From an uncultured Acinetobacter sp. (GTDB lineage: Bacteria; Cyanobacteriota; Vampirovibrionia; Gastranaerophilales; Gastranaerophilaceae): DNA of 33,328 nucleotides. Shown piece after piece: positions 1-33,328 of the stretch (the first letter of the stretch is position 1; each line of letters starts with the position of its first letter). Where the stretch lies: the NCBI GenBank assembly GCA_947306495.1, contig CAMZGT010000017.1:1-33328 (forward strand). Direction: 5' to 3'. The notes under the pieces were generated by a model. It worked only from the letters and a program-made list of their open reading frames with translations, was not told where the DNA came from and searched no databases. The position numbers were made by a program, and so were the translations under genes.

Positions 1-356
1 ATGAAGAAATTCTTTCAAATTTTATAGATGGATATATTTCTAAATTGGGTTAAAATTTTAATTGAATTTTCAAAAGTGACATTTCCGTTTTTCGCAAACC
101 GTCTGTACAATTTAGTTAAACAGCATGATACAGGCTATGACTGAATTTAAACATAAAAACAATCACAATTAAAAAGAGCAGAAAAAGTCACTTTTGGAGT
201 AGTTTGATTTTACCACTTTATAAAACTTCCGACCGACACAATAGGCATTTTTACTAAATCACAGCGAAAAATCAATCTAACTGAAATAATCAAACTACTC
301 AAAAAAATACACTTGGATAGATAAAAAATTGACTAATCCATGAGAAAAACAAAAAA
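1..356. other. Left flank without a recognisable gene
   Basis: No coding region of convincing length is visible on either strand. The stretch contains a 13-bp inverted repeat, GAGTAGTTTGATT at 197-209 and its exact complement at 288-300, separated by 78 bases. It also has a short near-palindrome around 186-198. It lies outside the left attachment core, so it is presumably host chromosome downstream of the interrupted tRNA gene. Confidence 0.5.
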
Positions 357-403
357 TAGCAAGGGAGAGATTCGAACTCTCGACCTCACGGGTATGAGCC
401 GTG
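357..403 (-). pseudogene. 3' half of split tRNA-Met(CAU) gene (attL side)
   Basis: On the minus strand this is the distal part of a tRNA: the anticodon arm CACGG CTCATAC CCGTG with anticodon CAU, the variable bases AGGTC, the T arm GAGAG TTCGAAT CTCTC, the acceptor strand CCTTGCT and discriminator A at 357. The D arm and 5' acceptor strand are missing and are found 10.3 kb away at 10694-10735. The two pieces share the 15-bp core and together give exactly 74 nt with all stems paired, including acceptor GGCAAGG with CCTTGCT. The upstream bases here (404 onward) do not resemble a D arm, so this copy cannot be functional. Confidence 0.88.
389..403 (+). repeat. Left attachment core (attL)
   Basis: The sequence CGGGTATGAGCCGTG is identical to 10694-10708. 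It covers the anticodon arm of the tRNA. Tyrosine integrases that target tRNA genes often cross over in the anticodon loop, which fits this location. Element-specific sequence starts at 404 with TCCAGAG. Confidence 0.85.
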
Positions 404-484
404 TCCAGAGGATACTGTGGAATGAAAAATCAATACTTTTAGCCCTCTTGAATTAAATACTGATACTATGAATTAACATATCAT

Positions 485-502
485 GTGGACACAATATGGA
501 CA
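485..502 (+). repeat. Candidate integrase arm site, left end
   Basis: GTGGACACAATATGGACA matches GTGGACACAGAATGGACA at 10546-10563 in 16 of 18 positions and has the same orientation. Each copy contains TGGACA twice with an 11-bp period. The pair lies just inside the two element ends, as expected for integrase or excisionase arm sites. The function is inferred from position only. Confidence 0.45.
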
Positions 503-596
503 TGAATTTAATTGTACTTCTGTACAATTACTTCAAGTTTTTAAACTATAACATATTTTACAATATAAGACTTTGAAAAAACAGATTATTTACTAC

Positions 597-1904
597 CTAA
601 ATAAATTGCTGTAGTAATAAGTTATTTTCTTTTAAATATTCATACAAATCTTGTCTTTCTGGTAAAACGTCTGCTTTTGTTTTTCCATCTAATATTGTTT
701 CATCACCCCATGTTCCATTAACTCTTTTTGCTATTTCATCAAATTGTTCTGCATTTATTGACCAATCATCACTATCAAAAGATTTACCAGTAACAGTTTC
801 AACAATATTAATATAATCAACAATTTGTTGGACAGACATAGAAGAATTTGATTCAAACGCATGTAATCTGGACTCATTTTCTGGTTTCAATAAATTTCTA
901 AAATCTTCTGCTGTCATTTTTCTAAGTTTATTCCATTTTGTGTGATATGTTTTATAAATCCCATCAGGCATATCTTGCCATACAGTTACTGCATCTTTAT
1001 TTCTATTCAGATATTGTTCAGGGGGTGTTTTAAAAGCTGCCCAAGCAAGACGATTTTTAACTTCTTCTGCAGAGTTTACACTATTTTCTGTATTCATCGA
1101 TGAAAATACGTAACTACAGCTTCTTTTATCAGGAGAAGCTGGCGGAGGTGTAATATCTCCTCCGCAACATGATACAGTTTCTTCATCTGTAATAAGTCTT
1201 GTATAGGCATCGCTACCAAGACGATTGTAAAGAGAGGATGTTCTATCTTGTCCAGATTTAAACAAATGTGTATTTATCTGTTTTTTAGCATATTCATCAA
1301 GAGCTCTTATATCATCCTCACTTAATTCGATTCCGTAATCGTATGCGGTAGTATATAAAATTTCATTTTTCCAACCTTTTATCCATGATTGGTAATTGTT
1401 ATACATTTCATTATCTTTTTGTAAGCCATATTGTTGTGCATATTCAGTTTCATTCAAATCACCAGTATTCATTGTGCTATTCTGATTACGTTCACCCCAA
1501 CGAGCTTCTTCAATATTTGAACTAAATCCATCTTTATTAATATCAACGGAAAACCATTTTTCAACACTTCTTTCTATAAAAAATTTTGCACTACGCATTG
1601 CTTGTTGATAATTAATTTGTGGGTCATCATTTTTAAAACGATATTTGCCTCCATCAGATTCTGCATCAGGGGTATGGTCTTCGTCTGCCTCTTCTGCGTG
1701 TGATAAACCGAGCTTTGTATAAATTTTATCTGTAGAAATATCGTTCCCATTTGCAATATCTTCTATTCTTTGCATCCATATACTTGGGATTTTATTTGTT
1801 TCTCCAGCTTTTTCTAATTCTTGTTGGGTAATTTTATCATCTGTATTTGTGTCGATAGTTTTAATATAACGTTCTATCTTTTCAAAAACTCGACAATCTA
1901 CCAT
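597..1904 (-). CDS. EF-hand calcium-binding protein, element cargo
   Basis: This 435-aa protein has two well-formed EF-hand loops: DTNTDDKITQQE at about residues 18-29 and DINKDGFSSNIE near residue 120. Both have acidic or Asn residues at loop positions 1, 3 and 5 and Glu at 12. It has no signal peptide or membrane segment, so it looks cytoplasmic unless exported by another route. A Cys-Cys and proline-rich stretch lies near the middle (CCGGDITPPPASPDK). The start is supported by AGGAG a few bases upstream of the ATG. It is the first gene inside attL, reads towards the chromosome and stands alone. Calcium binding is a fair prediction; the biological role is unknown, and I recognise no enzymatic domain in the remaining 300 residues. 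Confidence 0.75.
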   Translation of the reverse strand: MVDCRVFEKIERYIKTIDTNTDDKITQQELEKAGETNKIPSIWMQRIEDIANGNDISTDKIYTKLGLSHAEEADEDHTPDAESDGGKYRFKNDDPQINYQQAMRSAKFFIERSVEKWFSVDINKDGFSSNIEEARWGERNQNSTMNTGDLNETEYAQQYGLQKDNEMYNNYQSWIKGWKNEILYTTAYDYGIELSEDDIRALDEYAKKQINTHLFKSGQDRTSSLYNRLGSDAYTRLITDEETVSCCGGDITPPPASPDKRSCSYVFSSMNTENSVNSAEEVKNRLAWAAFKTPPEQYLNRNKDAVTVWQDMPDGIYKTYHTKWNKLRKMTAEDFRNLLKPENESRLHAFESNSSMSVQQIVDYINIVETVTGKSFDSDDWSINAEQFDEIAKRVNGTWGDETILDGKTKADVLPERQDLYEYLKENNLLLQQFI

Positions 1905-2035
1905 TGTTGGTCTCCTTATCTTTAAATTGGGATAAAAACAATACGTATTAATTTGAATATTTTTATAAAATCAAAGCAACGTATATATACATTATACATA
2001 TATTACTTGTATATTTCAAGCCTTATTCACATCCT

Positions 2036-2069
2036 GATTGTAACAGGGTTTATTAAAATTGTTACAATC
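2036..2069. other. 10-bp inverted repeat after the XRE gene
   Basis: GATTGTAACA at 2036-2045 and TGTTACAATC at 2060-2069 are perfect inverted copies separated by 14 bases. They lie directly after the stop codon of the minus-strand XRE gene. The site could be a terminator stem without a clear U-tract, or an operator for the next minus-strand gene at 1904. Confidence 0.4.
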
Positions 2070-2073
2070 TTTC

Positions 2074-2385
2074 TTACATTAAATCTATCATATTGTTAAT
2101 TCTTATTAATTTATCAATGTTGCAAGTACATAACTTATTGTTTATAAGTTCTATAATCTTAGCCAAATCTTTCTGTGGTTCTGGTAACAATAACTCAACC
2201 GGGGAAATATTAAATACATCACAAACTTTATCCACAGTTTCTGCTGTTGCTTGATACTTATTATGCTCAAGGTTTCTATACCCTTGAACACTCATATTAA
2301 TCTTTTCGGCAAATTGTTCTTGCGTAAGTTTTTTACTCATACGCAATCTTTTAATACCACCATTAATCAATTCTTGGTAACTCAT
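2074..2385 (-). CDS. XRE-family HTH regulator (103 aa)
   Basis: This small DNA-binding protein has an N-terminal XRE/Cro-type helix-turn-helix at about residues 8-65. The pattern KKLTQEQFAEKINMSVQGYR is the classic helix 2-3 region, followed by NLEHNKYQATAETVDKVCDVF. The remaining 35 residues probably form a short dimerisation tail. It is divergent from the SLOG-fold gene at 2483, and the 97-bp gap between them contains a 6-3-6 palindrome inside a promoter-like sequence. It probably represses itself and/or that neighbour. The target is inferred. Confidence 0.85.
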   Translation of the reverse strand: MSYQELINGGIKRLRMSKKLTQEQFAEKINMSVQGYRNLEHNKYQATAETVDKVCDVFNISPVELLLPEPQKDLAKIIELINNKLCTCNIDKLIRINNMIDLM

Positions 2386-2429
2386 ACTATTATTCTCACT
2401 TATCTTGTAACAAATTAAAACTAATCATA

Positions 2430-2459
2430 TAGACAAGTAGGTGCTACTTATAGTATGCT
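2430..2459 (+). promoter_or_regulatory. Promoter with overlapping palindromic operator
   Basis: TAGACA at 2430-2435 and TATGCT at 2454-2459 are separated by 18 bp, and the gene at 2483 follows. The spacer contains the perfect palindrome AAGTAG-GTG-CTACTT (2435-2449). An operator in the spacer of a promoter divergent from an XRE gene is a typical repressor arrangement. Confidence 0.5.
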
Positions 2460-2482
2460 TTGACTGTTATTAAGGACAGATT

Positions 2483-2923
2483 ATGGACAGTAAAAGTTGT
2501 TTCTTTATAGGTAGCAGGCATTCATCAAATGACATTAGAGAACCGCTTACAGAGGCAGTAGAAAAACATATTATAGAATATGGTGTTACCACCTTTACAG
2601 TTGGTAGATATGGAAATTTTGACAGTATTGCAAGAGGAGTGCTTATTGAAGCTAAGAAACAGCACACAGGTATAGGAATATATTTACTTAACCCATACGC
2701 ATTGACTCAAAAAACAGACAAGCCAGAGGGCTTTGACGGCATGTTTTATCCAGACGGATTGGAAAATGTACCGTTACGTCTTGCTATTGTTCAAGCAAAT
2801 CGCTACATGGTGCAGAACTCGGACTATTTAATAGCAAATCCGGGAATTGGAAATTCTCGTAACCTTGTAGAGTATGCCCAGAAACGAGAGAAAAAGGGAT
2901 TAATAAAGGTAACTTTGCTATAA
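2483..2923 (+). CDS. SLOG/YpsA-like Rossmann-fold protein (DUF1273-type)
   Basis: This 146-aa protein resembles the SLOG (Smf/DprA-LOG) superfamily. It opens with a strand and FIGSRH loop near residue 7, has a middle TVGRYGNFDSIARG segment, and has the glycine-bearing NPGIGNSRNLVEYA near the C-terminus. SLOG proteins bind nucleotides or nucleotide-derived ligands; several serve as sensors in defence systems, and others (DprA, LOG) act on DNA or cytokinin-like nucleotides. No effector or membrane domain is fused here. Only the fold is supported by sequence. It is divergent from the XRE gene and precedes the resolvase module. Confidence 0.7.
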   Translation: MDSKSCFFIGSRHSSNDIREPLTEAVEKHIIEYGVTTFTVGRYGNFDSIARGVLIEAKKQHTGIGIYLLNPYALTQKTDKPEGFDGMFYPDGLENVPLRLAIVQANRYMVQNSDYLIANPGIGNSRNLVEYAQKREKKGLIKVTLL

Positions 2924-3084
2924 TATAGAGTGTCAATTAATTTATAAATTGATTGTACATGCAATTTGGGGCAAAATCCGAGTTTACGGATTTATTCAAT
3001 ATTTGCCCTAAACCATTATAATTATTGAATAAGAAGAAAATGCTGCGGAATGTAACAATTGTCAGTAAATGTAATGCGATATTA

Positions 3085-3122
3085 TTGACATTTATTAGGG
3101 TATCGTTTATACTAATAGTATA
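3085..3122 (+). promoter_or_regulatory. Strong sigma-70-type promoter with palindrome on the -10
   Basis: A consensus TTGACA (3085-3090) and TATACT (3108-3113) are 17 bp apart. The -10 is the left arm of the perfect palindrome TATACT-AAT-AGTATA (3108-3122), so a bound repressor would block it. It drives the 91-aa gene at 3151 and probably the resolvase behind it. AAGGAG is well placed before the ATG. Confidence 0.7.
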
Positions 3123-3150
3123 AGGTACAGAAAACAAAAGGAGACACATT

Positions 3151-3426
3151 ATGAGAAACGATGAAATCAGAACCGCAGTTGCAGAACTTCAAGAATTATA
3201 CGCAACACAAGATTTATTAAAGGCACAAATCACAGAGCGAGAACAAGCAATTAAGGAAGAAATGGAAAGCAGAGAAACCGAAGAATTGAATCTTGGTAAT
3301 GTAATCATTAGGTTTACAAATATTCTTTCTAACAGATTTGATACAACTGCTTTTAAGAAACTACACAAAGACCTTTACAATGAGTTTATCAAGCAAGTAG
3401 CAAGCAGACGTTTTTCAATAGCATAG
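3151..3426 (+). CDS. Conserved phage/ICE-type small protein, coiled coil
   Basis: A 91-aa charged protein with a predicted helical or coiled-coil N-terminal half rich in Glu, Gln and Lys (residues 5-45). Its C-terminus, RFDTTAFKKLHKDLYNEF followed by a SRRFSIA end, is a pattern I recall from small hypothetical proteins of prophages and conjugative elements. No biochemical role is known to me. It has a consensus promoter and good ribosome binding site, so it is probably well expressed. The resolvase starts 35 bp downstream, and the two genes are probably cotranscribed. Confidence 0.7.
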   Translation: MRNDEIRTAVAELQELYATQDLLKAQITEREQAIKEEMESRETEELNLGNVIIRFTNILSNRFDTTAFKKLHKDLYNEFIKQVASRRFSIA

Positions 3427-3454
3427 GGCGAAAGCCCTACTGCTATTGCAGGAG
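3425..3454 (+). other. Tandem hairpins covering the resolvase RBS
   Basis: AGGGC-GAAA-GCCCT (3425-3438) is a 5-bp stem with a GNRA tetraloop. It is followed by CTGC-TATT-GCAG (3440-3451), whose right arm overlaps the AGGAG (3450-3454) used by the resolvase ATG at 3461. The second stem could partly hide the ribosome binding site. Confidence 0.45.
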
Positions 3455-3460
3455 ATTAAA

Positions 3461-4162
3461 ATGGAAACAAAATATTTTGCATATATTCGGTGCAGTACGG
3501 TTCAGCAAAGTTATGACCGTCAGTATAAACAACTTAATGACTTTATTAGTAAAGAGGGTATTAAATTACCGCAGGAGAATATTATTTGCGAAAAAAGGAC
3601 AGGGAAAAATCAAGACAGACCGCTTTTTAAAAAACTTGTTGCCGATTTAAAAGGCTTAGAGTGTAAAGGGGTTCACTGCTGTTTAATACTAATAGAATTA
3701 AGTAGAATGGGCAGGAGTTACCAATTAACAAAAGACACTTGGAACGAATTAACGAGCGTAGGAGTCGATATTGTAGTTACATCATTCCCTTTGTTAGATA
3801 CTCGGAAAAAGGACAATGGGGCGGTTAATTTAATGCTAACGGATATTGTTTTTGCTGTGTTAAATTATTTAACCGAGCAAGAATTAAACGAGAAATCCGA
3901 CAGGTGCAACAATGGCAGGGAAGTTGCTAAAAGTAAAGGTGTTAAATTCGGCAGAAAAGAACTAACGCTCAAAGATTTACCCAAAGAGTTTATTGATGTG
4001 ATGAAATCTGCAACAGGTACAGAAACAAAAACGGCACTTCTTGATTCGATTAACGGCAAATTAATCAGAATGAACAAGAAACCGCTATCAAGAGGTACAT
4101 TCTACAACTATCTTGAATTGTACAACAGAGATTTTCAGCACTTGTACGGATTTGTTAAATAG
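3461..4162 (+). CDS. Serine recombinase (resolvase/invertase family)
   Basis: The N-terminal catalytic domain has YIRCSTVQQSYDRQ at residues 8-21 with the nucleophile Ser12, and the ELSRMGRS motif at residues 79-86 with the arginines expected in the active site (family form LDRLGRS). A linker helix and a C-terminal DNA-binding part follow (KSKGVKFGRKELTLKDLPKEF and onward). At 233 aa it is of small-resolvase size, not a large serine integrase. ATG at 3461 is chosen because it has AGGAG upstream and the protein then begins directly before the catalytic strand. Likely roles are resolution of element multimers or inversion of a segment. No obvious res-site repeats were identified beside it. Confidence 0.88.
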   Translation: METKYFAYIRCSTVQQSYDRQYKQLNDFISKEGIKLPQENIICEKRTGKNQDRPLFKKLVADLKGLECKGVHCCLILIELSRMGRSYQLTKDTWNELTSVGVDIVVTSFPLLDTRKKDNGAVNLMLTDIVFAVLNYLTEQELNEKSDRCNNGREVAKSKGVKFGRKELTLKDLPKEFIDVMKSATGTETKTALLDSINGKLIRMNKKPLSRGTFYNYLELYNRDFQHLYGFVK

Positions 4163-4173
4163 GAGAATTAAAC

Positions 4174-4302
4174 ATGAGTGAAGCAGAAAGATATATTTTG
4201 AAGGATTTGTTTATCTTATTTGAGGAAAAACAAATGGATATCGCAGAATACAGTGTGGAACGAGCTGATTTTTATTATTATATATGTCAGTGTTGCAGAT
4301 GA
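4174..4302 (+). CDS. Small protein of unknown function (42 aa)
   Basis: The ORF reads MSEAERYILKDLFILFEEKQ and ends in a Cys-rich YYYICQCCR tail. It has AGGAG at 4161-4165, overlapping the end of the resolvase gene, and an ATG 8 bases further on, so translation coupled to the resolvase is plausible. A second short ORF (4284-4391, 35 aa, MSVLQMNDKQVQDLIRGQLM) starts inside its end in another frame. The two may be pieces of one gene broken by a frameshift near 4284. I do not recognise either product. Confidence 0.4.
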   Translation: MSEAERYILKDLFILFEEKQMDIAEYSVERADFYYYICQCCR

Positions 4303-4551
4303 ATGACAAGCAAGTGCAAGACTTAATCAGAGGACAGCTCATGAATCAAATGTTTTCCATATTGATTATGGTTTGGGACTGCAGGACGTAAACTCTGCCG
4401 ATATAGGACAAAATTTCGTAGCGTTTTAAAATGTATTCTGGAACGGCATGAAAGGCAAGCTCTATCTATGTTTTCAACCGAAAATCATGATTCGCGGGGC
4501 TTGCAAACCTGTTATAGTGCACATTTTGGCACGTTCACACACACGTCTATA

Positions 4552-4767
4552 CTATTTGTCGAGTCCGGGAAGAAGTTTTGAAGCAATATAACTATCGTAT
4601 TTATTATCTGCTTTACGTCTATTAGCTATTGCACGTTGCAAAGGGGTTAAAGTTGTTGGTACTTCTGCAGTTTTGACTACTTCATTTTTATCGCTAGGTT
4701 GTTTTTCCTTAGCACATTGTTCAATAACTTCTTCAACAATCTTGTAAACTAATTCTTGATATTCCAT
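4552..4767 (-). CDS. Hypothetical protein (71 aa)
   Basis: A short charged protein: an N-terminal amphipathic helix (MEYQELVYKIVEEVIEQCAK), a polar linker, then a basic segment TPLQRAIANRRKADNKYD. It has a GGAGAAATAGGGAA-type ribosome binding region before its ATG. It is the last gene of the minus-strand group that runs from the putative replication gene (6572) through 5326 and 4965. I do not recognise a family. Confidence 0.5.
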   Translation of the reverse strand: MEYQELVYKIVEEVIEQCAKEKQPSDKNEVVKTAEVPTTLTPLQRAIANRRKADNKYDSYIASKLLPGLDK

Positions 4768-4818
4768 TTCCCTATTTCTCCATTAAATCTAAGGTGCATA
4801 GGAGGTTCATAGAACCCC

Positions 4819-4965
4819 CTAAAATTTCTCCGAGGTATTATCACATACCCATTTTTCGAGCCAACTACGCAGAATTGAAGCTGCATTAAGGTGCTCTTTC
4901 TTTACACGTTCTCTGAACTTGTTATATAAACTTTCGTTCAGTCGAAATGCAATGTACTTTTCCAT
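4819..4965 (-). CDS. CopG/ribbon-helix-helix-like small DNA-binding protein (48 aa)
   Basis: The frame begins MEKYIAFRLNESLYNKFRER and continues through a helix ending ILRSWLEKWV. The layout is a short beta strand with alternating residues (YIAFRL), a helix with basic residues, and a second helix ending in a W-L-x-K-W pattern, as in plasmid CopG-type repressors. GGAGG lies 8 bases upstream of the ATG. The size and position, downstream of a putative replication gene, suit copy-number or partition control. The family assignment is by pattern only. Confidence 0.55.
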   Translation of the reverse strand: MEKYIAFRLNESLYNKFRERVKKEHLNAASILRSWLEKWVCDNTSEKF

Positions 4966-5023
4966 GTAAGAATCCTCCGTTTAATTTGTATAATTTAAAA
5001 TATAATCAGAGTAGAGGAGGGAA

Positions 5024-5326
5024 TTACTCCTCCTCAAACTCATAATCTTCTGGCAGTTCAATACCATAACGCCTGCGGACGTATTCACGTCTGTAACGTT
5101 TTTCAAGTGCGTCTGCCAGACAGACCATTTCGTCAAAGTCGAGCTTTTTAAGCTTCTCATCGAGTTCCTCGTCAAGTTCGTTATCACGACATTTGACGAA
5201 TAACTCAATTGAGTTATGCACTAAGTCATACTCTTCGAAAAATTGTCTGTTTCCTACGTACGAGAGGTCTAGACTGCGTACGTTCAGCCTGTTGATTTCA
5301 TCAACGATGTACTGTACATCTGCCAT
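5024..5326 (-). CDS. Hypothetical acidic protein (100 aa)
   Basis: The protein starts MADVQYIVDEINRLNVRSLD and ends in a very acidic tail (LPEDYEFEEE) after a basic RYRREYVRRRYG stretch. ATG at 5326 is preferred over an upstream ATG at 5362 because AGGACGG precedes it at good spacing. The gene overlaps the last 26 bp of the putative replication gene, so the two are probably translationally coupled. No family recognised. Confidence 0.6.
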   Translation of the reverse strand: MADVQYIVDEINRLNVRSLDLSYVGNRQFFEEYDLVHNSIELFVKCRDNELDEELDEKLKKLDFDEMVCLADALEKRYRREYVRRRYGIELPEDYEFEEE

Positions 5327-6572
5327 TTTGTTTACCGTCCTTGTCGCATTGTGCGACATCATGTAATATCACATATTCGTGCAGACTATTTCGCTCCTTT
5401 AACAATCTCTGCACGATTGCATTGTTAAAGGTAATGCCTTTGTCTTTAAGGAAGCCATATTCAATGCCGATTCTGCTCAAATCATTGAGCCATTCGGCAA
5501 TTTGTTTAATTCTATGACCGTCCCAAAGGTTCATTAAATCAAGTTTATCAAGCAAGGTGTTAAGTGCTATTTGCAGTTTCTTATTCTTGCGTGTGAATCT
5601 TAGAATTATCCACAGATAGTCCAACCATGCTGCCAGCTTAGGTGCTTTTTTCGTGCCGGGGATTTTATTATAGAATCCATACTGGCGTTGGTTGTTCTGC
5701 TGTTGTAAATCCTGTGTGAGTCCGCTTGCAGTAAAGGTTATAAGGTCATTATTGATGGAATAATCGTCAATCAGACCATAGTATTTGAACGTTTCAAATG
5801 CACTTGTAATCATTTCCGGGATTGTCTCTGTACTGCGTGATAATTTTAGACCACATTTAAAGGTTTTATAGGGAACTCTAAATTCCATGCCAGTTTGCGA
5901 GGTGTCAAGGACGAATGTACTGTTTGTTATTGCTCTTGACACCGATTCAAACACTTTTCTCTCATTAACTGTCATAATTGGCGACGATAACAGGTTCAGA
6001 ATCGTTGCTGTTGAGATTCTGTATTTATTACCATGATTAATTTGGAAGTGATACCCCTGATGTTTTTCAATGTCATCTGCGACTTTCAGTATCTGCTTTT
6101 TTAAGTGCTGGCTAATCCTTGGGAGAGTTGCAAGAGTGTATTTTCTGTCTTTTTGTTCGTACACTTTGGGCATATACTTAGGTGAAAATGCTATCTTAGG
6201 TTCTTTTGTTACTTCAAGACAGTAGCAATTAAGCTCAGCTTTTAATTCCTCGAACATAGCCGAATCGTATCTGAAAAAGTATATCATTTTGTGTCGGAGT
6301 TTGTCTTCCATTGCAAGTGTATGTAAATCAAGTAACTTGAAAGATACAATGCTATCACACATAATTGCAATAACATCTTCTGGAAGTGTCATGCTAAATA
6401 ATAACTGCTTGTTATAATTGAAAAATTCAATAACATTCCCCACAGGTATATTACGCTGGTCTGGTTTATAACTACCCTTACTAAAATAAAGGCTGTTGAA
6501 CACAAAGCCTTGTTTATGCAGTTTGTCGAGTCTGCCCTCGATTTGTTCTTGAAAATTCTTTTCTTTAGACAT
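5301..6572 (-). CDS. Putative replication initiation protein
   Basis: A 423-aa basic protein with alternating predicted helices. Its middle has stretches consistent with winged-helix DNA-binding units (about residues 170-290, for example TATILNLLSSPIMTVNERKV), and its C-terminal part is strongly basic. I do not recognise a specific family. The replication role is inferred from size, basic character, the repeat-rich 690-bp region directly upstream, and the small CopG-like gene downstream. The start at 6572 is preferred because the GGAGAAG needed as ribosome binding site sits inside the alternative upstream ATG at 6587. An alternative is another DNA-handling protein of the element. Confidence 0.45.
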   Translation of the reverse strand: MSKEKNFQEQIEGRLDKLHKQGFVFNSLYFSKGSYKPDQRNIPVGNVIEFFNYNKQLLFSMTLPEDVIAIMCDSIVSFKLLDLHTLAMEDKLRHKMIYFFRYDSAMFEELKAELNCYCLEVTKEPKIAFSPKYMPKVYEQKDRKYTLATLPRISQHLKKQILKVADDIEKHQGYHFQINHGNKYRISTATILNLLSSPIMTVNERKVFESVSRAITNSTFVLDTSQTGMEFRVPYKTFKCGLKLSRSTETIPEMITSAFETFKYYGLIDDYSINNDLITFTASGLTQDLQQQNNQRQYGFYNKIPGTKKAPKLAAWLDYLWIILRFTRKNKKLQIALNTLLDKLDLMNLWDGHRIKQIAEWLNDLSRIGIEYGFLKDKGITFNNAIVQRLLKERNSLHEYVILHDVAQCDKDGKQNGRCTVHR

Positions 6573-6598
6573 TATAATCTTCTCCATGAATTAGGTTC

Positions 6599-6685
6599 TT
6601 TACATGTAAAATATAAAACTTTTTGTTTAACTTCTTTAACAAAAGAGTTTCTACATGAAAATCTAAATATTTCAGATTAACATGT
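6599..6685. promoter_or_regulatory. ACATG-containing palindromes upstream of putative rep gene
   Basis: TTTACATGTAAA (6599-6610) is a perfect 12-bp palindrome 26 bp before the chosen start. Further ACATG half-sites at 6653-6657 and ACATGT at 6680-6685 flank an imperfect 12-bp inverted repeat. Repeated half-sites like this would suit autoregulation by the encoded protein. Confidence 0.4.
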
Positions 6686-6718
6686 ATAACTAAAATCTAA
6701 TAATTCTAATCCGAGGAA

Positions 6719-6778
6719 ATGAATAACAATTTCTCTGCAAAAGAAAAACAGTTGCAAGTGCAACTGTAGCCTATTCAT
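6719..6778. repeat. Nested inverted repeats
   Basis: ATGAATA (6719-6725) and TATTCAT (6772-6778) enclose the perfect palindrome ACAGTTGCAAGTGCAACTGT (6748-6767). The structure could extrude as a cruciform or be a protein-binding site in the candidate origin. Confidence 0.55.
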
Positions 6779-6811
6779 CATTTATATGGAAAAGACCATA
6801 AGGTCTGTTGT

Positions 6812-6864
6812 TAGCTGGGTGAGGTAAGCTCGACCACGTCTCGCCTACCCCAGTTTAGTGTGTT
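6812..6864 (+). repeat. 53-bp repeat, copy 1
   Basis: This begins TAGCTGGGT and ends CCCCAGTTTAGTGTGTT, with a central GACCACGT. The arms CTGGG and CCCAG allow a hairpin with the GACCACGT near its apex. Copy 2 is at 6921-6973 and has exactly the same length; the arm and loop blocks are conserved while the bases between them differ. Confidence 0.7.
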
Positions 6865-6920
6865 ACTATAAAATATAATAATTCTGTATTCTGAAATAAA
6901 TATTTGTTTAACAACAACTA

Positions 6921-6973
6921 TAGCTGGGTAGGAACTGTGAGACCACGTTTGACCTACCCCAGTTTAGTGTGTT
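6921..6973 (+). repeat. 53-bp repeat, copy 2
   Basis: Same blocks as copy 1: TAGCTGGGT, GACCACGT and CCTACCCCAGTTTAGTGTGTT without its final base differing. Here CTGGGTAGG pairs with CCTACCC(C)AG, a 9-bp stem with one bulged C. Start-to-start distance to copy 1 is 109 bp. It could be an iteron-like site, a single-strand origin or a pair of structured RNAs. Confidence 0.7.
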
Positions 6974-7264
6974 GTAAGAGACTTACTTGTAACATCTCTA
7001 ATAATTAATTGGGGACTTTTTATTAAACTAATTGGGATTAAATGAATGAGATTTGATGTGATTAAAATCAAGTTATATATAGGTTGTGGGGATTTATGCA
7101 CAGCGGATGGTAGTATAAATGCTTTTAATGATAGCGATAATTCAAATTATTATAGCAACTGTTCTGCTGAATATAGCTCATTATTTGTTCTGTAATATCA
7201 ATATTTTTACTGTATTATAGCAGAAAACTATGCTGATATTGTTGAATTGTAGCAAATATTAAAA

Positions 7265-7513
7265 TTAACCCTGCATTAAATCATCAACGTCTATGTGATG
7301 TTCACGTGCATAGTCAATAAAACGTGCTTCTTTTTCAGTTAAACGTTTTGTGAAGTCTAGGACTTGACCTGTTACACGTTTCCTACCGCTGTTAGCACGA
7401 ACACCGCCCCATTTAGCAACAGTCTTTTCAACTTCTGCATTTATTTTGTCTTGGCGGTCTTTTGGTAGTGCGTTAATTAAATCATCATTAGTTATAATCT
7501 TAGGTTTAGTCAT
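7265..7513 (-). CDS. Putative antitoxin partner of the RelE/HigB-like toxin
   Basis: An 82-aa protein translated in an 8-bp overlap with the toxin gene before it (toxin first, antitoxin second, as in HigBA pairs). It contains a basic GGVRANSGRK motif near residues 36-45 and a charged helical C-terminus (LTEKEARFIDYAREHHIDVDD). The GGxRxxSGRK signature occurs in many small plasmid and phage DNA-binding proteins. I do not see a canonical XRE domain, so its identity as antitoxin rests on gene order and overlap. It may repress the pair's own promoter. Confidence 0.6.
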   Translation of the reverse strand: MTKPKIITNDDLINALPKDRQDKINAEVEKTVAKWGGVRANSGRKRVTGQVLDFTKRLTEKEARFIDYAREHHIDVDDLMQG

Positions 7514-7838
7514 CTGTTAGACTCCTTTTATAGCGTTCTATATTTCGTACTGCTTGCTTCATATACCGCTTCGGTGCTTCCTGTGTTTTCTTCAATGTTA
7601 TGAATCCGACTATGATTATTCGCCTACGGTCATTATCATATTGAAAGTATGCTCGCACACCTCTTGGTTTTATCTCATACAAGTCATAATCAAGTTTATT
7701 GATATTCTTGTACTTTGTTCCCAGTATCTCAAAGGATTTAATCGCACTTAAGATTTTGTTTTGACTCTCTGAGTCTAATTCTGCGTATTGTTCCAATGCT
7801 TCTGGAGTGTATTCTGCGGTATATTGTTTTTCTGTCAT
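7506..7838 (-). CDS. RelE/HigB-family toxin (Gp49-like)
   Basis: A 110-aa basic protein with the RelE/ParE/HigB-type layout: N-terminal helices (YTPEALEQYAELDSESQNKI), then LDYDLYEIKPRGVRAYFQYD and the strand RRRIIIVGFITLKKTQ, ending in a helix of the KRYMKQAVRNIERYK type. Family members are usually ribosome-dependent mRNA interferases. The motif ELK/EIKPRGVRAYF with conserved basic residues and the FxKKTQ strand end match the phage-derived Gp49-like/HigB group. ATG at 7838 is chosen because AGGTGG lies correctly before it. Role in the element: probable maintenance by post-segregational killing (inference). Confidence 0.85.
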   Translation of the reverse strand: MTEKQYTAEYTPEALEQYAELDSESQNKILSAIKSFEILGTKYKNINKLDYDLYEIKPRGVRAYFQYDNDRRRIIIVGFITLKKTQEAPKRYMKQAVRNIERYKRSLTDD

Positions 7839-7895
7839 TGTACCCACCTATATTATAACATGGTTTCGTTACGATTTCAAGATGTGTGTTAAGAA

Positions 7896-8315
7896 TTATA
7901 TACGCTTGTTCTTTGTTCTTTTCTTTACAAATTCAATAGTCTGCATTATATAATCAATAGACTCACGGTCATGTATTCCTAATTCTTTTAGGTTGTTTGT
8001 TAGTTCAGCTTGCACATTTCTTTTAGTATCGCATAGTTTATAATCCAATACTAAACTCAGTACAAATTCCTTTGGCATTCCTAAAGCCCTTGTTAAAGCA
8101 ATGAAATTAACCAATGACGGTACTTTCTTTTCTTTCTTGGTTTTACTTTCTAATTCAGATATTACACCAACGCTAACTCCTGTTATTTTTGATAATTCCG
8201 CAACCGTCCAACCATTCTTATTTCTTGCCTCTTTAATCATAGTAAGAGCTTCTAATGTGGAACATTTAATGTCATCAATATCAATAACTTGGCTATTATT
8301 TTCTACTTTACTCAT
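7896..8315 (-). CDS. XRE-family repressor of the integration module
   Basis: A 139-aa protein with a helix-turn-helix at about residues 30-75. The core reads NGWTVAELSKITGVSVGVIS, followed by ELESKTKKEKKVPSLVNFIALTRALGM. The rest is helical and probably mediates dimerisation. ATG at 8315 has GAGAGGTG upstream and is preferred over 8342. It is divergent from the excisionase-like/integrase genes, and the 211-bp gap holds a consensus promoter with a palindrome. It is the best candidate for the regulator that keeps integrase expression off. This switch model is inferred from layout. Confidence 0.85.
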   Translation of the reverse strand: MSKVENNSQVIDIDDIKCSTLEALTMIKEARNKNGWTVAELSKITGVSVGVISELESKTKKEKKVPSLVNFIALTRALGMPKEFVLSLVLDYKLCDTKRNVQAELTNNLKELGIHDRESIDYIMQTIEFVKKRTKNKRI

Positions 8316-8367
8316 ATTTACACCTCTCAAAAATATTACCATAAATCCTCAGCAGTTGCAATAATTA

Positions 8368-8382
8368 TGAAGATTTAATTCA
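8368..8382. repeat. 15-bp direct repeat in control region, copy 1
   Basis: TGAAGATTTAATTCA is identical to 8480-8494. The two copies bracket the integrase-module promoter, and each has partial dyad symmetry (TGAA and TTCA ends), suggesting paired binding sites for a regulator. Confidence 0.6.
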
Positions 8383-8442
8383 CTAAAGAACATACTGGTA
8401 CTTATGTAATTCACGATAGCGAACAATATATTCATAAAAGTA

Positions 8443-8471
8443 TTGACAAGCTAAAACACATGTGTTATGAT
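8443..8471 (+). promoter_or_regulatory. Consensus promoter of xis-int with spacer palindrome
   Basis: TTGACA (8443-8448) and TATGAT (8466-8471) are exactly 17 bp apart. The spacer contains the perfect 12-bp palindrome AACACATGTGTT (8455-8466), whose last base is the first of the -10. A second copy of the 15-bp repeat lies just downstream at 8480-8494. Binding here by the divergent XRE protein would silence the integration genes. Confidence 0.7.
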
Positions 8472-8479
8472 GATTATAG

Positions 8480-8494
8480 TGAAGATTTAATTCA
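8480..8494. repeat. 15-bp direct repeat in control region, copy 2
   Basis: Identical to 8368-8382 and located between the promoter and the ribosome binding site of the excisionase-like gene. Confidence 0.6.
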
Positions 8495-8526
8495 TAATAG
8501 TATTACGTAATTAAAAGGAGACTCAC

Positions 8527-8721
8527 ATGAATACGCAGGCACTTAATTCATTCGGCATAGTCAGTATTAAGGACTTTGCTAAACAACTGGGTAAACCAGA
8601 AAGTACAATCAGAACATGGAAGCTCAGAGGAGATATTCCTGCAACTTGTTTTCTGATTATTGGCTCTACTGTATTTGTAAAAGTTAATCAATTTATGGAA
8701 TGCATGGGATTAACTGCATAA
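8527..8721 (+). CDS. Excisionase-like small HTH protein
   Basis: A 64-aa protein with a MerR/Xis-type winged helix: IVSIKDFAKQLGKPESTIRT is followed by WKLRGDIPATCF and a strand ending VKVNQFMECMG. It has AAGGAG before its ATG and is followed by the integrase after 15 bp. Size and position are those of a recombination directionality factor, which would bend att DNA and favour excision. It could also be a transcriptional regulator. Confidence 0.7.
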   Translation: MNTQALNSFGIVSIKDFAKQLGKPESTIRTWKLRGDIPATCFLIIGSTVFVKVNQFMECMGLTA

Positions 8722-8736
8722 GGTAGGTACAGCACA

Positions 8737-9810
8737 ATGACGGTTAATAAACATGACAATGGTAAATGGTATTGCAAGTTCACAATTAGAGGTGTAACTA
8801 AACATTTATTGTGTGCAGGTGCAACAACGGAAAAGGAAGCATTAGAAATAGAAAACGCTTTCAAATATAAGCTGCAACAACAATTAAATGGTGTGATACC
8901 TAAAAATCAGAAGAATGTATATTTTAACCGTCTTAAAGAGCTGTATATTAAACACGCTAAAACTAATCATAAGAAGTACAAGAACCAAATATACTACATT
9001 AATGCTTTAGAAAAGTATTTTAATAATGGTAAACCTGTTAATACAATTAAACCAGAGCATATTCAGAAATACATTGAATACCTTAGATATAGCGGTAAAC
9101 GTGGAAAGAGAAAAAACTCCAGTATTAATAGATTTCTGGAAATCTTAAGTAAGATGTTTAACTTAGCTATTGATAATGGAGAATTAACAGAAAATCCACT
9201 TAGGAAAATACCACCATTAAAAGAGGATAATCACCGTCCACGATTTTTGCTTGACGATGAAGAAATCCGACTATTTGCAAGTATTGATACTTTTGCACCA
9301 TATTTAAGACCAATAGTAACTACTGCTTTGGAAACTGGTATGCGTAGAGGAGAAATCTTTGGTATGAAATGGTGCAATATAGACTTTATTAATCGCAACA
9401 TTTATGTGCTAGATACTAAATCTGGTGAGAGTAGAGAAGTACCTATAACGGATAAAATGTATGATTTATTACAATCATTACCCAAAAATTCAGAATACGT
9501 ATTTACTAATCCTAAGACTAATAAGCCTTATGTTGATATTAAGAAGTCATTTAATATGGTAAAGGAACATGCACAAATAGAGAATTTCCACTTTCACGAC
9601 CTTAGGCATACATTTGCAACGCGTATGCTATCAGTAGATATAAATAATCTATATCCACTAATGGAAATTCTCGGTCATACAAATATAGAAACTACTATGA
9701 GATATTCCCATATAGTACCGGGTAGGAAAATGGAAGCAATTAAGAAACTGAAAAATTATAACAAATTATATACAACAATTAGTGGCAATTGTGTCACTAT
9801 ACAAGAATGA
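8737..9810 (+). CDS. int: Tyrosine recombinase integrase
   Basis: A 357-aa site-specific recombinase. The N-terminal about 60 residues look like an arm-binding domain (NGKWYCKFTIRGVTKHLLCA), residues 62-155 form the SAM-like core-binding domain, and residues 170-340 the catalytic domain. All catalytic residues are visible: Arg203 in GMRRGE, Lys228 in DTKSGE, His287 and Arg290 in HDLRHTFATR, His314 in LGHTNIETT and the nucleophile Tyr323 in MRYSH. It is a full-length member and seems functional. Its target is very probably the tRNA-Met anticodon arm, since the element ends are there. Unusually the integrase gene is about 0.9 kb from the right end, with another gene and a tRNA between. Confidence 0.95.
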   Translation: MTVNKHDNGKWYCKFTIRGVTKHLLCAGATTEKEALEIENAFKYKLQQQLNGVIPKNQKNVYFNRLKELYIKHAKTNHKKYKNQIYYINALEKYFNNGKPVNTIKPEHIQKYIEYLRYSGKRGKRKNSSINRFLEILSKMFNLAIDNGELTENPLRKIPPLKEDNHRPRFLLDDEEIRLFASIDTFAPYLRPIVTTALETGMRRGEIFGMKWCNIDFINRNIYVLDTKSGESREVPITDKMYDLLQSLPKNSEYVFTNPKTNKPYVDIKKSFNMVKEHAQIENFHFHDLRHTFATRMLSVDINNLYPLMEILGHTNIETTMRYSHIVPGRKMEAIKKLKNYNKLYTTISGNCVTIQE

Positions 9811-9824
9811 AAGAGGAAAGAAGA

Positions 9825-10364
9825 ATGAAAACAAACTTTTATGAATTAAATTTGGGTAGAGAATACAAATTTAAGGCAACTGTTGGTAACTGTGTTACTG
9901 ATGTAATTTATCCGAAACATTCTGGGCCTAAAACGCCAGATTATTGGTACCAAGAGCGAATTATATTAAATAATGTAATGATATTCAATGGTAGTGAATA
10001 TGTGGATTTTGAACCAACAATTAAAATAGATTTTGACAAACAATTTATAGTTACCAGAGAGCATGATATTGTAACATTTTATGCCTATGTTGATTTGGTT
10101 GATACATCTTATAAAAGTTATGACGAAGATGATAGAGGTAACTTCCTCTTAGAAATAAGTAAAGCAACAAAATTTGGTAATATTAAAACTATTCAAAAAA
10201 TTAAAGGCACAAAAGATGAATTAGAAGAAATTATTGAACAAAACCAAGATTTTTTCAACAAAGACAATATATATCATACAATTACATGCTATCAAGTAAG
10301 AAGATTGATAAAACCTTCTTATTTAAAAATTGTCGCAAAGGCACAGACCATAGCAATTGCATAA
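9825..10364 (+). CDS. Hypothetical protein (179 aa) downstream of integrase
   Basis: It starts MKTNFYELNLGREYKFKATV and is mainly predicted beta strand in its first 120 residues, ending in a helix and strands. It has no signal peptide or membrane segment. GAGGAAAGAAG before ATG 9825 decides the start, 14 bp after the integrase stop, so cotranscription with xis-int is likely. No family recognised. Position between int and the element-borne tRNA marks it as cargo or an accessory of the integration module. Confidence 0.65.
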   Translation: MKTNFYELNLGREYKFKATVGNCVTDVIYPKHSGPKTPDYWYQERIILNNVMIFNGSEYVDFEPTIKIDFDKQFIVTREHDIVTFYAYVDLVDTSYKSYDEDDRGNFLLEISKATKFGNIKTIQKIKGTKDELEEIIEQNQDFFNKDNIYHTITCYQVRRLIKPSYLKIVAKAQTIAIA

Positions 10365-10545
10365 GTTTTATTTCAATGAACTATAATTATCAGCCGCTCT
10401 ATTATAAGGTGGTTTTTTTTAAGCATAACATTTATTCAGACCATAATTACAATAACCTTGAAGAAATTGACATTAATTTACAACAAATATTGCTCATAAT
10501 AATTATTGATAATTCACACCACTAGAATTTAATTCAAATCAATAA

Positions 10546-10563
10546 GTGGACACAGAATGGACA
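10546..10563 (+). repeat. Candidate integrase arm site, right end
   Basis: GTGGACACAGAATGGACA matches the left-end copy at 485-502 in 16 of 18 positions. It ends 11 bp before the 3' end of the element-borne tRNA-Met. Confidence 0.45.
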
Positions 10564-10574
10564 CAAAAAAAATA

Positions 10575-10648
10575 TAGCTGAGGACAGATTTGAACTGTCG
10601 ACCTTGCGGGTATGAGCCGCACGCTCTCACCAACTGAGCTACTCAGCC
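10575..10648 (-). tRNA. tRNA-Met(CAU), intact, element-borne
   Basis: A 74-nt cloverleaf on the minus strand. The acceptor GGCTGAG pairs with CTCAGCT, the D arm is GCTC..GAGC, the anticodon arm is TGCGG CTCATAC CCGCA with anticodon CAU, the variable loop is AGGTC, and the T arm is GACAG TTCAAAT CTGTC. The discriminator is A and CCA is not encoded. It lacks initiator features (a paired first base, no triple G-C anticodon stem), so it is an elongator Met, or less likely a lysidine-type Ile tRNA. It differs from the rebuilt target tRNA at 13 positions, of which 12 form six compensatory pairs in stems, so it is under selection to fold. It lies 45 bp inside the right core and so belongs to the element. 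Confidence 0.9.
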
Positions 10649-10693
10649 ATATTCATGTTTTCTATTTAATTTTCAATTTTGCTTGGGAACTCT

Positions 10694-10708
10694 CGGGTAT
10701 GAGCCGTG
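10694..10708 (+). repeat. Right attachment core (attR)
   Basis: CGGGTATGAGCCGTG, identical to 389-403. The element-side flank GAACTCT and the left element-side flank TCCAGAG give the joined attP a short dyad (CTCT and AGAG) around the core. Confidence 0.85.
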
Positions 10709-10735
10709 CGCTCTCACCAACTGAGCTACCTTGCC
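10694..10735 (-). pseudogene. 5' half of split tRNA-Met(CAU) gene (attR side)
   Basis: On the minus strand it reads GGCAAGG (acceptor), TA, GCTC AGTTGGTGA GAGC (D arm), G and then the anticodon arm up to the end of the core. After the core the element sequence AGAGTTCCCAAGC does not form a T arm or an acceptor that pairs with GGCAAGG. The matching 3' half is at 357-403. Confidence 0.88.
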
Positions 10736-10812
10736 ATAAGTTTTAATAATATTCAATTATCAAATTCGCTAAGTACCATTTTCACATAAACAATTTTAAA
10801 TATCAAGTATAA

Positions 10813-10839
10813 AAAAGAGTCTTATAACAAGACTCTTTT
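10813..10839 (-). terminator. Intrinsic terminator, possibly bidirectional
   Basis: AAAAGAGTCTT-ATAAC-AAGACTCTTTT is an 11-bp perfect stem with a 5-base loop. It carries A- and U-runs at both ends, and is 6 bp after the stop codon of the minus-strand gene at 10846. Confidence 0.85.
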
Positions 10840-10845
10840 AATTAT

Positions 10846-11178
10846 TTAATCATCTAATTCAGCTCTTTTAGTTTCTAAAGGAGTTTTTGCGTCAAATCCT
10901 TTTTGGGGATATTGTTTAAAGTCGCCTTTGTTATAGTGTTTTATTTTATCAAAATGGTGATGATGTATCAGGCAAGGATATCCTCTAAACCCGCCGTGGT
11001 AATGAGCTCCAGTCATTGGCGGCATCATTGGTGGTTTGTGAAGTGCTGTGACTAGGCATAATGCACAATATACACCGACAAAAGTTCCCAACGCAATTGT
11101 TAAAAATTTACGAAAGCCTTTGCTATGGCAAAAACATTTGCATTCTTTTTGTTCAACTTCTTTAATTTCATCTGTCAT
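10846..11178 (-). CDS. His-rich single-pass membrane protein (110 aa)
   Basis: A hydrophilic N-terminus with a Cys-His cluster (CKCFCHSKG, about residues 13-21) is followed by one membrane segment (about 26-48, ending CLVTALHK). The exported part is rich in His, Pro, Met and Gly (MMPPMTGAHYHGGF; a run of four His at about 72-75). His/Met-rich segments commonly bind copper, nickel or zinc, so a metal-related envelope role is possible, but no family is recognised. It lies 61 bp downstream of the stop of the CcdA-like gene on the same strand. Shared transcription with that thiol-redox pair is plausible. Confidence 0.7.
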   Translation of the reverse strand: MTDEIKEVEQKECKCFCHSKGFRKFLTIALGTFVGVYCALCLVTALHKPPMMPPMTGAHYHGGFRGYPCLIHHHHFDKIKHYNKGDFKQYPQKGFDAKTPLETKRAELDD

Positions 11179-11239
11179 AATATACTCTCCTTTTTTAGTT
11201 ACATATGGTAAACGATTAATACATTGTAAATGTTCAAAA

Positions 11240-11950
11240 TTACATTAAAGGTGAGAAAACTTTGTAATACAAATAAATGGCGACAGCTATTAACAGCCAG
11301 CCGCTAATCTTAATAATTAAATCCGTGTATGCAGAAAATTTTTTAATATTTTTAAGTCCGGATGTAAACATACCTGCTATCACAAGAATAAGTCCTTGTC
11401 CAATAGCGAATAAAAAAAGCATAATTATTGCAGCAATAAGGCTTTTCCCCATTGCTGCAAATGCCATAATTCCCACCAAGATAGGTGTAGAACAAGGGGT
11501 ACCGGCAAGGGCGAATGCTACCCCAAGCAATATCGGGTAAATAACAAGTGAGCTGCTATTATTTTTTGGCATACTTTTTATGATTACAGGAATTTCAAAA
11601 TCCAAAATTCCTGCAATTTTAAGTCCAACAACAAGCAGTAATGATGCCATGACAATGGTGAAATACCCTCCAAAAACAGAAGCAAACACACTGCCTGTGA
11701 CGGCACAAATTATTCCTATAGTAGTGAAAACAATAGCAGTGCCAAAAATAAAGCAACAAAGTTGTACAAATGTTCTAAACGGAGTTTCTTTTGAACATCC
11801 TCCAACGTAACCTATCATAAGCGGCAGCATGGCAAGTGAGCAAGGGGATATTGATGCAATAATACCGCCAATAAAGGCTGTTATAAACATCAAAATCCAA
11901 GTTAGTATTCCTATTTGGCTGCCTGAAAATATTTGTACAAAATTATCCAT
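11240..11950 (-). CDS. ccdA: CcdA/DsbD-type thiol-disulfide transporter
   Basis: A 236-aa six-helix membrane protein of the CcdA/DsbD-beta family. The paired redox cysteines are in the family contexts ISPCSLA (Cys37) and AGTPCSTPI (Cys153). These proteins carry reducing equivalents from cytoplasmic thioredoxin across the membrane to an extracytoplasmic acceptor. The partner here is very likely the membrane-anchored thioredoxin-fold protein directly upstream (12335), whose gene overlaps this one by 8 bp. Downstream use may be in cytochrome c maturation or other extracytoplasmic disulfide reduction; no cytochrome gene is in view. Confidence 0.9.
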   Translation of the reverse strand: MDNFVQIFSGSQIGILTWILMFITAFIGGIIASISPCSLAMLPLMIGYVGGCSKETPFRTFVQLCCFIFGTAIVFTTIGIICAVTGSVFASVFGGYFTIVMASLLLVVGLKIAGILDFEIPVIIKSMPKNNSSSLVIYPILLGVAFALAGTPCSTPILVGIMAFAAMGKSLIAAIIMLFLFAIGQGLILVIAGMFTSGLKNIKKFSAYTDLIIKISGWLLIAVAIYLYYKVFSPLM

Positions 11951-12335
11951 CTATAAGTTCTTTCAAATAATTATCTAAAATTTGCTCTTGCATGCACCCT
12001 TCAATTCTTCTGGTTACGGTCCCGTCTGCTTTTTTGAAAACAGTTGTCGGCACGAGAGTTACATTATATTTTTTTATCAAATCTTGTACATTCTTATCTC
12101 TTTTTGTAACATCAATTTTGTTAAGAATAATATTTTTGTTGTATTTTGGAAAAACTTCATCAAAGATTTTTTCCAACTCTTGGCATTCATAACACATTGG
12201 AGAAGAAAATTTTATTACTTCGACATGACCTGCAGCAATTGATGGCGGTACGGTTATTTTATCCCTTGTTAAACCGTAATAAATTCCTAACGGAATTAAA
12301 AAAATTAATAAAATCCAAAAAATACTTTTATTCAT
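11943..12335 (-). CDS. Membrane-anchored thioredoxin-like protein
   Basis: A 130-aa protein with an N-terminal uncleaved-looking membrane anchor (residues 4-21) and a thioredoxin fold facing outwards. The active site is SSPMCYECQEL with the CxxC pair Cys48/Cys51, and the cis-proline loop is LVPTTVF (Pro96). The CYEC active site differs from the CGPC of ordinary thioredoxins, so its redox potential may differ. The overlap with the CcdA gene argues for a two-protein thiol-reducing relay. Confidence 0.88.
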   Translation of the reverse strand: MNKSIFWILLIFLIPLGIYYGLTRDKITVPPSIAAGHVEVIKFSSPMCYECQELEKIFDEVFPKYNKNIILNKIDVTKRDKNVQDLIKKYNVTLVPTTVFKKADGTVTRRIEGCMQEQILDNYLKELIDG

Positions 12336-12559
12336 TTGCCCTCCTTATATAATCTATCACATAATACAAGAATGTGCTAAAACATAGAATTGCAAAGTCG
12401 GGTAATTTATACATAGGACTGCATGATATCTTAAAATTAAAATTTGTATTTACGAATTAAGGTTTCATTATGGCAATTAAAAGTGTAAATATTTGTAAAA
12501 TTAATGACAAAATTTTTTTTTAGCGGTTTATAAATAATAAAGGATTAAGGGAATTCTAA

Positions 12560-14050
12560 ATGCAAGTACAAAGAATTAATAACAATAATATTATTTTTGG
12601 ATATAATGCAGCGTTAAACAAAGAATTAATTAAAACGTTGAAGGAAGTACCCGTTACAAGTGAAAACGGTGCTTTCGCAAAGGGACTTTTGATGCTTAAC
12701 GGATTTACCAATAAAGCAGAAAATTACTTGAGAACTGTTGAAAAATCAGGTGATAAAAATGCAATTGAACAGTGTGCAGATTTCTTTTTGACTTTGAAAT
12801 CATATTTAGCATCTTCTGTAAATACACTATTTCCTGAATTGAATTATGGTGAAAAAGAAGCAATTTCGTACGGAGAAGAATTCCTTGTAAGAAATATTAA
12901 AGAAGAGAATCATTGGCTAAAGCAAGCAATGTATGAAGTAACAGAAGATAAAAAAGAAAATAAAGAAATGCAAATCCCAATAATGGTTATACAACAAATA
13001 ATGAGAGAAGCTAATGATGTTTCTAAAGAAGACGTTGAAGAATCTGCAGAAGCAATAGCAGATAATTCAAAAAAAATCTTAGAAGAAGCTTCGGAAAGTG
13101 TACAAAAAGGTGCAAACATAGTAAAAGAATATGTTTCTCAAAGACCTACTGGCAAATCTGCAAGTGGTATTAAATGGGGTTTTAATGCTATGGGAGGCAT
13201 GAAGGAATTAAAAGATACCTTAAACAAAAGGATTGTCGAAACATTGAAAGATCCGGTACAGGCTAAATTTAATGAAGTTGAATATGGCATAAAAATGCCG
13301 AAAGGTATTTTACTTTACGGCCCTCCCGGTTGCGGTAAAACTACTGTTATAGAAAGGTTATCGGAAGAAGCAGGTGTACCTTTGTTTAAATTGGAAGCAG
13401 GCTCTGTAGGTTCTGCTTATATACATGAAACGTCTGAAAAAATTGATGCAGCTTTTGATTATGCAGAATATAGAGCAAAAGAAGGAAAACCGGCAATTGT
13501 ATTTATCGATGATGCTGATGCCTTTTTTGGAACACGTTCTAACTCAGCATCTGATGGCCATCATACAGAAGAATTAAGTTCTTTTTTAAACAGAATTCAG
13601 CAAGCAGGAGATAAAAATTTAGTTGTAGCGGCTGCAACCAACAGATTTGACATGTTAGATGAGGCTATAAGAAGTAGGTTTGAAGAGCAAGTTTATGTTG
13701 GGCTTCCTGATTTAGAAGCAAGAAAAGCTATAGTAAAGCTGTTTATGCAACAAAGAACAAAAGGTCTTTCACTTGCAAAGAGTGATGAAGCTTTGACTGA
13801 GATTGCAAAAGCACTTGAGGGTTATCCGGTGAGAGCAATAAAAATGTTTTCGGACAAAGCCGCCAATGAGGCAATGAATGACGGTAGAAGAGATATTTTT
13901 GTTTCGGATTTTAAAAAGATTATATCAGAAAATCCTGATATGAAAGTAAAAGAGAATAACTACCAATCAAAGTCAAAAAGGGTATCAATCGGTTTTAATA
14001 ATTCGGTTGAATCAGAAAATAGTCAGGTTAAAACAAGGAGTCGTGTTTAG
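12560..14050 (+). CDS. AAA ATPase with Vps4/katanin-like C-terminal motifs
   Basis: This 496-aa protein has a helical N-terminal half (about 1-200) of unknown family starting MQVQRINNNNIIFGYN. The AAA module covers about residues 205-440. Walker A is GPPGCGKT (254-261); Walker B is IVFIDDAD (313-320) with Asp at the usual catalytic Glu position; sensor 1 is AAATNRFD (Asn361). The arginine region is DEAIRSRFEEQVYVGLPD, closer to Vps4/katanin/FtsH-type AAA proteins than to clamp loaders. No peptidase or membrane segment is fused, so it is not FtsH. A remodelling ATPase with an N-terminal substrate domain is the likely role. It is monocistronic and converges with the formyltransferase gene, 11 bp away. 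Confidence 0.85.
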   Translation: MQVQRINNNNIIFGYNAALNKELIKTLKEVPVTSENGAFAKGLLMLNGFTNKAENYLRTVEKSGDKNAIEQCADFFLTLKSYLASSVNTLFPELNYGEKEAISYGEEFLVRNIKEENHWLKQAMYEVTEDKKENKEMQIPIMVIQQIMREANDVSKEDVEESAEAIADNSKKILEEASESVQKGANIVKEYVSQRPTGKSASGIKWGFNAMGGMKELKDTLNKRIVETLKDPVQAKFNEVEYGIKMPKGILLYGPPGCGKTTVIERLSEEAGVPLFKLEAGSVGSAYIHETSEKIDAAFDYAEYRAKEGKPAIVFIDDADAFFGTRSNSASDGHHTEELSSFLNRIQQAGDKNLVVAAATNRFDMLDEAIRSRFEEQVYVGLPDLEARKAIVKLFMQQRTKGLSLAKSDEALTEIAKALEGYPVRAIKMFSDKAANEAMNDGRRDIFVSDFKKIISENPDMKVKENNYQSKSKRVSIGFNNSVESENSQVKTRSRV

Positions 14051-14061
14051 TAGAACTTTTT

Positions 14062-15018
14062 CTAAATTAAAATTTGTCCGACTTGAATTTCGTATTTAAT
14101 GTAATTTTTTATAAACGGTCTATCGCATTTTTTATAATGTTCAGCATGAATTCTTAAAACTTTATTATCAGCGCAAAGAATATCTATTGTGCAGTTTTCT
14201 GCATTTATATTAACAACAGTTCCTGCTTTTGTATATTGGGTAGTGTTTTCTATTACTTCGCTTCCTTGCGGAATTGCGCATAAGCAGGTTAGATTATTGT
14301 AAAAATAAGCTTCTCCCCAAGGATGAATCGCTCTTATCAGGGCATAGTTTTCTTCTGCTGTTTTTGTAAAGTCCAGTCCTAAGTTTTCAGGATGCGGGTA
14401 ATAACTGGATTTTTCCTCGTTCTGTGACAACGGAATAATTATATCTTCGCTTAAATCTTTTAACATTTCGCAAACAACTCCTCTTGCAGTCAATATGGTG
14501 CGTTCTTTTAAAGATTTTCCTGTATCAGACGGGTAAATTTTTATTTCTTCTTGTGCCAGTATTGCACCGCTATCAAGCTTTTCGTCTAATAGATGGAATG
14601 TTATTCCGCTTATTTGCTCCTGATTTCTTATTGTCCAAAAATAAGGATTAGGACCTCTGTATTTGGGCAGCAAAGAAGGGTGCGCGTTTATTGTTGCAAT
14701 TCTGGGTAAATCATATATTTCTTTTGATATTTTTTCCGCCCAAGAACCTACCAGTATTATGTCAGGGTTAAGTTTAAGAAGAGCTTTTTTAAATTCTTTT
14801 GTATTAACACCTTTGGCATGAATTTCAGGCAGATTGTAACTTTTGATGTAATTATATTCACGAGTGGGGTTTAGGCAATCTTTAATTTTTCTTATTATAG
14901 AAGGATATTTTATCATCTCCGAGCGGAATACGCCAACGATTTTACAGTTTGCATCAAGTGTGCCCGCTATTAAATTCGTGAGCATTCCACCGTATCCGAT
15001 TATTACAACTCTGAGCAT
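14062..15018 (-). CDS. Formyltransferase-family protein (Fmt-like)
   Basis: A 318-aa protein with a Rossmann-like N-terminal formyl-transfer domain and a C-terminal OB-like domain (about 215-318), the layout of methionyl-tRNA formyltransferase. The catalytic Asn111, His113 and Asp149 are present in NAHPSLLPKYRG and LDEKLDSGAIL. The family form in Fmt is SLLPRWRGAAPI; here it is SLLPKYRGPNPYFW, and the N-terminal MLRVVIIGYGGM is also unlike the usual Fmt opening. So it may be a divergent Fmt or a sugar N-formyltransferase-like enzyme. It overlaps ribF by 16 bp, which it follows on the minus strand. N10-formyl-THF is the expected donor in either case. Confidence 0.75.
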   Translation of the reverse strand: MLRVVIIGYGGMLTNLIAGTLDANCKIVGVFRSEMIKYPSIIRKIKDCLNPTREYNYIKSYNLPEIHAKGVNTKEFKKALLKLNPDIILVGSWAEKISKEIYDLPRIATINAHPSLLPKYRGPNPYFWTIRNQEQISGITFHLLDEKLDSGAILAQEEIKIYPSDTGKSLKERTILTARGVVCEMLKDLSEDIIIPLSQNEEKSSYYPHPENLGLDFTKTAEENYALIRAIHPWGEAYFYNNLTCLCAIPQGSEVIENTTQYTKAGTVVNINAENCTIDILCADNKVLRIHAEHYKKCDRPFIKNYIKYEIQVGQILI

Positions 15019-15866
15019 GCTTTGATGTCCCTTTCGATTTGTTGTTTTAGTTCTTCTAAATTTTTAAATGTTTTTTCTGAACGAATTTTATATAAAATTT
15101 CGATTCGTATATTTTTTTCGTACAAATTATCATCAAAATTAAGTAAATGTGCCTCGACTATAGGTTCTTCAGTATTATTAACGGTTGGTTTAATTCCCCA
15201 ATTTATTACAGCGTCCTTAGTAATGTTATTAATAATGACCTGTGCTCTATATACACCAAAAGGAATTTTGACAAGTTTATCAGGATATTTTATATTTGCG
15301 GTAGGAAAGCCTATTTTTCTTCCGATTTCAGCTCCGTGAATTACTTTTCCTTCTAAGCTAAAATTGCTGTCAAGAAGTTTATTTGCATCCGAAATTTTAC
15401 CGTTTTTCAACATGTTGCGAATAACAGTTGAACTGATAATAGTATTGTTTTCTGTTTTAATAGGTTGTATACAAAAATATTTGTAGTCGTATTTTTCCTG
15501 ATTTTGTCTTAGAAAATCGGGATTACCCTGCTTATTGAGCCCAAATGTATGATTAAAGCCGGTAAAAATTGCGTTTGGCGAATATTTTTTGGATATGAAT
15601 TCCAGATACTCTTCAGCCGTCATTTTCGCGATTGATGGAAAATCAAGCTGTACAACCGCCCCAACTCCTAATGATTTTATTTTTTTGATTGAGTCATTTC
15701 TTTGCATTATGTATTCAGCATTTCCACCAAAATAAAGAGCTGGTGTATCTTTAAATGTAATTAATTTTACATTTTCCCCGCGAGCAAACGACAATGCGGA
15801 ATTAATAACGCTTTTATGCGCTATATGAACCCCGTCAAAAAATCCTAAAATTAAACACTCACACAT
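15003..15866 (-). CDS. ribF: Bifunctional riboflavin kinase/FMN adenylyltransferase
   Basis: A 287-aa enzyme that converts riboflavin to FMN and FAD. The N-terminal adenylyltransferase domain has LGFFDGVHIAH (residues 7-17), the nucleotidyltransferase GxFDGxHxxH motif, and ISSTVIRNML in its second half. The C-terminal kinase domain (about 165-287) has GRKIGFPTANI, the conserved G-x-PTAN signature, and ends with the helix LKQQIERDIKAC. The length is slightly shorter than usual (about 300-310). No FMN riboswitch is visible upstream; the 2-bp gap to the next gene upstream on this strand suggests cotranscription with it. Confidence 0.93.
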   Translation of the reverse strand: MCECLILGFFDGVHIAHKSVINSALSFARGENVKLITFKDTPALYFGGNAEYIMQRNDSIKKIKSLGVGAVVQLDFPSIAKMTAEEYLEFISKKYSPNAIFTGFNHTFGLNKQGNPDFLRQNQEKYDYKYFCIQPIKTENNTIISSTVIRNMLKNGKISDANKLLDSNFSLEGKVIHGAEIGRKIGFPTANIKYPDKLVKIPFGVYRAQVIINNITKDAVINWGIKPTVNNTEEPIVEAHLLNFDDNLYEKNIRIEILYKIRSEKTFKNLEELKQQIERDIKACSEL

Positions 15867-15868
15867 AA

Positions 15869-16099
15869 TTAAGCAATAACATCAAGTTTTTTACCTACAA
15901 TTTGACTGTGGCAAAAATATTTCCAACTATTAATATCATCAAAAACTTTTGTTGTATCTTTAGAGAAAAGATTTCTTTTTTCAGAAAAAATTTTTAAGGA
16001 GTTAAATACTGTATCATTTGCTGTATTTATTGTAGTTGTAGGACTATTTACAATACCCGAATCACTACCATCTTGCTGTGAGATTGCAGAAACTAACAT
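15869..16099 (-). CDS. Hypothetical small protein (76 aa)
   Basis: The preferred start MLVSAISQQDGSDSGIVNSP at 16099 follows AAGGGGG; an upstream ATG at 16129 lacks this. The protein is Ser/Thr/Asn-rich at its N-terminus with a more structured C-terminus (FDDINSWKYFCHSQIVGKK). It has no signal peptide. It ends 2 bp before ribF and is probably cotranscribed with it. No family recognised. Confidence 0.6.
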   Translation of the reverse strand: MLVSAISQQDGSDSGIVNSPTTTINTANDTVFNSLKIFSEKRNLFSKDTTKVFDDINSWKYFCHSQIVGKKLDVIA

Positions 16100-16282
16100 A
16101 TATACCCCCTTCATCTGCAATTCTAGCATGATGTTAGCATTTTAGCAATAGTACAACGCGGTGTTTACGTTATAGAGTTTAATATCAAAGCTAAAGTGAA
16201 ATTCAGAGCTTTATACTATCAGCAGTATATAGCATGAGTGTCGTGTTTTTTAATTTGGAATAAGTTTCGCAAACATTTTCTC

Positions 16283-16311
16283 TTTACAAAATTAAGTAAT
16301 TTTTGTATTAT
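16283..16311 (+). promoter_or_regulatory. Promoter of the RNase E/G gene
   Basis: TTTACA (16283-16288) and TATTAT (16306-16311) are 17 bp apart. This would give a leader of about 205 nt before ATG 16524. The rest of the region 16130-16282 holds no gene I can support. Confidence 0.6.
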
Positions 16312-16321
16312 AAAATAGAGG

Positions 16322-16359
16322 GTTTGCCCTTAAATTTGGTTTAAAATTTTAAGGCAAAC
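16322..16359 (+). other. Hairpin in the RNase E/G leader
   Basis: GTTTGCC at 16322 followed by CTTAAA pairs with TTTTAAGGCAAAC (16347-16359), a stem of about 12 bp with one bulged C. It starts within about 5-15 nt of the predicted transcript start. In E. coli the rne leader is itself cut by RNase E and provides autoregulation, so a comparable role is possible here. Confidence 0.5.
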
Positions 16360-16523
16360 AGTAAAGGTTTTAATAAATAACAGATTATATAAGAATTTGT
16401 AAGGACTTATAAATAGAAAAATCTGTTCATAAACTTCAAAACCGTTTATATTAACGGATGCGCAGATTGTTTTTAAACATAGTTGTGTCTGTTTTGCGAG
16501 AAAAAGTAAAGGATTTAGAGAAG

Positions 16524-18260
16524 ATGAAAGAAACACAAGCTAACAAAATTGTTATAGCCGAGCGTGATAACATTGCTGCAGTTATTGAAAACGGAAAAGT
16601 AGCAGAATTTTACGTACACAGAGGGGATATAATTCTAGGAGATGTTTATCTGGCTAAGGTTGAAAATATACTTCCTTCCATAGAAGCAGCATTCGTAAAT
16701 GTTGGTTCTGATAAAATGGGCTTTTTGCATGCTCAGGATATCGGTGGAAAAGGTGCTTTGCAAGACAAAGTTAAGCCTAAGCAAAAATTGGTTGTGCAAG
16801 TTGTGAAGGAGCCGGTTGGACACAAAGGTCCTCGTGTAACCACAGAAATTTCTCTGCCGGGAAGGTTTTTGGTATTAATGCCTAATGAAGCCGGTATTAA
16901 TGTGAGTAAAAAAATTACCTCTTCAAAAGAAAGAGCAAGACTAAAATCGTTGGTAAATCTTTTGAAACCTGTTGGTGTTGGTGTTATCGTTCGGACGGAA
17001 GCAGAAGGCCAGACAGAGGCTGATATTCAGGAAGATTTAGAAATTTTGTTAGAGAAATGGAATAACATAGTTACTTCAGCGGAAAGTCTCACTCCTCCCA
17101 GCCTTTTATACAGAGATCAGGATCTTTTATACAGAGTTATTCGAGAGGCTTGTACGGAGGACACTCAAGAAATAGTTGTAGACACTGCATTTGCTCTAAA
17201 CAGAGTTCAAAATATATTGCAGAATTGGCACATGAATAAGAATATAAATGTTAATCTTTATAAAGGTTCTGAACCTTTGTTGGTAGCAATGGATATTCAT
17301 AAGGAAATAAAAGCAGCTCTACAGATGAAGGTTAATCTTCCATCAGGGGGGTATTTGTTTATTCAGACGACTGAAGCTTTAACTGTTATAGATGTTAACA
17401 GCGGTAAATTTACAAATTCTGCAACGCAGGATGAAACTATATTAAAAACAAATATAGAGGCTGTTCATGAAATTGCTCGTCAATTAAGACTTAGAAATAT
17501 TGGCGGAATGATTATTATTGATTTTATTGACATGACAAATCGACTTGATAAGTTGGTTATGATGGAAGAACTAGAACTTGCGATGGAAGCGGATAAAGCA
17601 AAGCCACAAGTAGGTCAACTTTCTGATTTAGGACTTGTTGAAATGACTCGTCACCGCCAAGGCCAAGCACTGAGTGAAATCTTTGCTAAACGTTGTCCTC
17701 ACTGCCAAGGTAACGGATACATAATGGAAGATTTGAAATTTGCTTCAGCTACAAGTGAAGGAGAATACAGAGCAAAAGCAGCAAAAATAAAATTACCGAT
17801 GAATGACAGAAAGAAATTTCCGAATAATAAATTTAAAAACGATAATAAACCTATTGAAGTAAAAGAAACCAAAGAGGAAGAGGTGTTGGAATTGATGCAA
17901 AATCCTTCAGTTGTGGCTCAAGAAGTTGCGGAAGAATTAGCACAAGAGAAAAATACTAAAAAAATGCGAGGAAGAGCTTCTCGCAAAAAAGTTCAGGAAT
18001 CTGATGTTCAACCAGATGCTGCAATAGCACAAACAGTGCTTCCTGCTAATGCAGAAATAGCTCCTGTCGTTCCAAAAAAATCTTCAAAAACTGCAAAAAA
18101 AGCAGAGGTAGAAAATAAAGAAGAAACTGTTTTAGAAAATGCACCGCAGACAACTGAAACTCCAAAAGAGGAAGATAAAAACGTCAAACGTTCACGCAGA
18201 CCAAATCGTAATACAGGTAAAAGAACAAGAAAGACTACAAAGAAAAATGTCGAAGAATAG
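16524..18260 (+). CDS. rne: Ribonuclease E/G family endoribonuclease
   Basis: A 578-aa enzyme of RNA processing and decay. From ATG 16524 the N-terminus aligns with the family opening (MKETQANKIVIAERDNIAAV); a longer start at 16458 adds 22 residues with no family match. An S1 RNA-binding domain covers about 34-115 (GDIILGDVYLAKVENILPSI). The catalytic Asp residues are in VIDVNSGKF (Asp290) and IIIDFIDM (Asp333). The zinc-link CPHCQG is at 391-396. The C-terminal 170 residues are low complexity, alternating acidic and Lys/Arg-rich blocks ending PNRNTGKRTRKTTKK, similar in style to cyanobacterial RNase E tails. The leader carries a strong hairpin. Confidence 0.93.
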   Translation: MKETQANKIVIAERDNIAAVIENGKVAEFYVHRGDIILGDVYLAKVENILPSIEAAFVNVGSDKMGFLHAQDIGGKGALQDKVKPKQKLVVQVVKEPVGHKGPRVTTEISLPGRFLVLMPNEAGINVSKKITSSKERARLKSLVNLLKPVGVGVIVRTEAEGQTEADIQEDLEILLEKWNNIVTSAESLTPPSLLYRDQDLLYRVIREACTEDTQEIVVDTAFALNRVQNILQNWHMNKNINVNLYKGSEPLLVAMDIHKEIKAALQMKVNLPSGGYLFIQTTEALTVIDVNSGKFTNSATQDETILKTNIEAVHEIARQLRLRNIGGMIIIDFIDMTNRLDKLVMMEELELAMEADKAKPQVGQLSDLGLVEMTRHRQGQALSEIFAKRCPHCQGNGYIMEDLKFASATSEGEYRAKAAKIKLPMNDRKKFPNNKFKNDNKPIEVKETKEEEVLELMQNPSVVAQEVAEELAQEKNTKKMRGRASRKKVQESDVQPDAAIAQTVLPANAEIAPVVPKKSSKTAKKAEVENKEETVLENAPQTTETPKEEDKNVKRSRRPNRNTGKRTRKTTKKNVEE

Positions 18261-18648
18261 AATTTGTTTAATCATAACAGCATTATTTCTTGCACTTCCC
18301 GTAATAGCATTACCGGAAGAGGTGGGAAATGAAGCGCAGACAAATGAAACAATAGTTGAAACAGTAGAGGAACAAAGCTCCGTTTCTGAAGATTCTGTTT
18401 TGAAGGAAGAAGAACCGGCTCCTTATAAACAACCTGTAAGCAAGAAAAAAATTGCAAAGAAATTTTTGATGGCAATGCTGGGTGTTGCCGGCTCATCATT
18501 TATAATATATTTTGGTCTTACTTTGTATAACAAATATAGAGAAGTTGCAAAGGTTGTAAAAAATGAGCATGGAGAAAATTCTTTAGAAACTCCCGATAAT
18601 TTAGAATCAGCAATAAAAACTTTTATTGATAAAACTCGTTGGAGTTGA
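18247..18648 (+). CDS. Small exported/membrane protein (133 aa)
   Basis: An N-terminal signal or anchor (KNRICLIITALFLALPVIAL) is followed by a Glu-rich linker of about 45 residues. One further membrane segment (about residues 75-95, KKFLMAMLGVAGSSFIIYFG) precedes a charged tail. It overlaps the end of the RNase gene by 14 bp in another frame and precedes rsmI by 6 bp, so the three genes form one operon. No family recognised. An envelope location is inferred. Confidence 0.75.
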   Translation: MSKNRICLIITALFLALPVIALPEEVGNEAQTNETIVETVEEQSSVSEDSVLKEEEPAPYKQPVSKKKIAKKFLMAMLGVAGSSFIIYFGLTLYNKYREVAKVVKNEHGENSLETPDNLESAIKTFIDKTRWS

Positions 18649-18654
18649 GGATTC

Positions 18655-19470
18655 ATGGTAAGAGAATTCGATTTTTATATAGTTCCGACGCCTATAGGCA
18701 ATTTGTCAGATATTACGCTTCGTGCATTGGAAATTTTGAAACGTGTTGATTATATTGCTTGTGAAGATACAAGAACTACACAAAAACTTTTAAACCATTA
18801 TAATATTCAAACCAAATGTATTTCTTATCATAAGTATAACGAGCATGAACGGGTAGAATTGTTTTTGAGCTATTTAAGTGAGGGAAAAAAAGTAGCATTA
18901 GTTTCTGACGCAGGAACTCCGATGATTTGTGATCCAGGTGCAGTGATAATTGAAGAACTTATCTCTAACGGTTATACAGTGACAGCACTTCCTGGAGCTT
19001 GTGCAGTAACTACTTTTCTCTCACGGATACCAAGAGAAGGTGAAGAATTTACTTTTATAGGATTTATGCCTCGTAGCGAAAAACAAATTTCAGAGTTAGC
19101 AAGTCTATATGCCAAGAATAATCTTATTTTTTATGAATCACCGGAGAGAATACTTAGTACTTTAAAAACAATTAAAAAGACTCGTGGCAATGTAAAAATT
19201 GCGCTTGCAAGAGAACTATCCAAGTTATTTGAAGAAGTTGTTGTCAATGATTTAGATTTTGTCCTCAAATACTATTCGAACGGGATAAAAGGGGAAATTG
19301 TTTGTATGATTTATCCTTCAAAAACATCTGATGACAACGATATAGAAATTAAGATAAGGAATCTTAAAATCAAGGGATTTAAGGATAAAGAAATTGCAGT
19401 AATTTTATCAACGCTTTATGACATTAATAAAAACAATGTGTACCAAGTGGCTTTAAATACCGATGTTTAG
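18655..19470 (+). CDS. rsmI: 16S rRNA 2'-O-ribose C1402 methyltransferase
   Basis: A 271-aa SAM-dependent enzyme of the tetrapyrrole-methylase fold. Diagnostic stretches are IVPTPIGNLSDITLRALE near residue 9, CEDTRTTQKLLNHY near 36, LVSDAGTPMICDPG near 82 and TALPGACAVTTFLS near 110, in the family order. The GFMPR motif and FYESPERI follow. The usual C-terminal helical end is present, so it is full length. RsmI methylates C1402 in the decoding centre. Confidence 0.93.
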   Translation: MVREFDFYIVPTPIGNLSDITLRALEILKRVDYIACEDTRTTQKLLNHYNIQTKCISYHKYNEHERVELFLSYLSEGKKVALVSDAGTPMICDPGAVIIEELISNGYTVTALPGACAVTTFLSRIPREGEEFTFIGFMPRSEKQISELASLYAKNNLIFYESPERILSTLKTIKKTRGNVKIALARELSKLFEEVVVNDLDFVLKYYSNGIKGEIVCMIYPSKTSDDNDIEIKIRNLKIKGFKDKEIAVILSTLYDINKNNVYQVALNTDV

Positions 19471-19594
19471 GGGAAACAATGAAAAAGATTGTAACAATTT
19501 TGTAACATATTGCTAAAAATCCTAAAGTTTTTCAAAAAAATGCCGATAACTATAATACAGAAAATCGAAAAAGTTTTTGAAAGGACAATAGGAT

Positions 19595-19750
19595 ATGTTG
19601 AAAAAAATTGTAACCCCGACAAATAATACATTTAACGGAGTTGAATTTATATTAAGAGGGGCCAAAAAACGCAGAACTATGGCCATATCGAACGCAGTTA
19701 AAATAAATGCTGAATCAGGAATTCAGACAAAACTGCAAGCTGTGAAGTAG
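19595..19750 (+). CDS. Small basic protein of unknown function (51 aa)
   Basis: The frame begins MLKKIVTPTNNTFNGVEFIL and continues through RGAKKRRT to the end QTKLQAVK. It is preceded by AGGA-type sequence and, further up, by TATAAT at 19551-19556. It is followed by a terminator at 19822-19847, so it sits in its own transcription unit. No family recognised. The rest of 19471-19957 holds no other gene that I can support. Confidence 0.5.
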   Translation: MLKKIVTPTNNTFNGVEFILRGAKKRRTMAISNAVKINAESGIQTKLQAVK

Positions 19751-19821
19751 ATAAATAATGCAAAGGGCATATCCTAAACTGTTAAGGAACTGTCCGAAAT
19801 AAGAATAGATGAGAGTATGTG

Positions 19822-19847
19822 CCGGTTTCTAAATAAGTGGAAATCGG
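19822..19847 (+). terminator. Intrinsic terminator
   Basis: CCGGTTTC pairs with GAAATCGG (one G-U) around a 10-base loop and is followed by TTTTTGTTTTAATTTT. Confidence 0.75.
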
Positions 19848-19957
19848 TTTTTGTTTTAATTTTAATGAAATTTAAGTAAATATTTACAGAAGCAATAATA
19901 TTCGTAAAACGTCTTTCAAAAAAAATATATTTATGTTAGTATATATTTGTCGCAATT

Positions 19958-20047
19958 GGAAACGTGGCCGAGTTGGCTTAAGGCGGCACCCTGCTAAGGT
20001 GTTGTATGGGGTAACCTGTACCGAGAGTTCGAATCTCTCCGTTTCCG
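19958..20047 (+). tRNA. tRNA-Ser(GCU)
   Basis: A 90-nt class II tRNA. The acceptor GGAAACG pairs with CGTTTCC, with discriminator G. The anticodon arm is GCACC CTGCTAA GGTGT with anticodon GCU, followed by a long variable arm (TTGTATGGGGTAACCTGTAC) and the T arm GAGAG TTCGAAT CTCTC. CCA is not encoded. It is followed directly by a terminator. Confidence 0.95.
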
Positions 20048-20053
20048 AATTTT

Positions 20054-20086
20054 AAACAGGCGGTGGATTTTATCCACCGCCTGTTT
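20054..20086 (+). terminator. Strong intrinsic terminator after tRNA-Ser
   Basis: A perfect 15-bp stem: AAACAGGCGGTGGAT (20054-20068), TTT loop, and its complement (20072-20086), then GTATTTTTTG. It can act in both directions and would also stop the minus-strand gene at 20161. Confidence 0.92.
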
Positions 20087-20160
20087 GTATTTTTTGTATA
20101 AAACGTGATTTTAATTTACTAAAAATTTGCTTTAGTGTATAAGTTTAAATATTAATCCTA

Positions 20161-20337
20161 TTAAATCAATAAATAGTTATTTTCTATATTTTGTATTCTT
20201 GCATTTTTAAATGAAAGCGGAATATTTATATAAATATATTCGGTTTTCTTTTTTACACCACAAAGTCCGACGACGGATTTGTCATTAACAATTTTGTTAT
20301 TTACAAAGTTTAGTAAATTCTGAATAGCTGATTGCAT
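20161..20337 (-). CDS. Small protein of unknown function (58 aa)
   Basis: The frame begins MQSAIQNLLNFVNNKIVNDK, then SVVGLCGVKKKTEYIYINIP, and ends NNYLLI. AAAGGA lies 6 bases before the ATG. The composition looks coding: an amphipathic helix, then a strand with alternating hydrophobics. It is divergent from the DUF1858 gene, 82 bp away, and runs towards the terminator at 20054-20086. No family recognised. Confidence 0.55.
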   Translation of the reverse strand: MQSAIQNLLNFVNNKIVNDKSVVGLCGVKKKTEYIYINIPLSFKNARIQNIENNYLLI

Positions 20338-20419
20338 ATTTTAATCCTTTCTTTTACATGGTATAATCCTGTTAGTTATTTAATAATTATTTGAAATTAG
20401 TCAATAAAAGGAGGAAACT

Positions 20420-20620
20420 ATGGGAAAAGTATCAAAAGAAATGGGAATTATGGATATTGTTCAAGCACATCCTGAAGCTGTAGCGGTATTTCAAAAATAT
20501 GGCATGGGGTGTATCGGTTGTGCTGCGGCACGTTTTGAGAACCTTGAAGCAGGTGCCAAAGTTCATGGATTTGATGCAGATGAGATGGTTGCAGAAATAA
20601 ATGAACTAATCGGTGAGTAA
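20420..20620 (+). CDS. DUF1858 domain redox-type protein
   Basis: A 66-aa protein with the DUF1858 layout: VQAHPEAVAVFQKYGMGCIG, the pair Cys31-x-x-Cys34, then a C-terminal helix (DADEMVAEINELIG). These small proteins occur in anaerobes, often next to or fused to hybrid-cluster or other redox proteins, and the cysteines are thought to cycle as a disulfide or bind a cluster. AGGAGG with ideal spacing suggests strong expression. The next gene (NfeD-like) is 46 bp away. Confidence 0.9.
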   Translation: MGKVSKEMGIMDIVQAHPEAVAVFQKYGMGCIGCAAARFENLEAGAKVHGFDADEMVAEINELIGE

Positions 20621-20666
20621 GGGCAAATATATTAGTCATAAATAATTCGGGGAAAAGGAGTGTAAT

Positions 20667-21092
20667 ATGGCGTTATGGGAATTTTTAGTTATCTGTGGAA
20701 TTTGTTTTGTTATCCTTGAGCTGTTTACGCCCGGAATGTTTTTCTTAAATTTTGCTGCAGCTGCGTTTGTAACAGCAATTGCAGCACTATTTACATCTAA
20801 GACTATAAGCTTAGTTTTAGTGTTCTTTGTGATGTCATTTCTGTCTTTTGTATTTCTGAGGCCATTGTTATTAAAGAAAATGACAAAAGAAACAGAAACA
20901 GGTGTAAACGATAAATATATAGGAAATATTGCTAAAGTTGTTGAAGAAGTTACTTCTGATAGTGGCGTTATTACTATATATGGTGAACGTTGGGAAGCAA
21001 GAAGTAATAACGGTAGTGTTATTAAAGCGGACAGTAATGTAAAAATTATCAGAAATGAAAGCTTAATAATGTATGTAGAAAAAAGTGAATAA
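20667..21092 (+). CDS. NfeD-like short membrane protein
   Basis: A 141-aa protein with three closely spaced N-terminal membrane segments (about 5-75, including LEFLVIC-type and LFTPGMFFLN stretches). A C-terminal OB-fold domain (about 85-141) follows, the short NfeD form without the serine protease domain. NfeD proteins pair with SPFH/stomatin proteins, as here: the SPFH gene follows after 33 bp. They are linked to membrane microdomain quality control. Confidence 0.88.
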   Translation: MALWEFLVICGICFVILELFTPGMFFLNFAAAAFVTAIAALFTSKTISLVLVFFVMSFLSFVFLRPLLLKKMTKETETGVNDKYIGNIAKVVEEVTSDSGVITIYGERWEARSNNGSVIKADSNVKIIRNESLIMYVEKSE

Positions 21093-21125
21093 CGAAATTT
21101 TGTTGTTCCAAAAAGGAGAGTTTAT

Positions 21126-22100
21126 ATGTTTGGATTATCAATATTTTTGATTGCGCTTGCCATTTTATTTATATCAAAAGGTATAGTTATAGTACAGCAA
21201 GCAGAAGTTGTAATTATAGAGAGATTGGGAAAATTTGACAGGATATTACAGTCAGGTTTTAATTTTATTGTACCGGTTTTAGAAGCCCCTCGTTCTATTG
21301 ATTGGAAAACAACAAAACGCGGGTTCGATGGAACTTCTTATGCGTATATTGAAAAAAAGACAAGGATAGACTTAAGAGAAGCGGTCTATGATTTTCCAAG
21401 ACAGAATGTAATTACGAAAGATAATGTTTCGATTAGTATAAATGCTCTTTTGTACTTTCAAATAGTAGATCCGAAGTCTGCTGTTTATGAAATTCAAAAT
21501 CTTCCTGAAGCAATAGAGAAGCTTACTCAAACAAATTTAAGGAACCTTGTCGGGCAGTTGGATTTGGACGAATCACTGGTATCTCGTGACAAAATTAACC
21601 ATGAACTTCGTGCAATATTGGATGAAGCTACAAATAAATGGGGTGTAAAAGTTAATAGAGTTGAACTTCAAGATATTATACCACCGAATGATATTCAAAC
21701 AGCCATGGAAAAACAAATGAAAGCTGAGCGTGACAGACGTGCAGCAATACTGGAAGCGGAAGGTCTTAAAAAGTCAGCAGTGTTAAAAGCCGAAGGTGAA
21801 AAAGAAGCTGCAATAAACAGAGCTGAAGGTGAAAAACAGGCAAATATTTTAAGAGCTGAAGGTATTGCTCAAGCTCGCATTTTAGAAGCTGACGGTGAAA
21901 AAGAAGCTATTCAAAGAATTATAAATGCTCTTGAAGATAAAGGACAACCGGATAAGTATTTAATAGCAATGAAATATCTTGATACGATGAAGGCTATTAC
22001 CAGTGGAAAAGATAACAAGGTTGTTTACATGCCATATGAAGCAACAGGAATTCTAAGTTCTGTGGATGGTATTAAGCAAATGTTTGATAAAACAAAATAG
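21126..22100 (+). CDS. SPFH/band 7 (stomatin-like, QmcA-type) protein
   Basis: A 324-aa membrane-anchored protein with one N-terminal segment (residues 4-20). The SPFH/band 7 domain (about 22-200) starts VVIIERLGKFDRILQSG. A long helical part rich in Ala-Glu-Gly repeats follows (EAEGLKKSAVLKAEGEKEAA and repeats to about 260), typical of stomatin/QmcA coiled coils that form ring oligomers. It is in an operon with NfeD. It is thought to scaffold membrane domains and control proteolysis by partners such as FtsH. Terminated by nested hairpins at 22108-22153. Confidence 0.92.
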   Translation: MFGLSIFLIALAILFISKGIVIVQQAEVVIIERLGKFDRILQSGFNFIVPVLEAPRSIDWKTTKRGFDGTSYAYIEKKTRIDLREAVYDFPRQNVITKDNVSISINALLYFQIVDPKSAVYEIQNLPEAIEKLTQTNLRNLVGQLDLDESLVSRDKINHELRAILDEATNKWGVKVNRVELQDIIPPNDIQTAMEKQMKAERDRRAAILEAEGLKKSAVLKAEGEKEAAINRAEGEKQANILRAEGIAQARILEADGEKEAIQRIINALEDKGQPDKYLIAMKYLDTMKAITSGKDNKVVYMPYEATGILSSVDGIKQMFDKTK

Positions 22101-22107
22101 TTTTAAT

Positions 22108-22153
22108 ACAATATGTAAAGCTCAGTTTTACATATTGTGTAAAACTGAGCTTT
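22108..22153 (+). terminator. Terminator with two mutually exclusive stems
   Basis: Stem A pairs ACAATATGTAAA (22108-22119) with TTTACATATTGT (22127-22138). Stem B pairs AAAGCTCAGTTTTAC (22117-22131) with its exact complement (22139-22153) and is followed by a short U-containing stretch. They share bases 22117-22131, so only one can form at a time. Stem B is the longer one (15 bp). Confidence 0.75.
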
Positions 22154-22203
22154 ATGTTATCATAATTGCAAGAGTTGGTTAGGAATATTGAAAGGAGATT
22201 TGC

Positions 22204-22578
22204 ATGTCCAAGATCAAAGTTTTGTTACTATCTTTATCTTTATTGGTAACATCATCAGCTTTTGCATATTATAATTTTATTGGAGAGGTTCCTCTTCCGG
22301 GTAAAACACAGGCTTCACCGCAATTACAGCAAGATACTATTTTTTCAGTCGGAGCTTATGGTCTGAGAATTGCGACTAAGGATTGTTTTACTGTAGCAAT
22401 TACAAATACGGAAGTATCAAAACCTCGTGTTGGTGATACTTGGGAAGAAATATGGACATTAAAGGTGTGTGAAAGAGAAGGCAGATTGCCTATTGAATTT
22501 ACTCAAAAAGCAGATGGTACAGGCTCTTTTGCACTTGACTATATGAATATCAAGTGGAGAACTGTTGGTAAAAAATAG
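22204..22578 (+). CDS. Secreted protein of unknown function (124 aa)
   Basis: A typical Sec signal peptide (KIKVLLLSLSLLVTSSAFAY, cleavage after AFA near residue 20) is followed by a mature part of about 104 residues with two cysteines (DCFTVAITN and LKVCEREGR) that could form a disulfide. It has AAAGGAG before ATG and follows the terminator at 22153, so it is a separate transcription unit. No family recognised. It is probably periplasmic. Confidence 0.75.
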   Translation: MSKIKVLLLSLSLLVTSSAFAYYNFIGEVPLPGKTQASPQLQQDTIFSVGAYGLRIATKDCFTVAITNTEVSKPRVGDTWEEIWTLKVCEREGRLPIEFTQKADGTGSFALDYMNIKWRTVGKK

Positions 22579-22666
22579 TGAAAATTTGTGTTAATAGTTA
22601 GTTGCGAGGCGGTGCTTTATGCATCGCCTTTATGCTAAAATAAAAAGGTATAGTGAGGGTATAAAA

Positions 22667-24037
22667 TTGAGTATAACTTTTGGAACAGATGGTTGGAGAG
22701 CTATATTAGGTAAAGATTTTAATGATGAGAATGTTAAAAGAGTAACACTTGCAATAGGGAAATATGTAAAAGATAAGTTTGGTTATGAAAAACCGATTTT
22801 AATAGGCTATGATCCAAGAAAAATGGCGGATGTATATGCGGAAATGTGTGCTGATATACTTAGAAACAAAGGTTTTACCGTGTATCTTTCGGGAAAAATT
22901 GTTCCAACTCCGATCTTAGCATATAATGCGCAAATAAGAAATGCTTGCGCAATAATGTTTACGGCTTCCCATAATCCACCGGAATATTTAGGGATGAAGT
23001 TCATACCTGATTATGCAGGTCCGGCAACATCTGAAATAACAGATACAATAATAGAAAATTTAGACAAAGATTTTAAATCGTCTGCTGTGACAGGTGCTTT
23101 GTATAAAATAGATTTCGGACTAAAATATTTTGAGCATCTTAGTACGATAATTAATTATGATTTAGTTAGAAGAATTAAGTCAAAAATTATTTTTGACGGA
23201 TTATATTCTGCATCTATCGGATATTTTGATAAATTGCTGGAAGTCCAAAATATTCCATTTACGGCTCTTCATTTGTACCATGACGCTCAATTTGGCGGAG
23301 GAATGCCTGATCCAAAACCGCGATTTTTGAAAGAACTTATTGAAAAAGTTGAATTGCAGCCAAATTCGATAGGATTGGCGAATGACGGTGATGCTGACAG
23401 ATTCGGTATTATTAATGAAAACGGTGAATACGTTTCGCCAAATGAGATAATTGCAATATTACTTAAGTATTTATTAGGAAAAGGTTATATAGGTTCAGTC
23501 GTAAAAACAGTAGGTTCAAGCATTTTGATAGATAATGTCGCAAAGAAGCTTGGAGTAAATGTTATTGAAACTCCTGTTGGGTTTAAGTATGTTGGTGAAG
23601 CTATGCGGAAAAATTCTGTTATCATCGGTGGTGAAGAATCAGGAGGTTTAAGTATTCAGGGACATATTCCGGAAAAAGACGGATTAATAGCTAATTTGCT
23701 GGTATTGGAGGCAATGGCATCTTCAAGAAAATCTTTAGTAGAGCTTCAAGAAGAAATTTATGCGCTCGCAGGAGCAAGATTCTATACAGATAGGACAGAT
23801 TTGAAACTTGACTCTCAGGAAGAAATAAACTCCATTTTATCTAAGGTAAAAGAGTTTAAAAGCGTTGGGAATTATAAGATTTCATCAATTGATACAAAAG
23901 ACGGTGTTAAACTAATGTTAGGTGATACAACAAAAATTCTTGTACGTCCGAGTGGTACAGAACCTTTATTAAGAATATATTTTGAATCAGACAGCGAAGA
24001 AAAGCTTGCTGAACTTAAAGAACAATTTCTTATTTAA
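22667..24037 (+). CDS. Phosphoglucomutase/phosphomannomutase family enzyme
   Basis: A 456-aa alpha-D-phosphohexomutase. The phosphoserine loop is FTASHNPPEYLG (Ser101), the metal loop NDGDADRFG (Asp240, 242, 244), the sugar loop GGEESGG (321-327) and the phosphate loop RPSGTEP (427-433). These are in the correct order for four domains. TTG 22667 is chosen because GTGAGGG precedes it and the protein then opens SITFGTDGWRA as in the family; an ATG at 22619 gives an unlikely 16-residue basic extension. Substrate (glucose, mannose or glucosamine phosphate) cannot be decided; GlmM usually has a different Ser loop, so glucose/mannose is more likely. Confidence 0.9.
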   Translation: MSITFGTDGWRAILGKDFNDENVKRVTLAIGKYVKDKFGYEKPILIGYDPRKMADVYAEMCADILRNKGFTVYLSGKIVPTPILAYNAQIRNACAIMFTASHNPPEYLGMKFIPDYAGPATSEITDTIIENLDKDFKSSAVTGALYKIDFGLKYFEHLSTIINYDLVRRIKSKIIFDGLYSASIGYFDKLLEVQNIPFTALHLYHDAQFGGGMPDPKPRFLKELIEKVELQPNSIGLANDGDADRFGIINENGEYVSPNEIIAILLKYLLGKGYIGSVVKTVGSSILIDNVAKKLGVNVIETPVGFKYVGEAMRKNSVIIGGEESGGLSIQGHIPEKDGLIANLLVLEAMASSRKSLVELQEEIYALAGARFYTDRTDLKLDSQEEINSILSKVKEFKSVGNYKISSIDTKDGVKLMLGDTTKILVRPSGTEPLLRIYFESDSEEKLAELKEQFLI

Positions 24038-24369
24038 TTAAAAATATGTACAGGCATGATATCCAAACATCAGCTCCATACAAAAATTATTCTGTTTTTT
24101 TCGACATACTGAGAAGCAAATCTCTATCTCCGCGGATAATATAATAAATTTCCTCATTGTTAGTTATAATAAAGCTTATAACTTGAAAATTATTGGCTTT
24201 TCGAAAAAGGTATGCATGTCTGATATAGCAATATCATTTTCTTGACTTGACTCTATATTTAAAGTAATTTAGGATAGTATCCTTTTGCTAAATTAAACAA
24301 TGCAAAAGAGGCAGAATTTAGTTTGAATTTTATATTCAACGAGTATAAAACAATTAGGGAAGAGAAACA
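24038..24369. other. Intergenic gap between mutase and yidC
   Basis: Contains the minus-strand gene remnant described separately. Near 24242 there is TTGACTTGAC, and TAGGATAGTAT about 28 bases further on, a weak promoter candidate for yidC. No intact gene seen. Confidence 0.5.
24087..24268 (-). pseudogene. Frameshifted gene remnant
   Basis: On the minus strand two coding-looking segments lie in different frames. The first reads NIESSQENDIAISDMHTFFE then KPIIFKL and a stop; the second resumes with QVISFIITNNEEIYYIIRGD and ends RDLLLSMSKKTE. Joining them by one frameshift near 24190 gives about 60 continuous residues. No start with a ribosome binding site is seen. It could be the C-terminal relic of a decayed gene. 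A chance open frame is possible in this AT-rich DNA. Confidence 0.35.
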
Positions 24370-25458
24370 ATGGATTTTACAACACTTACTATCGACATTT
24401 TAAAGGGACTTTCTGTTGCAGGAAGTTATGGTATAGGAATTATTCTATTAACTGTAATTGTACGTCTGGCTATGTGGCCTTTGGGTTTATCTCAACAACG
24501 TTCAATGCGTACAATGCAGCTGTTACAGCCTAAAATGAAGGCTATACAGGAAAGATATAAGAGTAATCCGCAGGTTATGCAACAAAAGATGATGGAATTT
24601 TATAAGGAACATAAATTTAATCCTATGGCAGGATGTTTCCCGCTCCTTATTCAAATGCCTATATTTATTCTTTTATATTCAACATTGATGAGTCCGCAAT
24701 TTATTCAAATGGCCGGCGATTCACAGTTTTTGTTTATAAACAGGCTTGATGCAACTCTAAAGACTTCAGCCGGAGTGTCTAATGATGGTACGTTTGGAGT
24801 TTCTAAGTATGATACTTTCATGGCAGGGAAAACTGCAAAAGTGTATTTAAAAGGAATTGATGAACCTTTGGAAAATGTAAAAATAGAAAAGCCTAACAAA
24901 GCAGTTGAGGTTCAAGGTGATTTGATTCCGGGTGAACCAATCGATTTTAAAGTCAGCTTGGATAGTCTTAACCTGAAATTCAGCCAGCTTGATCAAATCG
25001 AAAAAGCAGAAATTGGCGTAACAGATGTTCAAAATAAAGAAGTTGAAAATCTTGTATTCACAAGAAAAGACAGTATTTTAATTTCATCAGTACCATCAAA
25101 AGAAGTTCAAACGTCTTTCCACTATGATGTTCTGCTTTTGATTGCCTTGTTTGCGGTGACAATGATTTTTTCTCAAAAAGCTATGATGACTATGAATAAA
25201 ACTGCAAACCAAGACCCTGCTCAAGCGGCTATGCAGAAATCAATGAATACGTTTATGCCAATTATGCTTACGTTTACGTTTGTAATTATTCCAATTCCGG
25301 CTGGTGTTCTTTTATATTTGATTGCAAGTAACTGCTTCCAAGTTGTTCAAACTGTTATTATCAATAAGCAGTTAGAAGCGGAAGATGCTGCTAAAGAGAG
25401 CAAGATTAGTGATATTGATGTTAATAATGCTAAGCCCATAAAAGAAAAAGAGGGGTAA
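24370..25458 (+). CDS. yidC: Membrane protein insertase YidC/Oxa1
   Basis: A 362-aa insertase that places proteins in the inner membrane alone or with SecYEG. It has the family motif sequence in TM1 (IILLTVIVRLAMWPLGLSQQ), the conserved cytoplasmic hairpin (MQLLQPKMKAIQERYKSNPQ and onward to EFYKEHKFNPMAGCFPLLIQ), and TM segments after residue 95 and at the C-terminus. An insert of about 150 residues (about 115-255) lies between TM2 and the following TMs; it is not found in short Oxa1 forms and lies where cyanobacterial proteins can also be extended. It lacks the large N-terminal periplasmic domain of proteobacterial YidC. Confidence 0.92.
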   Translation: MDFTTLTIDILKGLSVAGSYGIGIILLTVIVRLAMWPLGLSQQRSMRTMQLLQPKMKAIQERYKSNPQVMQQKMMEFYKEHKFNPMAGCFPLLIQMPIFILLYSTLMSPQFIQMAGDSQFLFINRLDATLKTSAGVSNDGTFGVSKYDTFMAGKTAKVYLKGIDEPLENVKIEKPNKAVEVQGDLIPGEPIDFKVSLDSLNLKFSQLDQIEKAEIGVTDVQNKEVENLVFTRKDSILISSVPSKEVQTSFHYDVLLLIALFAVTMIFSQKAMMTMNKTANQDPAQAAMQKSMNTFMPIMLTFTFVIIPIPAGVLLYLIASNCFQVVQTVIINKQLEAEDAAKESKISDIDVNNAKPIKEKEG

Positions 25459-25507
25459 AGGGGTAAATGGGTAAATATAACAAATTTGGACATTTATTAG
25501 GTGCTAA

Positions 25508-26554
25508 ATGATGCTTTTATCAGAATTTGACTATACACTGCCGGAGGAATTGATAGCTCAGACTCCTGCTGACAAGCGGGAGAATTCTTGCATGATGCAT
25601 CTTGGGGTAAATGCTAAGCTCATAGAACATAAGCACTTTTATGACATAGTTGACTTGTTAGATGACAACAATATCCTGATTTTAAATAATACCAAAGTTA
25701 TACCTGCCCGTCTATACGGTTACAAAGATACGGGAGCAAGAATTGAAGTTTTCTTGTTAAAGGAACATGAAAATAAAAAATGGGAAGTTCTGATTAAGCC
25801 GTCTAAGCGTGTTAAAGAGGGTATTATTGTTAAAATTTCTGATGAATTATCGGTGGAAGTACTTCAACCACTGCCTGATGATGGCAAATGGCTAGTAAGG
25901 ATGATTTACGAGGGTAATTTATTAGAAATTTTGCACAGAGTAGGAAATATACCTCTTCCACCTTATATAGAGCGTAAAATGACAAATGATGAGCTTAAAA
26001 AACTTGATTTTGAACGTTACCAGACGGTATATGCTAAAGACGAGGGCTCTGTTGCGGCTCCAACTGCAGGCTTACATTTTACTCAAGATATATTAAAAAA
26101 GCTCTCTGATAAAGGCGTAGAAATAGGGTTCGTTACTTTGAATGTAGGTATTGGAACTTTTAGGCCGGTAAAATGCGAAAATATTCTTGACCATAAAATG
26201 GATTCAGAAAGTTTTGAAATAACTCAAAAAACTGCGGATTTAATAAACAGGGCAAAAAAAGAGGGGAAAAAACTAGTTGCAGTAGGCACGACTACAGTTA
26301 GAACTCTTGAAACCGCACATCAGCAATTTGGCTGTATAAAGGCTTGCAGATCCTCTTCTGAACTCTTTATTTATCCTCCATACGAGTTTAAAGTTGTAGA
26401 CAAATTGATAACAAATTTTCACTTGCCTAAATCAACGCTTTTAATGCTCGTAAGTGCGCTGGCAGGCAAAGATTTTATCTTCAAAGCATACGAAGAAGCT
26501 ATTAAAAACAAGTATCGCTTCTACAGCTACGGCGACTGTATGTTTATTGATTAG
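25508..26554 (+). CDS. queA: S-adenosylmethionine:tRNA ribosyltransferase-isomerase
   Basis: A 348-aa enzyme that transfers the ribosyl part of SAM to preQ1 in tRNA, giving epoxyqueuosine. Family stretches: LSEFDYTLPEELIAQTPADK at the N-terminus, NNTKVIPARLYG near 57, YAKDEGSVAAPTAGLHFT near 174, and VGTTTVRTLE near 254. A second ATG follows the first directly; either could be the start. The gene starts 49 bp after yidC and may share its transcript. Confidence 0.95.
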   Translation: MMLLSEFDYTLPEELIAQTPADKRENSCMMHLGVNAKLIEHKHFYDIVDLLDDNNILILNNTKVIPARLYGYKDTGARIEVFLLKEHENKKWEVLIKPSKRVKEGIIVKISDELSVEVLQPLPDDGKWLVRMIYEGNLLEILHRVGNIPLPPYIERKMTNDELKKLDFERYQTVYAKDEGSVAAPTAGLHFTQDILKKLSDKGVEIGFVTLNVGIGTFRPVKCENILDHKMDSESFEITQKTADLINRAKKEGKKLVAVGTTTVRTLETAHQQFGCIKACRSSSELFIYPPYEFKVVDKLITNFHLPKSTLLMLVSALAGKDFIFKAYEEAIKNKYRFYSYGDCMFID

Positions 26555-26595
26555 AAGAATTTTGTTATATAATAATTTTATAGCGAGGTATAAAA

Positions 26596-27858
26596 ATGTT
26601 AGATATCAAATTAATAAGAGAAAATCCTGAAAAGATTAATGAGCTTTTGAAAAGAAGAAATCAGGATTTATCAATAGATAAAGTGATAGAGATTGATGCA
26701 GAAAGAAGAAAAATTCAAACAGAAGCTGATGAGCTTCGTTCAAAAAGGAAAACCGAATCTCAAAAAATTGGTATGATGAAAAAGAATGGAGAAAATACTG
26801 ATGCTTTGCAAGAAGAAATTCGTGCATTAGGTGACAAGGTTAAAGAGCTTGAAGAAAAGCAAATTGAGCTTGATAATGCTCAAAGAGATTTGTTACTACA
26901 TATACCAAATACCCCAGATGAAACAACACCAATCGGGCAATCAGAAGACGATAACCCTACGGTTAAGACATGGGGAGAACCAACAAAATTTGATTTTGCC
27001 CCAAAAGCTCACTGGGATTTATGTGAAGAAAAAAATATTGTTGATTTTGAGCGTGGCGTAAAGCTTTCTCAATCACGATTTACTTTATATAGAGGTAAAG
27101 GTGCTCGCTTAGAAAGAGCTATTATTCAATTCTTTTTAGATTTACATACTGAAGAACACTGTTACGAAGAAATCTTACCTCCATTTATGGCAAATTCTGC
27201 AACTATGACCGGAACAGGACAGTTACCAAAATTTGCAGAAGATATGTACAAATGTGTTGATGAAGATTTGTATTTGATACCTACAGCAGAAGTTCCTGTA
27301 ACAAATATTTATTCTGGTGAAATATTAAGCGAAGACGATTTGCCTAAATATATGACCGCATACACACCATGCTTTAGACGTGAAGCAGGCTCTGCAGGTA
27401 AGGATACAAGAGGTTTGATTCGCGTTCACCAATTCAATAAAGTTGAAATGGTAAAACTCACAACGCCTGAATCCAGCAAGGAGGAACATGAAAAACTTAC
27501 TCAAAACGCAGAAAGGTGTTTAGAGTTATTAGGGTTACCATATAGAAGAGTTGCTCTTTGCACTGCTGATATAGGATTTAGTGCAAATAAATGCTTTGAC
27601 TTAGAAGTATGGCTTCCTTCATATAATACATATAAAGAGATTTCCAGCTGTTCTAATTTCGGCGATTACCAAGCAAGAAGGGCCAATATAAGATATCGTG
27701 ACAAAGAAGGAAAAGTTCGATTTGTTCACACACTGAACGGTTCCGGTTTAGCAGTAGGAAGAACTTTTGCAGCAATTATAGAAAACTTCCAACAAGCAGA
27801 CGGAACAATAATTATTCCGGAAGTTTTAAGAAAATATACAGGGTTTGATAAGATATAA
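26596..27858 (+). CDS. serS: Seryl-tRNA synthetase
   Basis: A 420-aa class II synthetase. The N-terminal long antiparallel coiled coil (about 30-105), which binds the long variable arm of tRNA-Ser, is clear ([19 protein letters not shown] and following). The catalytic domain has TAEVPVTN, motif 2 in [15 protein letters not shown], and motif 3 in [19 protein letters not shown]. Full length. It is 41 bp downstream of queA and is followed by a terminator-like hairpin. Confidence 0.97.
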
Positions 27859-27867
27859 CATAAAACG

Positions 27868-27889
27868 TGGCGGCATAAAGAAGCTGCCA
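27868..27889 (+). terminator. Terminator after serS
   Basis: TGGCGGC pairs with GCTGCCA (one G-U) around an 8-base loop and is followed by TTTTCTTTT. Confidence 0.7.
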
Positions 27890-27914
27890 TTTTCTTTTGA
27901 ATTTAGGTGGTCTA

Positions 27915-28214
27915 ATGCATCAAAATATCTTTTTTGTTGTTTTAATGATTATTTTGTTAACATCCTTTTCTTCTTCCTTTTATTTGTGGGGTAAAAGGAA
28001 GAAGAAAAGAAAGCGAAAAGAAGAAGGAAAAGCACGCGACCAAAAACCAACCACTACGCTCTTACGAGCGTGGATTAAATGGATGGTTCGGCAAAGCCGA
28101 ATAGTCCTGCGGAGCTTTAGCAAGAACGGTAAATGTGAGAGAGTAATGTTAATAATTAAACAAGTAAAAGAGGGTAGTGAATGGAGAAGCAGGATGGAGA
28201 TAGCTACTCACTAA
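27915..28214 (+). CDS. Small membrane protein with altered C-terminus
   Basis: From ATG 27915 (AGGTGG at 27904-27909) the protein has one N-terminal membrane segment (NIFFVVLMIILLTSF and onward) followed by a Lys/Arg-rich stretch (KRKKKRKRKEEGKARDQK). From about residue 45 the frame runs into GC-rich hairpins (28051-28101), and the remaining sequence has no obvious fold. The N-terminal 40 residues may be a real small protein, and the tail may come from an inserted palindromic element. The start at 27897 (TTG) is less likely. No family recognised. Confidence 0.4.
   Translation: MHQNIFFVVLMIILLTSFSSSFYLWGKRKKKRKRKEEGKARDQKPTTTLLRAWIKWMVRQSRIVLRSFSKNGKCERVMLIIKQVKEGSEWRSRMEIATH
28051..28101. 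repeat. GC-rich tandem hairpins
   Basis: ACGCTC-TTAC-GAGCGT (28056-28071) and TTCGGC-AAA-GCCGAA (28087-28101) are two perfect 6-bp stems. The segment is clearly richer in G and C than its surroundings. It could be a small palindromic repeat element or part of a structured RNA. Confidence 0.5.
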
Positions 28215-28233
28215 ACGACTTAAGTAACCAATA

Positions 28234-28255
28234 CAACAAAAAAGATATTTTGTTG
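28234..28255 (+). terminator. Weak terminator-like hairpin
   Basis: CAACAAAA pairs with TTTTGTTG around a 6-base loop. The stem is AT-rich and no long U-tract follows, so it may not be efficient. Confidence 0.4.
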
Positions 28256-28372
28256 CATTTCCTTAAATAATTATATTTTTGAACAAAAATTTTTTGCTGT
28301 CGTTGAAACATAGTATAGTATTATTTATTTTTAGTAAATATTAATGTATAATTCTATTATTGGAGAGTTGTT

Positions 28373-30067
28373 TTGAAACGAAGTAATAAAAAGATTATAG
28401 GAGTAATTTTAATATTTTTGTTTTTGTCGATAGGCCAGAGCTTTGCAGACGACACTCTCACTGCAACAGCGGAGCAAACAGCAACACTAAATCAAACAAC
28501 TACAACTTCTAATCAGTCTCAAACAAAAAAATCTTGGTTTAAATTTAATAAAAACGCAGTTAAACTAAAAAAATCAAAAAAAAATAAAATAGAAGAAGTT
28601 CAACTTCCGCTGGTTATTCAAGGAAAACCAACAATCCCATTTAATCAGATGTCAGTTATGAGTATAGAAGATTGTGTCAGCTATGCATTAGCTCATAATC
28701 CTTCTCTAATGGTTTCCGAGGAACGAATTAATGCAGCGGAATCCGGAATAGGAGAAGCCAGATCAAATTATGCTCCCAGATTTACAGCCGGTGTTAATTA
28801 TAATTTTAATCACAACAATGGTACACGAATAGTTAATTCTCATGAAAACTCTGTTGGATTTAATGCTGGAATATCAGAAATGATTTGGGATTTTGGTAGA
28901 ACAACTGCCAGAATTAATATGTCAAAATATGATACTCTTTCAGCGGAGTACGATTATGGTTATGAAACATTAAATGTTATTTATAAAGTGCGAATTAATT
29001 ACCATAAAGTTTTGGCAGCTTTAGCAGATCTTGATATTTTTGAGCAAAATGTCAGAATTCAAACCTTGAACTACGAACGCACAAAAGCTATGTTTGAAGA
29101 GGGCTTAAAATCTAAAATTGATGTGGTTAATGCAGAAGTAAATCTTTCTGATGCGAAAATTCAGTTGGTGGATGGCCAAAATATGCTTTTAAATGCAATA
29201 ATCGCTCTTCAAAATTCTATGTATTACGAGGAAACCAAACCTTTTGTCGTTAAAAATACAGAGAGCTTCGGTTTTTTAAAAACTGATTATAAAAAGAAGT
29301 TTGAAAATGCAAATAATCAAAACCAGCCGAAAATGTCACCAAAACGTGATGAAAATGGTTTGATAACATTATCCTCCGGAATTGAACACAATGATATTAT
29401 TCAAGATTATGTGTTTAATCCTATGAAACTTACAAAACAAGAAGCTGTGGATAAGGCTTTGGAGCTCAGGCCTGATTTAAAGTCAAACAAAATTTTAGTA
29501 CTTGTCCAAGAAGAATCACTAAAAGCAATAAAACGGCAGTATGCTCCGGAACTTACAGGAAATGTTTCTTGGTCTTATCAAAAAAATGAACAAACATATT
29601 CTAGCCCACTTCAAGTTGGAGCAAGTATTGGTTTAGGTTCAATCAATCCTTATGGCATTCATTATCAAATAAAAGAGGGTGAAAGTTATCTTAATATAGC
29701 GAAACATAATGTAAATCTTGCAAAATCAGATATATACTGGGAAGTTCAAAATAATTATATAAACATGCGTCAACTTGAGAGAAAGATACCTATTTTGAGT
29801 ACAAAAGTTAAAGCTTCATTAGAAAATTTTGAACTTGCGGACGGAAGATATAGTGTTGGATTAAACAACTATGTAGAGCTTCAGGATGCACTTGCAAGCT
29901 ATAATAAGTCGCAGTTGAATTTTGTAGAGGCTGTGTTCAATTATAATTTAGCTCGTGAAACACTTATGAAATCTATGGGCATTGGCTTGGAAGAAAAAAC
30001 TTCAAGGATAAAACATGTTCCAAAGGCGGGAAAATCTGTGATTAATCAAGCCGCTAACAAAATATAA
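28373..30067 (+). CDS. TolC-like outer-membrane efflux protein
   Basis: A 564-aa exported channel of the TolC/OEP family. A signal peptide (KKIIGVILIFLFLSIGQSFA, cleavage near residue 25) is followed by a Thr/Gln-rich and Lys-rich linker of about 60 residues. Two OEP repeats follow (about 95-270 and 345-540), starting MSIEDCVSYALAHNPSLMVS and LTKQEAVDKALELRPDLKSN. Heptad-rich helices are clear. TTG 28373 is the start, with GGAGAG upstream. TATAAT at 28347-28352 is a likely -10. It heads a four-gene operon with MacA and MacB-type genes and shows that the host has an outer membrane. Confidence 0.92.
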   Translation: MKRSNKKIIGVILIFLFLSIGQSFADDTLTATAEQTATLNQTTTTSNQSQTKKSWFKFNKNAVKLKKSKKNKIEEVQLPLVIQGKPTIPFNQMSVMSIEDCVSYALAHNPSLMVSEERINAAESGIGEARSNYAPRFTAGVNYNFNHNNGTRIVNSHENSVGFNAGISEMIWDFGRTTARINMSKYDTLSAEYDYGYETLNVIYKVRINYHKVLAALADLDIFEQNVRIQTLNYERTKAMFEEGLKSKIDVVNAEVNLSDAKIQLVDGQNMLLNAIIALQNSMYYEETKPFVVKNTESFGFLKTDYKKKFENANNQNQPKMSPKRDENGLITLSSGIEHNDIIQDYVFNPMKLTKQEAVDKALELRPDLKSNKILVLVQEESLKAIKRQYAPELTGNVSWSYQKNEQTYSSPLQVGASIGLGSINPYGIHYQIKEGESYLNIAKHNVNLAKSDIYWEVQNNYINMRQLERKIPILSTKVKASLENFELADGRYSVGLNNYVELQDALASYNKSQLNFVEAVFNYNLARETLMKSMGIGLEEKTSRIKHVPKAGKSVINQAANKI

Positions 30068-30076
30068 GGGGGGTAA

Positions 30077-31222
30077 ATGCAGAAAAAATATATAATAGCA
30101 ATAGCAGTTGTTTTAGTATTAGCAGGAATTTTATTTTTTGCTAAAAACGGTTCTGTTAAATATATTACAAAAGAAGTTTCCAGAGGAACAATTACACAGT
30201 ATGTAGAGGCTTCAGGCACAATCAAACCAATCAATACTATAGCTGTTGGGACTCAAGTATCTGGAACAGTTGCTAAGATTTATGTAGACTATAATTCTCA
30301 AGTGAAGGCAGGACAATTACTAGCAGAACTTGATCCGAGTCTTTTTCAGGCAAATGTTGATCAATCAATAGCAAAATTAAGTAATGCTCAGGCAGCTTAT
30401 TCTAAGGCACAAGCAAATTTAGCTTATAAAAAGAACAACTACCTAAGATACCAGCATTTATACCAAAAGAACTATGTTTCCAAAGATGATGTAGAACTTG
30501 CACGTTCAAATTATCTTGCAGCAGAAGCTGATGTTGCTGCAGCAAGAGCTGAAATGAGTGCGTCACAAGCTTCTTTAAATAACAATTTAACAAATTTAGG
30601 TTATTCAAAAATAACTTCGCCAGTAGACGGAACTGTTATATCAAGGGCGGTTGATGTAGGACAGACTGTAGCTGCAAGTTTTAATACTCCTACACTTTTT
30701 GAGGTTGCTCAAGATTTGACTCAAATGCAAATAGAAACAAGTGTTTCTGAAGCAGATATCGGAAAAATTAAAGTCGGACAAAAAGCTGAATACACACTGG
30801 ACGGATATCAAGACAAAACGTTTGAAGGTACAGTTACTCAAGTAAGGCTTGCCTCAACAACAACAAATAATGTTGTAACTTATACAGTTATTGTGTCAGT
30901 TGATAACAAAGACGGGTTTGCAATTCCCGGCATGAGTGCAAATGTTTCTATTATATCAGGGCAGGTAAAAGATGTACTTTGTGTTGATAATAAAGCACTT
31001 AAATTTACTCCGCCGGATAACACTGAAAAATTCGAAAATCAAGGAGTTTGGTTAATGACAAAATCAGGGCCAAAAAGGTATAATGTAGAGCTTGGGCTTT
31101 CGGATGACAATAAAACTCAAATTATATCAAAAGAAATTAAAGAAAAAGATAAAGTTATTGTAAGTGCAATAACAGGGGCTAAAAAGAAACAAACAAATAC
31201 AATGCGTAGACCGCCAATGTAG
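30077..31222 (+). CDS. macA: MacA-like periplasmic adaptor
   Basis: A 381-aa membrane-fusion protein. An N-terminal anchor (residues 4-22) is followed by a lipoyl half (GTIKPINTIAVGTQVSGTVA), a helical hairpin (about 85-170, Ala/Gln/Asn-rich), the second lipoyl half (NLGYSKITSPVDGTVISRAV), beta-barrel and membrane-proximal domains. The start is supported by GGGGG before ATG, 9 bp after the channel gene. It links the ABC transporter to the outer-membrane channel. Confidence 0.92.
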   Translation: MQKKYIIAIAVVLVLAGILFFAKNGSVKYITKEVSRGTITQYVEASGTIKPINTIAVGTQVSGTVAKIYVDYNSQVKAGQLLAELDPSLFQANVDQSIAKLSNAQAAYSKAQANLAYKKNNYLRYQHLYQKNYVSKDDVELARSNYLAAEADVAAARAEMSASQASLNNNLTNLGYSKITSPVDGTVISRAVDVGQTVAASFNTPTLFEVAQDLTQMQIETSVSEADIGKIKVGQKAEYTLDGYQDKTFEGTVTQVRLASTTTNNVVTYTVIVSVDNKDGFAIPGMSANVSIISGQVKDVLCVDNKALKFTPPDNTEKFENQGVWLMTKSGPKRYNVELGLSDDNKTQIISKEIKEKDKVIVSAITGAKKKQTNTMRRPPM

Positions 31223-31236
31223 GGATCGTTATAAAA

Positions 31237-31953
31237 ATGACATTAATTGAAGTAAAGCACGCAAAAAAGATGTATAAAATGGGGGATGAAGAATTTTATG
31301 CCCTGAACGACGTGTCTTTTTCTATAGAGGAAGGTGAGTTTGTTGCAATTATGGGAACGTCCGGCTCAGGAAAATCAACCTGCATGAATATGTTAGGGAC
31401 TCTTGATAAACCGACAAGCGGCGAATATTATTTTGACGGAGCAGATGTATTTTCTATGACGCCTGACGAACTTTCATATATAAGAAACACAAAAATAGGA
31501 TTCGTGTTTCAAGGTTTTAATCTGATATCCCGCACTTCTGCACTTGATAATGTCTGTATCCCTATGATTTATAAAGGTATTCCTGAAACCGAGCGATTAA
31601 AAAAAGCAAGAGAAGCATTAAAAATTGTGGGATTGGAAGATAAAGAAAACAATATGCCGTCCCAAATGTCAGGAGGACAACAACAAAGAGTAGCAATAGC
31701 ACGTGCAATAGTAAACGATGCACCTCTGATTCTGGCAGATGAGCCGACAGGTAATTTAGATACCAAAACAAGTATTGATGTAATGGAATTTTTTGTTAAT
31801 CTCAATGAAAAATTTGGAAAAACTGTTGTTCTTGTAACTCATGAGCCTGACATTGCAGAATATACAAAGCGAATAATTAAGTTTAAAGACGGACAAATTG
31901 TATCAGACCTGTCTAAAGAAGAATGGTTAAAACAGCGGAATCGAGAAACATGA
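31237..31953 (+). CDS. macB: MacB/LolD-type ABC transporter ATPase
   Basis: A 238-aa ATPase subunit. Walker [10 protein letters not shown] (40-48), Q-loop FQGFNLI, signature [10 protein letters not shown] (144-153), Walker [10 protein letters not shown] (164-172) and the H-loop VTHEPD are all present. It powers efflux via the separate permease encoded next. In E. coli MacB the two parts are fused; here they are separate genes, as in many other bacteria. Confidence 0.95.
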
Positions 31954-33176
31954 TAGATTTTAAATCAACATTAATAATAGCAATTAAATCTTTAAGAATT
32001 AATAAAATGCGCTCAGCATTGACAAGTCTCGGTATTATTATAGGTGTAGGCGCAGTGATTGTTATGCTTGCAATCGGTTCAGGAGCAAACAAAACCGTTC
32101 AAGCAAACATGGAATCTATGGGTTCCAATATATTAACAATTCGTTCTGCGAGTGCAAAATCAGGCGGAGTTTCAATGGGAATGGGTTCTAAACCAACACT
32201 TAGTATTAAAGACGCAGAAGCTATAAGAAAAAATGCCAGAGGTATTGATGCGGTTGCTCCGCTTATGAATTCTTCAAAGCAGGTAATGTATGGAAGCCAA
32301 AACTGGCAAACTTCGATATACGGCATAACAAACTCATATTTGTATATTAAAAACTACGAAATCAAAGACGGTCGAGTATTTACAAAAGATGACGATAATA
32401 ACGCTGCAAAAGTGGCAATAATAGGCACTACTGTTGAAACAGAATTGTTTGGTGATATAAACTCTATTGGCAAAACAATACGTGTAGGCAATCTTCCGTT
32501 TAAAGTTATCGGAACACTTGTTTCTAAAGGTACAGTTGGTCCGATGGATCAGGATGATTTGATATTTATCCCGCTTACAACCGCACAAAGGAAAGTTTTC
32601 GGTACTGACTTTCCGGGGTCGGTAAGTCAAATTATTGCAAAAGCTGAATCTGTTGAAAGTTCAAATCTTGCACAAAACGATATTGAAGAAATCTTAAGGG
32701 CAAGGCATAACCTTGGTAAAATGCAGGAAAATGACTTTGAAATCAGAAATAGTGCAGAATTTCAAGAAAAAATGAAATCTACCGTCAGAACATTCGCAAT
32801 TCTGTTGGCATCTATAGCTTCTGTTTCACTTATTGTAGGCGGAATCGGAATTATGAATATCATGCTTGTATCCGTAACTGAACGAACAAAAGAAATAGGT
32901 ATCCGCATGGCAATAGGAGCAAGAGCTAGTGATATTCGGTTACAGTTTTTGATTGAAGCATTAGTATTGTCACTTATTGGCGGACTTATCGGAGTCGCTG
33001 CCGGTATAATAATTGCTCTTATAGTCGGTAAATTATTCGGAACGGCAATAGTGATATCTGTTGTGCCGATTTTAATATCTTTCGGCTTTTCAGGCATAGT
33101 TGGGATAGGCTTTGGGTATTATCCTGCTTACAAAGCGTCTTTGCTTAATCCAATAGATGCACTAAGGTATGAATGA
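31950..33176 (+). CDS. macB: MacB-type ABC transporter permease
   Basis: A 408-aa permease with the MacB topology. TM1 is near residue 20-45 (SALTSLGIIIGVGAVIVMLA), a periplasmic domain of about 220 residues follows (50-270), then three TM segments at the C-terminus, with TERTKEIGIRMAIGARASDI between TM2 and TM3. ATG 31950 overlaps the ATPase stop as ATGA, so the pair is translationally coupled. The substrate (peptide, macrolide, lipoprotein or other) cannot be read from the sequence. Confidence 0.93.
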   Translation: MIDFKSTLIIAIKSLRINKMRSALTSLGIIIGVGAVIVMLAIGSGANKTVQANMESMGSNILTIRSASAKSGGVSMGMGSKPTLSIKDAEAIRKNARGIDAVAPLMNSSKQVMYGSQNWQTSIYGITNSYLYIKNYEIKDGRVFTKDDDNNAAKVAIIGTTVETELFGDINSIGKTIRVGNLPFKVIGTLVSKGTVGPMDQDDLIFIPLTTAQRKVFGTDFPGSVSQIIAKAESVESSNLAQNDIEEILRARHNLGKMQENDFEIRNSAEFQEKMKSTVRTFAILLASIASVSLIVGGIGIMNIMLVSVTERTKEIGIRMAIGARASDIRLQFLIEALVLSLIGGLIGVAAGIIIALIVGKLFGTAIVISVVPILISFGFSGIVGIGFGYYPAYKASLLNPIDALRYE

Positions 33177-33328
33177 TGCCAAGTTTGTATTTGCACGCTA
33201 AGTGTCCACTGTTATCCTGAGGGAAAGCATCAATTTTATGACCGTATGATCTCATATAATTTTAGCATTTTTTCCAGAAAGAGCTCATAAAACTTTTACA
33301 TTTATGTTCAGGAACTGAAATTGTTAAG

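Follow-up and report, generated by a model that had tools for sequence, protein, structure and literature searches.

A probable RNA copy-control leader upstream of a Rep-like gene on an integrative plasmid-like element of uncultured Gastranaerophilales

Introduction

Two 53-bp repeats stand upstream of a gene for a Rep-like protein in a contig of an uncultured bacterium of the Gastranaerophilales; the whole stretch analysed, 33,328 nt long, is referred to here as the window. The initial annotation regarded the repeats as paired hairpins of a plasmid replication origin, and the locus raises the question of whether they belong to such an origin or to the control of the neighbouring gene. A search of the literature by title found no title on plasmids or mobile elements of this order, or on this system. 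Plasmids are mentioned 19 times in PMC4451040, a paper about the related Vampirovibrio.

Results

The repeats lie on an integrative element

The window contains a complete, plasmid-like integrative element of 10.3 kb, which is integrated at a chromosomal tRNA-Met and has the following landmarks.

389-403: left att core of 15 bp, CGGGTATGAGCCGTG, adjoining the 3' half of the split tRNA-Met
5301-6572, minus strand: gene of the Rep-like protein, with the start set at a conserved MSK/MAK/MVK position
8737-9810, plus strand: tyrosine integrase of the element (PF00589, 1.4e-30)
10574-10649, minus strand: complete tRNA-Met brought by the element
10694-10708: right att core, the identical 15 bp, adjoining the 5' half of the split tRNA-Met

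When the flanks outside the element were joined, ARAGORN found a complete tRNA-Met restored, while either flank alone gave none. The tyrosine integrase and the direct-repeat att sites restoring the tRNA identified it as a tRNA-targeted integrative element. Of 58 genomes from the genus, 52 had the gene beside the tRNA-Met target, and an intact tRNA-Met was located near it in seven of nine relatives examined, the other two having a tRNA-Arg and no tRNA, respectively. Besides HTH genes and a serine recombinase, the element carried a Gp49/RelE-like gene that is paired with a small partner.

The Rep-like protein stands outside the families searched

An in-frame ATG was found upstream of the chosen start of the Rep-like gene, at 6587. 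The protein showed no match in Pfam or PHROGs at 0.01 or in PADLOC at 0.1, nothing at E 1 against PDB sequences with either the single sequence or a profile, and no counterpart in the viral contigs, plasmids and phages searched. The RepA_N domain was absent, as the window protein had no Pfam family at 0.01, and RepA_N was not among the five Pfam families matched at E 1 by any of 12 proteins (the window and 11 relatives). The best Pfam entry for the window protein at E 1, Dimer_Tnp_hAT (0.016, below its own cut-off), was judged to be a chance match.

AlphaFold models were of moderate quality, with a mean pLDDT of 64.6 for the whole protein and 69.1 for the C-terminal half. In the structural comparison of the C-terminal half, pPS10 RepA was listed first (Z 6.2, rmsd 4.6, 97 aligned) and pi, RepE and RctB were also among the rows, with unrelated winged helices tying with them; a Z below 8 is no proof of structural kinship. 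The check for a paired winged-helix initiator gave best Z values of 6.9 and 6.2 from these moderate models, and Foldseek returned nothing at E 0.001 for either model. The N-terminal half weakly resembled prim-pol folds (Z 6.9), but the alignments contained no conserved DxD pair by eye and a primase reading was dropped. The name Rep-like was given because of the weak fold resemblance (Z 6.2), the position of the gene and the neighbouring arrays. The gene is unclassified and is a candidate initiator gene.

A leader layout recurs in related elements

When 383 genomes of the order, a sample from a larger group, were searched, 18 of them contained a relative of the Rep-like protein, and a profile search detected relatives in 19 of 383 genomes of the family. 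The two draws overlap, and together they yielded 22 loci; of 13 loci with record titles, 10 belonged to Candidatus Gastranaerophilales MAGs and three to uncultured bacteria. The region upstream of the gene in the window was resolved into the following features, where R1 and R2 denote the two repeats and SD a Shine-Dalgarno sequence.

6577-6587, minus strand: rep SD stretch, ATGGAGAAGAT
6691-6702, plus strand: box 1, TAAAATCTAATA, between P2 and the rep SD
6719-6778, minus strand: outer palindrome ATGAATA/TATTCAT, which encloses P2 and forms the inner part of P1
6748-6767, minus strand: P2, a terminator-like hairpin after which the rep-sense strand reads TTTTCTTTT
6786-6796, minus strand: anti-SD, GTCTTTTCCAT, predicted to pair with the rep SD (-13.4 kcal/mol)
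6794-6805, minus strand: P3, hairpin GACC-TTAT-GGTC, which in the rep-sense direction follows immediately on the 3' side of R1
6812-6864, minus strand: R1, a predicted hairpin in the rep-sense leader (fold z -2.3 on the minus strand) that shares its head and tail with R2
6869-6880, plus strand: box 2, TAAAATATAATA, between R1 and R2
6921-6973, no strand assigned: R2, with the head and tail of R1 and a different middle
7145-7260, no strand assigned: putative iteron region of TATAGCA-type repeats, recognised by eye from its position and its likeness to L022 and L040

An R1/R2 pair was present at 15 of the 22 loci, namely the window, G048, two in G303, G059, G314, G079, G243, G113, G155, G088, G064, G087, G042 and G106, the last with its Rep-like gene cut off by the contig end. 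Six relatives had a simpler leader without the pair by eye (G159, G169, G312, G344, G001 and the third in G303), where G344 offered 225 bases upstream only. The weak match in G284 (59 aa, E 8e-4) was set aside because no such leader was seen upstream of it. On the rep-sense strand the 15 leaders had the same order of R2, box 2, R1, P3, anti-SD, P2 with its T-run, box 1, rep SD and rep start. The recurrence looked for in related elements was thus found as a layout, constant in the window and 14 other elements, with repeat letters that differ between elements and a spacing of the two copies of 81 to 117 bp. As the leader of L041 (G303) was nearly the same as that of L040 (G048), it was excluded from the counts for 14 elements given below.

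Some elements departed from the two-copy arrangement. In L028, at about 10378-10631, the R1 module was tandemly duplicated (107 bp), which gave three R copies, and three copies were also seen in L044. The genome G303 carried three elements with Rep-like relatives (L023, L032 and L076); the heads of its two elements with an R pair were different, and the last 11 bases of the tail were common to both.

The two repeats share head and tail with sharp borders

Rechecking of the letters confirmed two repeats of 53 bp, in which TAGCTGGGT, GACCACGT and CCTACCCCAGTTTAGTGTGTT are exactly the same and keep their register. The 109 bp originally given as the distance between them is the start-to-start distance, and the gap between the copies is 56 bp. 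The 21-mer tail of the repeat, searched with up to three mismatches, occurred in its own genome (1,649,605 bases) at R1 and R2 only, and the pair is therefore not due to chance. Among the 383 genomes of the order, the same search found it in its own genome only, so that what recurs is the layout and not the letters. The exact tail was absent from the viral contigs searched.

Over 14 elements, the identity between R1 and R2 was 26% in the left flank, 100% in the head, 66% in the middle, 100% in the tail and 36% in the right flank, with 12 head/tail types among the 14. Since heads and tails were found via exact matching, the values of 100% are partly by construction, and the informative part of this comparison is the sharp border of identity at the same place in each element. 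The borders in 14 elements and the pair in 15 speak against a simple duplication, which the initial annotation had set against a selected structure. Conserved arms and a loop had also been proposed; the head, the loop piece and the tail are indeed shared, but the shared pieces do not make up two complementary arms.

Such a pattern would be expected of two sites for a single ligand. The preferred ligand would be an RNA, because relatives with similar Rep-like proteins have different head/tail types. Two other ideas on the repeats were discarded. The self-complementary ACGT loops of the window were absent from L040 by eye, and pairing of the R tail or head with P3 or the rep start was no general rule, being strong (about -15) only in L042 and L052 of the 14 and moderate (-8.0) in L043 and L045.

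The leader is predicted to sequester the rep SD

P3, whose hairpin strings were first read by eye, was present in 19 of 21 leaders and missing in L035 and L036. Pairing between the stretch adjacent to P3 and the rep SD was evaluated in 17 of the 21 extracted leaders, with the duplicates L041 and L076 left out. In all 17 the stretch was able to pair with its own rep SD, at -7.5 to -14.7 kcal/mol, and the best SD partner within 400 nt lay no more than 5 nt from this stretch in 12 leaders and elsewhere in five. For 10 distinct classes, the mean anti-SD/SD energy was -11.9 kcal/mol for cognate combinations against -6.8 kcal/mol for swapped ones, and 1 of 100000 permutations reached the cognate value. 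The cognate SD ranked first in four classes, second in four and third in two, as related SDs resemble each other. Covariation of P1, the pairing of the anti-SD with the rep SD, was also calculated over 15 leaders, and 0 of 100000 permutations reached the cognate mean. This comparison shows that the predicted anti-SD and the rep SD change together across elements.

The minimum-energy fold of the last 420 nt contained the SD helix in eight of 15 leaders (the window, where it had 10 pairs, L040, L041, L042, L046, L048, L051 and L052), and the helix was missing from the fold in seven. The RNAalifold consensus of alignment A4 was without P1, because MAFFT had misaligned the SD region. Taken together, P1 is a predicted leader stem that sequesters the rep SD. 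No consistent SD-freeing sequence was found upstream of P3, and no conserved small ORF with an SD, as expected of a leader peptide, was found in the leaders.

A terminator-like hairpin is nested in the SD helix

The nested palindrome of the initial annotation was real, with ACAGTTGC...GCAACTGT (6748-6767) inside ATGAATA (6719-6725) and TATTCAT (6772-6778). A scan of 6550-7300 detected P2 on the rep-sense strand as the only terminator-like site, where 0.2 were expected. The T-rich stretch after P2 had at least 7 T in 12 bases in 17 of 19 leaders, and the T count after P2 averaged 7.8 in 17 leaders, compared with 4.3 for random leader windows (maximum 6.3 in 2000 draws). By its sequence, P2 is terminator-like, and it stands ahead of the rep SD in the leader. 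The anti-terminator pairing with P2 was predicted at -7.0 kcal/mol in the window and at -3.9 to -8.1 kcal/mol in 16 other leaders. The leaders of L035 and L036, without R1/R2, had a strong anti-terminator (-16.0 and -13.7 kcal/mol, respectively) in an attenuator-like layout.

The strand that folds was deduced from wobble pairs. Stems of P2 were picked by a strand-neutral score, and on the rep-sense strand the P2 pairs of 20 leaders comprised 219 Watson-Crick, 11 G.U, one A.C and one other. The 11 G.U pairs are A.C mismatches on the other strand, and the rep-sense RNA is therefore the folded strand. From the pairing counts, the leader structure is predicted to be RNA, a rep mRNA leader. The pairs of R1 in 14 elements were 117 Watson-Crick, six G.U and two A.C, and those of R2 were 81 Watson-Crick, no G.U, eight A.C and five others.

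Covariation within the hairpins was also calculated. For P2, 0 of 100000 permutations reached the cognate mean (11 leaders, arms hand-listed). The R1 arms, with 11 distinct among 14 elements, gave 2 of 100000 on the minus strand and 3 on the plus strand, and R2, with 12 distinct among 14, gave 1468 and 28947, respectively; the permutations ignore relatedness (the tree), and the significance of all these values is overstated. Whole-arm changes between subfamilies were visible by eye. The high counts for R2 mean that it is not a convincing hairpin. Compensatory change across homologues was accordingly seen for P1, P2 and R1 and not convincingly for R2, and the paired hairpin originally described held in part: R1 folds well on the rep-sense strand, and R2 folds in the window with marginal support across relatives.

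Covariance-model and Rfam searches

A covariance model spanning R1 through the rep start was built from 10 relatives; R1, P3 and P2 are part of its consensus and P1 is not. It was run on 14 sources, four with training sequences and ten others, and among the ten it matched L022 at R1 (E 0.0035). The only match listed for the window was weak (6658-6866, minus strand, E 0.26), the leader of L024 gave E 0.86, and that of L035 gave E 4.2, below two matches elsewhere. No match was obtained up to E 5 in L025, L036, L037, L074, L075 and L076. The model also matched the R2 module in L027 and L028, and other matches with E above 0.5 fell at places without meaning. In 363 genomes nine were matched, all of them training-source genomes and all at the Rep-like gene, and the window's own genome was unmatched under stricter filters. 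The model thus lends weak support to the predicted leader. The Rfam search proposed for the repeat gave no match to a curated control RNA: two tRNAs alone reached the gathering score in the window, and the plasmid control families gave none at E 10 in 6560-7270 and none at E 2 in five relatives.

Boxes, DnaA boxes and iteron-type arrays

The box motif TAAAATNTAATA occurred 28 times in 14 leaders (two each, except three in L028 and one in L025) and never changed its orientation; the remaining 243,202 bases of these loci contained it once. A 15-base form was present twice in the window's own genome, both times in the leader, and 1, 1, 4 and 0 times in four control genomes without the element; some element-bearing genomes hold one 15-base box elsewhere. 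A -35-like TTG 17-18 nt before box 2, inside the R1 tail, was among the three best plus-strand scores in seven of 14 leaders, of which the window was not one. The promoter scan of the window region gave one promoter-like site against a shuffle average of 4.8, no excess.

Past R2, iteron-type arrays with a best period of 22 exceeded all 60 shuffles in 10 relatives. In four elements the period was 21, and the array exceeded the shuffle maximum in L040 and L042, just reached it in L052 and fell short of it in the window (periodicity 0.48, shuffle maximum 0.49). The DnaA-box-like sequences cited in favour of an origin were at chance level, with one exact match, TTATGCACA at 7094-7102, and seven in the window against 6.8 expected. 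The origin claim is thereby upheld in part. The Rep-like gene, the integrated element with att sites, the 22-bp arrays in 10 relatives, the layout in 14 others and the compensatory change of R1 and the nested palindrome agree with it, but the repeats are part of the leader of rep, which separates rep from the array, and are not in the array itself, the R2 hairpin is unconvincing, the DnaA box is at chance and the window array is not above shuffles.

Discussion

We read the region, with a probability of about 0.6, as an RNA copy-control leader of the Rep-like gene on the 10.3-kb integrative plasmid-like element. The comparison of leaders has shown a conserved folding capacity of the predicted rep-sense leader, with an SD lock and a terminator-like hairpin, and in relatives the leader would adjoin an iteron-type origin. 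The rep-sense RNA can fold such that the anti-SD beside P3 closes over the rep SD (P1) with P2 nested inside; the R1 hairpin stands on the 5' side of this P1/P2 structure, and R2 is a second copy further upstream with the exact head and tail of R1. The rep mRNA would be transcribed through the leader. An opposite-strand RNA from around box 2 and R2 may set the folding of the leader by pairing with the matching head and tail of R1, its presumed target. On pairing, the leader would stop at P2 or hide the SD, resulting in less Rep and a lower copy number of the excised circle. Specificity would reside in the head and tail, and this would account for their match within an element and their difference between elements.

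A more far-reaching version, which we put forward tentatively as rather improbable in full, is that an RNA of a new class controls replication. Here the box that separates the copies would drive divergent transcripts, a rep leader starting with R1 and a small RNA carrying R2; the small RNA would recognise the leader solely via the matching head and tail and would switch the nested terminator and SD lock. The head/tail types would then represent compatibility groups within a family of integrative plasmids that have an unclassified initiator and belong to uncultured Gastranaerophilales.

The leader could also be an attenuator controlled by a protein, with no antisense RNA, in which R1 and R2 bind an RNA-binding regulator such as Rep itself. 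The T-rich stretch that follows P2 in most leaders would suit this arrangement, as would repeats sharing head and tail and not the middle, which is how two sites of one protein would look. Relatives with closely similar Rep-like proteins have different heads and tails, however, and base pairing explains this better than one conserved protein does; we hold protein control to be possible at rather long odds. That the repeats act instead as DNA in the replication origin, as single-strand initiation hairpins or as sites for Rep or a repressor, with the control of rep incidental, we consider unlikely. Their position between rep and the iteron-type arrays of relatives, the fairly constant spacing of the copies and the element-specific box motif would be accounted for by DNA function, whereas the asymmetry of the wobble pairs assigns P2 (11 to 1) and, for the most part, R1 (6 to 2) to the rep-sense RNA, and the anti-SD covaries with the SD. 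R2 has no clearly kept hairpin, and the arrays are alike across relatives with differing R tails, which also speaks against DNA function.

The tandem duplication in L028 and L044 demonstrates that copying of an R module happens, and R1 and R2 might be a plain, functionless duplication that has drifted. This is very improbable, as the fall in identity is abrupt and comes at the same borders in each of the 14 elements compared, the middle differs, and the pair recurs in 15 elements. In kind, the proposed RNA copy-control leader is similar to the leaders of pSK41 and pIP501.

Plasmid pT181 has an attenuator-type rep leader of the same kind as pIP501. The pIP501 rep leader is about 300 nt long with termination before the rep SD (PMC4981023), and the terminator-like hairpin in the element's leader is similar to this. 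Unlike in pIP501, a strong anti-terminator was predicted only in the relatives L035 and L036 of 19 leaders, no CopR-like partner was assigned in the element, and its protein stands outside known Rep families. In the RepA_N plasmid pSK41 (PMC5703833), rep is controlled by RNAI, a stem-loop at the end of the leader sequesters the ribosome binding site, and the antisense target lies about 100 nt upstream. The element is predicted to share the leader control of rep through such a stem. It differs from pSK41 in that its protein has no RepA_N match, its antisense RNA is putative, and it has two matched repeats and a terminator-like hairpin nested in the SD helix.

The exchangeable control module REx-C of Pseudomonas has stem-loops upstream of rep, as does the element, and a few base changes in the stem-loop alter incompatibility (PMC5304414). 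The same paper reports a pPsv48C minimal fragment without obvious iterons, unlike the relatives with arrays, and a leader peptide gene in several modules, whereas a conserved leader ORF was not found in the element leaders. SGI1 is a replicating integrative element with rep and iterons (PMC7433901), to which the element, with putative replication, is similar; there, unlike in the element, oriV is downstream of rep and the activator of a helper plasmid switches rep on. The iteron initiators pPS10 RepA, pi and RepE resemble the Rep-like protein in the rows for its C-terminal half model (Z 6.2 to 5.1) and in the 22-bp repeats of the relatives, and differ in that the Rep-like protein has no Pfam match and has an extra N-terminal domain.

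The locus points to a replication module, a candidate initiator with a putative control RNA, in an order represented here solely by uncultured MAGs. A matched repeat pair combined with a nested terminator and SD lock would be a testable copy-control design, and it may be a starting point for a replicon that works in these gut bacteria.

Other observations on the element and its relatives

A 435-aa protein encoded inside the element (597-1904) was without a Pfam, PHROG or PADLOC match and is possible cargo. The small protein and the Gp49/RelE-like protein at 7265-7847 were 94-98% identical in L022, L023, L029 and L030, where the adjoining rep was only 26-62% identical; this suggests that the two may be a mobile toxin-antitoxin-like pair. 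Direct repeats of at least 40 bp were located at tRNA-Leu (L025 and L035) and tRNA-Glu (L037), which suggests that they are putative att sites of other elements in the family.
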